Below, piece after piece: positions 1 through 64,000 of a stretch of DNA of 64,000 nucleotides. The notes under the pieces were generated by a model. It saw nothing but the letters and a program-made list of their open reading frames with translations. It did not search any database and was not told where the DNA came from. The translations under genes and the position numbers were made by a program. Source of the stretch: Solwaraspora sp. WMMD792 (GTDB lineage: Bacteria > Actinomycetota > Actinomycetes > Mycobacteriales > Micromonosporaceae); assembly GCF_029626105.1 (NCBI RefSeq), contig NZ_JARUBH010000009.1, positions 3,348,001 through 3,412,000 of the forward strand, read 5' to 3'. The first letter of the stretch is position 1. The number at the start of each line of letters is the position of its first letter.

Positions 1-197
1 GCGATCGCCTCCAGCCCGGCGCCGAGGCCCAACGCCCGCAACGCGCGGACACCGTTGGGCCAGAGCACCAGGGCGGTGCCGTCGGACCGGACCCGGTCCT
101 CACGTTCCAGCAAGGTGACCCGCCAACCGGTGCGGGCCAGGGCACCGGCGACCGCCAGACCGCCGATGCCCGCCCCCACCACGACCGCAGTACGCAT
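1..197 (-). CDS. FAD-dependent monooxygenase, N-terminal fragment
   Basis: The first 65 residues of a flavoprotein that runs off the left edge. The N-terminus has the dinucleotide-binding fold signature GAGIGG (residues 8-13), a beta strand ending in the acidic ribose-binding residue of LLERED, and a later LWPNG stretch typical of the PHBH/salicylate-hydroxylase type of FAD monooxygenase. The ATG at 197 follows a purine-rich GGGGAAGAGGGGG tract suitable as a ribosome binding site. The substrate cannot be told from this fragment. It points the same way as lgt but lies beyond a candidate hairpin, so it is probably a separate unit. Confidence 0.8.
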   Translation of the reverse strand, partial: MRTAVVVGAGIGGLAVAGALARTGWRVTLLEREDRVRSDGTALVLWPNGVRALRALGLGAGLEAI

Positions 198-218
198 CCC
201 GCCCCCTCTTCCCCCGGT

Positions 219-238
219 CGGTCGGCGCCCGCCGACCG
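219..238 (-). terminator. Candidate hairpin terminator after lgt
   Basis: An 8-bp perfect inverted repeat (CGGTCGGC and GCCGACCG) with a 4-nt loop lies just past the lgt stop codon and before the next minus-strand gene. There is no T tract, as is common in actinobacteria. The assignment rests only on position and symmetry. Confidence 0.35.
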
Positions 239-242
239 GCGG

Positions 243-1538
243 TCAGCTTCCGGTCTTGCCGGTGCCGGTGCCGGCTCCGGTCTCGGCGTCGGTCTTGGCG
301 TCGGTCTTGGCGTCGGCGTCGGCTCCGGTCTCGGTGCCGGTCTTGGCGTCGGCGTCGGTCTCGGCGACATCGTCGTCGGCAGCGTCCGCGCCGGGATCGG
401 TGGTGCTGCCGGTGTCGGTGGTGCTGCCGGTGTCGGTTCCGGCGGTGGTCTCGGCCGGCAGCTCACCGGTGCTCTCGTACCGCCGGAACTGTTCCTCGGT
501 GACCACTCGGTAGCCGGCGGCCAACTCGGCGGTGGGTTTCTTGCCCGAGACGTCGACCTGGGACACCCCACCGGTTGCCCCGGACCCGGCCGCCCCGCTT
601 TCGGTCGGCTCGGCGGTGCCCGACCCGGCGTCGGTCGAACCGCCGTCGGCCGGGGTCGACGCGCCGACAGGCGGCAACGGCCGGCCCTCGGCGTCCAACG
701 GGACGAGGAACTGCTGCGGGCCGCGTACCCGGACGAGATAGACCAGCGCGCCGAGGAAGATCAGCACCGAGGTGAACACGTTGACCCGCACGCCGAAGAA
801 CTCGTTCGCGGGATCGGTACGCATGATCTCGATCCAGAACCGGCCGGCGGTGTAGCCCGCCACGTACACCGCGAAGGCCCGACCGGCACCGAGCTTCCAG
901 CGGCGTTCGGCGAGCAGCACCAGCGCGGCGACACCGACGTTCCAGATCGCCTCGTACAGGAAGGTCGGATGGTAGAGCCCCGGCTCCAGCACCGGGTTGC
1001 CCTCCGGGTCGCGCAGCGCCTGACCGGGGTTGCTGCGGTCCATCTGGTGCACCTGCAGGCCCCACGGCAACGTGGTCGGGCCGCCGTACAGCTCGTTGTT
1101 GAACCAGTTGCCGAACCGGCCGACGGCCTGGGCGAGCGGCAGGCCGGGGGCGAGCGCGTCGGCGACCACGCTGAGCGGGATGCCCAGTTGGCGGGCGGCC
1201 AGCCAGGCACCGACCGCGCCACCGGCGACGGCGCCCCAGATACCGAGACCGCCCTGCCAGATGTAGAACGCCTCGATCGGGTTGCCGTTGGCGCCGAAGT
1301 ACGCCTGCGGCGAGGAGATGACGTGATAGAGCCGGGCACCGAGGATGCCGAACGGCACCGCCCAGATGGCGATGTCCAGCACCGCCCACGGCCGGACCCC
1401 GCGCTGGCGGAGCCGGTACTCGGTGACCGCGCTGGCCACCACGATGCCGAGGACTATGCAGAGCGCGTACGCCCGGATGGGAATTGGACCAAGTTGCCAG
1501 ACAGCGGTGGCCGGGCTGGGGATCGCGGCGAGTGTCAC
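243..1538 (-). CDS. lgt: Prolipoprotein diacylglyceryl transferase
   Basis: Transfers diacylglycerol from phosphatidylglycerol to the lipobox cysteine of prolipoproteins in the cytoplasmic membrane, the first step of lipoprotein maturation. The first ~285 residues are a multi-pass Lgt domain with the family signature GRFGNWFNNE followed by YGGPT, and an HPTFLYE motif. The remaining ~145 residues are a low-complexity cytoplasmic tail rich in T, G, D, A and K (repeated DTGSTT and DAKT units), so at 431 residues the protein is much longer than a typical 260-300 residue Lgt. The start is GTG; a TAGCGT box lies 8 nt before it, suggesting a leaderless mRNA. It lies downstream of trpA on the same strand, an order common in actinobacteria. 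LspA, the next lipoprotein enzyme, is at 48.5 kb. Confidence 0.96.
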   Translation of the reverse strand: MTLAAIPSPATAVWQLGPIPIRAYALCIVLGIVVASAVTEYRLRQRGVRPWAVLDIAIWAVPFGILGARLYHVISSPQAYFGANGNPIEAFYIWQGGLGIWGAVAGGAVGAWLAARQLGIPLSVVADALAPGLPLAQAVGRFGNWFNNELYGGPTTLPWGLQVHQMDRSNPGQALRDPEGNPVLEPGLYHPTFLYEAIWNVGVAALVLLAERRWKLGAGRAFAVYVAGYTAGRFWIEIMRTDPANEFFGVRVNVFTSVLIFLGALVYLVRVRGPQQFLVPLDAEGRPLPPVGASTPADGGSTDAGSGTAEPTESGAAGSGATGGVSQVDVSGKKPTAELAAGYRVVTEEQFRRYESTGELPAETTAGTDTGSTTDTGSTTDPGADAADDDVAETDADAKTGTETGADADAKTDAKTDAETGAGTGTGKTGS

Positions 1539-1546
1539 GGGTGCAC

Positions 1547-1552
1547 ACGCTA
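1547..1552 (-). promoter_or_regulatory. Candidate -10 box of lgt
   Basis: TAGCGT lies 8 nt upstream of the lgt GTG. This spacing would place the transcription start at or next to the start codon. No clear -35 box is visible. This is one of a recurring set in the window. Confidence 0.35.
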
Positions 1553-1644
1553 CCGTCGTGACCCCCGAACCAGGGACCCCCGGTCGCCAGCGTCAGGCGT
1601 GTCGCCGGCTCACCGGGACACCGCACCGGGTCGCCCGACCCGCT

Positions 1645-2445
1645 TCACCGGGTCACCGCGCGTACGCCGGCGGCGAGCTCACCGCTGAGCGAACGCAGTG
1701 CGGCCAGCCCGGCGGGCAGATCGGCCGCGTCCAGCAGGCACCGGATCAACGCGCTGCCGACGATCACTCCGTCGGCGAACGAACCGACCTCGGCCGCCTG
1801 GGTGCCGTTGCCCACCCCGAGACCGACGCCGACCGGCAGGTCGGTGACCTGGCGCAGCCGGCCGACCAGGGTCGGTGCCGCGCCGGAGGACTGCTCGCGG
1901 GCCCCGGTGACACCCATCAGCGCGGTGGCGTAGACGAAACCCCGGCAGTGCCGCACGGTCATCGCCAGCCGGGCGTCGGTCGACGACGGCGAGACGAGGA
2001 AGGTCCGGTCCAGGCCGTACGCGTCCGAGGCGGCCAGCCACTCGTCCGCCTCGTCCGGGATCAGGTCCGGGGTGATCAGCCCGGTGCCGCCGGCCGCTGC
2101 CAGGTCGCGGGCGAAGGCGTCCACGCCGTACCGCTCGATCGGGTTCCAGTAGGTCATGGTGACCACCGGCGCGCCGGTCGCGGCGACCGCCTCGATGATC
2201 CGCAGCGCGTCGGCGGTGCGGACCCCGCCGGCCAGGGCGATGTCGCTGGCCCGCTGGATCACCGGGCCGTCCATCACCGGGTCGGAGTAGGGCAGCTCGA
2301 CCTCGATGACGTCGACTCCGGCGTCGACCATCGCCCGCATCGCGACGATGCTGTCGTCGACGCTGGGGAAGCCGGCCGGCATGCAGCCGACCAGCACGGC
2401 GCGGCCCTCGGCCCGGGCCTTGTCGAACGCCACCGAGATGCTCAT
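1645..2445 (-). CDS. trpA: Tryptophan synthase alpha chain
   Basis: Cleaves indole-3-glycerol phosphate to indole and glyceraldehyde 3-phosphate in the alpha2beta2 tryptophan synthase complex; indole is channelled to TrpB. The 266-residue TIM barrel shows the catalytic-glutamate strand in EVELPYSDP, then MDGPVIQ, and a phosphate-binding end with GLGVGNG and GVIVGSAL. The open frame extends further upstream, but the ATG at 2445 overlaps the trpB stop in an ATGA, the normal coupling for this pair, so this start was chosen. It is the last gene of trpC-trpB-trpA. Confidence 0.96.
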
Positions 2446-3725
2446 CGGTCCTGCCCGTCGAGTCGGTCCTGCCCGTCGAGGATGCCGAAGTAGGCGCCGG
2501 CGGTGTGCACGTCCTTGTCGCCGCGGCCGGAGAGGTTGACCACGATGGTCGGCTCGCGCCCCAGCTCGGCGGTGAGTTCCGGGATGATCCGCAGGGTGCC
2601 GGCGAGCGCGTGTGCGCTCTCGATCGCCGGGATGATCCCCTCGGTGCGGCAGAGCAGCTGGAACGCCGCCATCGCCTCGGCGTCGGTGACCGGCTGGTAG
2701 CGGGCCCGGCCGACGTCGTGCAGCCAGGCGTGCTCCGGACCGACCGCCGGGTAGTCCAGGCCGGCCGAGATCGAGTGCGAGTCCAGGGTCTGCCCGTCGG
2801 CGTCCTGCAGCAGGTAGGTGCGGGCCCCGTGCAGCACCCCGGACGCCCCGCCGGTGATGCTGGCCGCGTGCCGGCCGGTGGCCACCCCGTCGCCGCCGGC
2901 CTCGAAGCCGTACAGCCGGACCTGGTCGTCGCCGACGAAGGCGTGGAAGATGCCGATGGCGTTGGAGCCGCCGCCGACGCAGGCGGTGACCGCGTCCGGG
3001 AGCGCGCCGAGGCTGTCCAGGCACTGCTGGCGGGCCTCGTCGCCGATGCCGCGCACGAAGTCACGGACCATCGCCGGGAACGGGTGCGGCCCGGCGGCGG
3101 TGCCGATCAGGTAGTGGGTGTGGTCGACGCTGGCCACCCAGTCGCGCAGCGCCTCGTTGAGCGCGTCCTTGAGGGTGCGCGACCCGTTGGTCACCGGCAC
3201 CACGGTGGCGCCGAGCATCCGCATCCGGGCCACGTTGAGCGCCTGCCGTTCGGTGTCCACCTCGCCCATGTAGACCACGCATTCGAGGTCCAGCAGGGCG
3301 GCGGCGGTGGCGCTGGCCACCCCGTGCTGCCCGGCGCCGGTCTCGGCGATGATCCGGGGCTTGCCCATCCGCCGGGTCAGCAACGCCTGGCCGAGCACGT
3401 TGCGCACCTTGTGCGCGCCGGTGTGGTTGAGGTCCTCCCGCTTGAGCAGCACCGTCGCGCCGACCTGCGCGGACAGCCGCTCGGCCCGGTAGAGCAGCGA
3501 CGGGGTGCCGGCGTAGTCGCGCAGCAGCCGGTCGAAGTCGGCCCGGAAGCCGTCGTCGGCCATCGCCTGCCGGTACGCGACGTCCAGCTCGTCGAGGGCG
3601 GCGATCAGCGCTTCGGGCACGAACCGCCCGCCGTACCGGCCGAAGTGGCCGGTGTCGTCGGGCAGCGCGGCGGGCCGCGCACCGGTGCCGGGCGCGTCGA
3701 CGCCGGTGGCGTTCGGGGCGCTCAT
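2442..3725 (-). CDS. trpB: Tryptophan synthase beta chain
   Basis: A PLP enzyme condensing indole with L-serine to tryptophan. The Schiff-base lysine sits in HTGAHK, preceded by KREDLN. A glycine-rich phosphate cup ([10 protein letters not shown]) and a C-terminal SGRGDKD are also visible. The 427 residues fit the canonical TrpB1 length plus a short N-terminal extension and a terminal duplicated LDGQDR. Its start overlaps the trpC stop and its stop overlaps the trpA start (ATGA), so translation of the three is probably coupled. Confidence 0.97.
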
Positions 3726-4603
3726 CGGACCGGCCTCGGCGTCGCCGGATGGTTGCCGGCGTTGACCAGCTCGGCGACCGCGTCCCGGGGGCTCTTCTGG
3801 GTCACCAGGCCCTCACCGACCAGGACGGCGTCGGCGCCGGCCGACGCGTACCGGATCAGGTCGTGCGGCCCGCGCACCCCCGACTCGGCGATCTTGACGA
3901 CGCTGTTCGGCAGCCCTGGCGCGATCCGCTCGAACACCGACCGGTCCACCTCCAGGGTGCGCAGGTCACGGGCGTTGACCCCGATGACCTGGGCACCGGC
4001 TTCGAGGGCCCGGTCGGCCTCCTCCTCGGTGTGCACCTCGACCAGCGCGGTCATGCCCAGCGACTCGATCCGCTCCAGCAGACCGACCAGCACGTTCTGC
4101 TCCAACGCGACCACCATCAGCAGGACCAGGTCGGCGCCGTAGGCGCGGGCCTCGTGCACCTGGTAGCTGGAGACGATGAAGTCCTTGCGCAGCACCGGCA
4201 CGTCGACGGCGGCCCGTACGGCGGTGAGGTCGTCCAGTGAGCCGCCGAACCAGCGCTGCTCGGTCAGCACGCTGATGCAGCGGGCGCCACCGGCGGCGTA
4301 CTCCGAGGCAAGGTCGGCCGGGTCCGGGATGTCGGCCAGCGCACCCTTCGACGGCGAGGCCCGCTTGACCTCGGCGATCACCCCGACCCCGGGCTTGCGC
4401 AGCGCTGCGCAGGCGTCGATCGGTGGTGGCGCGGCGGCGGCGAGCTCACGGATCCGGCTCAGCGGGACCAGCCCTTCGCGGCGTTGAACCTCGGCTCGGA
4501 CGCCGGCGATGATCTCGTCGAGCACTCCGAGCGCCGGCGCCGACGGTCCGGCGCTGTCCTCCTGGTCAGCAGTCACCAACGGACTCCCCTCTCCGGGTGT
4601 CAT
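3722..4603 (-). CDS. trpC: Indole-3-glycerol phosphate synthase
   Basis: Closes the indole ring from carboxyphenylaminodeoxyribulose phosphate. The TIM-barrel motifs [29 protein letters not shown] and KIAESGV hold the family's catalytic lysines and glutamates. The ATG at 4603 is preceded at 7 nt by TAGCAT, which supports leaderless initiation there. An internal GTG at 4576 has a GGAGAGGGGAG tract before it and is an alternative that removes nine residues. It is a stand-alone TrpC with no TrpF fusion. It begins the trpC-trpB-trpA unit and diverges from the small gene at 4961. Confidence 0.95.
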
Positions 4604-4960
4604 GCGCCCGATGCTAGGTGGCGGCGCAGGTGAGCTGGAGTCGGGGGTATGGCGCGCCTCACCATCTGGGCTGGGGCATAATGCCCATCTTTTGTGAGAA
4701 GAGCATCACCCACCGTGCCAACGGCTCCCAGCGGGCCGGGCCACCCGGGCAGCACCGGATCCCATCGACGCTGATCATATCGTGTCGGCGGTGCCGGCTC
4801 CGCTGTGGTGCAGATCAACACCGGCGGTACGGGTGCCACCCGCCCCGTTGGGCGATAGTTGACCTGCGGGTCACCGCCGTGAAACAGCCTCCGGTCAGCA
4901 TGGGGTTCGGGCAGACTGGTCGGCGGTAGCCGCCGGCCGCGCAACCACCTGGGGGACGCC
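4604..4960. other. Intergenic region inside the trp cluster
   Basis: A 357-bp divergent spacer between trpC and the small plus-strand gene. It holds the trpC -10 candidate (4611-4616) and a perfect 13-bp inverted repeat GGGCAT-A-ATGCCC (4674-4686) about 70 bp upstream of trpC, which could be an operator. A TTGACC at 4859-4864 could be a -35 for the plus-strand gene, but no good -10 follows. No tryptophan-rich leader peptide or attenuator hairpin pair was seen. A 149-codon minus-strand frame spans the spacer but has no gene-like character. Confidence 0.6.
4611..4616 (-). promoter_or_regulatory. Candidate -10 box of the trpC-trpB-trpA operon
   Basis: TAGCAT lies 7 nt before the trpC ATG at 4603. 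It has the same geometry as the putative leaderless promoters of hisD and the LON-domain gene. No convincing -35 hexamer is seen. Confidence 0.4.
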
Positions 4961-5338
4961 ATGAGCAGCACACCACGGGACGCCAACGTCGACCTGATCG
5001 CCATCCCCCGGGCCGTGGTCTCGCTGGCCGCCGAGGTCGTGCATACCATGGAACGCGCCGTGATCGGCGATCACCGGGTACGTACCGCCAAGGGCAATGC
5101 CTGGGAGGCGATCTGCGCCGACCGGGCCCGTGCCCACCAGCGGGACGAGATCCGCCGGCTGGTGGCCACGCTCACCGCCGCCCGGTCCGTCGAGGTATCC
5201 GACGCCGCTGATGAGCCAACCGCCATCGCTGAAGCCGCCACCGCTACCGCAGCCGTCACCGGTCGGCGCCCGGGTCGTCGTCGGTCGGGTCCTCGCCCCG
5301 GTCCAGAGCGTTCCACGCGTCCAGCGTCGACCGGCTAG
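4961..5338 (+). CDS. Conserved-looking small protein, function unknown
   Basis: 125 residues, not recognised. The first ~75 residues are predicted helical and regular (VDLIAIPRAVVSLAAEVVHTM, then an arginine-rich ICADRARAHQRDEIRRL segment), so this part looks like a real soluble helical domain. The last ~30 residues are R/P/G-rich and are encoded where the gene overlaps the end of the convergent trp membrane gene by 83 bp. The ATG has a good GGGGGA ribosome binding site 4 nt upstream. Its position, opposite in strand inside the trp cluster, suggests a trp-linked or purely local role, but nothing in the sequence shows which. Confidence 0.65.
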   Translation: MSSTPRDANVDLIAIPRAVVSLAAEVVHTMERAVIGDHRVRTAKGNAWEAICADRARAHQRDEIRRLVATLTAARSVEVSDAADEPTAIAEAATATAAVTGRRPGRRRSGPRPGPERSTRPASTG

Positions 5339-5903
5339 ACCGGCCGCCCAGACCGGCCGCCCGGCCGTCGGCGCCCGGACCGGACCCGTCAGCACCGGAC
5401 CCGCCGCCACCGGGCCGGCTTCGCTCGTACCGGGCGCCCATCGCCGGCCAGTGCCGGGAGCGCAGCGCGGCGACCGACCCACCGGCGGCGAGCAGCACCG
5501 CACCGACCACCGTCGCCGCCGGCCACTGCGGAGCCGACACGGTGCTGTCCGTCGTCGGACCGGCCGGACCGGCGCCAGTGAGCAGCACCATCAGCCCACC
5601 GGCCGCCATCGCCACGCCGAGGGCCGCGAGCAGCGCGCCGACCAGCCGCCGGGCCAGCCCTCGGGTGGCCAGCACCGCGCCGGTGCCGGCCAGTCCGACC
5701 AGAGCGACCGCCGGCAGCCACGGCAGCACGTCGGCACCGGTGCGGGCCACCTCGACGGCCGGCAGCGGCGCCGGGCGCCCGGTCACCTCGACCGCCCAGT
5801 CCCGCCCGGCGGCGTACAGCACCAGGCCGGCACCGGCCAGACAGGTGACGACGGCGCCGGCCAACGCCCGCCCCGGCGCGGCCGACAGGCCGGGGCCGGT
5901 CAC
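5256..5903 (-). CDS. Trp-operon-associated membrane protein
   Basis: A 215-residue protein with four hydrophobic segments (about residues 12-32, 55-75, 86-106 and 128-146) and a Gly/Ser/Asp-rich cytoplasmic tail. Actinobacterial trp operons commonly carry such a membrane protein next to trpE (the family annotated as tryptophan-associated transmembrane protein); its function is not established. The GTG at 5903 overlaps the trpE stop in GTGA, which fixes the start although the frame is open further upstream. The 3' end overlaps the plus-strand gene ending at 5338. Confidence 0.85.
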   Translation of the reverse strand: MTGPGLSAAPGRALAGAVVTCLAGAGLVLYAAGRDWAVEVTGRPAPLPAVEVARTGADVLPWLPAVALVGLAGTGAVLATRGLARRLVGALLAALGVAMAAGGLMVLLTGAGPAGPTTDSTVSAPQWPAATVVGAVLLAAGGSVAALRSRHWPAMGARYERSRPGGGGSGADGSGPGADGRAAGLGGRSSRSTLDAWNALDRGEDPTDDDPGADR

Positions 5904-7456
5904 CGGGCCGGACGCAGCGTCTCGGCGGCGGCGATCGCCACCAGCACCGCCGCCGCCTTGCTCTGCGTCTCCCGTTCCTCGGCGGCCGGGTCCGAGTCCG
6001 CCACGATCCCCGCACCGGCCTGCACGTAGGCGCGGCCGCCACGGATCAGCGCGGTCCGGATCGCGATCGCCATGTCCAGGTCGCCGCCGAACCCGAAGTA
6101 GCCGACGGTGCCGCCGTACAGGCCACGGCGGGTCGGCTCCAGCTCCTCGATGATCTCCATCGCCCGGACCTTCGGCGCACCGGACAGGGTGCCGGCCGGA
6201 AAGGTAGCCGCCAGGGCGTCGAACGCGGTCCGGTCCTCGCGCAGCTCGCCCACCACCGTCGACACGATGTGCATCACGTGGCTGTACCGCTCGACGGTGG
6301 CGAACTCGGGCACCTCGACGGTGCCCGGCCGGCAGACCCGGCCGAGGTCGTTGCGGCCCAGGTCGACCAGCATCACATGCTCGGCCCGTTCCTTCGGGTC
6401 GTTGAGCAGCTCGGTGGCGAGGGCGGCGTCGGCCTGCGGGGTGGCCCCCCGCCGCCGGGTGCCGGCGATCGGGTGCAGCATCGCCCGCCGGGTGCCGCCG
6501 GTGGTGACGGTGACCTTGAGGTGCGCCTCCGGTGACGAGCCCACCACGTCGAAGTCGTCGAACCGCAACAGGTACATGTACGGGCTGGGGTTGGTCGCCC
6601 GCAGCACCCGGTAGACGTCCAGCGGGTCGGCGGAGGTGTCCCGCTCGAACCGCTGGGCCAGCACGATCTGGAAGCACTCGCCGGCCCGGATCGCCTCCTT
6701 GGCCTCCTCGACGGCCTTGGGGTACGCGCCCGCGGCGGTGCGGCTACGGGCCGCCGGCCCGGGCGCACCGGGCGCGTCCATCATCGACACCATCGGTGGG
6801 TTGGGCCGGGACAGGGCGGTGGTCATCGCGTCGAGCCGGCCGATCGCGTGGTGGTAGGCGGCTGCCGCGGTGACCGGGTCGGCCGCCGCCGGCAGGACCG
6901 CGTTGGCGACCAGGATCGCCGTACCGTCGAAGTGGTCGAGCACCACCAGGTCGGTGGCGAGCAGCAACCCGAACTCGGGCAGCGCGAGATCGTCCTCGGT
7001 GTGCTCGGGGATCCGTTCCAGCCGGCGGACGAAGTCGTAGCTGAGGTAGCCGACCAGGCCGCCGGTCAGCGGCGGCAGGCCGCCGACCGGGTCGGTGTCC
7101 GGGGGCGGCCCGGTCAACGCGGCGACGGTCGCCCGCAGCACCTCGACCGGGTCACCTTCGGTGGGCACCCCGTCGGGCGGCTCACCGAGCCAGTGCGCAC
7201 CGCCACCGGACTCGGTCAGCGTCGCCGCGCTGCGTACCCCGATGAACGAGTAGCGCGACCAGGCGGTACCGGCCGACCCGGCGCCCTGTTCGGCGGACTC
7301 CAGCAGGAAGGTGCCGGGTCCGCCGGCGAGCTTGCGGTACACCCCGACCGGGGTCTCGCCGTCGGCCAGCAGCCGCCGGGTCACCGGCACCACCCGGCGC
7401 TGCCCGGCCAGGGTCTGAAAGGTCGGCTCGTCCGGGCTGACCGTACCGGTGATCAT
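5900..7456 (-). CDS. trpE: Anthranilate synthase component I
   Basis: Converts chorismate and ammonia or glutamine to anthranilate, the committed step to tryptophan. At 518 residues it has the N-terminal domain with the tryptophan feedback-binding LLES motif and a C-terminal chorismate-binding domain ([35 protein letters not shown]). The ATG at 7456 overlaps the hisI stop (ATGA). The glutamine amidotransferase subunit (trpG) is not in the window. Confidence 0.96.
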
Positions 7457-7899
7457 CGATCCTCCTGGGGGTCGGTGATGGTGCCGGTCACCGGCAGCTC
7501 GTCGAAGAAACAGTTGGCGGCCCCGGTGTGGCAGGCGGCACCGACCTGCTCGACCGTGACCAGCACCGCGTCGCCGTCGCAGTCCAGCCGCACCGACCGC
7601 ACGTACTGGTGGTGCCCGGAGGTGGCACCCTTGACCCAGTATTCCTGCCGGCTGCGCGACCAGTAGGTGGCCCGCCCGGTGGTGAGGGTGCGGTGCAGCG
7701 CCTCGTCGTCCATCCACGCCATCATCAGCACCTCGCCGGTGCCGTGCCGCTGCACGACGGCGGCGATCAGCCCGTCGGCGGAGCGGCGCAGCCGGGCCGC
7801 GACGGCCGGATCGAGCGCGGAGCGCCGTGGCGGGTCGCCGGGCGTGGGCCGCCGGGCGGTGGTCGGTGGGCCGGCTGCCGGTTCATCTGGTACGGACAC
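7453..7899 (-). CDS. hisI: Phosphoribosyl-AMP cyclohydrolase
   Basis: Opens the adenine ring of phosphoribosyl-AMP in the third step of histidine synthesis. The body shows [23 protein letters not shown] and the metal-ligand segment DCDGDAVL followed by [10 protein letters not shown], all standard for HisI. It is a monofunctional enzyme without a HisE domain. The frame is open to 8016, but the GTG at 7899 fits the family N-terminus and has AACAAT 8 nt before it, a possible leaderless start. It overlaps trpE, so a histidine gene heads this tryptophan operon, away from the main his cluster. Confidence 0.93.
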
Positions 7900-8271
7900 A
7901 GTGCCCGATTGTTCCGTACGCCCGGACCGCCGTGGCGCGGCGTCCGGCATGCGGTGTCGTGAGCCCGACAGCGGTCGGCCGGAATCGACGGTTCGGGGGC
8001 TGTGCCGGTGCGGCATCAGGAGTACCTTGGCGGTGCGCCGCCACGGTCCAGGTCTGCGGGCACACCCACTGCTCGGCGGACCCCGGCCCCGGTGCCCGCC
8101 GATCGCACCTTCCGCTCAGGTTCCATGCCTGAGCCGGTGATGTGTGTCCGCCGGGCCTGTCGGCCGCGGCCGGCGCAGCGAGTCGGCGCACCACCCAGCA
8201 CCACGCCCGTGCGGACGGCTCCGGTCACCCCGGGACCGGGTCGCCCCGCCGAAGCGGACGGAGGATCAGCA
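7900..8271. other. Intergenic region hisI / acidic protein
   Basis: A 372-bp divergent spacer. The hisI side holds the AACAAT box (minus strand, 8 nt before the GTG). The plus side ends with a strong GGAGGA ribosome binding site at 8260-8265. Frames crossing the spacer look like shadows. No hairpin or repeat of note was seen. Confidence 0.5.
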
Positions 8272-9513
8272 ATGCAGCCCACCCCCACCCCTGCGCACGC
8301 CGGGCCGGTGAAGCCGGACGAGACCGGCACAGGTCCGGGTCCCGTGCACGGCACTCCCGTACCGACGCCCCGACCCGCCCTCGACGACAATCCGATCAAC
8401 GAGGCGACGACGGAGATCCCGATGATCGTGCCGAAGCCGGCCCACCGCAACGGCCCGAGCCCGTTGCCGCCGATCGCCACGCAACTGCTCGGCGGCGACG
8501 GCGAGGCGGCCGGCGACTCGACTGACGACGACCGGGACGGGCCGGCTGCCGCAACGGCGCCGGCCCAGGGCGTCCCGCCGACACCGGCGGCCGGCCAGGC
8601 GCAAGGCCAGGCGGACGACGGCCAGTCGGCAGGGCAACGGGCGGAGACCGACGCCGAACCGGCCGGGGAGGATTCCGGGCCGGTCGACCAGGACGCCGCA
8701 GCCGACGACCAAGACGCCGCAGCCGACGACCAGGACGTCACAGCCGACGACCAGGACGGGAACGGCGACGGGGATCCGACCGCTGGCCCGGCCGTCGCGG
8801 CCGACAAGCCGGTCGACACCGATGTTCCGGCGGACCAGACGGTCGAGCCCGATGAGACGGCCCAGCCGGACAAGACGGTCGAGCCGGATGAGACGGTCGA
8901 GGCGGACCGGCCGGCCGCCGCGGCGACGGACCCGGATGACGACGAGCGGTCGGGACCGACAGCCGAGACGGACGACGACCCGGCCGAGGACGAGGAGACC
9001 GTCACCGCGCACGGCGACGCCGGTGATCTGTTCTACGCCGCAGACGACGGCTTCGACGACGAGGACGAGGACGACGAGTTCGACGACGATGAGGACGACG
9101 AGGACTTCGGCGAAGATCCGGAGGCCGACGAGGAGGAGCGGGCTGCCATGCTGACCACAGTGGAGGAGTCGACCGGGCCGGCGGCCGGGCACGACGACCA
9201 GCCGGCAGTGGCCCGGCCGGCGAGACCGGGCGACGTGACGCTGCCACCGATCACCATCTGGACCGAGGACGCCGCCGACGAGCTGCGCGACGAGTGGCAC
9301 GAGATCAAGGCCCGGTTCGTCGACGAACCGGAGGTCGCCCTGGCGCAGGCTCAGTCGCTGGTCGGGCACACCGTCCGTACGCTGGCCGAGCGGCTGCTGG
9401 CCGAGCAGGTCGAACTCGACCCGCACCGGCACAGCGAGACGCCGGACACCGAGTCGATGCGGATGGCGTTGCGGCAGTACCGGGAGTTCCTGGACCGGCT
9501 GCTGGCGATCTGA
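8272..9513 (+). CDS. Highly acidic protein with conserved C-terminal helical domain
   Basis: 413 residues in three parts. The N-terminal ~100 residues are Pro/Thr/Ala-rich. The middle (~105-310) is extremely acidic, with four 7-residue DQDxxAD-type repeats, PDET/PDKT repeats and a run of almost only D and E. The C-terminal ~90 residues look like a folded helical domain (LRDEWHEIKARFVDEP, then TLAERLLAEQ, ending YREFLDRLLAI). Similar C-terminal domains occur in actinobacterial proteins of unknown function, often behind acidic linkers. There is no signal peptide or membrane span. The ATG at 8272 has a GGAGGA site; the frame is open upstream but poor. The 3' hairpin suggests a monocistronic gene. 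Confidence 0.85.
   Translation: MQPTPTPAHAGPVKPDETGTGPGPVHGTPVPTPRPALDDNPINEATTEIPMIVPKPAHRNGPSPLPPIATQLLGGDGEAAGDSTDDDRDGPAAATAPAQGVPPTPAAGQAQGQADDGQSAGQRAETDAEPAGEDSGPVDQDAAADDQDAAADDQDVTADDQDGNGDGDPTAGPAVAADKPVDTDVPADQTVEPDETAQPDKTVEPDETVEADRPAAAATDPDDDERSGPTAETDDDPAEDEETVTAHGDAGDLFYAADDGFDDEDEDDEFDDDEDDEDFGEDPEADEEERAAMLTTVEESTGPAAGHDDQPAVARPARPGDVTLPPITIWTEDAADELRDEWHEIKARFVDEPEVALAQAQSLVGHTVRTLAERLLAEQVELDPHRHSETPDTESMRMALRQYREFLDRLLAI
8686..8760 (+). repeat. 21-bp tandem repeat in the acidic protein gene
   Basis: Units starting at 8686, 8707 and 8728 plus a degenerate copy at 8749 encode DQDAAAD, DQDAAAD, DQDVTAD and DQDGNGD. The unit boundaries coincide with codons, so repeat number can change without a frameshift. 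Confidence 0.85.
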
Positions 9514-9519
9514 CCGCTG

Positions 9520-9550
9520 CGGGCGGGGCGGTCCGTTCCCGCCCCGCCCG
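9520..9550 (+). terminator. Hairpin terminator after the acidic protein gene
   Basis: A perfect 12-bp GC-only stem (CGGGCGGGGCGG and its complement) with a 7-nt loop starts 7 nt after the stop codon. No T tract follows. Confidence 0.65.
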
Positions 9551-9567
9551 GCCAGTCGACCTGCCGA

Positions 9568-9609
9568 GATAATTCATCTATCGTTGAGTTCTACAGCTGA
9601 TGAGTTATC
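9568..9609. promoter_or_regulatory. Candidate operator/promoter of the ABC-TetR operon
   Basis: GATAATTCATC (9568-9578) and GATGAGTTATC (9599-9609) form an inverted repeat matching at 10 of 11 positions, separated by 20 bp. The right arm touches the GGAGG ribosome binding site of the ABC ATPase gene. The block is A/T-rich in a very GC-rich setting. It is a plausible binding site for the TetR regulator encoded third in the operon. Confidence 0.6.
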
Positions 9610-9620
9610 CGGAGGCAGCC

Positions 9621-10361
9621 ATGGACCCTGTCGTCGAGGTCACCGACCTCGTGGTCGACCGCGGCCGGCGCCGCGTGCTGCACGGCATCTCGTGCACCGT
9701 GGGCAGCGGCAGCGTCACCGGCCTACTCGGCCCGAGCGGCAGCGGTAAGAGCACCCTGATGCGGGCGGTCGTCGGCGTGCAGACCGTCCGGTCCGGACAG
9801 GTCCGGGTGTTCGGCCGACCGGCCGGGGCACCGCAGCTGCGGCGTACCGTCGGGTATCTGACCCAGGCGCCCAGCGTCTACGCCGACCTCACGGTCCGGG
9901 AGAACGCCCGGTACTTCGCCGCGCTGTACGGCCTGCCGGCGGCCGACGCCGACCGGGCCGTGGCGGACGTCGGCCTGGCGGCCGCCGCCGGGCAGCTGGT
10001 CGCCGACCTGTCCGGCGGACAGCGCAGCCGCGCCTCGCTGGCCTGCGCGCTGGTCGGCCGCCCCGAACTGGTCGTGCTCGACGAGCCGACCGTCGGCCAG
10101 GACCCGGTGCTGCGGGCCGAGCTGTGGGCCCGGTTCCACGCCCTCGCCGCCGCCGGCACCACCCTGCTGGTCTCCAGCCACGTGATGGACGAGGCCGGCC
10201 GGTGCGACCGGCTGCTGCTGATCCGCGACGGGCGGCTGGTCGCCGACGACACCCCGGCGGCGGTGCGCGCCGCCGCCGGCACCGACGACCTGGACGAGGC
10301 CTTCCTGCGGCTGATCCGGGACCGCCAGCCGACCGAACCGAGCCGAGGAGCAGACCGGTGA
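9621..10361 (+). CDS. ABC transporter ATP-binding protein (drug-export type)
   Basis: A 246-residue nucleotide-binding subunit. Walker A GPSGSGKST (about residues 37-45), the Q-loop region YLTQAPS, the signature LSGGQRSRASLACAL and Walker B LVVLDEPTVGQDP are present, followed by the switch histidine in SSHVMDEA. It is of the DrrA/CcmA/NatA type that works with ABC-2 permeases. The ATG at 9621 has GGAGG immediately upstream; an ATG at 9600 in the same frame lies inside the operator and has no such site. The stop overlaps the permease start (GTGA). Confidence 0.93.
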   Translation: MDPVVEVTDLVVDRGRRRVLHGISCTVGSGSVTGLLGPSGSGKSTLMRAVVGVQTVRSGQVRVFGRPAGAPQLRRTVGYLTQAPSVYADLTVRENARYFAALYGLPAADADRAVADVGLAAAAGQLVADLSGGQRSRASLACALVGRPELVVLDEPTVGQDPVLRAELWARFHALAAAGTTLLVSSHVMDEAGRCDRLLLIRDGRLVADDTPAAVRAAAGTDDLDEAFLRLIRDRQPTEPSRGADR

Positions 10362-11113
10362 ACCCGAGAATCCTGGCCGCCACCGTCGGCCGCGTGCTGC
10401 GCCAGCTGCGCCACGACCGGCGCACCGTCGCGCTGCTGGTCGTCGTACCGGCGCTGCTGCTGACCCTGCTCTACTACATGTACGGCGACCAGCCGGCCAC
10501 CGGCGGGCAGCCGGCGCTGTTCGACCGGGTCGCCCTGGTCATGCTCGGCGTCTTCCCGTTCGTGATCATGTTCCTGGTGACCAGCATCGCGATGCTGCGC
10601 GAACGCACCAGCGGCACCCTGGAACGGCTGCTCACCACCCCGCTGGGCAAGCTGGATCTACTGTTCGGCTACGGCATCGCGTTCGGGCTCGCGGCGGCTG
10701 TGCAGGCCACCGTGGCCAGCGCTGTGGCGTACTGGCTGTTCGACCTGTCCACCGCCGGCAGCCCGGCGCTGGTGATCGCGATAGCGGTGCTCGACGCGCT
10801 GCTCGGGGTGGCGCTCGGCCTACTGTGCAGCGCCTTCGCCCGCACCGAGTTCCAGGCCGTACAGTTCATGCCGGTGGTGGTGATCCCACAGCTGCTGCTC
10901 TGCGGCCTGTTCGTCGCCCGCGACGAGATGGCCGGCTGGCTGGAGGCGGTCAGCAACGTCCTGCCGCTGTCCTACGCCGTGTCGGCGTTGACCGAGGTCG
11001 GGGCGAGTCCGGAGCCGACCGCGACGCTCTGGCGTGACCTGACCGTGGTCGCCGGGGCGGTGGTGGCCGCGTTGGTGCTCGCCGCCGCGACGCTGCGCCG
11101 CCGCAGCGGCTGA
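10358..11113 (+). CDS. ABC-2 type permease
   Basis: A 251-residue membrane subunit partnering the upstream ATPase. About six membrane segments follow a short basic N-terminus, and the cytoplasmic ERTSGTLERLLTTPL segment is typical of ABC-2/DrrB permeases. The GTG at 10358 overlaps the ATPase stop and has GAGGAG upstream. Small hydrophobic drugs, lipids or polysaccharides are the usual cargoes of this class; the sequence does not decide. Confidence 0.92.
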   Translation: MNPRILAATVGRVLRQLRHDRRTVALLVVVPALLLTLLYYMYGDQPATGGQPALFDRVALVMLGVFPFVIMFLVTSIAMLRERTSGTLERLLTTPLGKLDLLFGYGIAFGLAAAVQATVASAVAYWLFDLSTAGSPALVIAIAVLDALLGVALGLLCSAFARTEFQAVQFMPVVVIPQLLLCGLFVARDEMAGWLEAVSNVLPLSYAVSALTEVGASPEPTATLWRDLTVVAGAVVAALVLAAATLRRRSG

Positions 11114-11141
11114 ACCCGACGCGACAGGAGTAGCGCGACCG

Positions 11142-11768
11142 ATGGCACGACGCACCGGCCGGCGACCGGGCAACCCGGACACCCGCGAGGCGATCCTGAC
11201 CGCCGCCCGGCAGGTCTTCGGTGAACGCGGCTTCGACCAGGCGTCGGTACGCGCCATCGCGGCGGCGGCCGGCGTGGACCCGGCGCTGGTGCACCACTAC
11301 TTCGGCACCAAGGACAACCTGTTCCTGGCCGCGATGGACGCGCCGGTGGATCCGGGCGAGCTGCTGCCGCAGGCGCTCGCGGGCGGGCCCGAGGAGGTCG
11401 GCGAACGGCTGGTCCGACTGGTGCTGGGGGTCTGGGACTCGCCGGCCGGAGTGGCTGCCCTGGCGCTGCTGCGGTCGGCGTTGACCAACGACTGGACCGC
11501 CCGGCTGATGCGCGAGTTCGTCACCACCCAGATCATCCGACGGGTGCTCGGTCAACTCGACCTGGACCAGGCGGAGCTGCCGGTCCGGTCCGCCCTGGTG
11601 GCCTCGCAGATGGCCGGCCTGCTGGTGGTCCGGTACATCCTGCGGTTGGCACCGCTGTCCACCATGGCGGCCGACGAGGTCGCCGCAGCGGTCGGTCCGA
11701 CGATCCAGCGCTACCTGACGGGGCCGCTGACCGCAGCGGCCGGGGCGGCCGAGACGACGTCGGGCTGA
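11142..11768 (+). CDS. TetR/AcrR-family repressor
   Basis: A 208-residue regulator with an N-terminal helix-turn-helix (about residues 14-60: TREAILTAARQVF, then VRAIAAAAGV and LVHHYFGTKDNLF) and a helical ligand-binding C-terminal domain. It is 28 bp behind the permease, so it is probably co-transcribed with the exporter it regulates. The A/T-rich inverted repeat at 9568-9609 is the natural candidate operator for autoregulation. Confidence 0.94.
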   Translation: MARRTGRRPGNPDTREAILTAARQVFGERGFDQASVRAIAAAAGVDPALVHHYFGTKDNLFLAAMDAPVDPGELLPQALAGGPEEVGERLVRLVLGVWDSPAGVAALALLRSALTNDWTARLMREFVTTQIIRRVLGQLDLDQAELPVRSALVASQMAGLLVVRYILRLAPLSTMAADEVAAAVGPTIQRYLTGPLTAAAGAAETTSG

Positions 11769-11784
11769 GCCCTCGCCGCCCGCG

Positions 11785-12534
11785 TCAGGCGGCGGCCGGT
11801 GGAGCGCAGCGCCGGCAGAGCACCGGGTGCAGCAGACGGGCGAGTTCGGCGCGGTCACGTACCGGGGCCGGGAAGGCCAACCGGGCGCGCGGTCCGTGCG
11901 GGCCGAGCGCGACCACGAACCCGTACCGGTCCATCCGGACGACCTGCGGATCCCCGGCCAGCGACCGGTGACCGGCGTCGCGCAACTGCCGGCGGATGAA
12001 CGCGGTCATCTCGGCCCGGTGGTGGTCGGCGAGGTCGACGAGCAGCTCTGACTCGATGGCGCCGATCGGGTCGGGCTCGGCGGCGGCGTACTCGTCCGGG
12101 TCGACGTCGATGGTGACGCCGCAGCGTTCCAGCCGGACCTCGGCCACCTCCATCCGGTACAGGGTGGCACCCCGGCCGACGTCGAGCAGGTCGGGGCAGG
12201 CGTGCACGTCGGCGAAGTCCAGCGCGGCCATCCGGGCGGGGGCACCGTCGAGCGGGCCGACCCAGCCGGACACCCAGACCCGGCCATGGGTCGGCGAACC
12301 GGCCACCGGCGGCACGTCGGCCACTTCCAGCACCACGGCGGTGTCATCGGTGCCGGCGACCGGCCGCAGCGCGCCGTCGAGCAGGTCGGACCCGGTGGCG
12401 AGCAGCAGGATCCGCCCCATCGGGTCGGTCGCGTGCCGTACGGCGTGCGGTCCGGGGCGGCAGGCGACATGCGCCATGCCGGGCAGCCGGCCGGATGCCA
12501 TCGTCCGGGCGATCTCCGCGGGACTGGGCTGCAT
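11785..12534 (-). CDS. DUF2470 protein, probably iron-regulated
   Basis: 249 residues. The C-terminal ~90 residues (from about 155: IGAIESELLVDLADHH, then MTAFIRRQLRDAG and VVRMDRYGFVV) match the DUF2470 domain found at the end of haem-utilisation (HugZ-like) proteins; the N-terminal part resembles the split-barrel part of such proteins. Cytosolic handling of haem or iron is therefore an inference from family and regulation. The ATG has CGGAGGT 8-9 nt upstream, and a 14/19 IdeR-box match lies 17 bp before the start. It diverges from the rpsD paralogue. Confidence 0.8.
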   Translation of the reverse strand: MQPSPAEIARTMASGRLPGMAHVACRPGPHAVRHATDPMGRILLLATGSDLLDGALRPVAGTDDTAVVLEVADVPPVAGSPTHGRVWVSGWVGPLDGAPARMAALDFADVHACPDLLDVGRGATLYRMEVAEVRLERCGVTIDVDPDEYAAAEPDPIGAIESELLVDLADHHRAEMTAFIRRQLRDAGHRSLAGDPQVVRMDRYGFVVALGPHGPRARLAFPAPVRDRAELARLLHPVLCRRCAPPAAA

Positions 12535-12550
12535 GACACGGACCTCCGAG

Positions 12551-12569
12551 ATCAGTTAGGCTCACCTTA
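12551..12569. promoter_or_regulatory. IdeR/DtxR-like iron box 1
   Basis: The 19 bp here agree with the palindromic DtxR/IdeR consensus TTAGGTTAGGCTAACCTAA at 14 of 19 positions (15 if position 18 is W). The box lies 17 bp upstream of the DUF2470 gene. Confidence 0.7.
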
Positions 12570-12570
12570 G

Positions 12571-12589
12571 TGAGGGCAGGCTAACCTAC
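12571..12589. promoter_or_regulatory. IdeR/DtxR-like iron box 2
   Basis: TGAGGGCAGGCTAACCTAC matches the DtxR/IdeR consensus at 15 of 19 positions, with a perfect right half. Its centre is 20 bp from that of box 1, and it ends 19 bp before the rpsD-like start, where a repressor would block transcription. Confidence 0.8.
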
Positions 12590-12608
12590 TGAACCCGGAG
12601 ACGTCCAC

Positions 12609-13220
12609 GTGAACCACCCACGACCCAAGGCGCGAATCTCCCGCGCCCTCGGCATCCCGCTGACCCGCAAGTGCACCCGGTACTTCGAGCGGCGCCCGTA
12701 CCCGCCCGGCGTGCACGGCCGCGCCCGCCGCAAGCCCTCCGACTACCAGGTACGGCTGCTGGAGAAGCAGCGCCTGCGGCACCAGTACAACGTCAGCGAG
12801 ACCCAACTGCGGCGCGCCTTCGACGACGCGGTACGCGGCACCGGCAAGACCGGCGAGGCCCTGGTCACGTTGCTGGAGCGACGCCTCGACGCGATCGTGC
12901 ACCGGGCCGGCCTGGCCCGCACCATCTACCAGGCGCGGCAGCTCGTCGCCCACGGCCACTTCACCGTGGACGGCCACAAGGTGGACCGGCCGTCGTACCG
13001 GCTGCGCCCGGGTCAGGTGGTCCAGGTCCGGGAACGCAGCCGGACCAAACCGCCGTTCCAGATCGCCGCCGCAGGGGCGCACGTCGGCGAGGGGCCGGGT
13101 GCGCCGTACCTGTCGGTCAGCCTCACCGAACTGACCGCGACCCTGGTCCGCGAGCCCGCCCGCCGCGAGGTGCCGGTCATCTGCGACGAGCAGCTGGTCG
13201 TCGAGTTCTACTCCCGCTGA
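12609..13220 (+). CDS. rpsD: 30S ribosomal protein S4, zinc-free paralogue
   Basis: A 203-residue S4: an N-terminal S4 domain ([11 protein letters not shown], then [15 protein letters not shown]), the RNA-binding S4 motif ([27 protein letters not shown]) and an EFYSR-type C-terminus. The cysteine cluster at the N-terminus of zinc-binding S4 proteins is missing; only one cysteine is near it (TRKCTRY). In actinobacteria such C-minus forms occur either as the sole S4 or as an extra copy. The stand-alone setting outside the rpsM-rpsK-rpsD-rpoA operon and the two iron boxes upstream suggest an extra, conditionally expressed copy. Start GTG with GGAG 8 nt upstream. Confidence 0.92.
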
Positions 13221-13282
13221 CCCCGGCCGCCGCTCCCGCCGGACCCGGTGACCTGCCCCGGCGGGTACGGCGCGGAGCCGGC

Positions 13283-13354
13283 GGTCACCGAATCCGCTCC
13301 AGCACGGGTCACCGGGTCTGCTCCGGTACCGGTCACCGGGTCTGCTCCAGCCAG
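13283..13354. repeat. Three 24-bp direct repeats at an ABC gene 3' end
   Basis: Imperfect copies of a GGTCACCGGGTCTGCTCC-type unit start at 13283, 13307 and 13331, exactly 24 bp apart. The last copy contains the stop codon of the ABC gene ending at 13333; the other two lie beyond it. Confidence 0.75.
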
Positions 13355-15183
13355 GAGGCGAAGAGCCGACCGTAGACCGACTCCGGATCGGCGAGCAGTT
13401 CCTCGTGCGGGCCGCGCTGCACCACCCGGCCACGGTCCACGACGATCACCTCGTCGGCGGCCTGGGCGGTGGACAGCCGGTGCGCGATCGCCACCGTGGT
13501 CCGCCCCCGGGTCACCGCCTCCAGGGTCCGCTGCAGCCGTACCTCGGTCGCCGGGTCCACCGCGCTGGTCGCCTCGTCGAGCACCAGCAGATCCGGATCC
13601 GCCACGTAGGCCCGGACCAGCGCCACCAGTTGCCGCTCACCGACGCTGAGCGCCTCGCCGCGCTCACCAACCGGGGTGTGCACCCCGTCCGGCAGGCCGG
13701 TCACCCAGTCGGCCAGCCCCAGCTCCACGAAGGCGGCGGACAACTGCCCGTCGGTGAGCTCCGGGCGGGCAAACCGGACATTCTCGGCGACCGTCGCGTC
13801 GAACAGGAAACCGTCCTGCGGAACCATCACCACCCGGGACCGCAGCGACTCGAACCGGACCCGGTCGAGCGGTACGCCGGAGAGCTTCACCTGCCCGGAC
13901 ACCGGGTCCATCAGCCGGGTGAGCAGCTTCGCGAAGGTCGTCTTGCCGCTGCCGGTCTCGCCGACCACCGCCACCCGGGTCTTCGCCGGGATCTCCAGGG
14001 TCACCTCGGAAAGCACCTGCGGCCCGCCCGGGTAGGCAAAGCAGACCTGCTCGAACCGCACGTCCAGCGGCCCGCCCGGCAGTTGCACCCCGTCGTCGCC
14101 CGGGTCGGCCACATCCGGGGCGACGTCCAGCACGTCGAGCACCCGCCGCCAGCCGGCGATCGCGTTCTGCGCCTCGTTGAGCACCTCGGTGGCGATCTGG
14201 ACCGGCTGGATGAACAGGGTGACCAGGAACAGGAACGCGGTGAGCTGGCCGACGGTCAGCCCGCCGTCCACCCCCATCCGGACGCCGACCACCACCACCC
14301 CGGCCAACGCCAGACCGGCGGCGATCTCCCCGGTGGAGAAGCTGACGACGCTGGTCCGCAACGCCCGCTGCTGGGCGCGGCGCTGCCCCTCGATCGCCTC
14401 GTCCAGCCGACCGGCGGTACGCCGCGACACGCCGTACGCCCGGATCACCGCCGCGCCGACCACGCTCTCCGCGACCGCGGCGAGCAGCGCGCCGGTGCGC
14501 TGACGAACCACGCCGTACGCGGCCGCGAGCCGACGCTGGAACGCCCGGATGATCAGCAGCGCGGGGACGAACGCGGCGAGGACCACCAGGGTCAGCTGCC
14601 ACGAGTAGACCGCCATCACGACCGCGGTCACCACCACCTGCCCCATGCTGATCAGCAGGATGACCCCGCCCCACTGCAGGAACTGGGTGATCTGGTCGAC
14701 GTCGCTGGTGACCCGGCTGACCAGCGAACCGCGCCGCTCGGACTGCTGGTGCAGCATGGACAGGTCGTGCACGTGCCGGAACGCACGGGTCCGCACGGCG
14801 GCGAGAGCGGTCTCGCTGACCGTGAACAGCCGGCGCACCATGAAGTAGCCGCAGACGGTCGTCACGACCAGCACGGCGGCGGTGGCCGCGACGATCGTGC
14901 CCACCACTTCGAGATCGGGGCCGCCCGGCGCGCGCAGGCCGTTGTCGATCGCCTGCTGGACCGCGACCGGAATGGCTGCCCGGCCGATCATCGACACCAG
15001 CGCCAGCAGCAGGGTGCCGGCCAGCCCGGTCCGCAGCTCCGGGGAGAGCGCCAGCCCGCGGCGCATCGTCTGCCAGGTCGACTCGGCTCTGCCCGCCAGT
15101 GGGCCGGCGGCGGGCCCGCCCGACTGGTCGACGGGGTCGGGTCGACGCTCGCCGCCGGCGCGGTCGACGGTGGGCGCGCTCAC
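13333..15183 (-). CDS. ABC exporter, fused permease-ATPase, subunit 2
   Basis: A 616-residue half-transporter: six membrane helices (about residues 50-330) then a nucleotide-binding domain with Walker A GETGSGKTT, signature SVGERQ and Walker B LLVLDEATSAVD. The signature deviates from LSGGQ, so this subunit may form a degenerate composite ATP site with its partner. The GTG start overlaps the stop of the upstream subunit (GTGA). The paired arrangement is that of heterodimeric multidrug or lipid exporters such as BmrCD and TM287/288; the substrate is unknown. Confidence 0.93.
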   Translation of the reverse strand: MSAPTVDRAGGERRPDPVDQSGGPAAGPLAGRAESTWQTMRRGLALSPELRTGLAGTLLLALVSMIGRAAIPVAVQQAIDNGLRAPGGPDLEVVGTIVAATAAVLVVTTVCGYFMVRRLFTVSETALAAVRTRAFRHVHDLSMLHQQSERRGSLVSRVTSDVDQITQFLQWGGVILLISMGQVVVTAVVMAVYSWQLTLVVLAAFVPALLIIRAFQRRLAAAYGVVRQRTGALLAAVAESVVGAAVIRAYGVSRRTAGRLDEAIEGQRRAQQRALRTSVVSFSTGEIAAGLALAGVVVVGVRMGVDGGLTVGQLTAFLFLVTLFIQPVQIATEVLNEAQNAIAGWRRVLDVLDVAPDVADPGDDGVQLPGGPLDVRFEQVCFAYPGGPQVLSEVTLEIPAKTRVAVVGETGSGKTTFAKLLTRLMDPVSGQVKLSGVPLDRVRFESLRSRVVMVPQDGFLFDATVAENVRFARPELTDGQLSAAFVELGLADWVTGLPDGVHTPVGERGEALSVGERQLVALVRAYVADPDLLVLDEATSAVDPATEVRLQRTLEAVTRGRTTVAIAHRLSTAQAADEVIVVDRGRVVQRGPHEELLADPESVYGRLFASWLEQTR

Positions 15184-17174
15184 GCGACCACCTCCGCCGC
15201 CCGCGCCGGACCGCCACCGGGATCGCCGTCGCCGCCGTCGCCGCCGTCGGTGCCGGACCGGGTCCGCTCCCGCTCCGCCTCCGCCTGCTCGTACGCGGTC
15301 ACCAGGTCGTTGTAGCCGGGGCAGCGGGCCAGCAGCTGCTGATGCGTGCCGTGGTCCACTACCCGACCCTGGTCTAGGTAGACCACCTCGTCGGCGAGGG
15401 CGATGGTGGCCCGCCGGTACGCGACGATCAGGATCGACGTGGCGATCTCGGAGTTGCGCAGCGCGGCCAGGATCGCCGCCTCCACCCGGGGGTCGACGGC
15501 GCTGGTCGCGTCGTCGAGCACCAGCAGCCGGGGCTGCCCGGCCAACGCGCGGGCCAGGGTGAGCCGCTGCCGCTGGCCGCCGGAGAGTGTGGTGCCGCGC
15601 TCACCGACGACGGTGTCCAGCCCGTCGTCGAGCGCCGCGACGAACCCGTCCGCCTCGGCCAGCCGCAGCGCCGACCAGGCCACCTCGTCGGTCAGCCCGG
15701 GCCGGTCCAGGGTGACGTTCGCCCGGACCGTGTCGTCGAAGGCGAACGGCACCTGGGCGACCAGGGAGACCGTGCGGGCCAGCGAGCCGGCGGTCAGCCG
15801 GGGCAGTTCGACGTCGTCCAGCACGACCCGGCCGCCGGTCGGATCGACCAGCCGGGCGGCCAACGCGGCGACAGTCGACTTGCCGGCTCCGGTCGGCCCG
15901 ACCAGGGCCACGGTCCGCCCGGCGGGCACGGTGAACGACACGTCACGCAGCACCGGCGGCAGCGCGGCGTCGGTGCCAGGCGCGGTGACCGCGGTCGGGT
16001 CGACGGACTGGTCGGCCGGGGCCGGCGCGGCGGGCTGATCGGTGCCGGCCGGCCGGTCGGCCGTGGCCGGCGCGGCGGGCTCGCCGACCGGGGGCCGGTA
16101 ACTGAACCAGACCCGGTCGAAGACCAGGCTCGCCGGGGTGGCGGCGGCGGGCAGTTCGGTGTCGCCGTACGGCATCTCGCCGGTGGCGGTGAGCACATGC
16201 CGCACCCGGTCCCAGCCGGCGACGCTGCGCGGCAGCTCGGCCAGCACCCAGCCGATCGCCCGGACCGGGAAGGCCAGCACGGTGAACAGGAACGCGACAC
16301 TGACCAGGTCGGCCACGCTGACCGCGCCCTGCCGCAGCCGGGCGGCACCGACCAGCAGTACGGCGAGGGTGCCGAGGCTGGGCAGGGTCTCCAGCAACGG
16401 GTCGAACAGCCCGCGCAGCCGGCCCACGGAGATCAGCGCGTCGCGCAGTTCGACCGCCCGCCCGGCGAACCGGGCGGTCTCCTGGGCCTCCCGCCCCATG
16501 GTCTTGACCACCAGGGCCCCGTCGAAGCTCTCGTGCGCGATCCCGCTGACCTCGGCCCGCAGCTGCTGTGCCCGAACCTGCCGGGGGGCCATCCGGCGCG
16601 AGTAGACCACGTTGAGGGCGAACAGCGCCGGGAACACCGCAAGCCCGACCAGTGCGAGCACCCAGTCGGTGGCGAACAGCGCGGCGATCGCCGTGACCAG
16701 CATCACCACCGTGCCGACGGCGAACGGCAGCGGGGCGACCGGGAACCAGGTCGCCTCGACGTCGGAGTTCGCGTTCGACAGCAGGGTGCCGGTGGGGTGC
16801 CGCTGGTGCCAGGACATCGGCAGGTCGAGGTAGCGGCGGGTGACCCGGCGGCGGTAGCTGGCCTGCAGACGGTACTGCATGAAGCCGGCGCCGAGCCGGC
16901 GGCCGAAGATGCCCACCACCTTGACCACGCTCACCGCCAGCAGGGCCGCCGCGCCGGCTCCGAGCAGGCCGGTCTCCACCTGCCCGGACTCGATCGACGG
17001 GACCACCACCTCGCCCACGATCGCCCCGACCACGTACGCGCTGGCGATGGTGAGCAGCCCGAACACGACGCTGCCGCCGACGCCGACGGTGAACAGCCCC
17101 GGCTGCTCGCGGATGCCCTGGCCGAGCACCCACAGGCCGCGGAGCAGGACGTCACGGCTTGTTCGATTGGCCAC
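15180..17174 (-). CDS. ABC exporter, fused permease-ATPase, subunit 1
   Basis: A 664-residue half-transporter with six membrane helices and a complete ATPase domain: Walker A GPTGAGKST, signature LSGGQRQRLTLARAL, Walker B LLVLDDATSAVD. The residue after the Walker B aspartate is D, not the catalytic E, while the partner has E; the heterodimer therefore seems to have one competent and one degenerate site. A ~45-residue Ala/Pro/Thr/Asp-rich insert interrupts the start of the ATPase domain, after WFSYRPP. Start GTG behind a GGGGG tract. Confidence 0.93.
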   Translation of the reverse strand: MANRTSRDVLLRGLWVLGQGIREQPGLFTVGVGGSVVFGLLTIASAYVVGAIVGEVVVPSIESGQVETGLLGAGAAALLAVSVVKVVGIFGRRLGAGFMQYRLQASYRRRVTRRYLDLPMSWHQRHPTGTLLSNANSDVEATWFPVAPLPFAVGTVVMLVTAIAALFATDWVLALVGLAVFPALFALNVVYSRRMAPRQVRAQQLRAEVSGIAHESFDGALVVKTMGREAQETARFAGRAVELRDALISVGRLRGLFDPLLETLPSLGTLAVLLVGAARLRQGAVSVADLVSVAFLFTVLAFPVRAIGWVLAELPRSVAGWDRVRHVLTATGEMPYGDTELPAAATPASLVFDRVWFSYRPPVGEPAAPATADRPAGTDQPAAPAPADQSVDPTAVTAPGTDAALPPVLRDVSFTVPAGRTVALVGPTGAGKSTVAALAARLVDPTGGRVVLDDVELPRLTAGSLARTVSLVAQVPFAFDDTVRANVTLDRPGLTDEVAWSALRLAEADGFVAALDDGLDTVVGERGTTLSGGQRQRLTLARALAGQPRLLVLDDATSAVDPRVEAAILAALRNSEIATSILIVAYRRATIALADEVVYLDQGRVVDHGTHQQLLARCPGYNDLVTAYEQAEAERERTRSGTDGGDGGDGDPGGGPARAAEVVA

Positions 17175-17337
17175 GCTACCCCCGACTGTAAGTCCTGATC
17201 ATCAAATCTCGTCCTTACCGACCCACGATGCCAGCGGGGTACGACGACTGTGGCCACCGCCACAGCACGCCCCCGGTCCCGGCACCCGACCCGGTGCCAC
17301 GACGTCGACTCGCTCGGCGCGCCGTCCGTCGCCCGCC

Positions 17338-17343
17338 TAGGAT
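17338..17343 (+). promoter_or_regulatory. Candidate -10 box, TIGR03085-family gene
   Basis: TAGGAT lies 6 nt before the ATG at 17350. There is no ribosome binding site between, so a leaderless mRNA is likely. Confidence 0.45.
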
Positions 17344-17349
17344 CGGTTC

Positions 17350-17979
17350 ATGGCGCGGTTCGCACAGATGGAACGTCATGCCCTGGCCGACCTGTTCCTT
17401 GCCGTTGGTCCGGATGCCCCGACGGTGAACGACGGGTGGACCACCCGGGACCTCGCCGCGCACCTGGTCGTCCGGGAGCAGCGGCCCGACGCGGCTGCGG
17501 GCATCTGGTTGCCGGTGCTGCGCGGCTACAGCGAACGGGTCCGGCTCGAACTCGCCGCCCGCCCCTTCCCCGACCTGGTCCGGATGGTCCGGCAGCCACC
17601 GGCGTGGAGTCCGGTGAGCAACCGGATCACCGACGAGGTGGCCAACCTGATGGAGTTCTTCATCCATCACGAGGACGTCCGACGGGCCCAGCCGGACTGG
17701 CAACCCCGGGACCTGCCGCCCGGCGAGCAGGCCGCGCTGTGGAAACGCGTCTCGGCGCTGACCAGGCTGCGGCTGCGCCGGTTCCCCGGCACGGTCACCG
17801 TCGTCGCCGACGGCTACGGGGACGTGGCGACCGGGACCGGTGGGGACCGGGTGTCGATCAGCGCCCCGCCCGGAGAGCTGGTGCTCTTCCTGACCGGCCG
17901 GCAGCGGGTGGCCCGGGTCCAGATGGACTGCGCCGCTGCGGTCGAAGAACGATTGCGTAACGCCCGCTTCGGCTTCTAG
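17350..17979 (+). CDS. TIGR03085-family protein, DinB/maleylpyruvate isomerase-like
   Basis: A 209-residue soluble protein. The N-terminal helical part has WTTRDLAAHLVVRE (about residues 30-43) and later LMEFFIHHEDVRR, whose histidines are the expected metal ligands of the DinB-like four-helix fold; the C-terminal ~80 residues resemble the SCP2-like appendage. Related actinobacterial proteins include mycothiol-dependent maleylpyruvate isomerase, but members of this subfamily have no settled function. It diverges from the ABC exporter and seems monocistronic. Confidence 0.85.
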   Translation: MARFAQMERHALADLFLAVGPDAPTVNDGWTTRDLAAHLVVREQRPDAAAGIWLPVLRGYSERVRLELAARPFPDLVRMVRQPPAWSPVSNRITDEVANLMEFFIHHEDVRRAQPDWQPRDLPPGEQAALWKRVSALTRLRLRRFPGTVTVVADGYGDVATGTGGDRVSISAPPGELVLFLTGRQRVARVQMDCAAAVEERLRNARFGF

Positions 17980-18066
17980 CGGTGATCCTCGTCGCGGCCC
18001 GGCCGGACCGCGATGATGATCATACCGGTACGCCATCCCTCCCCTTGGCGGCCGGCTGGAGGCCGT

Positions 18067-19011
18067 ATGCGCGCGTTCGCACCGACGTCCGTGGTCGCCC
18101 CACCGTTCCGGCCCCGCGCCAACCCGTACCGGTCGACCCTCGCCAGGGCGTCGGCGAGCTGGGCGGACCGGCACGGGCTGACGGCTGATCCGCAGCGTGC
18201 CGCCCGGCTGCGCCGCGCCAACGCCGCCGAGTTGGCCGCCCGGGTCGCGCCCGACGCCGACGTCGTCCGCGTGCAACTGCTCAGCGACCTGATCACCTGG
18301 CTGTTCGCGCTCGACGACCGCTGCGACGAGGACGGGCTCGGCACCGACCCGGGCCGGGTCGCGCCGGTGATCAGCCAGCTGATGCGGACACTCGACGGAC
18401 CCGGTGCCACGCCACCGACTGACCTGGGCGACCGGTCGCCACTGGCGCTGACCCTCGCGGATCTGTGCCACCGGGTCCGCCGGCTGGGCCGGCCCGGGGT
18501 CCTGCTGCGGTTCACCGCTTCGCTGCACCAGTACCTCTTCGCGCTGCTCTGGGAGGCCGGCAACCGCCAGCAGGGCCGGGTGCCGGCGGTCGCCGAGTAC
18601 ATCCAGATGCGCCGGCACGCCGGCGCGGTACTGCCCAGTTTCGCGCTCACCGACCTCGCCGAAAGCGGACTGCCGCATTCCCGTCACCGAGTTGACCCGA
18701 CGCTCGCCAGACTGAACACTGTGGCGGCGGATCTGGTCTGCTGGTGCAACGACCTGTTCTCGTACGGCAAGGAACATGGCCAGGATCCCCACAACCTGGC
18801 CACCGTGATCGCCCACGAGACCGGCCACGGTCCGGCGGCGGCCCTGGCCACCGCCGCCGAACGGTTCAACGACGGTCTCGCGCTGTTCCTCCGGCTGCAG
18901 GCCGAGGTGCTGACCGACGCGCCGCCGTCGGTGGCCCGCCTGGTCGCGACGCGACGAAACTGGATCCGTGGCACCTACGACTGGTCGGTGAACTCCAGCC
19001 GGTACCAGTGA
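18067..19011 (+). CDS. Class I terpene synthase
   Basis: A 314-residue enzyme of the bacterial sesquiterpene/diterpene cyclase fold. Metal-binding motif 1 is DDRCDE (residues 83-88) and the NSE triad is N228, S232, E236 in NDLFSYGKE. R182 sits 46 residues before N228, the place of the pyrophosphate sensor, and the C-terminus ends in the usual RY pair (SSRYQ). All parts needed to ionise a prenyl diphosphate are present. The ATG at 18067 has GGAGG 4 nt upstream; an in-frame ATG at 18013 has no such site. No prenyltransferase or P450 is adjacent. The product cannot be predicted. Confidence 0.93.
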   Translation: MRAFAPTSVVAPPFRPRANPYRSTLARASASWADRHGLTADPQRAARLRRANAAELAARVAPDADVVRVQLLSDLITWLFALDDRCDEDGLGTDPGRVAPVISQLMRTLDGPGATPPTDLGDRSPLALTLADLCHRVRRLGRPGVLLRFTASLHQYLFALLWEAGNRQQGRVPAVAEYIQMRRHAGAVLPSFALTDLAESGLPHSRHRVDPTLARLNTVAADLVCWCNDLFSYGKEHGQDPHNLATVIAHETGHGPAAALATAAERFNDGLALFLRLQAEVLTDAPPSVARLVATRRNWIRGTYDWSVNSSRYQ

Positions 19012-19054
19012 CCGGGCGTCGCGCCGCCGGGGTCGCCGGGGATTCAGCCGCGAT

Positions 19055-19546
19055 TCAGTCGTCCAGCTCCCAGCCGATCTCCGGCTGGTCACCGAAACAC
19101 ACCGCGTCGACCTCGTACTCCCCCGCCGGTCCCACGAAACTCACCTCGACGTCGTCGTCCGGCCCCCGGTCCACGTCGGTCGCCCTGTAGCCCTGCGCCG
19201 GGGCCCAGGACACCAGCCGGGCCCGGCCCCCGGCGCACTCGGCGACCACCGTCCCGCCGGGGGTGGCGGCCGCCCGGCGTACGGCGTCGGGCCCGCCGGT
19301 CGGGTCCGGACTCGGCGTCGCCGGACTGGACGTCACCGGACTCGGCGTCGCCGGACCGATCACGGTGGGACCGGACGTGGCCGCCAGCTCGCGGGCGATC
19401 TCGTCCTGGCTCAGCACCTCACCGCCCGGCCCGCCGGTGAGGCCCTCGCCGACCACCCGGACCGCGGCCACCGCGATCAGCGTGGCCAGGCCGGCGGCAA
19501 GACCCCAACCGGCGGCGGTCAGCAGTACCCGGCGGTTGACGGTCAC
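19055..19546 (-). CDS. Membrane-anchored or secreted small protein
   Basis: 163 residues: a basic N-terminus, one hydrophobic segment (about 9-30), a Pro/Ser/Thr linker with SPVTSSPATPS repeats and a ~70-residue extracytoplasmic domain with two cysteines (ECAGG and VCFGD) that could pair. Not recognised as a family. It diverges from the two-component system, sharing a 100-bp promoter region with two GGTTAACG boxes, so control by that response regulator is possible. The start is GTG, with CATAGT 6 nt upstream. Confidence 0.75.
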   Translation of the reverse strand: MTVNRRVLLTAAGWGLAAGLATLIAVAAVRVVGEGLTGGPGGEVLSQDEIARELAATSGPTVIGPATPSPVTSSPATPSPDPTGGPDAVRRAAATPGGTVVAECAGGRARLVSWAPAQGYRATDVDRGPDDDVEVSFVGPAGEYEVDAVCFGDQPEIGWELDD

Positions 19547-19568
19547 GATCCGACTATGCCCGCCGCCG

Positions 19569-19609
19569 GGTTAACGGCGACGCCGGGGCACCCTAAGGCG
19601 CGGTTAACG
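19569..19609. promoter_or_regulatory. Two GGTTAACG boxes between divergent genes
   Basis: GGTTAACG occurs at 19569-19576 and 19602-19609, 33 bp apart (about three helical turns). A related GGTTTAAC lies at about 21643, where the kinase gene ends before the PepSY gene. This arrangement would suit an OmpR-type regulator. Confidence 0.4.
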
Positions 19610-19649
19610 CCGACGGTCCGGCCTGCCGGAGCGGGTAACGTGCGTGGGC

Positions 19650-20339
19650 GTGGCCCGGCTGCTGCTGATCGAGGACGACCTGGCGATCCGTACCCCGTTG
19701 ATCCGGGCGTTGCGGGAACGCGGGCACGCGGTGGCCGCCGCGCACACCGCGATGAACGGACTCCAGCACGCCCTGGACGACCGCCCCGACCTGGTGGTGC
19801 TGGACCTCGGGCTGCCCGATCTGGACGGACTGGAGATGCTGCGGATGCTACGGGCGGTGAGCCGCGTACCGGTGATCATCGCCACGGCACGCGACGACGA
19901 GGCCGAGATCGTCCGCGGGTTGGACGCCGGCGCGGACGACTACGTGGTCAAACCGTTCACCGCCGCGCAGCTCGACGCGCGGATCCGCGCGGTGCTGCGG
20001 CGCGGTGCCGGCGAGCCGGTGGACAGCGCGGTGACCGTCGGGGCACTGCACATCGACGTACGGGCCCGGCAGGTCAGCCTCGCCGGGACCGGGCTGGAGC
20101 TCACCCCGCGCGAGTTCGACCTGCTGCACTACCTGGCGGCCCGGGCCGGGCAGGTGGTGACCAAGCGGGAGCTGCTCACCGAGGTCTGGCAGGTGCCCTA
20201 CGGCGGCGCGGACAAGACCGTCGACGTGCATCTGTCCTGGCTGCGCCGAAAGCTCGGGGAGACCGCCGGGGCGCCGCGCTACCTGCACACGGTGCGCGGC
20301 GTCGGCGTACGGCTGGACGACCCGGACGCCGTGCCGTGA
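19650..20339 (+). CDS. OmpR-family response regulator
   Basis: 229 residues. The receiver domain has the acidic pair D9/D10, phosphoacceptor D52 in VVLDLGLPD, and K101 in VVKPF; the C-terminal winged helix has LTPREFDLLHYLA and the YGGADKTVDVHLSWLRRKLG recognition part. The GTG at 19650 is preferred over GTG 19644 because TAACGT lies 8 nt before it and the receiver begins directly (ARLLLIEDD). The stop overlaps the start of the kinase (GTGA). Confidence 0.95.
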   Translation: MARLLLIEDDLAIRTPLIRALRERGHAVAAAHTAMNGLQHALDDRPDLVVLDLGLPDLDGLEMLRMLRAVSRVPVIIATARDDEAEIVRGLDAGADDYVVKPFTAAQLDARIRAVLRRGAGEPVDSAVTVGALHIDVRARQVSLAGTGLELTPREFDLLHYLAARAGQVVTKRELLTEVWQVPYGGADKTVDVHLSWLRRKLGETAGAPRYLHTVRGVGVRLDDPDAVP

Positions 20340-21649
20340 GACGACGGTTGACCACGCTGGTCGCTGCCACCACGACGCTGGTGCTGGTGGCGTTCCTGGT
20401 GCCGCTGGCGCTGCTGCTGCGGACCATCGCCCAGGACCGGGCGATCACTGCGGCGACCGCCGACGTGCAGTCGATCGTGGCGCTGGTCGGCACCGCCGAC
20501 GCCGACAGCCTGCGGCTGACCGTCGACCAGCTGTCCGCCACCGCCGACCGGCCGGTCACCGTCTACCTGCCGGACGGCACCGTACTCGGCGACCAGGTCG
20601 ACGTCACCCCGGCGGTACGGCTGGCCAGCACCGGCCGTAGCCTCACCGCCACCGACGGGCAGGGGCGGGAGATCCTCGTCGCGGTGCAGGGTCGCGACGA
20701 CGGCACCGCGGTGATCCGCACCTTCGTGCCCGCTGCCGAACTCGACCGGGGCGTCGCACGCGCCTGGGCGGTGCTCGCCGGGCTCGGAGTGGTGCTGATC
20801 CTGCTCGGCGTGCTCGTCGCCGATCGGCTGGCCCGGCGGTTGACGGCACCGGTCGCCGAGCTGTCGGCGGTGTCGCACCGACTCGCGAACGCCGAACTGT
20901 CGGCCCGGGCACGGCCCAGCGGTCCGGCCGAGTTCCGCGAGGTCGCCGGTGCGCTCAACCACCTGGCCGGCCGGATCCAGGAGCTGTTGCGCGAGGAGCG
21001 GGAGCAGGTCGCGGATCTGTCCCACCGGCTGCGTACGCCGCTGACAGCGCTGCGGCTGGAGGCCGAGACGCTGTCCGATCCGGCCGACGCGGCCCGGGTG
21101 ACCGCCGGCGTCGACTCGCTGGAGCGGGCGGTGACCGGGCTGATCGAGCAGGCCCGGCGACGCAGCGCCGCGCCGGTCCGGTCGGCCGGACCGGTGGCGG
21201 CCGACGCCACGGCGGTGGTACGCGACCGGGTCGAGTTCTGGTCGGTGCTGGCCGAGGACACCGCCCGGGTGGTGCGGCTCGACCTGCCGGACGGTCCGCT
21301 GGCGGCGGGGATCGACGCCGATGAGCTGGCCGCCGCCGTCGACGCGGTGCTGGGCAACGTCTTCGCGCACACCCCGGACGGCACCGGATTCACCGTCACG
21401 CTCACTTGCGCGCCGGGCGGCGGCGCGGTGCTGTCCGTCGCCGACGACGGCCCCGGCATGCCGCACGGGCTGGTCCTACGTGGCGTCTCAGGGGCCGGCT
21501 CCACCGGTCTGGGTCTGGACATCGCCCGCCGGGCGGCGCAGGCCAGCGGTGGTCGGCTCGAGCTGGCTGACGGCTCCCCCGGCGCGGTGGTGACGCTGTG
21601 GTTCGGGCCGCCCACCGGCGGCTGCATCAGCCCGGCCCGTTCGGTTTAA
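20336..21649 (+). CDS. Sensor histidine kinase
   Basis: 437 residues: membrane helix 1 (~8-30), a ~110-residue extracytoplasmic sensor, helix 2 (~143-163), HAMP, then the phosphoacceptor H230 in DLSHRLRTPLTAL and an ATPase domain with NVFAHTP (N box, unusual F-A-H), DDGPGM and GSTGLGLDI. This is the PhoQ/CseC-like layout for sensing the cell envelope. It is translationally coupled to the response regulator and followed by a PepSY-domain gene, a usual partner of this kinase type. Confidence 0.94.
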   Translation: MRRRLTTLVAATTTLVLVAFLVPLALLLRTIAQDRAITAATADVQSIVALVGTADADSLRLTVDQLSATADRPVTVYLPDGTVLGDQVDVTPAVRLASTGRSLTATDGQGREILVAVQGRDDGTAVIRTFVPAAELDRGVARAWAVLAGLGVVLILLGVLVADRLARRLTAPVAELSAVSHRLANAELSARARPSGPAEFREVAGALNHLAGRIQELLREEREQVADLSHRLRTPLTALRLEAETLSDPADAARVTAGVDSLERAVTGLIEQARRRSAAPVRSAGPVAADATAVVRDRVEFWSVLAEDTARVVRLDLPDGPLAAGIDADELAAAVDAVLGNVFAHTPDGTGFTVTLTCAPGGGAVLSVADDGPGMPHGLVLRGVSGAGSTGLGLDIARRAAQASGGRLELADGSPGAVVTLWFGPPTGGCISPARSV

Positions 21650-21731
21650 CCCCGCTTTATCGATGACGCAGCGCGCCGCTATCCGCCGCCGGGCGAACCT
21701 TCGGTCGTACCACGACGACAGGAGGTTCGAC

Positions 21732-22217
21732 ATGGCCAGCAGACCGGTGATCGTGATGATCGGGGTGGGTGCGGTCGCCGCGCTCGCCGTCGCGGGCACC
21801 GCGCTCGGCGCGGCGGCGCAGGACGTGACCGACGGTGCCGGGTCACCCAGCCCGGCCGTGGTCGCCAGCGAGTCGGGACAGCAAACGACGTCGGTACCGC
21901 GTACCGGCACGGACGGGGCCGCCGACGACGGGCCGAGCGGTGCGGCCGCCACTGGCAGTGGGCCCGCCGACCAGGTCACCCTGGACCGGGCGGCCCGGAT
22001 CGCTGTCGACGAGGTGGGCGGCGGTCGGGTCACTGAGATCGAGCGGGACCACACGGACGGCCGGCCGATCTGGGAGGTCGAGGTCGTAGCCGACGGCGTC
22101 GAGTGGGACCTCGACATCGACCGGGTGACTGGAGACATCGTCAAGGTCGACCGCGACGACGATGACGACGACCGCTGGGACGACGACGACCGGGACGACG
22201 ACCGCCGGGATCGCTGA
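21732..22217 (+). CDS. Secreted PepSY-domain protein
   Basis: 161 residues: a signal peptide or anchor (residues ~5-30), a Ser/Thr/Gly-rich linker and one PepSY domain (LDRAARIAVDEVGGG, WEVEVVADG, VEWDLDID, GDIVKVD), then a D/R-rich tail (DDDDDDRWDDDDRDDD). PepSY domains often modulate or report on envelope enzymes and kinases. A strong GGAGG precedes the ATG; a longer frame from 21663 lacks this. It is probably co-transcribed with the kinase 82 bp upstream and ends at a strong hairpin. Confidence 0.9.
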   Translation: MASRPVIVMIGVGAVAALAVAGTALGAAAQDVTDGAGSPSPAVVASESGQQTTSVPRTGTDGAADDGPSGAAATGSGPADQVTLDRAARIAVDEVGGGRVTEIERDHTDGRPIWEVEVVADGVEWDLDIDRVTGDIVKVDRDDDDDDRWDDDDRDDDRRDR

Positions 22218-22239
22218 GCGGCGGTGCGGGCCGGTCGTG

Positions 22240-22279
22240 CCGGCCGCCGGGACGAGGTGACGCCCGTCCCGGCGGCCGG
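22240..22279. terminator. Bidirectional hairpin terminator
   Basis: A perfect 15-bp stem (22240-22254 with 22265-22279, core GCCGCCGGGACG) and a 10-nt loop between the convergent PepSY and subtilase genes. Its symmetry lets it serve both strands. Confidence 0.8.
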
Positions 22280-22284
22280 ACGGA

Positions 22285-23685
22285 TCAGCCGATCGGTGCG
22301 GGCAGCAGCGGCGGACGCTGGGTCAGCGTCGGCACCGCGGTCAACGTCGGGCGTGGGGTCAGCGTCGGCACTGCGGTCAACGTCGGGCGTGGGGTGAGGG
22401 TCGGGCGTGGGGTGAGGGTCGGGATCACGGTCGGGTTGACGGTCAGCGTCGGTGCCGGAGTGATGACGTTCCGGAACAGTACGTAGAGCAGCAGGTTCGG
22501 CGAGCCGGGCCCGGGGTTGACCACCACGTTCGGCGTGGCGAGCCGCAGGATGAAGGTGGTCACCTGCGCCGGGGTGTAGTTCGGGTACGCCTGCAGCACC
22601 ATGGCGGCCGCGCCGGCCACGTGCGGTGCGGCCATCGAGGTGCCGCTGATCGTGTTGGTCGCGGTCGGGCTGGTGTGCCAGGCCGAGGTGATCTGCGATC
22701 CGGGCGCGAACAGGTCCAGGCAGCGTCCCCAGTTGGAGTACGGTGCCCGGTTGTCGTTGCGGTCGGTGGCCCCGACGGTCATCGCGGTGGGCACCCGGGC
22801 CGGCGAGAAGTTGCAGGCGTCGGCGTTCGAGTTGCCGGCCGCCACCGCGTAGCTGACGCCGGAGGCGATCGAGGCGGTCACGGCGCTGTCCAGCGTGGCG
22901 CTGGCCCCGCCGCCGAGGCTCATGTTCGCCACCGCCGGCCGGCCGGCGGCGTTGGTGGTGACCCAGTTGACGCCGGCGAGGACCCCGGCGACGGTCCCGC
23001 TGCCGGAGCAGTTGAGCACCCGGACGGCGACCAGCCGGACCTGCTTGGCCACGCCGAACCTGGTGCCGCCGACCGTACCGGCGACGTGGGTGCCGTGCCC
23101 GTTGCAGTCCGCCGACGTGCCGCCGAACGCGTCGTACCCGGGGACGGCCCGGGGGCTGAGGTCGGTGTGGTCGAACCGGATTCCGGTGTCGATGATGTAC
23201 GCGGTGACCGTCGAACCGGTGTTCGGGTAGGTGTAGGAGCGGTCCAGCGGCAGGTAGCGCTGGTCGATCCGGTCCAGGCCCCAGGACGGCGGGTTGACCT
23301 GGGTGCCGGCCAGCGAGACGGTGTGGTTCTGCTCCACGTACGCCACGGACGAGTGCGCCGCCAGGCGACGGGCGGCGGCCTCGGAGAGTTTGATCTCGAA
23401 GCCGGTGAAGGCGGTCTCGTACAGCCGGTTGACCACACCACCGTAGGTGCTGGCGAGGTCGGCGGCGCGGGTCGCGATCCGGGCGGTCCGCATGGTGCGG
23501 GAGCCGCTCACCGCGCTGGCCTTCAACGCGACGATGTAGCTGCCCGCCACCGCGGTGGCGCCACCCGCCTGGCGGATCTCGCCGGTGGGTGCGGCCGCGG
23601 CCGGCGGGGTGACCGTGGTGGTGGCGACGGCCGCCGCCACGACCAGTACCAGGGCCCGCCGGACGTGCGTGCGCAAGGGTGTCAT
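22285..23685 (-). CDS. Secreted subtilisin-like serine protease (S8) 1
   Basis: 466 residues: signal peptide (~1-31), I9 inhibitor prodomain (~45-125, ending VAYVEQNHTV) and an S8 catalytic domain with Asp in IIDTGI, His in NGHGTHVAGT, the oxyanion AAGNSN and Ser in GTSMAAPH. This is the proteinase K/aqualysin branch. After the catalytic domain comes a ~55-residue Pro/Thr tail built of TLTPRP and TLTAVP repeats, absent from its paralogue, which might bind the wall or serve as a stalk. The two subtilase genes lie head-to-tail on the same strand with 267 bp between them, including a terminator, so they are probably separate units. Confidence 0.95.
   Translation of the reverse strand: MTPLRTHVRRALVLVVAAAVATTTVTPPAAAAPTGEIRQAGGATAVAGSYIVALKASAVSGSRTMRTARIATRAADLASTYGGVVNRLYETAFTGFEIKLSEAAARRLAAHSSVAYVEQNHTVSLAGTQVNPPSWGLDRIDQRYLPLDRSYTYPNTGSTVTAYIIDTGIRFDHTDLSPRAVPGYDAFGGTSADCNGHGTHVAGTVGGTRFGVAKQVRLVAVRVLNCSGSGTVAGVLAGVNWVTTNAAGRPAVANMSLGGGASATLDSAVTASIASGVSYAVAAGNSNADACNFSPARVPTAMTVGATDRNDNRAPYSNWGRCLDLFAPGSQITSAWHTSPTATNTISGTSMAAPHVAGAAAMVLQAYPNYTPAQVTTFILRLATPNVVVNPGPGSPNLLLYVLFRNVITPAPTLTVNPTVIPTLTPRPTLTPRPTLTAVPTLTPRPTLTAVPTLTQRPPLLPAPIG
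22322..22393 (-). repeat. 36-bp tandem repeat in subtilase 1
   Basis: Two nearly identical 36-bp units (22322-22357 and 22358-22393), with partial copies on each side, encode the 12-residue TLTPRPTLTAVP unit of the C-terminal tail. Confidence 0.8.
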
Positions 23686-23876
23686 CTCCGTCCTTCCTTC
23701 GATCTTTGATCCACAGCGGAGCGCCCACTGCGGACAGATGGACGATCGACGATGCCGATCGGACCGATCGTAGGTCGGAGCTGATTGACAGTTTCCTATA
23801 TCTCTTGGGTCATACTACTTGCAGTATGCATACGACTACCCTCCGCACCATCGCCATCCGGTCGGTAGCAACGGGT
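23686..23876. promoter_or_regulatory. A/T-rich promoter region of subtilase 1
   Basis: The spacer upstream of subtilase 1 holds a perfect 7-1-7 inverted repeat CGATCGG-A-CCGATCG (23756-23770) and an imperfect 18-bp palindrome CATACTACTTGCAGTATG (23811-23828). Between them is a stretch unusually rich in A/T. A TATAGG on the minus strand near 23800 is a possible -10. Regulator unknown. Confidence 0.45.
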
Positions 23877-23910
23877 GCGGCCCCCGGGCGCTGGGGTGCC
23901 CGGGGGCCGC
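23877..23910 (-). terminator. Hairpin terminator after subtilase 2
   Basis: A perfect 13-bp stem (GCGGCCCCCGGGC and its complement) with an 8-nt loop begins about 43 bp past the stop codon of subtilase 2. It separates the two protease genes. Confidence 0.8.
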
Positions 23911-23952
23911 GCGCGCTGCTCGACTCGTCGGATCGGTCAGCTGATCACCGAA

Positions 23953-25167
23953 TCAGTTGACCACGAAGAGCAGGCGGTTCGGCGAGCCGGAGCCCGCGCT
24001 GGACACGACGCCGGTGGTGGCGTTGCTGACCAGATAGCTGGCCACCTGCGACGGGCTGTAGGAGGGGAACCGGCCGAGCACCAGAGCGGCGGCACCCGCA
24101 GCGTGCGGGGAAGCCATCGAGGTGCCGCTGATGGTGTTGGTCGCGGTGTTGCTGTTGTACCACGGCGCGGTGATCGACGAGCCTGGCGCGAAGATGTCCA
24201 GGCAGGAGCCGTAGTTGGAGTACGACGCACGGGCGTCGCTGCTGGTGGTGGCGCCGACGGTGATCGCGCTGGAGACCCGGGCCGGCGAGTAGTTGCAGGC
24301 GTTGGCGTTCGAGTTGCCGGCCGCCACCGCGTAGCTGACGCCGGAGGAGATGGAGTTCGCCACCGCGCTGTCCAGCGTGCTGCTGGCCCCGCCACCGAGG
24401 CTCATGTTCGCCACCGCCGGCTTGACCGCGTTGGCGGTGACCCAGTTGACCCCGGCGACGACCCCGGCGATGGTGCCGCTGCCGGAGCAGTTCAGCACCC
24501 GGACGGCGACCAGCCGGACGCCCTTCGCCACCCCGTACGAGCTGCCGCCGACCGTACCGGCGACGTGGGTGCCGTGCCCGTTGCAGTCCGCCGACGTGCC
24601 GCCGAACGCGTCGTAGCCGGCGCGGGCCCGCCCGCCGAAGTCGTTGTGCGTGGTGCGGATGCCGGTGTCGATGATGTATGCGGTGACGTTGCTGGCCGTC
24701 GTGGGGTAGGTGTAGGCGTTGTTCAACGGCCGGTTGCGCTGGTCGATGCGGTCCAGACCCCAGGACGGCGGGTTGGTCTGGGTGGCGGCGAGCGACACGG
24801 TGTGGTTCTGCTCCACGTACGCCACGGACGAGTGCGCGGCGAGCCGGCGGGCGGCCGACGCCGACAGCCGCGCCTCGAAGCCGTTGACTGCGGCGCCGAA
24901 GACACGGTTGACGGCACCGCCGTACTGTGCGGCGAGGCGGTCGGCCCGGTCGGCGACGGCGGCCGCGCGGGCCGCGTCACCCCGGGCCGCGACGGCGGCG
25001 TCGGTGAACACCACGATGTAGCTGCCCGCGACCGCGGTGGCCCCGCCGGCGAGCTTGATCTCCCCGGCCGGAGCGGCGGCCGCCGGGTTGCCGACCAGCG
25101 CGGTGGCGACCGCGGCGGCGCAGCCGGCCAGCAGCAGCCGGCGGCCGGTGGTACGGAGAACGGTCAT
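23953..25167 (-). CDS. Secreted subtilisin-like serine protease (S8) 2
   Basis: 404 residues: signal peptide (~1-33), I9 prodomain (~45-130) and an S8 domain with the same triad motifs (IIDTGI, NGHGTHVAGT, GTSMASPH) and AAGNSN. Large parts are identical to subtilase 1 (SSVAYVEQNHTVSLA, DAFGGTSADCNGHGTH, LVAVRVLNCSGSGT), so the two arose by tandem duplication. It stops right after the catalytic domain, with no Pro/Thr tail. The promoter region carries a long inverted repeat. Confidence 0.95.
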   Translation of the reverse strand: MTVLRTTGRRLLLAGCAAAVATALVGNPAAAAPAGEIKLAGGATAVAGSYIVVFTDAAVAARGDAARAAAVADRADRLAAQYGGAVNRVFGAAVNGFEARLSASAARRLAAHSSVAYVEQNHTVSLAATQTNPPSWGLDRIDQRNRPLNNAYTYPTTASNVTAYIIDTGIRTTHNDFGGRARAGYDAFGGTSADCNGHGTHVAGTVGGSSYGVAKGVRLVAVRVLNCSGSGTIAGVVAGVNWVTANAVKPAVANMSLGGGASSTLDSAVANSISSGVSYAVAAGNSNANACNYSPARVSSAITVGATTSSDARASYSNYGSCLDIFAPGSSITAPWYNSNTATNTISGTSMASPHAAGAAALVLGRFPSYSPSQVASYLVSNATTGVVSSAGSGSPNRLLFVVN

Positions 25168-25497
25168 CCCTGTTCCTTCCTGGATGCGGACACCCGCGTC
25201 GGCTTGTGGCCGTTTCGGTCGCGGGCGGGCGATCGGGATATCGATCGATGGGATCGTATGCGGGAGCGTTGGCAGGTTTATATATCGATATCCCTATACC
25301 GCCGACCCATGGTTTCCGGTGCCCGGCGCCGGGCGCGGGCCGCCTACCCGGAGCCGGGCACCCCCGCCGGGCACCGGCGAACCAGCCCTTGACGAGGAAC
25401 GGCACCGCGAGACCTGGCCGGGTTTGCCACGCTGGGCGATGCTTGGGGCTAGCCGAAAGCCGACCCTGGCACTACTGTTCGGTAACACAGAATTTAC
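25168..25497. other. Divergent intergenic region, subtilase 2 / acyl-CoA ligase
   Basis: A 330-bp spacer. On the subtilase side lies the 11-bp inverted repeat pair 25235-25245 / 25284-25294 with TATATAAA on the minus strand. A GC-only palindrome GCCCGGCGCCGGGC is near 25327. On the ligase side, TACTGT (25473-25478) or TAACAC (25483-25488) could be the -10 of the ligase gene. No coding sequence is convincing here. Confidence 0.5.
25235..25294 (-). promoter_or_regulatory. Candidate promoter/operator of subtilase 2
   Basis: GGGATATCGAT (25235-25245) and ATCGATATCCC (25284-25294) are perfect 11-bp inverted arms 38 bp apart. On the minus strand the distal arm runs into TATATAAA, a good -10 candidate about 105-110 bp upstream of the protease start. 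Such A/T-rich sequence stands out in this genome. Confidence 0.55.
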
Positions 25498-27366
25498 GTG
25501 ACGGCGCTCACTATCACATATGCGGAGGCGACGGACCCGATGGCTCTCGACGTCCCATACCGGTCGATTCCCGACATGTTTCTGCAGCGGGTGGCTGCCA
25601 CGCCGGACCGGAACGCGATCGCCGGACCGGCCCCCGGCGACTCCGGCCTGACCTGGATGACCTGGGCCGAGGTCGCCGGCCGGACCAGGGCGATCGCCGC
25701 CGGCCTGTACGCGCTGGGCGTCGGCAACGAGGACCGGGTGGCCATCCTGGCCAACACCCGGATCGAATGGGTGCTGGCCGATCTGGGCATCATGTGCGCC
25801 GCCGGCGCGACGACCACGGTCTACCCCACCACCGAGCCGGCCGACGCGGCGTTCATCGTCGGCGACTCCGGCTCGAAGATCCTGATCGCCGAGAACCGCA
25901 CCCAGGCCGACAAGATGGCCGGCGCGGACCTGCCCGCGCTGACCCACGTGGTGCTCATCGACGGAGCGGCCGACCCCGCCGCGACGGTCCCCCAGCTCAC
26001 CCTGGCCGAGCTGGAGGAACGCGGCGCCCAGGCCCTCGCCGAGGAACCCGGCCTGGTCGAACGGATCGCCACCACCATCGAGCCGGAGCACCTGGCCACC
26101 CTGATCTACACCTCCGGCACCACCGGGCGACCCAAGGGCGTCGAGCTGCTGCACCGGGGCTGGTGCTGGGAGGCCGTCGCCCAGTCCCAGCTGGGCATCA
26201 TGAACCCCGACGACCTGCAGTACCTCTGGCTGCCGCTGTCGCACTCGTTCGGCAAGACCCTGCTCTGCAGCATCATCCACGTCGGACTTCCGACCTACGT
26301 GGACGGCCGGGTGGACAAGCTGGTCGACATGCTGTCGGTGGTCCGGCCCACGCTGATGTGCGCCGCCCCGCGGATCTTCGAAAAGGTCTACAACAAGGCG
26401 GTCACCACGGCGCAGGAGGCCGGCGGCGCCAAGGCCCGAATCTTCGACTGGGCGGTCGGCGTCGGTCGCCAGCGGGTCGCCCGGCAACAGGCCGGCCGGC
26501 CGGTGCCGGGTGGGCTGAAGCTCAAGTACGCGATCGCCGAGAAGCTGGTCTTCAGCAAGCTCCAGGCCCGCCTCGGCGGGCACATCAACGCGCTGGTCTC
26601 CGGTTCGGCACCGCTGAGCCCGGACATCGCCGAGTTCTTCGCCGCCGCCAACCTGCCGATCTGTGAGGGCTACGGGCTGACCGAGGCGAGCGCGGCCAAC
26701 TTCGTCAACCGGCCGGTCCAGATCAAGATCGGCACCGTCGGGCAGGCGCTGGGCGATCTGGAGTGCCGCATCGACGAGGACGGCGAGGTGCTGCTGCGCG
26801 GCGCACCGGTGATGCGTGGCTACCACAACCTGCCGGCGGAGACCGCCGAGGCGTTCACCGCCGACGGGTTCTTCCGCACCGGCGACATCGGCAACCTCGA
26901 CGACGAGGGCTTCCTGACCATCACCGACCGCAAGAAGGACCTGGTCAAGACGTCCGGCGGCAAGTACGTGGCACCGTCGCACATCGAGGGCCTGTTCAAG
27001 GCGGTCTGCCCGTACACCTCGCAGGCGGTGGTGATCGGCCAGGCCCGCAACTACTGCACCATGCTGGTCACCCTGGACCCGGACGCCATCACCAGCTGGG
27101 CCGCCGACGGGCCGTTGGCCGGCCGCCCGTACGCCGAGATCGTCGCCTCCCCCGAGGTGCAGACTCTGGTGGCGGGCTACGTCGCCGAACTCAACGGCAA
27201 GCTCAACCGGTGGGAGACAATCAAGAAGTTCGCTATCCTCAGTCGGGACCTGACCATCGAGGACGGCGAGATGACGCCGTCGCTCAAGATCAAACGCCGG
27301 ATCGTGGAGAACAACTTCGCCGCCGAGATCGACCGGATGTACGCCGGTCAGCTCGCCGAGATCTGA
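25498..27366 (+). CDS. Long-chain fatty-acid-CoA ligase (AMP-forming), FadD15-like
   Basis: A 622-residue adenylating enzyme activating a fatty acid to acyl-AMP and then acyl-CoA. The P-loop YTSGTTGRPKG, the A5 motif GYGLTEASA, FFRTGDIG and the ITDRKKDLVKTSGGKYV hinge/lysine region are all present, and the N-terminal linker fits the long-chain ACSL/FadD15 group. The start is GTG 25498; an ATG at 25540 (MALDVPYRS) with GGAGG 12 nt upstream is an alternative. The true chain length preference is not visible. Confidence 0.93.
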   Translation: MTALTITYAEATDPMALDVPYRSIPDMFLQRVAATPDRNAIAGPAPGDSGLTWMTWAEVAGRTRAIAAGLYALGVGNEDRVAILANTRIEWVLADLGIMCAAGATTTVYPTTEPADAAFIVGDSGSKILIAENRTQADKMAGADLPALTHVVLIDGAADPAATVPQLTLAELEERGAQALAEEPGLVERIATTIEPEHLATLIYTSGTTGRPKGVELLHRGWCWEAVAQSQLGIMNPDDLQYLWLPLSHSFGKTLLCSIIHVGLPTYVDGRVDKLVDMLSVVRPTLMCAAPRIFEKVYNKAVTTAQEAGGAKARIFDWAVGVGRQRVARQQAGRPVPGGLKLKYAIAEKLVFSKLQARLGGHINALVSGSAPLSPDIAEFFAAANLPICEGYGLTEASAANFVNRPVQIKIGTVGQALGDLECRIDEDGEVLLRGAPVMRGYHNLPAETAEAFTADGFFRTGDIGNLDDEGFLTITDRKKDLVKTSGGKYVAPSHIEGLFKAVCPYTSQAVVIGQARNYCTMLVTLDPDAITSWAADGPLAGRPYAEIVASPEVQTLVAGYVAELNGKLNRWETIKKFAILSRDLTIEDGEMTPSLKIKRRIVENNFAAEIDRMYAGQLAEI

Positions 27367-27391
27367 CCGTGGGGTCGGGCACCAGCCGCCG

Positions 27392-28852
27392 TCAGGCGAT
27401 CATGGCGGGCTCCCGCCACTGGCGGCGGCTGGTGCGGTCAAGGTCGTAGCGCACGGCGGCGATCCGCCGTACCGCGTCGGTCAGCACCGGCACCGGCAGG
27501 GTGAACGGCAACCGCAGGAACCGCTCCAGGGTGCCGTCGATGCCGAACCTGGGGCCGGGGGCCAGCCGTACCCCGGACTCCTCGGCCGCTCGGGCGAGCG
27601 CGCTGGAGATCGGGCCGTCCAGCTCCGCCCAGAGGGTCACCCCGCCGTGCGGCACGCTGACCCGCCACTCGGGCAGCACGTTGGCCAGCTCGGCGAGCAG
27701 CGCGTCCCGCTGGGCGGTGAGCTGCGCCAACCGGGCCGGCACGATGGTGTCCGCCGCGGCCAGCAGGTGGACCCCGACCAGCTGGTCGAGCACCGGACCG
27801 GCCATGTCCACCCCGACCCGCAGGGCGGCGAGCCGCTGCACCAACGGCGCCGAGGCCCGTACCCAGCCGATCCGCAACCCACCCCAGTAGGGCTTGCTCA
27901 TCCCCCCGATGGAGATCACCCGGGAGTGCCGATCGAAGACCGCGGTCGGCGGCGGCACCGGGGTGCCGTCCAGCGGCAGGTCCACGAACGACTCGTCGAC
28001 CACCAGGTCGGTGCCGCTGGCGTGGGCCGCCGCGACCACTCGTTCCCGCAGCTCGGCCGACATCAGGTGACCGGTCGGATTCTGGAACTCGGGGATCAGG
28101 TAGGCCAGCCGGGGCCGGTCCTGCCGGATCGCGCCGAGCAGCAGGTCGGCGTCCCACCCGCCGCCGGCGGTGGTCGCCAGTCCGTGGGTGGCGATCCGGG
28201 CCCGACGGGCGGCGAGCGCGGCGAGCGCGTTCGGGTAGGTGGGCGACTCGACCAGCACCGGCGCACCGGCCGGCAGCAGCAGCCGCAGCACCAGGTCGAG
28301 GGCGTGCTGGGTGCCGCTGGTCACCATGATCTGCTCCGCGCTGGTAGGCAGGCCACGCCGGGTGTAGCCGTGCGCGACCGCGGCCCGCAGCTCGGCCAGC
28401 CCGGTCGGGTAGTAGCCGGCGTGCTGCAGGAAGCGGGGCAGGTCCTCGGCTGCGGCCCGGGCCGCCGGTACCAGCTCGGGTGGGGCGGCCAGCGCCGCGT
28501 ACCCCAGGTCGATCATGTCGGGAGCGGTCTCCGCGGTCCACAGCCCGGAGCTGGCCACCTGGTGTCCGGTGGGCAGCGTGGTCCAGCTGCCGGCCCCCCG
28601 GCGGCTGGTCAGGTGGCCGGTCTCCCGCAGACTGCGGTACGCGGCGGTGACGGTGGTCCGGCTGACCCGCAGCGCCTCGGCCAGTTCCCGCTCGGCCGGC
28701 AGCCGTACGCCGAGCGCCAGCCGCCCGTCGGCGAGCAGGCCGCGGACCGCCCCGGCCAACGCGGCGTAGTCCGGGTTGCGCCGCCGGCCGGGCAGGGCAT
28801 GCCACTGGCCGAGCAGCCGGGCCAATTGGCTGCCACGCACAATCACCGCCAT
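27392..28852 (-). CDS. MocR-family (GntR-aminotransferase) transcriptional regulator
   Basis: A 486-residue fusion of an N-terminal GntR winged helix (about residues 28-95: LPAERELAEAL, VSRTTVTAAYRSL, LTSRRGAGSW) and a fold-type I aminotransferase domain with the PLP lysine in ISIGGMSKPYWGG and the phosphate-site VTSGTQHAL. The divergent neighbour is a YczE-like membrane protein, the typical partner of the YczR subgroup. A GGAGG precedes the ATG at 28852. It likely acts on the shared promoter region and responds to a PLP-reactive ligand. Confidence 0.93.
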   Translation of the reverse strand: MAVIVRGSQLARLLGQWHALPGRRRNPDYAALAGAVRGLLADGRLALGVRLPAERELAEALRVSRTTVTAAYRSLRETGHLTSRRGAGSWTTLPTGHQVASSGLWTAETAPDMIDLGYAALAAPPELVPAARAAAEDLPRFLQHAGYYPTGLAELRAAVAHGYTRRGLPTSAEQIMVTSGTQHALDLVLRLLLPAGAPVLVESPTYPNALAALAARRARIATHGLATTAGGGWDADLLLGAIRQDRPRLAYLIPEFQNPTGHLMSAELRERVVAAAHASGTDLVVDESFVDLPLDGTPVPPPTAVFDRHSRVISIGGMSKPYWGGLRIGWVRASAPLVQRLAALRVGVDMAGPVLDQLVGVHLLAAADTIVPARLAQLTAQRDALLAELANVLPEWRVSVPHGGVTLWAELDGPISSALARAAEESGVRLAPGPRFGIDGTLERFLRLPFTLPVPVLTDAVRRIAAVRYDLDRTSRRQWREPAMIA

Positions 28853-28925
28853 AACCAGTTGCCTCCGATTGGTCGTTTCGCGATCGCCGATTGGCCTTCA
28901 GAGTGGCATGCATGACCAAAATTGG
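28822..28925. promoter_or_regulatory. Phased ATTGG half-sites, candidate MocR operator
   Basis: CCAATTGG at 28822-28829, CCGATTGG at 28865-28872 and 28887-28894, and CCAAAATTGG at 28916-28925 share ATTGG. The ATTGG cores start at 28825, 28868, 28890 and 28921, i.e. 43, 22 and 31 bp apart (about four, two and three helical turns). MocR regulators usually bind direct repeats in such divergent regions. Confidence 0.55.
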
Positions 28926-29718
28926 CAATGGCGGTGGCCTCCTCCGCAGATCGGACCCCGACCCCGGTCACCACCCCGGTGGCCGCCCCGGCCGACACCC
29001 GGGTCGGCGGCTGCCCCGGCGGCTCGGGCAGCTCTACGCCGGCCTCGCCCTGTACGGCGTCAGCATGGCGCTGATGATCGAGTCGGATCTCGGGCTGAAC
29101 CCGTGGGACGTCTTCCACCAGGGGTTGACCCAGCTGACCGGGCTGAGCTTCGGGACCGTCACGGTGCTCGTCGGCGGCGCCGTGCTGCTGCTGTGGATAC
29201 CGCTGCGGCAGCGGCCCGGCCTCGGCACGGTCAGCAACGTGGTGGTGATCGGCGTCGCGGTGGACGCCGGCCTCGCGCTACTGCCCGCACCGACGCAGCT
29301 GCCGGTCCGGGGTACGTTCCTGGTCGCCGGAATCGTGCTCAACGGACTGGCCACCGGCCTGTACATCGGGGCGCGGATGGGCCCCGGCCCCCGGGACGGG
29401 CTGATGACCGGCTGGGTCGCCCGGCACCCGCGCAGCTCGGTCCGGCTGGTCCGCACCGTGATCGAGCTGACCGTGCTGGCATGCGGCTGGCTGCTCGGCG
29501 GCACCGCCGGGGTGGGCACCGTACTCTACGCGGTCGGCATCGGGCCGTTGGCGCAGTTCTTCCTGCCGCTGTGCACCGTACCCACCGGCGCGACCGCGCC
29601 CGACCACACCGCGCCCGACCACACCACACCGGACCTCACCGTGTCTGACCCGGCCGCGCCTGACGCCACCGCGCCCGAGCCGGTCCCGGCGGTCAGTCGT
29701 CCGGCGGACGGTAGCTGA
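28912..29718 (+). CDS. YczE/YitT-like integral membrane protein
   Basis: 268 residues with five hydrophobic segments after a basic, disordered N-terminus; YGVSMALMIESDLGLNPWDVF and GLYIGARMGPGPRDGLMTG are characteristic of the YczE family. A Thr/Pro/Asp-rich tail with PDHTAPDHT repeats closes the protein. YczE-like proteins are of unsettled transport function; one is linked to surfactin production in Bacillus. The ATG at 28912 was chosen over upstream TTG/GTG. The 3' end overlaps the hexosaminidase gene by 26 bp. Confidence 0.85.
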   Translation: MTKIGNGGGLLRRSDPDPGHHPGGRPGRHPGRRLPRRLGQLYAGLALYGVSMALMIESDLGLNPWDVFHQGLTQLTGLSFGTVTVLVGGAVLLLWIPLRQRPGLGTVSNVVVIGVAVDAGLALLPAPTQLPVRGTFLVAGIVLNGLATGLYIGARMGPGPRDGLMTGWVARHPRSSVRLVRTVIELTVLACGWLLGGTAGVGTVLYAVGIGPLAQFFLPLCTVPTGATAPDHTAPDHTTPDLTVSDPAAPDATAPEPVPAVSRPADGS

Positions 29719-31210
29719 CGCCGACCCGGTCCAGCCGGCGCAGCTGCCCGGTCAGCCGACCACGGAACTCCGCCCACACTCCGGGCGGCACCGCGCCGGT
29801 GTCGTCGGTCGGCACCGGTCCGGACCAGCCCACCTCCGCCAACGCGGCCAGCCGGGGGAAGGCCCGCCACCACACCCGCTGCTCGGTGGGCAGGTACTCG
29901 CTCCACAACTGCCCCTGCACCCCGAGCACGTCGCCGGGCTGGAACCCGTACACCGTCCGCAGCGGCAGCACCCCGGCGATGGCCAACGGCTCGGCCGGAT
30001 CGTCGGACTCGGCCCAGTCGAAGTACGTGTGGCTGTACGGCGCGGCGACCACCGGAAGACCGGCGGACCGGGCCAGGTCGATCCGGTCGATGCCCCGCCA
30101 CGCGAAGACGGTGGACCCGCCCGGAACTCCCCGGTCGAGCAGTTCGTCCCAGACCGCGGTCCGCCGGCCGTGACCGGCCAGATGCTCGGCCAGCCGCCCG
30201 GTCCACCAGCCCTGCAGGTCGGCCACCCGGGGCAGGCCGAGCTCGGTGGCCCGGGCGACGGCCGCCGGGTTCGCCGCCCACTCGGCGGTCGGCACCTCGT
30301 CGCCGCCGACGTGCACGTACTCGAACGGGAAGACCTCGACCACCTCGTCGAGGATGTGGTGCACGGCGGCCAGGGTGGCCGGTTCCAGGTTGAGTACGTG
30401 GGTGGAGATCCCCCAGGTCGTCCCGACGGCCAACTGGCGGGTCGGATCGTTGCCGAACTCGGGATAGGCCGCGATCGCCGCCTGAGCGTGCCCGGGCAGG
30501 TCGATCTCCGGCATGATCCGCACGCCGCGCCGGGCCGCGTAGGCCACCAGGTCACGCAGCTCTGCCTGCCGGTACCAGCCGCCGTGCGGCACCCCGTCGC
30601 TGCGGCCGTCCCGAAGATGACCGGCCGGCGACGCCGCCCGGAACCCGCCCACCTCGGTCAACCGGGGGTACCGCCGCACCTCGAACCGCCAACCCTGGTC
30701 GTCGGTCAGATGCAGGTGCAGGGTGTTGAGCTTGTGCATGGCCAGCACATCGACATAGCGGTAGAGCAGCGGCAGCGGGTGGCACCAGCGGGCCACGTCG
30801 AGCAGCGAACCCCGCCACGGGTACGCCGGCACGTCGACGATCTCCACCGTCGGCAGCCGCCACGGCACGCCGCGGATTGGCCCGGCCGCGTACACCTGGT
30901 CGGGCAGCAACTGACGCAGCGTCTGCACCGCCCAGCGCAGCCCGGCCTCGGCGGCGGCCACCGCCCGAACCCCGGACGGGTCGACCCGCAGCCGGTAGCC
31001 CTCGGCGCCGAGCTCGGGATCGTCGCGCACCAGCAGGCCGATCACGCCGTCGCCGGGCGCCCCGGCCGTCGGCAGCGGCAGCCCGGTCGCCGGGGTGAGC
31101 AGTTCGCGTAGCAGGTCGGCGACGCCGGCCGGCGCGAACACACCGGTCGTCGCATCGAGGGCGAAATGCCCGGCCTCACGGATCAGCCGGGTGGGACGCG
31201 GCAAAAGCAT
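29693..31210 (-). CDS. Beta-N-acetylhexosaminidase (GH20)
   Basis: A 505-residue glycosidase removing terminal GlcNAc/GalNAc from chitin-derived or wall-derived oligosaccharides by substrate-assisted catalysis. The N-terminal GH20b domain (~1-130) is followed by a TIM barrel with HLHLTDDQGWR, MPEIDLPGHA and the catalytic pair D304-E305 in HVGGDEVP, and C-terminal GVQGQLWSEY. No signal peptide is seen, so it is probably cytoplasmic and works on imported sugars. The start is uncertain: ATG 31210, GTG 31216 or TTG 31222, none with a clear ribosome binding site. Confidence 0.93.
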   Translation of the reverse strand: MLLPRPTRLIREAGHFALDATTGVFAPAGVADLLRELLTPATGLPLPTAGAPGDGVIGLLVRDDPELGAEGYRLRVDPSGVRAVAAAEAGLRWAVQTLRQLLPDQVYAAGPIRGVPWRLPTVEIVDVPAYPWRGSLLDVARWCHPLPLLYRYVDVLAMHKLNTLHLHLTDDQGWRFEVRRYPRLTEVGGFRAASPAGHLRDGRSDGVPHGGWYRQAELRDLVAYAARRGVRIMPEIDLPGHAQAAIAAYPEFGNDPTRQLAVGTTWGISTHVLNLEPATLAAVHHILDEVVEVFPFEYVHVGGDEVPTAEWAANPAAVARATELGLPRVADLQGWWTGRLAEHLAGHGRRTAVWDELLDRGVPGGSTVFAWRGIDRIDLARSAGLPVVAAPYSHTYFDWAESDDPAEPLAIAGVLPLRTVYGFQPGDVLGVQGQLWSEYLPTEQRVWWRAFPRLAALAEVGWSGPVPTDDTGAVPPGVWAEFRGRLTGQLRRLDRVGVSYRPPDD

Positions 31211-31266
31211 GTCCACAGCCAAGCACAGGAGTTCCGCCCGCGCGCCCGGCGCGGCATCATGGGCAG

Positions 31267-31743
31267 ATGATGGACGAGGGGTGGGCTTGGTCGGACGCGT
31301 GGATCTTCGTCTCGACGGTCATCGCGGGCAAGGTGGGTCGGCACCGCAGGTCGCCGCTGAGCCGCCGACCCGAAGGGGTACGCCTGGTCGACGTGCTCAC
31401 CACCGCCGAACACCTCAACCAGGCGATCCCCACCCGGGAAGAGATCGAGACCGGGGTACGCCGACTGCTCGGTGCCGGGCTGGTCTCGGTCAGCGACGGC
31501 TGGTTCCAGGTGACCGAGGCCGGTGAACAGCTGTGGCGGGACCGGCCACGTAGCGGTCTGACCACCACCGTGGACAGTGTGCACGGGGTGCTCGACCAGC
31601 GGTACACCACCGCCGAGGCCGAGTGGCAGCTGGACGACCAGGACCATGCTGCCGCGATGCTCGAATACACCGGGCGTTTCCTACCGCCGGCGCCCCGGCG
31701 TTCGGTGGAGAACTCCGCCGCCGCCCGGCAGGGCCGGGCCTGA
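31267..31743 (+). CDS. Winged-helix-like hypothetical protein
   Basis: 158 residues, not assigned to a named family. The middle (~40-85: VRLVDVLTTAEHLNQAIP, EEIETGVRRLLGAGLVSV, FQVTEAGEQLW) has the helix-helix-wing pattern of a small winged-helix domain whose last part reads like a marR/PadR-type wing. No cysteines or membrane segment. CATCAT 6 nt before the ATG may be the -10 of a leaderless mRNA. It converges with hisF. Confidence 0.75.
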   Translation: MMDEGWAWSDAWIFVSTVIAGKVGRHRRSPLSRRPEGVRLVDVLTTAEHLNQAIPTREEIETGVRRLLGAGLVSVSDGWFQVTEAGEQLWRDRPRSGLTTTVDSVHGVLDQRYTTAEAEWQLDDQDHAAAMLEYTGRFLPPAPRRSVENSAAARQGRA

Positions 31744-31776
31744 CCTCGGGCGGGTCGACAGGGCCGGCTACGGCGG

Positions 31777-32559
31777 TCAGCGCACCGGGTGGCCGGCGTC
31801 GCGCAGCTCCTGTTTGACCGCGCCGATGGTCAGCTCGCCGAAGTGGAACACGCTAGCGGCGAGAACCGCGTCGGCACCGGCGGCCACCGCCGGTGGGAAG
31901 TGCGCGGTGGCACCGGCCCCGCCACTGGCGATCACCGGGATGTCGACCACCGCCCGTACCGCGGCGATGAGTTCGACGTCGAAGCCCGCCTTGGTGCCGT
32001 CGGCGTCCATCGAGTTGAGCAGGATCTCCCCGGCACCCAGTTCGGCGCCGCGCCGCGCCCAGGCCACCGCGTCGATCGCGGTCCCCCGCCGACCGCCGTG
32101 CGTGGTCACCTCGAACCCGCTGGGCGTGTCACCGCTGGCCACCGTCTGCGGCCCGGCGCGGCGCACGTCCAGGGACAGCACCAGCACCTGCCGGCCGAAC
32201 CGGTCGGCGATCTCGGCGATCAGATCGGGTCGGGCGATCGCCGCGGTGTTCACCCCGACCTTGTCCGCCCCGGCGCGCAGCAGCGTGTCCACGTTCTCCA
32301 CCGACCGCACCCCGCCGCCGACGGTGAGCGGGATGAAGACCGACTCGGCGGTCCGGCGGACCACGTCCAGCATGGTGCCGCGGGCGTCGGAGGAGGCGGT
32401 GACGTCGAGGAAGGTCAACTCGTCCGCGCCGGCCGCGTCGTAGGCCGCGGCCAACTCGACCGGGTCCCCGGCGTCGCGCAGGTCGACGAAGTTGACCCCC
32501 TTGACCACCCGGCCCGCGTCCACGTCGAGGCAGGGGATCACCCGGACCGCGACGGTCAC
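31777..32559 (-). CDS. hisF: Imidazole glycerol phosphate synthase cyclase subunit
   Basis: A 260-residue TIM barrel that joins ammonia from HisH to PRFAR, giving imidazole glycerol phosphate and AICAR. The N-terminal catalytic aspartate sits in [18 protein letters not shown], the second in the VLSLDV strand, and phosphate-binding loops are SGGAGA and LAASVFH. The GTG start overlaps the priA stop (GTGA). Last gene of the his operon. Confidence 0.97.
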
Positions 32560-33302
32560 GCGGAAACCTCCGATCGGCCGGCGTCGCGCAGCGCGGCGAG
32601 CGCCTGCGCGACGCTGAACGCGCCGGCGTACAACGCCTTGCCGGCGATCACTCCCTCCACGCCGGCCGATTCCAGAGTGGCAAGCGCCCGTAGATCATCC
32701 AGGGTGGACACGCCGCCGGAGGCGATCACCGGTGCGTCGGTCCGCGAGCACACCTCACGGAGCAGGTCCAGGTTCGGTCCCCGCATGGTGCCGTCCTTGG
32801 TGATGTCGGTGACCACGTACCGCGCGGCACCGGCCTTGTCCAGCCGTTCGAGGATCTCGAACAGGTCGCCACCGTCGCGGGTCCAGCCCCGGGCGGCCAG
32901 GGTGCGGCCGCGCACGTCCAGGCCGATCGCGACCCGGTCGCCGTACTCCGCGACGATCCGGTCACACCAGACCGGGTCCTCCAACGCGGCGGTGCCGATG
33001 TTGACCCGGGCCGCGCCGGTGCCCAGCGCGGCGGCGAGCGACTCGTCGTCGCGGATCCCGCCGGACAACTCCACCGCCACGTCGATCTGCCGGACCACCT
33101 CGGCGAGCAGGTGGGCGTTGCTGCCCCGGCCGAAGGCGGCGTCGAGGTCGACCAGGTGGATCCACTCCGCCCCGTCACGCTGCCAGGCGAGCGCCGCCTC
33201 CAGCGGATCGCCGTAGGAGGTTTCGCTACCGGCCGCGCCCTGGACCAGGCGGACAGCCTGGCCGTCGGCGACGTCGACAGCGGGAAGCAGGGTCAGGGTC
33301 AC
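32556..33302 (-). CDS. priA: Bifunctional HisA/TrpF isomerase PriA
   Basis: A 248-residue TIM barrel isomerising ProFAR (histidine path) and, in the PriA subfamily, also phosphoribosyl anthranilate (tryptophan path). The catalytic aspartates are in [10 protein letters not shown] and [10 protein letters not shown], with Arg and Trp of the PriA-type loop in ARGWTRDGG. This, and the absence of any trpF near trpC/trpB/trpA/trpE, supports dual function. Start GTG with GAGGAG upstream; 27 bp separate it from the small membrane gene. Confidence 0.93.
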
Positions 33303-33329
33303 GGATCGTCTCCTCGAAGATGGTGGGTC

Positions 33330-33656
33330 TCAGGTCCGTCGGCCGAGCGCGATCACCACGACGGCGGGTGCCACGAGCAGCAGTACGGCGATCAGCAGCA
33401 GGCGCAGCGCCATGTCCGGCACGGCCAGCCAGACGACCGCCAGCGCCGCCACGGTCAGCACCGCGATCCCGGCACGTTCGGCGCGGCTACGCCGGATGAA
33501 CAGCCGCCCGGTGCGCCCGCCCGGCCGACGCGGGGTGAGCCGGCGCAGCGCGGACCGGCGCCGCTGCCGGCGGGCGCTGGTCCGGGCGCGGGCGGCCCGC
33601 TCGCGTTCCGCCTCGGCCAGCCGGGCGGCCCGGCGGCGGGCCCGTTCCTTGCTCAC
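33330..33656 (-). CDS. Small basic membrane protein of the his operon
   Basis: 108 residues: a highly Arg/Ala-rich N-terminal ~65 residues (predicted helix, e.g. AEAERERAARART) followed by two hydrophobic helices (~68-85 and 88-105). No recognised family. The GTG overlaps the hisH stop (GTGA) and priA follows at 27 bp, so it is embedded in the operon. Any role in histidine synthesis is unproven. Confidence 0.7.
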   Translation of the reverse strand: MSKERARRRAARLAEAERERAARARTSARRQRRRSALRRLTPRRPGGRTGRLFIRRSRAERAGIAVLTVAALAVVWLAVPDMALRLLLIAVLLLVAPAVVVIALGRRT

Positions 33657-34318
33657 CGGTCCTCCCCTCCCGGCATGGTCGGTGGAGTCAACGTGGCCAG
33701 CCAGTTGCCCAGCAGGATCGCCCCGGTCTGGGCAGACTTCTCCGGATGGAACTGCGTCGCCGACAACGCACCACGTTCGGCGGCGGCCACGAAACCGGCC
33801 CCATGGTCGGTGGTGGTGACCAGGACGTCGGCGGCGGTCAGCTGGTCGACGGCGAGCGCCGCGTACGAGTGCACGAAGTAGAACCGGGCATCGTCGGGCA
33901 GGCCGCCGAACAGCGTGCTGCCGGCCGGCGCGGCCACGGTGTTCCAGCCCATGTGCGGCACCCGCTCGGCGGGCAGCCGACGAACCCCGCCGGGCAGCAG
34001 GCCGAGCCCTTTGGTGACCACCCCGTGCTCCTCGCCGTACTCGAAGAGGATCTGCATGCCGACGCAGATGCCGAGCACCGGGCGACCCTCGGCGACCCGC
34101 CGCGCGATCACCGGCGCCGCACCCAGCTCGTCGATACCGGACATGCAGGCCGCGTACGCGCCGACGCCCGGCACCACCAGCCCGGCGGCGGCGTCGGCCA
34201 CGGCCAGGTCGGCGGTCACGGTCACCTCGGCACCGGCCCGGGCCAGAGCCCGTTCGGCGGAGCGCAGATTGCCGGAGCCGTAGTCGAGCACCACGACGGC
34301 CGGCGGTGGCGTGGCCAT
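33653..34318 (-). CDS. hisH: Imidazole glycerol phosphate synthase glutaminase subunit
   Basis: A 221-residue class I glutamine amidotransferase supplying ammonia to HisF. Nucleophile Cys in LGICVGMQILFE, His/Glu in FHPEKS. The ATG at 34318 overlaps the stop of the preceding 56-residue frame (TGATG) and has GGAGG inside that frame. Confidence 0.96.
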   Translation of the reverse strand: MATPPPAVVVLDYGSGNLRSAERALARAGAEVTVTADLAVADAAAGLVVPGVGAYAACMSGIDELGAAPVIARRVAEGRPVLGICVGMQILFEYGEEHGVVTKGLGLLPGGVRRLPAERVPHMGWNTVAAPAGSTLFGGLPDDARFYFVHSYAALAVDQLTAADVLVTTTDHGAGFVAAAERGALSATQFHPEKSAQTGAILLGNWLATLTPPTMPGGEDR

Positions 34319-34488
34319 CAGTCACCTCCGGGTAGCAGCCAGAACACGCCGGCGGCGACCGCCAGCAGGGCGAGACCGGCGGCGAGGCCGACGGCACCGC
34401 GCCCGGCACCCTGACGACGCAGCGACCAGGCACCACCGACCAGCACCCCGGCCAGCGCGAACAGCGCCACCGGCAGGAAGCTGTCCAC
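34318..34488 (-). CDS. 56-residue small membrane protein between hisB and hisH
   Basis: A short frame starting with GTG one base after the hisB stop and ending in a TGATG overlap with hisH, so it fills the gap exactly. The product is almost wholly hydrophobic in two stretches (SFLPVALFALAGVLVGGAW and a later LAAGLALLAVAAGVFWLL) split by a basic turn (SLRRQGAGRG): a two-helix hairpin. The exact fit to both neighbours and the clean membrane pattern argue for a real gene. No family was recognised. Confidence 0.7.
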   Translation of the reverse strand: MDSFLPVALFALAGVLVGGAWSLRRQGAGRGAVGLAAGLALLAVAAGVFWLLPGGD

Positions 34489-34489
34489 G

Positions 34490-35101
34490 TTACAGCGCGC
34501 CTTTGGTGCTGGGCACCGAGCCGGCCGACCGAGGGTCGATCGCCACCGCCTCGCGCAGCGCCCGGGACACCGCCTTGAACTGGGCCTCGACCACGTGGTG
34601 CGCGTCCGGGTGGCCGCCGTCGCGGGCGGCCCGCAGCACCGACACGTGCAGCGTGATCATGGCCGAGTGGCCGAGCGACTCCCAGATGTGCCGGGTCATG
34701 CTGGTCGGGTAGACCGGCCCGATGTACGGCGCCAGCGCCGGCTCGTCGTGCACCACGTACGGCCGGCCGGACAGGTCGACCGCCGCCCGTACCAGTACCT
34801 CGTCCATCGGGATGGTGGCCGAGCCGTACCGGCGGATGCCCGCCTTGTCGCCCAGCGCCTGGCGCAGCGCCGTGCCCAGTGCGATCGCCGTGTCCTCCAT
34901 CGTGTGATGTGCGTCGATCTCCAGATCACCGACCGTCTGGACGGTCAGGTCGAAGCCGCCGTGCCGGGCGATCTGGTGCAGCATGTGGTCGTAGAAGCCG
35001 ACACCGGTGCCGATGTCGGCGGTGCCGGTGCCATCGAGGTCCAGCTCCACCAGCACCTTGGTCTCGGCCGTGGTGCGTTCGACCCGCGCGGTGCGGTTCA
35101 T
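34490..35101 (-). CDS. hisB: Imidazoleglycerol-phosphate dehydratase
   Basis: 203 residues, dehydrating IGP to imidazole acetol phosphate. The duplicated metal-binding repeat is seen as HHTMED and HHVVEAQFK, with [16 protein letters not shown]. It is the monofunctional type without the phosphatase domain. ATG 35101 with GGAG 7 nt upstream is favoured; a GTG directly before it (35104) is possible. Confidence 0.96.
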
Positions 35102-35105
35102 CACT

Positions 35106-36335
35106 TCACTCCGTTCCGCCGGCGCGCGCCGGACGCAGGCCGGCGCGCGACTCGGTCATCGCGGCTGTCTCGGACTTGGTAGCTCGTTCGGACCCGGCGA
35201 CCGGCTCGGACCTGGCGACCAGTTCGGTCATCGCGCCGAGGAACGCGTCGGTCTCCTGCGGCGTCCCGGCCGTCACCCGCAGCCAGCCGGCCAGCCCGAC
35301 GTCACGGACCAGCACCCCACGTTCCAGCAACGCCTGCCAGACGGCCCGCTGGTCGCCGCCGCCACCGACGCCACCGCCGTCGTCGTCACCGACGCCGTTG
35401 ACGCCGAACAGCACGAAGTTGGCGTCGCTGTCCGCCACGGCGAGCCCGAGCCGACGCAGCTCGGCGACGATCCGGTCCCGCTGTTGCATGATCACCCGTA
35501 CCGTACCGAGCAGGGTGTCCCGGTGCGCCAGCGCCGCCCGGGCCGCCGCCTGGGTCAGCGCCGACAGATGGTAGGGCAGACGGACCAGTTGGACCGCGTC
35601 GACCACCGCGGGATGCGCGGCCAGGTAGCCCAGTCGACCGCCGGCGAACCCGAACGCCTTGCTCATCGTCCGGGTCACCACCAGCCGTGGATGCGTCGAC
35701 AGCAGCCGCACCGCGCTGGCCGTACCCGGACGGGCGAACTCGGCGTACGCCTCGTCGACGACGACCATGCCCGGCGCGGCGGCCAGCACCGCCCGCACCA
35801 CCGCCGGGTCCAGAGCGGTCCCGGTCGGGTTGTTCGGGGAGCAGAGGAAGACCAGGTCCGGCTGGTGTTCGACCACCTGGCCGGCAGCGTCGTCGGCGGA
35901 CAGGTCGAAATCGGGTCCGCGTCGGCCGTCCACCCACCGGGTGCCGGTGCCCACCGCCAGCAACGGATGCATCGAGTACGCCGGGGTGAAGCCGAGCGCC
36001 ACCCGGCCGGGACCGGCGAACGCCTGCAGCAACTGCTGCTGGATCTCGTTGGAGCCGTTGGCCGCCCACACCCCGGCGGTGGTCAGCCCGTGGCCGAGAT
36101 AGCCGGCCAGGTCGGCCCGCAGTGCGACCGCGTCGCGGTCCGGGTAGCGGTTGAGTTGCCGCAGCTCGGCGGTGACCGCCTCGGCGATCGCCTCGACCAC
36201 GACGTCCGGCAGCGGGTAGGAGTTCTCGTTGGTGTTGAGCCGCACCGCAACGTCCAACTGCGGTGCCCCGTACGGGCTGCGACCGCGCAGATCGTCGCGG
36301 ATCGGCAGGTCGTCCAGGGTGATCGGGCCGGTCAT
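35106..36335 (-). CDS. hisC: Histidinol-phosphate aminotransferase
   Basis: A 409-residue PLP enzyme, fold type [12 protein letters not shown] near the N-terminus, [19 protein letters not shown] and the Schiff-base lysine in [15 protein letters not shown]. Two oddities: a glycine/aspartate-rich insert ([12 protein letters not shown]) near residue 325 in the small domain, and a ~40-residue C-terminal extension rich in S/E/R/A with [10 protein letters not shown]-like repeats. The start overlaps the hisD stop (ATGA). Confidence 0.95.
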
Positions 36336-37720
36336 CTGGCCACCGCCGATCGACCCGCGGCCGGGGAGACGGCCGGTGAGTTCGCCGCCGGGCCGGCGAT
36401 GCCGGTCGGGTCGGTGAACCGGGCCCGGACCGCCTGCCCGTGCGCCGGCAGGTCCTCCGCCTCGGCCAGGGTGACCACGTGGTCGGCGACGTCACGCAAC
36501 GCGTCCGCGTCGTACTCGACGAGGTGGACGCCGCGCAGGAAGGACTGCACCGACAGGCCCGAGGAGTGCCGGGCGCAACCGCCGGTGGGCAGTACGTGGT
36601 TGGAGCCGGCGCAGTAGTCACCCAGCGACACCGGGGCGTACGCGCCGACGAAGACCGCCCCGGCGTTGCGGACCCGCAGCGCCCACTGCCGGGCGTCCCG
36701 GGTCTGGATCTCCAGGTGCTCGGCGGCGTACGCGTCGACCACGGCCAGACCGGCTTCGAGGTCGTCGACCAGGACCGTGCCGGACTGCTCGCCGCCGAGC
36801 GCGGTCGCGATCCGGTCGGCGTGCCGGGTGGCCGGCACCTGCCGGGCCAGTTCCTGGTCGACCGCGTCGGCCAGCCCGGTCGACGGGGTGACCAGCACGC
36901 TGGCCGCCAACGGGTCGTGCTCGGCCTGGCTGATCAGGTCGGCGGCGACGTGCACCGGGTCCGCGGTGTCGTCGGCGAGGATGGCGATCTCGGTCGGGCC
37001 GGCCTCGGCGTCGATACCGACCACCCCGCGCAGCAGCCGCTTGGCGGCGGTGACCCAGATGTTGCCCGGCCCGGTGATCACGTCGACCGGGGCGCACCGG
37101 TCGGTCCCGTCCGGGTCGACCGCAGCACCGTAGCCGAGCATCGCGACGGCCTGGGCGCCGCCGACCGCGTACACCTCGTCGACGCCGAGCAGGGCGCAGG
37201 CGGCCAGTACCCGCGAATCGGGCAACCCGTCGTTGTCGCGCTGCGGCGGGCTGGTCACCACCAGCGATGCCACCCCGGCGACCTGGGCGGGGACCACGTT
37301 CATCACCACGGTCGACGGGTACACCGCCAACCCGCCGGGCACGTACAGCCCGACCCGGCCGACCGGCACCCAGCGTTCGGTGACGGTGCCGCCGGGCACC
37401 ACCTGGGTGGTGACGTCGGTCCGGCGCTGGTCGGCGTGCACCCGCCGGGCCCGGTCGATGGATTCCAGCAGGGCTGCCCGGACCCCGGGATCGAGGTCGC
37501 GCTCGGCCGCGGCGAGCGCCTCGGCGGGCACCCGCAGCCGGTGCGGGCTGACCTCGTCGAACCGCTCGGCCGCCTCCCGGATCGCCGGGTAGCCATGGTC
37601 ACGGACCGCCTCCACCAGCGGGCGGATCCGCTCGACCGCCACGGAGACGTCGAGCTGGGCACGGGGCAGCAGGCCACGCGGGTCAGGTGACCCGCCTCGC
37701 AGGTCGATCCGGTTCAGCAC
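36332..37720 (-). CDS. hisD: Histidinol dehydrogenase
   Basis: A 462-residue zinc enzyme oxidising histidinol to histidine in two NAD-dependent steps. The conserved [24 protein letters not shown] region with zinc and catalytic residues, [10 protein letters not shown] and [13 protein letters not shown] are present. Slightly longer than usual because of an Ala/Ser/Pro-rich C-terminus. The GTG at 37720 has TAGACT 7 nt upstream and no ribosome binding site: a likely leaderless first gene of the his operon. Confidence 0.97.
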
Positions 37721-37727
37721 GCTTGCG

Positions 37728-37733
37728 AGTCTA
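37728..37733 (-). promoter_or_regulatory. Candidate -10 box of the his operon
   Basis: TAGACT on the minus strand, 7 nt before the hisD GTG, with no ribosome binding site between. Transcription would start at the GTG. Confidence 0.5.
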
Positions 37734-37795
37734 GGCGTCCTCCCACTGGCCGGACGCCGGCCGTCCAGCGGACGGGACAGTGAGCGTGACCACGC

Positions 37796-37801
37796 TAGGC
37801 T
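37796..37801 (+). promoter_or_regulatory. Candidate -10 box of the LON-domain gene
   Basis: TAGGCT lies 6 nt before the GTG at 37808, divergent from the hisD box 63 bp away. It is again a leaderless arrangement. Confidence 0.5.
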
Positions 37802-37807
37802 CGACCG

Positions 37808-38509
37808 GTGGGTCAGCGGCTACCGGTCTTTCCGCTCGGGACGGTGCTCTTCCCCGGGTTGGTGCTGCCTCTGCACATCTTCGAGGAGCGTTACCGGGCA
37901 CTGGTCCGGCATCTGACCAGCCTGCCCGAGGGCGTCACCCGGGAGTTCGGGGTGGTGGCGATCCGGCGTGGCTGGGAGGTGCTGCCGAGCGCCGGGCCGC
38001 CGGGCGCGCCGGCACCGACCTCGGTGAGCCTGCACGAGATCGGCTGCACGGCTCAGCTGCGGCAGGTCACCGAGCTGCCGAACGGGCGGTACGACATCGT
38101 GACGGTGGGCCGGCGCCGGTTCCGGATCACCGACCTGGCCACCGAAGGTACGCCGTACCTCACCGCGTCGGTGCAGTGGCTGCCCGAGCCGACCGGGTCC
38201 GAGGAGCTGGCCGACCTGCTGGCCCCGCAGGTACTCGCGGTGTTCCGGCAGTATCTCGACCTGGTCCGGACCGACTCGGCCGAGATCACCGAGCAGCTGC
38301 CGGAGACGCCGACCGTGCTCTCCCACCTGGTGGCGGCGACCGCCGCGTTGCACATCAGCGAGCGGCAGGCGCTGCTGGCGGAGCTGGACACCGCCCGACG
38401 GCTGCGGGCCGAGCTGCGGATGCTCAATCGGGAGGTGGCGCTGCTGCGCCGGGTGCGGGCGGTGCCGGTCCCGTTGCCCGAGTTGGCGGTTCCGGCGAGT
38501 CCGAACTGA
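37808..38509 (+). CDS. LON substrate-binding domain protein
   Basis: 233 residues consisting only of the N-terminal LAN domain of Lon protease: [25 protein letters not shown] at the start and [23 protein letters not shown] in the barrel, then a helical C-terminus. No AAA or protease domain, so not a peptidase itself; such stand-alone proteins are widespread and of unknown role. The 3' end overlaps the convergent membrane gene by 86 bp. Confidence 0.93.
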
Positions 38510-39275
38510 TCCGCGGATCGGCGGCGACGTCCGGGGCCGGACGCACGTCCGGGGCCGCTGGGAGGATCGGAAGGTCAGGCCCGGCTTCGCCCCGGTCCGG
38601 CCCGGGACGCAGGTCCGGGTGGCTGGACCAGCCGGCCAGCATGGTGTACGCCAGCACTGCGCCGAGCGCCGGAGCGCCGAACGCGCCGGTGACCGTCGGC
38701 AGCACGCCGAACCACAGGTCGAAGTCGCCGGCCTGCAGGTCCGGTGGCCGCTCCAACTGGGCACCGAGCGCCGCCGCCTCGATCGCCCGCTGGTAGCCGG
38801 CCAGGCCGATCTGCCGGCCGAGGGCCCAGGCCAGCGCCGCCGCGCCGAGCCCACCGGCGGTGACGGCGACCAGCCCGTACGGGCCACGGGACCGGGGCAG
38901 CGACGCCCAGACGACGATCCCGGCGAGGATCCCGTAGCCGACGCCGAGCATCGCGAACCAGCCGTCGGCGGCGACGAAGACCTCCGGGTCGCCGCCCCGT
39001 ACCGCCGCGCCCTGCTCGGTCTTGACCACCGGGATCCAGGGGGCCAGCAGCGACCAGGCGACGCCGAGCGGAGCACCGCCCACGGTGATCGCGGCGGCGA
39101 CGTACAGCCCTGGCCGTCGCCAGATCCGGCGCCGGCCGGCGGCTGGGTTGGACGCCGCCGCGCCGACGTCGGGCGGGGGTGCCGGCGACGCGCCGATGTC
39201 GGGCGGGGGTGCCGGCGACGCCCCGGACGGGCCGGTCGGGTCGCCGGGTGGGCCGGCGTCGGCGGTGGAACTCAC
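38424..39275 (-). CDS. Four-helix membrane protein, DUF2567-like
   Basis: 283 residues. A Pro/Ala-rich cytoplasmic N-terminus with APPPD repeats, then four hydrophobic helices (~55-78, 105-125, 132-152, 185-210) and a long Pro/Asp-rich tail. The loop after helix 1 (PWIPVVKTEQGAAV, FVAADGWF) and overall layout resemble actinobacterial DUF2567 proteins; this assignment is from memory of the family and not certain. It starts 21 bp after dnaE ends and reads the same way, so it may be co-transcribed. Confidence 0.7.
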   Translation of the reverse strand: MSSTADAGPPGDPTGPSGASPAPPPDIGASPAPPPDVGAAASNPAAGRRRIWRRPGLYVAAAITVGGAPLGVAWSLLAPWIPVVKTEQGAAVRGGDPEVFVAADGWFAMLGVGYGILAGIVVWASLPRSRGPYGLVAVTAGGLGAAALAWALGRQIGLAGYQRAIEAAALGAQLERPPDLQAGDFDLWFGVLPTVTGAFGAPALGAVLAYTMLAGWSSHPDLRPGPDRGEAGPDLPILPAAPDVRPAPDVAADPRISSDSPEPPTRATGPAPPAPGAAAPPPD

Positions 39276-39296
39276 CCGTCGATCCTCTCGCAGATC

Positions 39297-42200
39297 TCAG
39301 CCGGCCACGGCGGTAGGGCCGAGGAGCGCCTTGAGGTCGGCCATCAACGCGGTCGTCGGGGCGACCCGGTGCGGGCCGAGACGCAGCAGGGTGGCGCGGC
39401 CACCGTTGACGAGTTTGACGTGCACCTCGGCCGAACCGGGGTGGCTGGTCAGCACGTCGCGGAGGCTGTCGACCAGCGGCGGGGTGCAGCGGGCCGGGGA
39501 CAGCGCGATCACGATGGGCTTGATCTCGTCCGCCGCGGTGATCTCTGGTACGGACAGGTCCATCGCCATCAGTCGGGGCTGGTCGTCGCGTCGGTCGACC
39601 CGGCCCTTCACCACGACGATCGCGTCCTCGGCGATGTACTGGCCGACGAGTTCGTAGGTGTTCGGGAAGAACAGCACCTCGACTGCGCCGCCCAGGTCCT
39701 CCAGGGTGGCCGAGGCCCACGCCCGGCCCTGCTTGGTGATCCGCCGCTGCACCCCGGAGAGGATGCCGGCCAGGTTGACCACGGTGCCGTCGGCGACCGC
39801 GCCGTCCTCGGCCAGGGCGGCGATGGACATGTCCGCAGCGTTGGCGAGGACGTGCTCGACACCGAACAGCGGGTGGTCGGAGACGTACAGGCCGAGCATC
39901 TCCCGTTCGAAAGTGAGCAGGTCGGTCTTGTCCCACTCGCCGTCCGGGATCGGCGGGGTGACCACCATCGGGCCCGCGCCGCCGCCGGCCGGGTCGGCGG
40001 CACCGAACGCGTCACCGAACAAGTCGTACTGGCCGACCGCCTCGTTGCGTTTCAGATCCATGAACGAGTCGATCGCGTCGGCGTGCACGGTCAGCAGACC
40101 CCGGCGGGTGTGCCCCAACGAGTCGAACGCGCCCGCCTTGATCAACGACTCGACGGTACGTTTGTTGCAGGCCACCGCGTCGACCTTGCGCAGGAAGTCG
40201 TAGAAGTCGGTGTAGGCGCCCTTGTCCTTGCGGCACCGGGCGATCGCGTCGACCACGTTCGTGCCCACGTTACGCACGGCGGCCAGGCCGAACCGGATGT
40301 CGGCGCCGACGGCGGTGAACCGGGCCCCGGAGGCGTTGACGTCCGGCGGCAGCACCTTGATCTTCATCCGCCGGCACTCGGCCAGGTAGACGGCGGCCTT
40401 GTCCTTGTCGTCGCCGACGCTGGTCAGCAGCGCGGCCATGTACTCGGCCGGGTAGTTGGCCTTCAGGTACGCCGTCCAGTAGGACACCAGTCCGTAGCCG
40501 GCGGTGTGCGCCTTGTTGAACGCGTAGTCGGAGAACGGGACCAGGATGTCCCACAGCGTCTTGATCGCCTCGTCGGAGTAGCCGTTGTCCCGCATGCCCT
40601 GCGAGAACGGCACGTACTCCTTGTCCAGGATCTCCTTCTTCTTCTTACCCATCGCCCGACGCAGCAGGTCCGCGGCGCCGAGCGTGTAGCCGGCCAGCTG
40701 CTGGGCGATCGCCATGACCTGCTCCTGGTAGACGATCAACCCGTAGGTGTCGCCCAGGATGTCGGCGAGCGGTTCGGCCAGCTCGGGGTGGATCGGCACC
40801 ACCGGTTTGCGGTTGTTCTTGCGGTCGGCGTACTCGTTGTGCGCGTTGGCGCCCATCGGACCCGGCCGGTACAGGGCGAGGACGGCGGAGATGTCCTCGA
40901 AGTTGTCCGGCACCATCGAGCGCAGCAGTGACCGCATCGGCCCACCGTCGAGCTGGAACACCCCGAGCGTGTCACCCCGGGCGAGCAGCTCGTAGGCGCG
41001 TTTGTCGTCCAGCGGCAGATCCTCCAGGACCAGGTTCAGGTTCTGGTTGTCGGCGATCCCGGCCAGACAGTCGTCCATCACGGTCAGGTTGCGCAGCCCG
41101 AGGAAGTCCATCTTCAGCAGGCCGATGGACTCACACGCGCCCATGTCCCACTGGGTGATGATCGCCCCGTCCTGCTCCCGCTTCTGGATCGGCAGCACGT
41201 CCACCAAGGGGTCGCGGGACAGGATCACCCCGGCCGCGTGCACCCCCCACTGCCGTTTCAGCCCCTCCAGGCCCTTGGCCGTGTCGACGATCTTGCGGAC
41301 CTCGCCGTCGGACTCGTACAGCGCCCGGAACTCCACCGCCTCCGGGTAGCGCGGGTGCTTCGGGTCGAAGATGCCGGTCAGCGGGATGTCCTTGCCCATC
41401 ACCGGCGGCGGCATCGCCTTGGTGATCCGGTCACCCATCGCGAACGGATAGCCGAGCACCCGCGCCGCGTCCTTGATCGCGGCCTTCGCCTTGATCGTGC
41501 CGTAGGTGATGATCTGGGCGACCCGTTCCTCGCCGTACCGCTCGGTCGCGTAGCGAATCATGTCACCGCGGCGACGCTCGTCGAAGTCCATGTCGATATC
41601 CGGCATCGACACCCGGTCCGGATTCAGGAACCGCTCGAACAGCAGGCCGTGCGGGATCGGGTCCAGCTCCGTGATACCCAGGGCGTACGCGATCAGCGCC
41701 CCGGCCGCCGAACCACGGCCCGGACCGACCCGGATCCCCTCCCGCTTGGCGTAGTGCACCAGGTCCGCGGTCACCAGGAAGTAGCCCGGGAACCCCATCT
41801 TGAGGATCACGTCGAGCTCGTACTCGGCCTGCCGGCGGTGCCCGTCGGGCACCCCGCCGGGGAAGCGGCGCTCCAGCCCACGCAGCACCTCGGCCCGCAG
41901 GAACGACTCCTCGGTCTCCCCGGCCGGCACCGGGAACTGCGGCATCAGGTCCCGGGACGCGAACAACGCCGAATAGTCGCCGATCTTCTCGGCGATCTCT
42001 AGGGTGTTGTCACATGCTCCCGGCACCTCCGCGTCCCACAGTTTCCGCATGTCCGCCGCGGATTTCAGATAGAAGTCCCGCGCGTCGAACTTGAACCGCT
42101 TCGGGTCCGCCATCGTCGAACCGGACTGGACACACAGCAGCACCTCGTGCGCGTCCGCGTCCCGTTCATGCGTGTAGTGCAGATCATTGGTCGCGACCGG

Positions 42201-42839
42201 TTTGAGATTCAACCGCTTTCCGAGCCGGATCAGATCATCCCGGACCCGGGTTTCGATACCCAGTCCGTGATCCATCAGCTCCAGGTAGAAATTGTCAGCG
42301 CCGAAGATGTCGCGGAATTCGGCCGCCGACGCGCACGCCTTCTCGAAGTCACCGATCCGCAACCAGGTCTGGACCTCACCGGACGGACACCCCGTGGTCG
42401 CGATGATCCCCTTACCGTACTCGTTCAGCAGTTCCCGGTCCGCACGCGGCTTGTAGAAGTACCCCTCCAGGCTCGCCCGCGAGCCCAGCCGGAACAGGTT
42501 GCGCAGGCCGTCCGCGTCCGCCGCCAGCATCGTCATGTGCGTGTACGCGCCACCACCGGAGACGTCGTTCTCCCCGCCGTCGGCCCACCGTACCCTCGTC
42601 CGGTCCCGCCGGTCCGTCCCGGGTGTGAGATACGCCTCCAGGCCGATGATCGGTTTCACCCCGGCACCGGTCGCCTGCTTGAAGAAATCGTACGCGCCGA
42701 AAAGATTGCCGTGGTCGGTCATCGCCAGGGCCGGCATTTCCAGACGGTTGGCCTCGGCGAACAGTTCCTTCAACCGGGCCGCTCCATCGAGCATCGAATA
42801 CTCTGTGTGCACGTGCAGGTGCACAAAACTATCGGACAC
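39297..42839 (-). CDS. dnaE: DNA polymerase III alpha subunit
   Basis: The 1180-residue replicative polymerase. The N-terminal PHP domain begins [15 protein letters not shown]; the palm has the catalytic acidic residues in [13 protein letters not shown]; the fingers hold [14 protein letters not shown]; helix-hairpin-helix and OB-fold regions follow ([14 protein letters not shown] near 1050). It is DnaE1-like in length. The frame is open to 42869, but GTG 42839 lies 8 nt behind a GGAGAAGGGGG tract and gives the usual N-terminus. Confidence 0.97.
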
Positions 42840-43017
42840 CGACCCGGCCCCCTTCTCCCGTCCCGGCACGACCAGCGAACCCTATCGTGTCGCCACCGAC
42901 GCCGCACCGAGGCGCGCGGGTCCACAGCCGCACGGCGGGCACCACTTTCACTCACCCCGACTCGCGACACTCCCGGGAGAGTACGAGCTCCACCCGACAA
43001 CACCGTCAGTGAGGGTT

Positions 43018-43023
43018 TACCGT
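43018..43023 (+). promoter_or_regulatory. Candidate -10 box, GT-C-like membrane gene
   Basis: TACCGT lies 6 nt before GTG 43030, the same spacing as at the LON-domain gene and the TIGR03085 gene. Confidence 0.4.
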
Positions 43024-43029
43024 CTCTGT

Positions 43030-44604
43030 GTGAGCACAGCCAGACAGAGACCCACATTTCGCTCCAGGCTGGCCGGCATCGGCGTCGAGGCGCTGGTCAG
43101 CATCGGCGCCGCGTTCGGGTTCCTGGCCTGGAGCAAAGACATAAATGTCGATCCACTGGACCGAAAGGGCCAGGTGAGCGGCCTGGCAGCACTCCAGCTC
43201 CGGTTCGCGGTGCTGGCCGGCGTGCTGGTTGTCGCGATGGTGCTGACCCACCGGCTGCTCGCCCCGGCGCACCGCCCGTACGTCGTCCGGGCCGGCTGCG
43301 CCGCGGTCGCCGGGCTCGCCACCGGGCTCGTCGCCGGTGGGATCGCGGTGGCGCTGCGCGGCACCCAGCTGCCGCTGTGGGCCGGCGGCGGCGACTACCA
43401 GTGGATCCTCGAATGGACCGCCGCGTTGTGGTCCGGGCAGGAGATATCCGACCACTACCCACCGGTCGTCTTCTGGGTGATCGGGGCCTGGGCCGGGCTG
43501 ACCGACCAGCCGCACGTCCTCGCCCTCAAGGACCTCCAACTGGCCGGTACCGCCCTGTTCGGCCCGGCCGCCTACCTGGCCTGGCGACTGGTGCTGCGTC
43601 CGCTCTGGGCGGTGGCCGTCGGTGTGCTGGCGATGCTGCCGATGATCGAACCGGTCAAGCCGTACCCGCAGATCACCCTGGTGATGCTGATCCCGGTGCT
43701 GGTGAAGTTCCTGTCGACGGTCCGCCGGGCGGATCGGATGACCGCCCGGCGGGCGCTGCTGGCCGGCGCGCTGGCCGGGGTCGGCCTCGGGCTGCTCTTC
43801 CTGCTCTATTCCGGATGGTTCGTCTGGTGCGCGGGCGGCATGCTGGTGGCCGTCGCGCTGACCGCCCCGTGGCGGACCGGTTGGCGGTCGGTCCTGCTAC
43901 TCGGCGGCGCGACCGTGGTCAGCTTCGTGCTGGTCGGCTGGGTACATCTACGCGGCCTGCTCGCCCCGACCGGCGGCACCTCCGACGACTACTTCTACTT
44001 CGACACCGACACCGAGCCGGCGTACATCGCGATGTGGCGCAACGACCGGCCGGCCGACGTCGGCCCGGTCTGGCCGCCGGTCGGCGAACTCGGCGGAGTC
44101 GGGCTGTTCACCCTGCTGCTCGCGGCCGGGCTCGGGCTGGCCCTCACGCTGGCCTGGCGGCGTAGCATCGTGATCGCCCTCGGCGCGTGCGCGGCCAGCG
44201 CCTGGTTCCTGCGGATGTGGCTGGCCAGCGAACAGTGGGAGACCCAGACCGTACGGCTGTATCCGCGGACCACCGCCGTGGTGCTCTACTGCCTGCTGAT
44301 CCTCACCGGATTCGGGGTGCTGCTCGCCGTCCAACGCTGGCGCGGCCGCACCGGCCCCGGCGCCACCGGCCCAGCCGGCCGGGAGTCGACCGCTCCGGTC
44401 GGGCTGCTGCTCGTGCCGCTGCTGTTCGTGCTCGCCTCCGCCGGGTCGGCCACCGTCGACCGGTACCTGCCCGACGAGCGGACCAACCACGCCGGCTACT
44501 TCGCCTGGATCGCGCACACGACGCCCTACCCGGACGGCCGGTGCTCCCGCTGGGGGGTGGCGCACGGCTGCCAGCCGACGGCCGACCGGGTGCCAGCCGA
44601 CTGA
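43030..44604 (+). CDS. Polytopic GT-C-like membrane protein (AftA-like)
   Basis: 524 residues with about 11 membrane helices. An acidic extracytoplasmic loop after helix 3 (GGGDYQWILEW) and a following SDHYPPVVFWVIGAW are reminiscent of the N-terminal domain of mycobacterial arabinofuranosyltransferase AftA and other GT-C enzymes that use polyprenyl-linked sugars. The large C-terminal periplasmic domain of AftA is not present; only ~60 residues follow the last helix. Role in wall arabinan or another glycan is inference. Start GTG 43030; GTG 43009 is possible. It diverges from dnaE. Confidence 0.7.
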   Translation: MSTARQRPTFRSRLAGIGVEALVSIGAAFGFLAWSKDINVDPLDRKGQVSGLAALQLRFAVLAGVLVVAMVLTHRLLAPAHRPYVVRAGCAAVAGLATGLVAGGIAVALRGTQLPLWAGGGDYQWILEWTAALWSGQEISDHYPPVVFWVIGAWAGLTDQPHVLALKDLQLAGTALFGPAAYLAWRLVLRPLWAVAVGVLAMLPMIEPVKPYPQITLVMLIPVLVKFLSTVRRADRMTARRALLAGALAGVGLGLLFLLYSGWFVWCAGGMLVAVALTAPWRTGWRSVLLLGGATVVSFVLVGWVHLRGLLAPTGGTSDDYFYFDTDTEPAYIAMWRNDRPADVGPVWPPVGELGGVGLFTLLLAAGLGLALTLAWRRSIVIALGACAASAWFLRMWLASEQWETQTVRLYPRTTAVVLYCLLILTGFGVLLAVQRWRGRTGPGATGPAGRESTAPVGLLLVPLLFVLASAGSATVDRYLPDERTNHAGYFAWIAHTTPYPDGRCSRWGVAHGCQPTADRVPAD

Positions 44605-44645
44605 CCGGGCCCAGCCGACTGACCGGCTCAGTCAACCGACCGGGC

Positions 44646-46049
44646 TCAGCGGACGAACGGCTCCAGCATCATCGAGGCCGCCTGCAGCCACGCCTGCCGC
44701 GTCTCCGGCTGCAACTGCACGTACTCGATCGACGACCCGGTCTCCAGGGCCGGGTCGTAGGGCACCACGGCGACCGCCCGGGTCCGGGTGGCGAAGTGCC
44801 GACGCAGGTCGTCGAGCAGCGGCATCGGCCCCGGGCTCGGGCAGGACAGCAAGGTCACCGCGTTGCGCACCAGGTCGCCCATGCCGACGTCGTCCAGCAG
44901 GTCCAGCATCCAGTCCGCGGTGAACGCCGCGTCCTCGCGGGGCACGCAGGTGACCACCAGCTGATCGGCGGCCTGCAGGACGGTCTGCCAGTTGGCGCTC
45001 TCCACGTTGTTGCCGGTGTCCACGCAGATCACGTCGTGGGTTCGGCGGAGCAGCTCCAGCACCCGCCGAACGGTGTGCGGGTCGAGACGCTGCGCGAACC
45101 GAGGGCTCTCCTCACCGGCGAGCACATCGTACGAGCCGTCGGAGGCGTGCCGGAGGTAGTCGTCGAGCCGGTCGGTCAGCTCGTAGCCGTGCGAGCCCTC
45201 GATCTCCACCAGATCGGAGATCAGATGGCGGATTGTCCGGGCGTGACGGGCGCTGCCGGCCCGCAGCCCGAGCGTGCCGCGCAGCTCGTTGTCGTCCCAG
45301 GCGAGCACGCCACGGCCACGGACGCTACCGATCGTCGCCGCGGCGAGGACGGTCGCCGTCGTCTTGTGCACCCCGCCCTTCGGATTGGCGAACGCCAGCA
45401 CCCGCGGTATGCCGAGGTTGCGGCGCAGGATGCCGGTGGCCCGGTCGACCTCCGCGTCGGGCCGACTCTCCCGCCACTCGATCCGCGCCGGGTATCCGCC
45501 GCCGCCGTCCGGACCCGGCGGGTATCCCGGCCCCGGCCCGCCCCGGCGGGGCGGCTCGGCGACCGGCGGATAGCCGCCGACCTCGGGGCCGGACGGGAAG
45601 CCCTGCTCCGGAGGTGGCGGCACGCTCGGACGCACCGGGCGACCGCCTCGGTCCGGCGGGTGGCCGGGCATCACCGGATAGCTGGGTGCGTAGCCGCCGG
45701 GGGCGACCGGACCCGGCGGCGGTGCCAGGGCGGCGTACCGACCGGCGGCCCGCGCCGGCGGCCCCGGGTCGGCCGGATAGCCGGGATCGGCCGGATGGCC
45801 GGAGTCGCCCATCCAACTGGAACCGGTGGAATGCCCCGGCTCCGGGTGGTGACCCGGCACCTGTGCGATGCCGTTGGGCACCTGGGCGGTGCCGCGACCG
45901 TTCTCCCGCGGCCGGGGCGCCGCCCCGTTGCGGTCCGCCACCTCGGGATGCTCACCGGTACGGCCACCGAGTCGAGCCCGGTCGAGCAGCGCACGCCAGC
46001 GCGGCGCTGGTTCGGCAGGCCGGCCCCAGCCGGACTCGGTGCCCTCCAC
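44646..46049 (-). CDS. ParA/MinD-like ATPase with long proline-rich N-terminus
   Basis: 467 residues. The first ~210 are disordered, Pro/Gly-rich; the rest is a SIMIBI ATPase with ANPKGGVHKTT (deviant Walker A with His where Gly is normal), VLAWDDNEL (A' region) and VICVDTGNNVES (Walker B). The layout recalls EspI/ESX-linked MinD-like proteins, though no ESX gene is near. The GTG start has GGAGG upstream. It lies behind a transmembrane gene at 46270, a possible partner, with a 220-bp gap that includes a hairpin. Confidence 0.85.
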   Translation of the reverse strand: MEGTESGWGRPAEPAPRWRALLDRARLGGRTGEHPEVADRNGAAPRPRENGRGTAQVPNGIAQVPGHHPEPGHSTGSSWMGDSGHPADPGYPADPGPPARAAGRYAALAPPPGPVAPGGYAPSYPVMPGHPPDRGGRPVRPSVPPPPEQGFPSGPEVGGYPPVAEPPRRGGPGPGYPPGPDGGGGYPARIEWRESRPDAEVDRATGILRRNLGIPRVLAFANPKGGVHKTTATVLAAATIGSVRGRGVLAWDDNELRGTLGLRAGSARHARTIRHLISDLVEIEGSHGYELTDRLDDYLRHASDGSYDVLAGEESPRFAQRLDPHTVRRVLELLRRTHDVICVDTGNNVESANWQTVLQAADQLVVTCVPREDAAFTADWMLDLLDDVGMGDLVRNAVTLLSCPSPGPMPLLDDLRRHFATRTRAVAVVPYDPALETGSSIEYVQLQPETRQAWLQAASMMLEPFVR

Positions 46050-46078
46050 GGCTCGCCCTCCCAGCGCTATCGGTCCCC

Positions 46079-46112
46079 GCCTGACAGGCTACGAAGCTAG
46101 ACCTGTTCAGGC
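46079..46112. other. Stem-loop upstream of the ParA-like gene
   Basis: GCCTGACAGG and CCTGTTCAGGC pair with a single bulge and enclose a 13-nt loop, 30 bp upstream of the ParA-like start. It may be a terminator for the upstream gene or a leader structure. On the minus strand the loop carries TAGCCT, a possible -10. Confidence 0.4.
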
Positions 46113-46269
46113 CACACCGCCAAAGGCCCGTTGTTCGGCCCGACCGGCCATCTCTACCGGACTCCCCGGTCCGGTCACCGCAGCCGTCACCTGACGAGGA
46201 TCGTGGCGGCACCGGGGGTAGCGTACGGAACCGAGACACCGGTGGTCGATACCGGCCCGCTACTAAGGT

Positions 46270-47535
46270 TCACCGGGGGTGCTCCGGGCAGACCGGCGGT
46301 CCCACGGTGGCCGGCGACGCGCCGGTCCGTGACGGGGTACAGCCAGCCGGCGTGGCCGGACGGCCCGCCCCGCTGGTCGACCGGCCCGACGGAGCCGTGG
46401 TCGGGCTCCCCGACCCGGCCGACGGATTGGCCCGACCCGCCGGATTTCCAGAAGCTGCCGGATTTCCAGAAGCTGCCGAGTTTCCAGGACCGGCCGGCGA
46501 CGTGTCGGCGCCGTCTCGGGTGCCGTCCTCGGCGTCCGGGGCGGAATCGGCGCTGTCCGGGGCGGAATCGTGGTCGGGCGCGGACCCGGTCTGCGTGCCT
46601 GGCCCCACGTGCGGGGCGCCGTCGGTCGCCGGAGCGACGCCGGTCGGACCACCGCCGACCGCGCTGTCGGCCGCACCGCTCGGCTCGGCGGCCGGAACAT
46701 CGAACGGCAACCCGCTGCTGGTGAGCGCGGCGTCGCCAACCGGCACCACCCCGTCGTACTCCGGTAGCGGAGGCAGGAACACCGCCCGGTCCAGGCGGCG
46801 GACCTCGGGCGCGGGATCGACGGCCCGGATCTCGGCCAGCCGGGCCAGCCTGCGCAGGTCTACCGGGACGCCCTGGACCACCGCCGCGAACACGCAGGCA
46901 CAGTGGTCGCGATAGGCGGCGGCCTCGGCGGTGGCCACCCGGGCACCCTTGTCGTAGACCAGCCACTGGTCCAGGTCGGCTGCCCGGCCGAGTTCGGCGA
47001 CCCGGCGGCGGTAGTCGGTCGCCTGCCTGCTCTTGCGCTCGGTGACCTGATCCATCCCGGTCAGCACGTCCTCGGGCAGCTGGAAGGCCGGCATCCGGAT
47101 CACCTGGGTCTTCTCCCGCCCCAGCGGGACCCGGGTGTACACCTCCACGGCGGACACTCCGGACAGGACAGCGGCGAGCCGGTCGGGTGCCAGATATCCG
47201 TTGAAAGTCACCAGTGCGTAGCTGTCGCCGGTCGACCCGGCCGGGGCCGGTTCCTCCGGTAGGGTGGCCAGCTCACCACGTACCGCCCGGAGGTAGTCCG
47301 GTATGGACTCGCCCTCGGCTACTCCCACCTGCACGATGTCGTCCACCGCGCGGACGGCGCCGTCGTCGTGGTCCACCGCCCAGACGGCGGCGACCAGCAC
47401 CGCGCTGATCGACACCCCGGCCACCCCGACGAGCAGCTGGGGACGGACCGGTCGCTGCGCGAGCCGGACGGCGGCGTCCACCAGGATCGGCAGCAGCCGT
47501 CGGTCGATTCGCCGCAACAGGTCGCCGGCACGCAC
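46270..47535 (-). CDS. Single-pass membrane protein with disordered tail
   Basis: 421 residues, no family recognised. A cytoplasmic helix rich in R/L (LLRRIDRRLLPILVDAAVRL), one membrane helix (~43-65), an extracytoplasmic mixed domain to about residue 270 (two cysteines in HCACVF), then ~150 residues of Gly/Ala/Ser/Pro/Asp low complexity. GTG 47535 with GGGGAG 6 nt upstream is favoured; a TTG at 47598 would overlap the rluD stop. Its neighbour and probable operon partner is the ParA-like ATPase, which suggests an envelope-linked assembly. Confidence 0.75.
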   Translation of the reverse strand: MRAGDLLRRIDRRLLPILVDAAVRLAQRPVRPQLLVGVAGVSISAVLVAAVWAVDHDDGAVRAVDDIVQVGVAEGESIPDYLRAVRGELATLPEEPAPAGSTGDSYALVTFNGYLAPDRLAAVLSGVSAVEVYTRVPLGREKTQVIRMPAFQLPEDVLTGMDQVTERKSRQATDYRRRVAELGRAADLDQWLVYDKGARVATAEAAAYRDHCACVFAAVVQGVPVDLRRLARLAEIRAVDPAPEVRRLDRAVFLPPLPEYDGVVPVGDAALTSSGLPFDVPAAEPSGAADSAVGGGPTGVAPATDGAPHVGPGTQTGSAPDHDSAPDSADSAPDAEDGTRDGADTSPAGPGNSAASGNPAASGNPAGRANPSAGSGSPTTAPSGRSTSGAGRPATPAGCTPSRTGASPATVGPPVCPEHPR

Positions 47536-47594
47536 GGGCGACTCCCCTTCCCCGATGGCGGGTGGACGCTGAGTGACCGCGTGTTCGCCGGCTC

Positions 47595-48536
47595 TCAATC
47601 GCCGAGCACGGCCAGGGCACGCTTCAAGTCGTCAGGGTAGTCGCTGTGGAAGCGAACTTCCTCCGCCGTACGGGGGTGTAGGAAACTGAGCGCACGGGCA
47701 TGCAGCCACTGGCGGGTCAGTCCGAGTCGGGCGGCGAGTGTCGGATCCGCACCGTACGTCAGGTCACCTACGCACGGGTGACGCAGCGCGGAGAAGTGCA
47801 CCCGGATCTGGTGGGTACGGCCGGTTTCCAGGCGGATGTCGACCAGGCTGGCGGCGGGGAAGGCCTCCACCGTCTCGTAGTGGGTGACGCTGGGTTTGCC
47901 GCCCGAGACGACCGCCCACCGGTAGTCATGGGTGGGATGACGGTCGATCGGGGCGTCGATGGTCCCGCGCAACGGGTCGAGATGCCCCTGCACGACGGCG
48001 TGGTACCGCTTGTCCACCTCGCGTTCCTTGAACGCACGCTTGAGTACCGAGTACGCGTGCTCGCTCTTGGCCACCACCATCAGCCCGCTGGTGCCGACGT
48101 CGAGCCGGTGCACGATGCCCTGGCGTTCGGCCGCGCCACTGGTCGCGATGGTGTGACCGGCAGCCGCCAGACCGGCCAGCACGGTCGGGCCGGTCCATCC
48201 GGGGCTCGGGTGTGCCGCCACGCCGACCGGCTTGTCCACCACCACGATGTCCTCGTCGGCGTACTCGACCCGCAGTCCGTCGACCGGTTGGGCGATCACC
48301 ACCGGAGCCGCGACGGGCGCCGGCAGGACCACCTCCAGCCAGGCGCCGGCGGTCACCCGGTCGGACTTGTGCCGGGTCACCCCGTCCACCGCGGCGTCGC
48401 CGGACTCCACCAACGCGGCGGCCGCGGTGCGGGACAGTCCGAACAGCCGGGAGACGGCCTGATCGAGCCGGGTGCCGTCGAGCCCGTCGGGCACCGGCAG
48501 CGACCGTCGCTCCCCATGGCGGGCAGGTGTGGTCAA
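47595..48536 (-). CDS. rluD: RluA-family pseudouridine synthase
   Basis: 313 residues: N-terminal S4 RNA-binding domain ([20 protein letters not shown]) and catalytic domain with the aspartate in [24 protein letters not shown] and [10 protein letters not shown]. Members modify 23S rRNA uridines. The lspA-rluD pairing is conserved in actinobacteria. The start is TTG overlapping the lspA stop (TTGA) with an AAGGTGGA tract before it; a GTG at residue 15 is the alternative. Confidence 0.93.
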
Positions 48537-49078
48537 CGGTCCACCTTTCCGGACAGCCGGCGGCCGTCACGCTGTCGGCCGGTCAGTTCCAGCAGTACGG
48601 CGAGGAGTACGCCGACGACCAACGCGCTGTCGGCCACGTTGAAGATCGGGAAAACCTGGCCGTACGGGTGGAAGACGCTGAACATGTCCACCACGTGGCC
48701 GAGAAGGGGCCCGGGGGCGCGGAACACCCGGTCCAGGAAGTTGCCGAGCGCCCCACCGAGGATCAGCCCGAGCGCCACCGCCCAGGGCAGCGACCGCAGC
48801 CCTCTGGTCAACCAGCCGATCCAGCCGACGACCGCCACGGTTACGAGCGGGAATATCCAGGTGTAGTCGGATCCGAGGCTGAACGCCGCACCGCTGTTGC
48901 GGATCAGCGTCAGGTAGAGGGCGCCGCCCAGCAGGCGGACCGGTTCCCGGTCGGTCAGGGCGCTGATCGCCCACTGCTTCGCGCCGAGGTCGACGAGCAG
49001 TGCCGCCGCCGCGACCAGGGCGAAGACCCACAGCGCACGTCGGCCGGTGCCCGTCACCGGCTCGCCGGTGACGGGCAC
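48533..49078 (-). CDS. lspA: Lipoprotein signal peptidase (signal peptidase II)
   Basis: 181 residues with four membrane helices; removes the signal peptide from diacylglyceryl-modified prolipoproteins made by Lgt. The two catalytic aspartates are in GNFLDRV and FNVADSALV, with RNSGAAFS nearby. GTG 49078 has no good ribosome binding site. The frame remains open upstream to a CTG at 49159 that sits 6 nt behind GGGAG, so a non-canonical start with 27 more residues is possible. Confidence 0.95.
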
Positions 49079-49215
49079 GCCAGGGCCCGCTTCAGGTGCT
49101 GGCGGGGCGTCGTCACCGGCGTTCGGAACGTCCGGACGCGGATCGCCGTCGGCGGACAGACGCCTCTCCCTTCTCAGTGGAGCGGCTCGCCCGCGTCGGG
49201 CCCGTCACCGCCCGG

Positions 49216-49635
49216 CTAGCGCCGCTCCTCGATCTGCTTGCAGGACACACAGAGCGTGGCCGAGGGGAAGGCGGCGAGCCGCTCGACCGGAATGTCCGTG
49301 CCGCACCGCTCACACCAGCCGTAGTTTCCCTCGTCCAGCCGCTCCAGCGCCCGCTCAACCTGGTTGATGCGGTCCAGGATGCTCTTGGCGAGGGAGATCT
49401 CCTGCTCCCGCTCGAACGTCTTGGTGCCGGTGTCGGCCTGGTCGTCGCCGGCCGAGTCGGTCAGCCGTTCCCGCTGCAGCTCGGTGATCTCACTCAGCGT
49501 CTGATCATACTCGGCTCGCAGCTCGTCCCGACGGGCCTGCAGGGCAATCTGGATCTTGGTGGTCTCGGCCGCGCTGCGCGGTGCCCGGGCCGCTCGCCCG
49601 CGGGCGGCGGTCTTCGTGTCGGCTGGCTTCGCCAT
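49216..49635 (-). CDS. TraR/DksA-family zinc-finger protein
   Basis: 139 residues: an Ala/Arg/Lys-rich N-terminus, a coiled-coil (LQARRDELRAEYDQTLSEI) with acidic residues near its tip (SAGDDQADTG) and a C-terminal four-cysteine zinc finger (CERCG and CVSC). DksA-like proteins enter the secondary channel of RNA polymerase. The ATG at 49635 has GAGGGAG 6 nt upstream; a second ATG at 49782 behind GGGGG would add 49 residues. lspA follows on the same strand. Confidence 0.92.
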   Translation of the reverse strand: MAKPADTKTAARGRAARAPRSAAETTKIQIALQARRDELRAEYDQTLSEITELQRERLTDSAGDDQADTGTKTFEREQEISLAKSILDRINQVERALERLDEGNYGWCERCGTDIPVERLAAFPSATLCVSCKQIEERR

Positions 49636-50032
49636 CGTCGCTCCCTCGGCCGCGTCACCCGCGGCGATCGGCAGTGCCTGTACGGGATCCTCCGGCGTCG
49701 GCAGGCCGGACGGTACGCGGCGCGGCGCGGCGGACGGGGTCACCCGACCCGTCCGGCACCTCGCTCCCGTCAGCTCGGCCATGCTGCCCCCAAAGCACAA
49801 AACGGGCGTACAACGGGTCCGTTGCACACTCCGGAGATTCGCAAGGATACGGAACGTGAAGACATCCGACAACAATGGCACAGCTTTCGTCCGGTGATGC
49901 ACCGATTTGACTGGCCAGATCGAGCCGAAGGACACGGCGGCGCGGCGCGGGCCGACATATCACCCAAGAAGGACAGTCGCCGCGCCTTGTCGAGGAGTGT
50001 GACGTGTGGTCGGGGTGTCGTCAGCCGACCGT

Positions 50033-50392
50033 TCACCCGTCCCGCAGCCGCCGCAGCCGGGCGTCCAACGCCTCGGCCTCGTCGGTGGACACGGTGTCCA
50101 CCCTGAACAGCTTGTCCCGACTGGCGGCACCGGACCGTAGCGTGACCCGCCGGGTCGGCACCTCGAGCGCTGTCGCGAGCGCATGCCGGGCCGCCTCCGT
50201 CGCACGGCCGTCCACCGCCGGGGCAGTGACCGCGACGATCAGCGCCGGTCCCTGAGGGCCGGGGTGACAACCACCGATCCGGGCGCGGGACGCACCGGGC
50301 TTGACCCGGACGGCGACCACCAGGTCGGTCTCCGGACGCCCGCTGGCACCGGCGGCCGGCCGGGTGGGCCGGCGGCTGCTCGCACGGGACAC
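50033..50392 (-). CDS. DUF167 (YggU-like) protein
   Basis: 119 residues. The domain runs from VVAVRVKPGASRARIG through APAVDGRATEAARHALATAL to LRSGAASRDKLF, the standard DUF167 pattern of an alpha/beta fold with a conserved lysine loop; function unknown. The frame is open into the upstream gene, but GTG 50392, 16 bp after that gene's stop, gives a sensible N-terminus. Confidence 0.88.
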   Translation of the reverse strand: MSRASSRRPTRPAAGASGRPETDLVVAVRVKPGASRARIGGCHPGPQGPALIVAVTAPAVDGRATEAARHALATALEVPTRRVTLRSGAASRDKLFRVDTVSTDEAEALDARLRRLRDG

Positions 50393-50408
50393 GAAAGACG
50401 CCGCCTGT

Positions 50409-50981
50409 TCAGACGCGGCCGGACTCGGCCAGCAGGGTCCGGTTCGGCTGGCAGAGCCCACACGGGGTGAATCCGAGTTCCAGGGCCTCGCGCACCGGCA
50501 GTGGCTCACCGTCCCTGGCCACCAGGTGCAGGCAGCTCGCCCGGTGGTAGCGGGGCCGTCCGTCGACCACGATCACCTCGGCATCGAGCCCGGCGAGCCG
50601 GGCGTGATCGGTCTCACCCATCTGCTCGACCGCCGGTTCGTCGGGCGGGTCGTCGTCGGCTGCCCCACCGCCGAGATGGTCGTCGGCCGGGTCGGTCGGC
50701 TGCCGACCGACCGGCGCGGCGGATGACCGTTGACCGGCCCACTGGTCCGGATCGGGGTCGACGCCGAACTCCGGACGGGAGTCCGGCTCCGGGTCGAACG
50801 GGCCGGTGCGCAGGTTGCCGGCTCGGGCCGCAGCGGCCTGCCGAGCACCGACCACGAGAGCCACCGCCGCGAGCAGACTGGCGACGATCGAGCCGACCAG
50901 CAGCAGGCTGGACCCGCTCGCCAGGCCGAGCACGAGCAGAGTGACGGCGACGAGGATGAGCACCAGACTTGCCACTATCAC
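50409..50981 (-). CDS. Membrane protein with C-terminal Cys/His domain
   Basis: 190 residues: two hydrophobic helices (~2-20 and 26-45), a ~85-residue Pro/Asp-rich linker and a ~50-residue C-terminal module, VDGRPRYHRASCLHL, then LPVREALELGFTPCGLCQP. The H-x3-C and C-x2-C residues look like a metal site or thiol switch, as in the small Ada-type zinc domain. The module is on the cytoplasmic side if the two helices form a hairpin. Not a named family to me. Sits between divIVA and the DUF167 gene. Confidence 0.8.
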   Translation of the reverse strand: MIVASLVLILVAVTLLVLGLASGSSLLLVGSIVASLLAAVALVVGARQAAAARAGNLRTGPFDPEPDSRPEFGVDPDPDQWAGQRSSAAPVGRQPTDPADDHLGGGAADDDPPDEPAVEQMGETDHARLAGLDAEVIVVDGRPRYHRASCLHLVARDGEPLPVREALELGFTPCGLCQPNRTLLAESGRV

Positions 50982-51033
50982 GGCTCACCCCCGCCGCCTC
51001 GTTGCTGACGTACCCCCCGCGAGAGGCTCGGCC

Positions 51034-51840
51034 TCAGCGGCCGGCCTCCAGCGCGCCGGACCGCCCACCGCCGTAGGAGCTGGCCAGGCCGGCGGTCGCC
51101 AGACCACCACCGCCCGACGCGGAGCGGCCGCCCTCGACCCGCCCCATCTCGGCCTCGAGGCCCTGACCGCGACCGTCCAGGTCGCGCAGCTGGCTCTCCA
51201 GGTACGCCTTGAGCCGGGTGCGGTACTCCCGCTCGAACTGCTTGAGCTCCTCGATGTGCTTCTGCAGGGCGGTCCGCTTGGCGTCCAGGCCACCCATCGC
51301 CTCCTGGTGGCGCTGCCGCGCGTCCCGCTCCAGCGCGTCGGCCTTGGCCCGCGCCTCGCGGGTGACCTCCTCGGCCTTGGTGCGGGCGTCGGTAAGCAGC
51401 TTGTCCGCTTCCCGGCGGGCGTCGGAGACGTGGTCGTCCGCCGTCCGCTGGGCCATCATCAGCACCCGCAGCGCCTGCTGCTCGCCGTCACCGCCGCCGC
51501 CGACGACCGGGCCACCGGCCGACCTGACCTGCTCCAGCTCGGCCTGCATGGCACGGGCGGCCTGCTCGGCGGCGGCCTTGTCCCGCTGTACGCGGTCGAG
51601 CTGGGCCTTCATGTCGTTGAGCTCCGCCGCGAGACGCGGGTCGGCGCCCGGGCCCGCCGGCCCGCCACGACCTCCGCGCTCCACCTGGGCGCGCAGCTCG
51701 TTGTTCTCCTCGATCAGACGGGCGAGCTCACGCTCGACCTCGTCCAGGAAGGCGTCGACCTCCTCCTCGTCGTACCCCCGCTTGCCGATCGGAGGCTTTT
51801 TGAAGGCGACGTTGTGGACGTCGGCCGGGGTTAGCGGCAT
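51034..51840 (-). CDS. divIVA: DivIVA/Wag31-like polar growth protein
   Basis: 268 residues. The membrane-curvature-binding N-terminal domain ([33 protein letters not shown]) is followed by two long coiled coils separated by a Gly-rich break ([11 protein letters not shown]) and a Gly/Ser/Ala C-terminus. In actinobacteria it marks the poles and organises tip growth. Its place downstream of sepF and yggT is the usual one. Confidence 0.96.
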
Positions 51841-51880
51841 CGAAACTCCTCGGGTCAGTTGCGGCCGCGTAGCGCGCCGG

Positions 51881-52186
51881 TCAGTTGGTTGCCCTGATCA
51901 GCGGCTCCACCACGAACGTGATCAGCACGAACAGGATAACCAGGAGCACAAGGGAGGCCAGGTCGAAGCTCACGGTACCAATTCGCAGTGGTGGGATCAC
52001 CCGCCTCAACGCCTTAAGGGGGGGATCAGTGACGCTCCACACCGATTCCAATCCGGCTGCGGCACCCCGACCGGGTTGCCAGCGTCGACCGTACTGAAGC
52101 ACCGCACTCAGGACAAACCTCGCCAACAGGGTGAGCAGAAAGACGTACAGCAGCAGATACAGGACTTGAAACAAGATCGACAACAC
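51881..52186 (-). CDS. YggT-family membrane protein
   Basis: 101 residues with two hydrophobic segments ([15 protein letters not shown] and [18 protein letters not shown]) around a conserved [18 protein letters not shown] loop, the family hallmark. Linked to division in actinobacteria and osmotic tolerance elsewhere. Lies between sepF and divIVA. Confidence 0.93.
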
Positions 52187-52210
52187 GGCAGGCGAGGTCC
52201 TCAGGTCAGG

Positions 52211-52909
52211 CTAGCCCAGGCTGAAAAATCCACCCTCGGCTATCTTGGCCTTGTCCTCCGCGGTGACCTGGACGTTGGCCGGTGAGAGCAGAAACACCCG
52301 GTTGGTGACGCGTTCGATCGTACCGCGCAGACCGAACGCCAGACCGGCAGCGAAATCAACCAGACGGCGGGCGTCGGCCTCATCCATCTCGGTGAGGTTG
52401 ATGATCACCGGCGTGCCGTCGCGGAAGTGCTCCCCGATCGTCCGGGCCTCCCGGTAGGTGGTCGGGTGCAGCGTGGTGATCTGGTACCGCTGCTCCTCCT
52501 CGGCGACGACCATCCGCTCCCGCACCACAGGCTGTGGCGCCAGAGCCAGATTGTCCCTGGTCGGGTAGCTGGCCGGCGCGGCCTCGGCACCGGCCCGGGT
52601 GATCGATCGCACACTGGCACGCTCACCCCGGTCGGGATCCGGACCCCGGTGCTCCCGCTCGGCAGCCCGGTGCTCCCGCTCGGCAGCCCGGGCCTGCAGC
52701 CGCTCCGACGGGCGCAGCCGCTCCACCGGTGGCCGCGCGCGTGGTGGCGGGTCGTCCGGCTCCTCGTCGTCGGCGAACTCGTCGGCGTACCTATTGTCGC
52801 GGTATCGCGACTCTCGGTAGCCACCCTTGTCGTAGCCATCGTCGTAGCCCTGGTCGTCGTCCTCCTCGACCAGACCTAGCCAGACCCCCGCTTTGCGCAG
52901 TGCACCCAT
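52211..52909 (-). CDS. sepF: Cell division protein SepF
   Basis: 232 residues: amphipathic membrane-binding N-terminus (GALRKAGVWLGLVEE), a long disordered Asp/Tyr/Arg-rich linker with a repeated AEREHR unit, and a C-terminal SepF domain (YREARTIGEHFRDG, PVIINLTEMDEADARRLVDFAAGL, RVFLLSP) that binds FtsZ. In actinobacteria, which lack FtsA and ZipA, SepF anchors the Z-ring. The ATG at 52909 has GGAGGGG 7 nt upstream; a longer frame lacks this. Confidence 0.95.
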   Translation of the reverse strand: MGALRKAGVWLGLVEEDDDQGYDDGYDKGGYRESRYRDNRYADEFADDEEPDDPPPRARPPVERLRPSERLQARAAEREHRAAEREHRGPDPDRGERASVRSITRAGAEAAPASYPTRDNLALAPQPVVRERMVVAEEEQRYQITTLHPTTYREARTIGEHFRDGTPVIINLTEMDEADARRLVDFAAGLAFGLRGTIERVTNRVFLLSPANVQVTAEDKAKIAEGGFFSLG

Positions 52910-53095
52910 GCCGCGCCCCTCCGTCCGCCGTGCGGCACGCGCCCCCGCCGTGCCACTGTCGCGCGTGAACACTGCAGTGCCCACCGGTCCGAGCCGGCTC
53001 CCCGCCATGACCGGTGCGCGGTCACGGACGTCGACCCCCGACGACGGGGAGTCCGGCTCAAACAACACTGATGTAGTTTGGTATCCGCCGCCAGG

Positions 53096-53836
53096 CTACC
53101 GTAGCGTTGGGCGCTTTCCGAGCAACGCACTTCCGACACGGACATGTGTCGCGCCGGCGTCCACCGCCGCCTCCAGGTCGGCGCTCATCCCGGCCGAAAC
53201 CATCCACGCCCCCGGCACGGCGGCTCTGAGCTGGGCAGACACCTCCGCCAGCCGGGCGAACGCCGGCTCCGGCGGCTGGTCGAGCGGAGCCACCGCCATC
53301 ACCCCGGCGAGTCGCAGATCGGACTGGCCCAGGATGCACTCGACCACCGGCCAGAAGCCGGTCACCGCATCCGCCGAGTCCGGCAACGCGCCGCCGCGCC
53401 CCGTCACGCCGTCCAGACTGACCTGGACCAGCACGTCGAGCGGTCGACCACGCCGACCGGCAGCGGCGGCCAGGGCGCGGGCCAGGGGCACCCGGTCGAC
53501 CGAGTGCACCAGGTCCGCGTAGCCGACCACCGACCGGCACTTGTTGCGCTGCAGCTGGCCGACGAAGTGCCAGCGCAGCCCTGGCCCGCCGGACGGTCCG
53601 GGGGCCAGCTCGGCAGCCTTGGCCGCCGCCTCCTGGTCCCGGTTCTCGCCGACGTCGGTGACCCCGAGCTCGGCCAGCAGCCGCACGTCGGCGGCCGGAT
53701 AGGTCTTGGTCACCGCGATCAGCGTGACGCTGTCCGCCGGCCGACCCGCCGCCGCCGTGGCGGCGGCAAGCCGGGACCGTACGGCGGTCAGCCGGTCGGC
53801 CAGTTCCGCACGTCGCCGTTCGGTGTCGACCGTCAT
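53096..53836 (-). CDS. YggS-family PLP-binding homeostasis protein
   Basis: 246 residues, alanine-racemase-like TIM barrel with the PLP lysine in LIAVTKTYP, plus [20 protein letters not shown], and a [22 protein letters not shown] phosphate-binding end. These proteins buffer PLP and have no catalytic activity. The ATG overlaps the ftsZ stop (ATGA), leaving no space for the pgeF gene that usually lies between. Confidence 0.95.
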
Positions 53837-54951
53837 GATCCGTTTTTGAGGAAGTCCGGTACGTCGACGTCGTCGAAGAGCACCCGGCGGGTCTGCTGGG
53901 TCGGCGTCTGGGGCGCCGGGGCGACAGCCGGGCTGGTCGGCGCGGCCGGCGAGACCGGTGCCGCCGGGACCTTACGCGGACCCTCGGCCGGCTTGTACGC
54001 GGGAGCCCCACCGTCGAAGCCGGCGGCGATGACGGTGACCCGCACCTCGTCGCCCAGCGCGTCGTCGATGACCGCCCCGAAGATGATGTTTGCGTCGGCG
54101 TGCGCGGCGTCGGTGACCAGCTGCGCCGCGTCGTTGATCTCGAACAGGCCGAGATCGGATCCACCGGCGATGGAGAGCAGCACCCCTCGGGCACCGTCCA
54201 TGCTCTGCTCCAGCAGCGGGCTGGAGATCGCCGCCTCGGCCGCCTCGACCGCCCGGTTCTCGCCCCGCGCGCTGCCGATCCCCATCAACGCGCTACCGGC
54301 CCCGCTCATCACGCTCTTGACGTCGGCGAAGTCCAGATTGATCAGGCCGGGCGTGGTGATCAGGTCGGTGATGCCCTGGACACCGGAGAGCAGCACCTGG
54401 TCGGCCTGCCGGAAGGCGTCCATCATGCTGATCCCCCGGTCGCCGAGGGCCAGCAGCCGATCGTTCGGGATGACGATCAGCGTGTCGCACTGGTTGCGCA
54501 ACTCCTCGATACCGGCCTCGGCCTGCACCTGGCGTCGCTTGCCCTCGAAGGAGAACGGCCGGGTGACCACACCGATCGTCAGGGCGCCGAGCTTGCGGGC
54601 GATGTTGGCCACCACCGGCGCCCCGCCGGTGCCGGTACCACCGCCCTCACCGCAGGTGACGAAGACCATGTCGGCGCCCTTGAGCACCTCCTCGATCTCG
54701 TCGCGGTGGTCCTCCGCGGCGTTCTTGCCGACGTCCGGGTTCGCCCCGGCGCCGAGGCCCCGGGTCAGCTCCCGGCCGACGTCGAGCTTGACGTCCGCGT
54801 CGCTCATCAGCAACGCCTGGGCGTCGGTGTTGATCGCGATGAACTCGACGCCCTTGAGGCCAACCTCGATCATCCGGTTGACGGCGTTGACTCCGCCTCC
54901 GCCGATGCCGACGACCTTGATGACCGCCAGGTAGTTGTGCGGAGGTGTCAT
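53833..54951 (-). CDS. ftsZ: Cell division GTPase FtsZ
   Basis: 372 residues; polymerises into the Z-ring. Signatures [13 protein letters not shown], the tubulin loop [13 protein letters not shown] and the T7 loop [10 protein letters not shown] are intact. The C-terminal core-binding peptide (VPDFLK) follows a short Ala/Pro/Thr linker. Preceded by a 290-bp intergenic region with a TTGACA promoter and a double palindrome; overlapped by yggS. Confidence 0.98.
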
Positions 54952-55045
54952 CGGGGTGCCTTCCCTTCGAGAGTGGCGGGCGCCGGCCTGACCCGGCCCA
55001 CTGGGACCACGGAGGACAGACCCGTCGGTACACGAGAGCGGGACG

Positions 55046-55076
55046 AACCCTCACCCTCTACTAGAGGCTTAGGGTT
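55046..55076. promoter_or_regulatory. Double palindrome over the ftsZ promoter
   Basis: A symmetric block AACCCT-n3-CCTCTA-n-TAGAGG-n3-AGGGTT, perfectly symmetrical in all 24 arm positions around position 55061. On the minus strand it starts 1 bp after TTGACA and covers the -10 candidate, so a dimeric protein bound here would block ftsZ transcription. Confidence 0.6.
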
Positions 55077-55083
55077 ATGTCAA
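55055..55083 (-). promoter_or_regulatory. Candidate ftsZ promoter
   Basis: TTGACA (55083-55078), a 17-bp spacer and TAGAGG (55060-55055) on the minus strand, about 105 bp upstream of ftsZ. The -35 is perfect; the -10 matches TATAAT at three positions. A GACAC (55150-55146), the core of WhiA sites in Streptomyces, lies 63 bp further upstream. Confidence 0.5.
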
Positions 55084-55240
55084 CCACTGAACCTCTCCGG
55101 GCAACGTATGCGCACGTACCGCGTGATCCAAGGACCATGCTGGGCGTGTCGCAGGCCGCACCGGGCCGAGTCATTCTCGGCAGACCGTAATGTACCTTCT
55201 ACACCGAGCCGTCCTGAAATCACCCAGACGACATGCCGGA

Positions 55241-56185
55241 TCAGCGGATGGTCACCACGTCCGGCGCGCTGACGTCGATCACACTGCCGTCCTGGACCAG
55301 CAACGCGTCGGCGACCCTGGCCTTGACCGCATTCTCCGTGGCGTCACCCCAGATCACCACCCGGTCGTCGGCGATCCGCAGCTCGATCCCGGCCGGGCCG
55401 CTGACCACGACCTCCACCAGCACCTCACGCAGCTGGGCGGTCAGCGAGTCGAGTACCGCGACCGCGTCACGGACCAACGCCTGATCGAACTCGACCGTTT
55501 CCAGCCGGACGACCGCCAGGTCGTCCGGGCGCGCAGCCAGTGTCCGGAAGGCCACCCCGGCCCCGTCGACCACCACGAACGCGTCGCCCTGGGGCACCAC
55601 GGCGGCCGGCACCCGCTCCACCACGGTGATCACCACCGTACCCGGCCAGTCCCGGCTCGCCACCACCCGCTCCACCGCAGCCAGGCCGGAGACCCGGCCG
55701 GCCACTGCGGCCAGATCCACCCGCGCCAGTGGGGTCCCCGGCGGAATCTGCGCGGCCTGCCGTACGTCCGACTCGGTCACCAGCGCCGCCCCCGCGACCC
55801 GGACCTGGTCCACGCCGAACACCGAGGTCGCCGAGACCACCCACCAGCCGACCGCGGCCAGGGCCGCCAGGCAACCGGCCACCGCCCAGGGCAGCGCGGC
55901 CCGCAACCGTCGTCGCCGGGCCCGGCGCATGAACCGCCGGACCGACGGTGGCACCGCCTCCCGGCTCGCCCGGACCAGCCGCCAGCGGCCCGTCGACCCG
56001 TCCGGGCGTCCCGGCTGGCGCCGGGTGTGCCCGGTCTCCGCTCCCGCCGGACCGGACCGGGCGGCGGGCACCCCGGCCCGACCGGTCCGACCGGCCGGCC
56101 GGACATCGCCCAGCCGACCAGCGCCGGAGCGGCTGGAACCGGTGCGCCCCGAGCCGGGCCTCGGCGAGCGACCAGGCGGGGTCAT
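55241..56185 (-). CDS. ftsQ: Cell division protein FtsQ
   Basis: 314 residues: a ~95-residue basic, disordered cytoplasmic part, one membrane helix (~98-118), a POTRA domain (VFGVDQVRVAGAALVTESDVRQAA) and the FtsQ beta domain (WPGTVVITVVERVPAAVV). Part of the divisome FtsQ-FtsL-FtsB subcomplex. The start overlaps the murC stop (ATGA). Confidence 0.93.
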   Translation of the reverse strand: MTPPGRSPRPGSGRTGSSRSGAGRLGDVRPAGRTGRAGVPAARSGPAGAETGHTRRQPGRPDGSTGRWRLVRASREAVPPSVRRFMRRARRRRLRAALPWAVAGCLAALAAVGWWVVSATSVFGVDQVRVAGAALVTESDVRQAAQIPPGTPLARVDLAAVAGRVSGLAAVERVVASRDWPGTVVITVVERVPAAVVPQGDAFVVVDGAGVAFRTLAARPDDLAVVRLETVEFDQALVRDAVAVLDSLTAQLREVLVEVVVSGPAGIELRIADDRVVIWGDATENAVKARVADALLVQDGSVIDVSAPDVVTIR

Positions 56186-57615
56186 CCTGAGCCAGCCGCC
56201 GGATCGGCGAGCGCGGACAGCAGTTCGTCACCCAGCAACGAGATCGGTGGAGCGCCCATCGTGACCACCAGGTCACCCGGCCGGCAGCGGCGGGCCACCT
56301 CCGGTGGGACGTCCTCCCAGGACGGTACGAACACCTTACGATCGTCCGGCAACGGGACGTCCGCCGTCAGCGCCACCCCGCCCTCGCCCGGCTCCCGCAG
56401 CTCACCCGGCCCGAACACCTCCATCACGATCACCTCGTCGGCGATCGCCAGGGCGGCGGCCAGCTCGGCCTGCAGGTCCCGGGTCCGGTAGACCCGGTAG
56501 GGCTGGAACACCACCACCAGCCGGCCGGCACCGGCGACCTCCCGCATGGTGTGCAGCGCCGCGGTCATCGACGTCGGGTGGTAGGCGTACTCGTCGTAGA
56601 CGGTGACGCCGCCGGCCGAGCCTTTGCGTTCGAACCGGCGCCGAACTCCGGGGAACGCGCCCAGCGCGGCGACCGCGTCACTCAACGGCAGCCCGAGGCG
56701 CAGTGCGGCAAGCACCGCGGCGGCGCTGTTCAGCCCGAGATGCCGGCCGGGTACCGGCAGGGCGATCTCGCCCAGCGGCGCGCCGTCCAGGGTGGCCAGG
56801 TAGCGGACCCCGGCCGCGGACGACGTGATCTCGGACAGCCGCAGATCGGCGTCGGCGGACTCACCGTAGGTGTGGACGGTCCGGCCCTCGTCGCGCAACG
56901 CCTCGGTCAGCTGCCGGGTCCCGGGGTTGTCCGCGCAGGTCACCACGAACCCGTCCGGATCGGTCAATCCGGCGAACTCGGCGAAACCCGCAGCGAGCCC
57001 GGCCAGGTCGCCGTACGTGTTCAGGTGGTCCGCGTCGATGTTGGTGATGATCGACACGAACGGGCGGTAGAGCAGGAACGAACGGTCACTCTCGTCGGCC
57101 TCGACGACGAAGTACTCGCCCGTACCGTGGTGGGCGTTCGAACCCACCTCGGAGATCTCGCCACCGATGACGAACGACGGGTCCTCGCCGGCCCGCTGCA
57201 GGGTCAGGGTCACCATCGAAGTGGTCGTGGTCTTGCCGTGGGTGCCGGCGACCGCGATGGTCCGCCGACCGGTCATCGCCGCCGCCAGGGCCTCCGACCG
57301 GTGCAGCACCCGCAGCCCACGCCGACGGGCGGCCGCCAGCTCCACGTGGTCGGCCGGGATGGCGGTGGAGTAGACCACCGTGTCCACCCCGTCGAGGTTG
57401 GCCTCCTCGTGGCTCATGTGGATGGTGCCGCCGAGTGCCCGCAGCACCGCCAGCGACGGCCAGTCCCGCAGCTCGCTGCCGGTCACCGGAATCCCCCGGG
57501 TCAGCAGCAGGCGGGCCAGGCCACTCATCCCGACCCCACCGATACCGATCAGGTGTACGGTCCCCAGCTCCTCGGCGGCGAGCGTGCCGGTGGGGGCGAA
57601 CTCGGTGATGTTCAC
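56182..57615 (-). CDS. murC: UDP-N-acetylmuramate-L-alanine ligase
   Basis: 477 residues; first of the Mur ligases, adds L-Ala to UDP-MurNAc. N-terminal GIGGVGMSGLARLLL binding loop, ATP P-loop GTHGKTTTTSM, VVEADESDRSFL and a C-terminal DEYAYHPTSM with the conserved His. The GTG start lies 21 bp after murG. Confidence 0.97.
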   Translation of the reverse strand: MNITEFAPTGTLAAEELGTVHLIGIGGVGMSGLARLLLTRGIPVTGSELRDWPSLAVLRALGGTIHMSHEEANLDGVDTVVYSTAIPADHVELAAARRRGLRVLHRSEALAAAMTGRRTIAVAGTHGKTTTTSMVTLTLQRAGEDPSFVIGGEISEVGSNAHHGTGEYFVVEADESDRSFLLYRPFVSIITNIDADHLNTYGDLAGLAAGFAEFAGLTDPDGFVVTCADNPGTRQLTEALRDEGRTVHTYGESADADLRLSEITSSAAGVRYLATLDGAPLGEIALPVPGRHLGLNSAAAVLAALRLGLPLSDAVAALGAFPGVRRRFERKGSAGGVTVYDEYAYHPTSMTAALHTMREVAGAGRLVVVFQPYRVYRTRDLQAELAAALAIADEVIVMEVFGPGELREPGEGGVALTADVPLPDDRKVFVPSWEDVPPEVARRCRPGDLVVTMGAPPISLLGDELLSALADPAAGSG

Positions 57616-57636
57616 GTGGTCACCTTCCCGTGCGGG

Positions 57637-58743
57637 TCATCGGGACACCGCCTCGTAGACGAAGTCGAGCAGCGCCTCGTCGCCGTCGCGGCGACCGTAC
57701 CCCGCCGCCGCCGAGCCCATCGCGGCCAGCCGCTGCGGGTCGCGAGCCAACGGAACCACGACCTGCTCCACCCAGGCCGGAGTCAGTTCGGCGTCGTCGA
57801 CGAGCAGACCGCCACCGGCCTCGACCACCGGCAGCGCGTTGCGCTTCTGCTCCTGGTTGCTGTGCGGATAGGGCACGTAGACCGCGGGCAGTCCGATCGC
57901 GGCGACCTCGGCGCAGGTCATCGCACCCCCCCGGCAGACCATCAGGTCGGCTGCGGCGTACCCGAGCTCCATCTCCGACAGGTACGGCAACGTCACGTAC
58001 GGCACCGGCAGATCACTGGGCACCGAGACCGGCTCGTTGCGGGCACCGATCGCGTGCAGCACCTGGACACCGGCCCGGGCCAGCTCCTTCGCCGCCCCGG
58101 AGACCGCCAGGTTGATCGACCGGGCGCCCTGGGATCCACCGGAGACGAAGACCGTCGGCAGATCCGGCCGCAGCCCGAAGTGCGCTCGGGCGGCTTCCCG
58201 GGTGGCCGCCCGGTCCAGCCCGGTGATGGACCGGCGCAGCGGCACCCCGACCACCCGGGCGTCGCGCAGCGACTCGGCCTGGACCGGCTGGTGTGGGAAG
58301 CCCACCGCGACGTGCTTGGTGAACTTCATGCCCATCCGGTTGGCCACGCCCGGCGGCACGTTCACCTCGTGCACCACGATCGGCATCTCGCGACGCCATG
58401 CCGCCAGGTAGGCCGGAACGGACACGTACCCGCCGAAGCCCACCACCACGTCGGCCCGCACCTCGTCGATGACCTTGCCGGCGGCGCGGGCGGCCTTGAA
58501 CATCCGGTCTGGCGTACGCACGAGGTCCATGTTGACCGACCGGGGCAGCTGATGTGCGGGGATCAACCGCAGATCGTACCCTTTCGGCGGAATCAGCTCG
58601 TTTTCCAGCCCTTTCGGGGTACCGAGACAGGTGATCTGCACGCTCGGGTCGTGCCGGCGCAGACAGTCGGCGAACGCCAACAGCGGGTAGATGTGCCCAC
58701 CGGTCCCCCCACCTGCCAGCACCACCGATCGCAGCGGACCCAT
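57637..58743 (-). CDS. murG: UDP-GlcNAc transferase MurG
   Basis: 368 residues; adds GlcNAc to lipid I to give lipid II on the inner membrane face. GGGTGGHIYPLLA at the N-terminus, VGFGGYVSVPAYLA, GGSQGARSIN and the UDP-binding MVCRGGAMTCAEVAAIGLPAVYVPYP with NQEQ. The ATG at 58743 has GAGGAG 6 nt upstream; an in-frame TTG two codons earlier is less likely. Confidence 0.97.
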   Translation of the reverse strand: MGPLRSVVLAGGGTGGHIYPLLAFADCLRRHDPSVQITCLGTPKGLENELIPPKGYDLRLIPAHQLPRSVNMDLVRTPDRMFKAARAAGKVIDEVRADVVVGFGGYVSVPAYLAAWRREMPIVVHEVNVPPGVANRMGMKFTKHVAVGFPHQPVQAESLRDARVVGVPLRRSITGLDRAATREAARAHFGLRPDLPTVFVSGGSQGARSINLAVSGAAKELARAGVQVLHAIGARNEPVSVPSDLPVPYVTLPYLSEMELGYAAADLMVCRGGAMTCAEVAAIGLPAVYVPYPHSNQEQKRNALPVVEAGGGLLVDDAELTPAWVEQVVVPLARDPQRLAAMGSAAAGYGRRDGDEALLDFVYEAVSR

Positions 58744-58869
58744 CAGCAACTCCTCTCGCTCGACTCGGTGGCCGCGCGGCGGACCCGGCGGACCGCCGAC
58801 GGCCCACGCGGCACGCCGGGCGGTGCGTACGGGGCCCGCCGGCCCGGATGCGCGCTTCGCGGGGGTACG

Positions 58870-60606
58870 TTAACGCCCGTCCCGTCGCCTCGGCACACGG
58901 GGCGTCGCCGACCCGCCCTGGCCGCCCGACCGTGACGCACCGCGACCACCCGAGCCTGACGTACCGCGACCACCCGAGCCTGACGTACCGCGACCACCCG
59001 AGCCTGACGCACCGCGACCACCCGAGCGCGACGAAGCGGACCCGGCCGACCGGCCGCCGCCGTCGGGGGCGGTCGATCGGCTGGGCTGCCCGGTGCCGGC
59101 CGGTCTGGGTCCGACACCGGTCATCCGCGGCTTGGCCGGGTGGCGCTTGCGGGGCATCGGCGGCAGCGGAGCCCAGACCAGCCGTACCCAGCGGGCCGGC
59201 GGACGGGCGTTGAGCGCCCGGGCGGCGTCGGGTTCGGCCCGGGCGAACGACGCCAGCATGCCGATCGCGGCGAGCGTCACCACCAGCGCACTGCCACCGG
59301 CCGAGATGAACGGCAGCGGAATACCGGTGATCGGCAGCAGCCCGATCACCCCAGAAATGTTGATCACCGCCTGGCTGATCAGCCAGCTGGCCGCCGCTGC
59401 GGCGGCGAGTCGCCGGAACGGGTCGTCGACCCGACGGGCGATCCGCAACGCGGTGTACGCGAGGACCGCGAACAGGGCGAGCACCACGACGCAGCCGACC
59501 ACCCCGAGTTCCTCGGCGACGATGGCGAAGATGAAGTCGTCCTCGGCCTGCGGCAGGTATCCCCACTTCAACCGGCTGGAGCCGAGCCCTTCACCGAACC
59601 ATCCGCCGTTGGCGATCGCGTACCTCGCCTGCAGCGCCTGGTAGCAGTCGTCGACGCACTGGTCCGGTGGAGTGAAGAACGACGTCAGCCTTGCCAGCCG
59701 GTAGTTGTCCGCGTCCTGCGCACCGGAACCGGCGCCCTGCCAGGCGGCGGCGATCAGCAGACCGATGCCGACCAGCCCGACCGCGCCCAACGTGGCGAAG
59801 ATTCGCAGCGGTACGCCGGCCGCCCAGAGCAGCCCGACGACCAGGGCCAGGATGCACAGCATGGTGCCCAGGTCGTTGTAGCCGACCAGGAGGAACAGCA
59901 GGCCGACGGCGGGGAACAGCGGGATGGCCAGCTCCCGCCAGTGGCCCAGCTCGGCACCCTTGCGGGCGATGACGTCGGCACCCCACAACACCAGGCCGAG
60001 CTTGGCCAGCTCGGAGGGTTGCAGCTGGAAGGAGCCGAAGTAGAGCCAGAGCAGCTCCGCCTCGACCGGACCGACCCGGGCGGCCGGCCAGCCCGCCAGC
60101 GTGGACACCAGCAGCAGGCCGTTGAGCAGCAGCAGCAGGGCGACCGCCGCGCCGAGCACCACGATGCCCAGAGTGCGGAACGTCGCCGCCGGCAGCCGTT
60201 GACAGATCCAGAACGCGACCAGGCCGATCACCGCGAAGGTCGCCTGCCGGCTCAGCACGCTGAACGCGCTGCCGTCGTCGATGTACGCCTTGATGCTGGT
60301 CGCGGAGAAGACCATGGTCAGGCCGATCATCAGCAGCAGTCCGCTGCTGAAGATCAGCAGATAGTACGAGGCGAGCGGCCGGGCCAGCAGACCACGCAAC
60401 GCGGCCAGTCCGCCGATCGGATCCAGCCGGGCCGCGGGGCCGGGCCGATTTGGGACAGGCTGCCCCGGGGCCGGCCGGTCCGAAGCCGGGCGGTCTGGGA
60501 CAGGCCGGTCCGGAGCCGGGCGATCCGGGGCAGGCCGGTCCGAATCCGGCCGATCCGCAGCGGTGACAGGCCGATCAGTGACGGGCCGGCCCGGGTCAGC
60601 GTTCAT
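58870..60606 (-). CDS. ftsW: Lipid II polymerase FtsW
   Basis: A 578-residue SEDS glycosyltransferase that polymerises septal peptidoglycan. Ten helices, MVFSATS after helix 1, the SEDS aspartate region ARKGAELGHWRELAIP, QPSELAKL and the C-terminal LLPITGIPLPFISAGGSALV. Both ends are low complexity: an N-terminal DRPAP/DRPVP repeat tract and a C-terminal Arg/Ser/Gly tail with 8-residue SGGRGxSG repeats. An extracytoplasmic loop holds a CVDDC pair. The start is ATG 60606 or the ATG pair at 60639/60642. It follows mraY directly, without murD. Confidence 0.95.
   Translation of the reverse strand: MNADPGRPVTDRPVTAADRPDSDRPAPDRPAPDRPVPDRPASDRPAPGQPVPNRPGPAARLDPIGGLAALRGLLARPLASYYLLIFSSGLLLMIGLTMVFSATSIKAYIDDGSAFSVLSRQATFAVIGLVAFWICQRLPAATFRTLGIVVLGAAVALLLLLNGLLLVSTLAGWPAARVGPVEAELLWLYFGSFQLQPSELAKLGLVLWGADVIARKGAELGHWRELAIPLFPAVGLLFLLVGYNDLGTMLCILALVVGLLWAAGVPLRIFATLGAVGLVGIGLLIAAAWQGAGSGAQDADNYRLARLTSFFTPPDQCVDDCYQALQARYAIANGGWFGEGLGSSRLKWGYLPQAEDDFIFAIVAEELGVVGCVVVLALFAVLAYTALRIARRVDDPFRRLAAAAAASWLISQAVINISGVIGLLPITGIPLPFISAGGSALVVTLAAIGMLASFARAEPDAARALNARPPARWVRLVWAPLPPMPRKRHPAKPRMTGVGPRPAGTGQPSRSTAPDGGGRSAGSASSRSGGRGASGSGGRGTSGSGGRGTSGSGGRGASRSGGQGGSATPRVPRRRDGR
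58931..59026 (-). repeat. 24-bp tandem repeat in the ftsW 3' end
   Basis: Four units starting at 58931, 58955, 58979 and 59003 encode the GSGGRGxS repeats of the FtsW C-terminal tail. Units two and three are identical. Confidence 0.85.
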
Positions 60607-60731
60607 CCGGGCCGCCACCTGTCGTCGCCATCGGTCCATCATCGGCGCTGCCGCCCTCGGCGGCCGGACATCGACACCGCACCGGCGTGTCGGGCCGGCC
60701 GCCGCCCACCGGGCGCGGGCTGGTCCGGGCG

Positions 60732-61856
60732 CTAGCCCATCACCGCGAGGAACTCGCTGTAGAACAGGCCGAGGCCGATCGCCACGCCGATCCCGGCGAT
60801 GATCCAGAACCGGACGACGATGTTGACCTCGCTCCACCCGGCCAGTTCGAAGTGGTGCTGCAGCGGCGACATCCGGAACACCCGCTTGCCGGTGGTCCGG
60901 AACGAGATGATCTGGATCACCACCGACATGGTGATGATGACGAAGAGCCCGCCGATGATCAGCAGCAGCAGCATGGTCCGGGTGGCCATCGCCATCCCGG
61001 CGATCAGCCCGCCGAGCCCGAGCGCGCCGGTGTCGCCCATGAAGATCCGCGCCGGCGAGGTGTTCCACCAGAGGAAGCCAACACAGGCTCCGGCGGCCGC
61101 CCCGGCGATCAGGGCGATCTCCAACGGGTCGCGGACCTGGTAGCAGTACTCGGCGGTGTAGTTCGGGTCGGCGCACCAGTGCCGGTACTGCCAGAACGCG
61201 ATCAACGCGTAGGTGGCGAGAACCATCACCGACGCGCCGGTGGCCAGACCGTCCAGCCCGTCGGTCAGGTTGACGCCGTTGGTCGTGGCCATCACCACCA
61301 GGATGAAGATCACCACCGACGCGGCCTTACCGACGTCGAGGGCGTCGATGTCGCGGATGAACGACAGCGTGGTGCTACCGACCGTCTCGGTGTTGGTCGC
61401 ATCGCCGGTGGTGTCCACCATCGTGCTCGGGAAGTACAGGGCGATCACCCCGAACACCGCGCCGACCAGGATCTGGCCGAGCAGCTTGCCCCGCTTGTTC
61501 AACCCGGCGCTGTTGCGCTTGCGGACCTTGAGGAAGTCGTCGACGAAGCCGACCGCCCCGGAGAAGACCAGCAGACCGAGCAGGACGAGTGCGGTGATGG
61601 TCGGCCCGACCTGGGCGATCTGCTGGGCGGGCAGGGTGGTCAGGGCGAGGTGACCCGCGACGTACGCGATCACCGTCGCCACGATGAAGACCACGCCACC
61701 CATCGTCGGCGTGCCCTTCTTGCCCTGGTGCATGACCGGGCCTTCGGCCCGGATCGGCTGGCCGGCCTTGAGCCGGGTGAAGACCTTGATCGCCACCGGG
61801 GTGCCGAACAGTGACACCAGGAAGGCCACGGCCGCCGCGACGATGACCGCTCTCAC
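60732..61856 (-). CDS. mraY: Phospho-MurNAc-pentapeptide transferase
   Basis: 374 residues, ten helices; moves phospho-MurNAc-pentapeptide onto undecaprenyl phosphate, forming lipid I. Signatures [48 protein letters not shown] and the C-terminal PLQHHFE. A ~50-residue hydrophilic loop with two cysteines (HWCADPN and EYCYQVRD) sits between helices. The GTG overlaps the murF stop (GTGA). Confidence 0.97.
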
Positions 61857-63298
61857 GCCGTCGCCTCCCCGGCCCCGGTGACCGGCGTACCGTCCGAGGC
61901 CGAACCGTCACGCAGCGCGTCAGCGACCTCCCAGGTGCGGTACCGCGAGCCCTTCACCAGCACCACGTCCCCGTCGGCGAGCTCCCGCCGGAGCAGGTCG
62001 ATCGCCGCCTGTTGATCGGTGACCAGCACCGACTCCCCTTCCCACGTCGCAACCGCCGCCGCCGCGTGCCGGATCGGCGCGGCCTGTTCACCCACCACCA
62101 GCACCCGGTGCACGCCGAGCTCGGCGGCCAACCGGCCGACCTCGGCGTGTCCCTGCTCCTCGTACTCGCCGAGCTCGGCGAGGTAGCCGAGCACTGCGAA
62201 GGTCCGCCGACCCGCGCCGAGATCGACCAACGCCCGCAGCGCCGCCGCCGTGGAGGCGGGGTTGGCGTTGTAGGAGTCGTCGATGACGGTGATCCCGTCC
62301 GCCCGGTCGAACACGTCCATCCGACGGGTCGAGACCAGCCGGAGCCGGCCGAGCGCGGCGGCCAGCTCCGCCGGGTCGGTCAGCCCCAGTTCGACCGCCA
62401 CGGCCGCGGCGAGCAGGCTGTTGCCCACCTGGTGCCGGCCGCTGACCGCGAGCCGCACCGGCGCCGACCCGGCCGGGGTGACCAGCTGGTACGCCGCGCG
62501 TCCCCGGGCGTCCACGGTGACCTGCTCGGCACGCACCGTCGCCGCAGGATCCTCCCCGGCCAGCACCACCCGCCCGGCGGTGCGGTCGGCCATCCGCCGT
62601 ACCCGGGGGTCATCGGCGTTGAGCACCGCCACGCCGTCGGCCGGCAACGCCTCGACCAGCTCACCCTTTGCGGTGGCGATGGCGTCGACCGAACCGAACT
62701 CCCCGATGTGCGCGACCCCGACGTTGATCACCACGCCGATCCGGGGCGGCGCGATCTCGCACAGATGCCGGATGTGGCCGATTCCCCGGGCGCCCATCTC
62801 CAGCACCAGAAACCGGGTCTCGGCGTCGGCCTGCAGCACGGTGTACGGGTGGCCGAGCTCGTTGTTGAACGAGCCGGCCGGCGCCACCGTCGGGCCGAGC
62901 CCGGCGGCGAGCTGCGCGATCAAGTCCTTGGTCGTGGTCTTACCCGACGATCCGGTCAGGCCGATCACGGTCAGCTGGGGCAGTCGGTCCAGGACCGCCC
63001 GGGCCAGCCGGGCCATCGCGTCGAGCGGGTCGTCGACAAGCACCATCGGCACCGGGGTGGCACCGCCGTCGACGGCGATCGGGCGGGTGCCGAGCACCGC
63101 GACGGCTCCGGCGGCGAGCGCCGCGCCGGCGAAGTCGTGCCCGTCGACCCGCTCGCCGGCGAAGGCGACGAACAACCCACCGGGCCCGATCTTGCGGGAG
63201 TCGAACTCCACCCCGCCGGTGACCCGGCTGGCCGGGTCGGCGTCCCGCAGCCGCCCACCGACCGCCTCGGCCACCTCGGCCAGCGTCATCGTGATCAT
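61853..63298 (-). CDS. murF: UDP-MurNAc-tripeptide-D-Ala-D-Ala ligase
   Basis: 481 residues; last cytoplasmic Mur ligase, adds D-Ala-D-Ala. [14 protein letters not shown] at the N-terminus, P-loop [24 protein letters not shown] and the C-terminal [10 protein letters not shown], with [12 protein letters not shown] near the end. The ATG overlaps the murE stop (ATGA). Confidence 0.97.
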
Positions 63299-64000
63299 GC
63301 CTGCCTCACCAGTGCCGGGAACCGGGCGGTCAGTGACGCCGCGAGCTCCACCCGGTCGTCGAACGGCTGGACGTCGCCGTCGATCTCCTGTCCCTGCTCG
63401 TGGCCCTTGCCGAGCAGCGCGACCACGTCGGTGGGCCCGGCCAGGCGGACCGCCTCGTCGATCGCCGCCCGCCGGCCGGCGACCTCCACCACCTCGGCTC
63501 CGGCGACGCCGTCGGCCCCGTGGCGTACCTCGGCCCGGATCGCCGCCGGGTCCTCGGTCCGCGGGTTGTCGTCGGTGACGATCACCAGGTCGGCGCCGCG
63601 GGCGGCGGCGGCGCCCATCGTCGGACGTTTGCCCCGGTCCCGGTCGCCGCCGGCGCCGATCACACAGATCAGCCGGCCCCGCCGGGAGTCGGCGAGGCCG
63701 CGCAGCGCGGTCAGCACGGCGACGATAGCGTCCGGCTTGTGCGCGTAGTCCACCACGCCGAGCACCGGGCCGGGGGCGGTGACCTGTTCCAACCGGCCGG
63801 GTACGCCGGGGCAGTCGGCCACTCCGGCGGCGGCCGTGGCCGGATCGACGCCGAGCGCGACCAGGGTCGCGATGGCCAGCAGCGCGTTCGCCACGTTGTG
63901 CCGCCCCGGCAGCCCGACGGCGGCCTCGATGGAGATCCCGTCCGGGCCCAGGGCGATGAAGTGTTGCCGGTAGCCGTCGTCGCTGACCGCCGCAGCCCGC
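63295..64000 (-). CDS. murE: UDP-MurNAc-tripeptide synthetase MurE, C-terminal part
   Basis: The last 234 residues of MurE, cut by the window edge. GRHNVANALLA, DYAHKPDAI and the DNPR motif in VTDDNPRTEDP are present; DNPR marks enzymes that add meso-diaminopimelate and not L-lysine. C-terminal LLGKGHEQGQ. First gene of the mur/fts block in this window; the part upstream is outside. Confidence 0.95.
   Translation of the reverse strand, partial: RAAAVSDDGYRQHFIALGPDGISIEAAVGLPGRHNVANALLAIATLVALGVDPATAAAGVADCPGVPGRLEQVTAPGPVLGVVDYAHKPDAIVAVLTALRGLADSRRGRLICVIGAGGDRDRGKRPTMGAAAARGADLVIVTDDNPRTEDPAAIRAEVRHGADGVAGAEVVEVAGRRAAIDEAVRLAGPTDVVALLGKGHEQGQEIDGDVQPFDDRVELAASLTARFPALVRQA

Follow-up and report, generated by a model that had tools for sequence, protein, structure and literature searches.

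A gene for a paralogue of ribosomal protein S4 (uS4) that lacks the four-cysteine motif (Cys4) is located behind two putative iron boxes of the IdeR/DtxR type in Solwaraspora sp. WMMD792, and its sequence context points, with moderate confidence on our side, to an iron-sparing switch in which iron-loaded IdeR would repress the cysteine-free (C-) S4 gene and in which, at low iron, a cluster-free uS4 would take the place of the cysteine-bearing (C+) form. The reading is built on the boxes and their conservation, the presence of a C+/C- pair of S4 genes, the absence of Zur sites, the single IdeR/DtxR-type repressor of the genome and the lineages in which a C- protein is the sole S4. The window, i.e. 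the whole stretch of DNA that was analysed, is 64,000 nucleotides long and contains the following features.

11142..11768, plus strand: TetR-family regulator (TetR_N and TetR_C_16; Pfam)
11785..12534, minus strand: DUF2470-like gene, divergent to the S4 gene, with the iron boxes common to both (PF10615, E 0.0037)
12535..12608, no strand: 74-bp divergent intergenic region, the gap between the opposing gene starts, with both boxes inside
12551..12569, no strand: putative IdeR/DtxR-type iron box 1, ATCAGTTAGGCTCACCTTA, 14/19 against the consensus TTAGGTTAGSCTAACCTAA
12571..12589, no strand: putative IdeR/DtxR-type iron box 2, TGAGGGCAGGCTAACCTAC, 15/19 against the same consensus
12609..13220, plus strand: uS4 (ribosomal protein S4) paralogue lacking the Cys4 motif (C-), with a GTG start (TIGR01017, Pfam)

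The TetR-family neighbour is probably not part of the system. Iron boxes were scored against the 19-bp DtxR/IdeR consensus. The original prediction had placed two sites of 14/19 and 15/19, with centres 20 bp apart, between the divergent starts, and rescoring confirmed both the scores and the spacing. At least 14 of the 19 positions are matched at four places in the 64-kb window, compared with a mean of about 0.02 per 64 kb expected by chance from Markov-shuffled windows, and pairs of sites 15-25 bp apart were absent from 200 Markov shuffles of the window. The remaining two places (13112-13130, within the S4 gene, and 52201-52219; both 14/19) have no evident meaning. In all seven genomes of the genus the position of box 1 is occupied by a box of 14 or 15/19 and the sequence of box 2 is unchanged; by motif match, the S4 gene is thus a putative member of an IdeR/DtxR regulon, with a 19-bp box near its start that is kept in relatives. 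Both boxes score below the 11 places with at most three mismatches in the genome of the window and also below the best site of most related loci. According to passages of PMC8464063 IdeR also binds 10-bp half sites, and weak sites may therefore count.

One repressor of the IdeR/DtxR type is encoded in the genome (a single PF02742 match), and its domains are Fe_dep_repress (PF01325), Fe_dep_repr_C (PF02742), FeoA and DtxR SH3. The 11 places with at most three mismatches were found in the whole genome, and the reversed control pattern yielded none. For nine of them the large frames nearby were inspected; of the two left over, one duplicates another site and one is an additional site of a gene already covered. 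Neighbours that suit iron uptake, some better than others, were a siderophore-interacting protein (SIP), an HtaA protein, a periplasmic binding protein (Peripla_BP_2), an ABC ATPase, a pyridoxal-dependent decarboxylase and an MFS protein; an ABC ATPase with a TOBE domain, a PmbA/TldD peptidase and a frame without Pfam match are without obvious iron fit. The siderophore-interacting protein gene occurs twice with an identical iron box (G000:C1:15405 and G000:C9:2529635; L100 and L102), and two iron boxes 91 bp apart lie upstream of the gene with the HtaA domain (G000:C9:7030361 and 7030452; L106 and L107).

The product of the S4 gene in the window belongs to the uS4 family, with 208.7 bits against TIGR01017 (cut-off 177.2) over residues 5-203 and with the Pfam domains Ribosomal_S4 and S4, and it is 42% identical to the canonical S4 of its own genome over residues 25-203. 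The motif CxxC...CxxxxC is absent, and two other cysteines are retained (KCTRYF and VICDEQ). A second, cysteine-containing rpsD in the neighbourhood of rpoA had been named as something to look for, and the copy in the window being the only rpsD of the genome would have spoken against the idea; such a second gene is present at G000:C9:6602720, between the S11 (rpsK) and RNA polymerase alpha (rpoA) genes, so that the motif missing in the copy of the window is intact in the cluster copy (CxxC-x13-CxxxxC). Both S4 genes are found in all seven genomes of the genus. In another genome (G020:C1:980295-983558) the distance between the C- S4 gene and the C+ one is about 2 kb, and they share a strand. 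The C- S4 would work as an ordinary uS4, because a C- homologue is the sole S4 in several lineages.

The first assignment of an Fe4S4 cluster in Thermus uS4 reportedly came from the Steitz group. Its presence at the zinc-finger (Cys4) site was confirmed by Rozov et al. in 2019 (passages of PMC6555806), and a 2023 paper likewise states, in part of its text, that among Thermus ribosomal proteins it is uS4 that has an iron-sulphur cluster (PMC10450194). An alignment of the C+ S4 of the window's genome with Thermus uS4 (sequence of chain 1i94_D) brings each of its four cysteines onto a Thermus cysteine, gap-free between them. The original description of an S4 without the zinc-binding cysteines is correct as to the absent motif, but to call those cysteines zinc ligands is probably too simple, given the Fe4S4 of the Thermus site (passages of PMC6555806).

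In the comparison with related genomes a box was counted where a site of at least 14/19 occurred from -200 to +30 of the S4 start. The search of 121 Micromonosporaceae genomes yielded 88 C- S4 loci among the matches listed, nine of them in genomes without a second S4, and the search of 295 genomes of the class yielded 33 confirmed two-S4 loci outside the Micromonosporaceae (seven further families) and 73 sole-S4 loci, whose single status was checked with TIGR01017. For most Micromonosporaceae loci the second S4 was taken from match counts among the matches listed; nine single and six two-S4 genomes of the family were rechecked with TIGR01017 and the genome of the window (G000) with Pfam. The C+ status is based on the cysteine motif seen in 25 C+ genes and elsewhere on match length or identity. 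Two genomes with a partial or split second S4 (G395 and G212) were left out before counting.

A box precedes the C- copy in 108 of the 112 two-S4 loci, from eight families (75/79 in the Micromonosporaceae and 33/33 in the seven further families), and the centre of the best box is located at a median of 35 bp upstream of the S4 start (IQR 28-41, range 18-128, n=108). None of the 25 C+ genes read has a box. Among the sole-S4 loci a box was counted in 18/82, namely 9/27 in family f17 (Streptomyces-type S4), 2/4 in f13, at 18/19, and 7/18 in f15, where the 18 loci score 12-15/19. In the set of named loci, which overlaps the unnamed one, 40 of 80 were checked for a second S4, and the box was present in 17/19 two-S4 and 4/21 sole-S4 loci; one of the two boxless named two-S4 loci scores 13/19. 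The two-S4 loci without a box (L061, L067, L076 and L097) all belong to the Micromonosporaceae, three of them to the genus g23. In G058, a genome of this genus, the DUF2470-like gene has a 17/19 box, and divergent to it is a frame (L309) whose start and end resemble a C- S4 gene but whose middle is missing; another C- S4 gene, boxless, is located elsewhere in the genome (L067), and the original copy looks decayed.

It was thought that boxed sole-S4 genomes conceal a C+ gene, missed since the class search scored the best 10 candidates per genome. This prediction failed, as no C+ gene was found in G131, G148, G405, G231, G152, G371, G364 and G258, and the ninth boxed sole-S4 genome, G317, is also single. 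These genomes are evidence against a strict on/off reading. Since no genome can turn off its only S4 gene, the box there must act weakly, act on the neighbour or be a relic. Sole S4 genes behind a box of 16-18/19 were seen at L149-L153, L156, L189, L192 and L200 (f17) and at L143 and L144 (f13). The f15 loci L165, L312, L316-L320, L322 and L325 have a common degenerate 13/19 box, e.g. CTAGGCCAGCCTTACCTGG, starting 50-63 bp upstream of the sole S4; a DUF2470-like neighbour was not found at these loci, and the degenerate box is regarded as a decaying or altered site.

In a tree of 79 chosen S4 proteins the 12 C+ rows form one clade with a support of 100, and since sole-S4 and two-S4 loci are intermixed, loss of the C+ gene and loss of the box seem to have been repeated. 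A larger tree gave five supported independent contrasts, of which a mean of 3.9 ran the expected way and 0.0 the other (median p 0.125), too few for significance.

The distribution of the box has to be weighed against the distribution of the divergent neighbour. According to a rather unlikely alternative, the box serves only the DUF2470-like gene, for haem or iron use, and S4 is a bystander. The model for this would be Rv3839 of Mycobacterium tuberculosis, described in passages of PMC13258150 as a DUF2470 gene with IdeR-dependent induction under low iron and a putative IdeR site upstream. The gene of the window likewise has a putative IdeR site upstream; the two were compared by description, and they differ in that no S4 gene is mentioned beside Rv3839 in those passages and in that the gene of the window is below the Pfam cut-off. 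The latter point also qualifies the initial assignment: a divergent gene sharing the boxes is indeed present opposite S4, but its match to PF10615 is a weak one (E 0.0037, 18.2 bits vs a gathering score of 22).

With a profile made from relatives of the window gene, a divergent DUF2470-like gene was found at 162 of 273 loci, 25 C+ loci being among the 273. Within the main set of 194 C- loci, 120 of the 121 with this neighbour have a box. Beside the neighbour the box is present in 104/104 two-S4 and 16/17 sole-S4 loci with scores that are alike (p 0.40), and because the two groups do not differ there, the correlation of the box with two S4 genes could come mostly from the DUF2470-like gene and the raw contrast of 108/112 vs 18/82 is unusable alone. 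Moreover, 6 of 15 tested Micromonosporaceae genomes with a C+ gene only have a relative of the DUF2470-like gene, and a box lies upstream of all six (L300-L305; 14-16/19 in five and 17/19 in one).

The argument leans on the loci that lack a DUF2470-like neighbour and on the kind of loci found in the module. Away from this gene a box was counted in 4/8 two-S4 vs 2/65 sole-S4 loci, the latter both exactly 14/19; at a threshold of at least 15/19 the counts are 4/8 vs 0/65 (Fisher p 6e-5, kinship ignored). The two-S4 genomes that keep the S4 box without the neighbour are G023, G020, G408 and G121, and they argue against a box that serves the DUF2470-like gene only. In G023 a TetR-like frame ends within the box region before S4, and the DUF2470-like gene, located elsewhere, comes with a separate 17/19 box. 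Upstream of the boxed S4 in G020 is a methyltransferase-like frame, and a search of that genome at E 1e-6 with the DUF2470-like protein of the window found no relative. G408 has an 18/19 box and a tRNA-Met gene that ends about 120 bp before S4, and a relative of the DUF2470-like protein was likewise not found in this genome. G121 has such a relative elsewhere, and a short divergent frame beside S4 makes the case less clean. Additionally, the C- S4 gene adjoins the DUF2470-like gene in 104/112 loci where it is a paralogue vs 17/82 where it is the sole S4, and in the sole-S4 genome G036 the box remained with the DUF2470-like gene, 461 bp from S4. The distances count for little: across 68 loci the median is 36 bp between box and S4 start vs 42 bp between box and the other start (26-56 bp vs 36-125 bp at 10 loci outside the Micromonosporaceae), and they fail to separate the two genes as target. 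Because of the four boxed genomes without the neighbour, the difference in adjacency and the arrangement in G036, S4 is probably a target of IdeR too, as far as genome comparison goes.

A second alternative, which we consider quite improbable, holds that the C+ S4 binds zinc and that the C- paralogue serves zinc sparing or metal stress in general, its wiring to IdeR being incidental. Other C- ribosomal paralogues are indeed controlled by zinc and Zur: passages of a 2009 study (PMC3087516) give Zur-controlled C- paralogues of S14, S18, L28, L31, L32 and L33, group S4 with the zinc-type C+/C- proteins and treat its site as zinc, the word 'iron' being absent from the main text, and part of PMC10450194 describes C- forms as made in zinc starvation. 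For Salinispora, however, the same passages of the 2009 study report Zur sites at other ribosomal paralogues and none at S4. In the present analysis a Zur consensus of 15 positions was used, and upstream of the C- S4 its best match did not exceed 10/15 among the 112 two-S4 loci, the window included. The search was not blind, because this consensus does find sites near ZnuA and ABC-3 genes, among 14 places in the genome vs 4 for the reversed control. Zur control of the C- S4 was rejected on the absence of Zur sites in these S4 upstream regions. Against zinc also stands the Fe4S4 at the equivalent Cys4 site in Thermus (passages of PMC6555806). The earlier suggestion that S4 is wired to iron and not to zinc thus stands in part: the frequency of the box at two-S4 loci, the lack of a Zur site above 10/15 and the one IdeR/DtxR-type repressor favour it, but the DUF2470-like neighbour is a confounder of the box. 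Like the Zur-controlled paralogues, the S4 of the window is a cysteine-free copy behind a metal-sensing repressor site; unlike them, it has an iron-type site and no Zur site, and its partner protein is the Fe4S4 holder in Thermus.

S4 is a translational fidelity protein, which would suit a third alternative, namely that low iron induces the C- S4 to alter decoding or to make specialised ribosomes and not to save iron. This is still more improbable: clostridial C- S4 copies are up-regulated in sporulation according to passages of PMC3087516, but the lineages with a C- homologue as sole S4 point to an ordinary uS4 function.

The iron-sparing switch, which we prefer, would operate as follows. When iron is plentiful, Fe-loaded IdeR would occupy the boxes and keep both divergent genes, the C- rpsD and the DUF2470-like one, repressed, and the housekeeping rpsD of the rpsK-rpoA cluster would supply a uS4 whose four cysteines hold [4Fe-4S]. 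When iron is scarce, IdeR would release the DNA and the cluster-free uS4 would be made, so that new 30S subunits would no longer cost four iron atoms each and would need no Fe-S assembly. Binding of IdeR, repression as the sign of control, derepression at low iron and the exchange in the ribosome are the steps that we infer; repression is the provisional sign, because IdeR can also activate genes (passages of PMC8464063). The [4Fe-4S] of actinobacterial C+ S4 is proposed by analogy, the Fe4S4 itself coming from Thermus. The iron wiring would suit S4 itself, because it is the Cys4 site of Thermus uS4 that carries Fe4S4 (passages of PMC6555806).

Among the matches listed in the open-access literature (titles and abstract openings) there was no report of an iron-controlled S4 paralogue, and among those listed for DtxR/IdeR/DmdR1 iron boxes a ribosomal protein paralogue was not seen as a target. 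The main text of a 2025 paper on the DmdR1 regulon (PMC12161575) contains neither 'rpsD' nor 'ribosomal protein', and in passages of a DtxR prediction study (PMC524172) rpsD occurs only within a long predicted operon. The likeness to the known DtxR/IdeR/DmdR1 boxes lies in the 19-bp palindrome and in the one DtxR-type repressor of the window's genome. Ribosomal paralogues that are free of metal and placed behind a metal sensor are a known kind of system, and the combination of metal, sensor and protein appears to be new. Passages of the 2009 study (PMC3087516) count three actinobacterial two-S4 genomes and attribute them to recent transfer, as compared with 112 two-S4 loci here, 108 of them with an iron box.

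The comparisons suggest that under iron shortage actinobacteria of several families are able to assemble ribosomes free of an iron-sulphur cluster. A wider actinobacterial iron-sparing ribosome programme, in which IdeR would derepress a cluster-free uS4 and small subunits would be made without the ribosomal [4Fe-4S], has in our estimate a slightly better than even chance of being real. If true, it would do for iron what the Zur switch does for zinc, and it would indicate from physiology that outside Thermus, too, the uS4 cluster is a genuine cofactor that comes at a cost. Metal-free ribosomal paralogues have so far been zinc biology, and iron would join the metals on which the ribosome can economise. 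It would also give a function to the S4 duplicates that the 2009 study, in the passages cited, could not tie to Zur (PMC3087516). Moreover, the importance of the uS4 iron-sulphur cluster in living cells would become directly testable, as the organism would have both forms and the switch between them.
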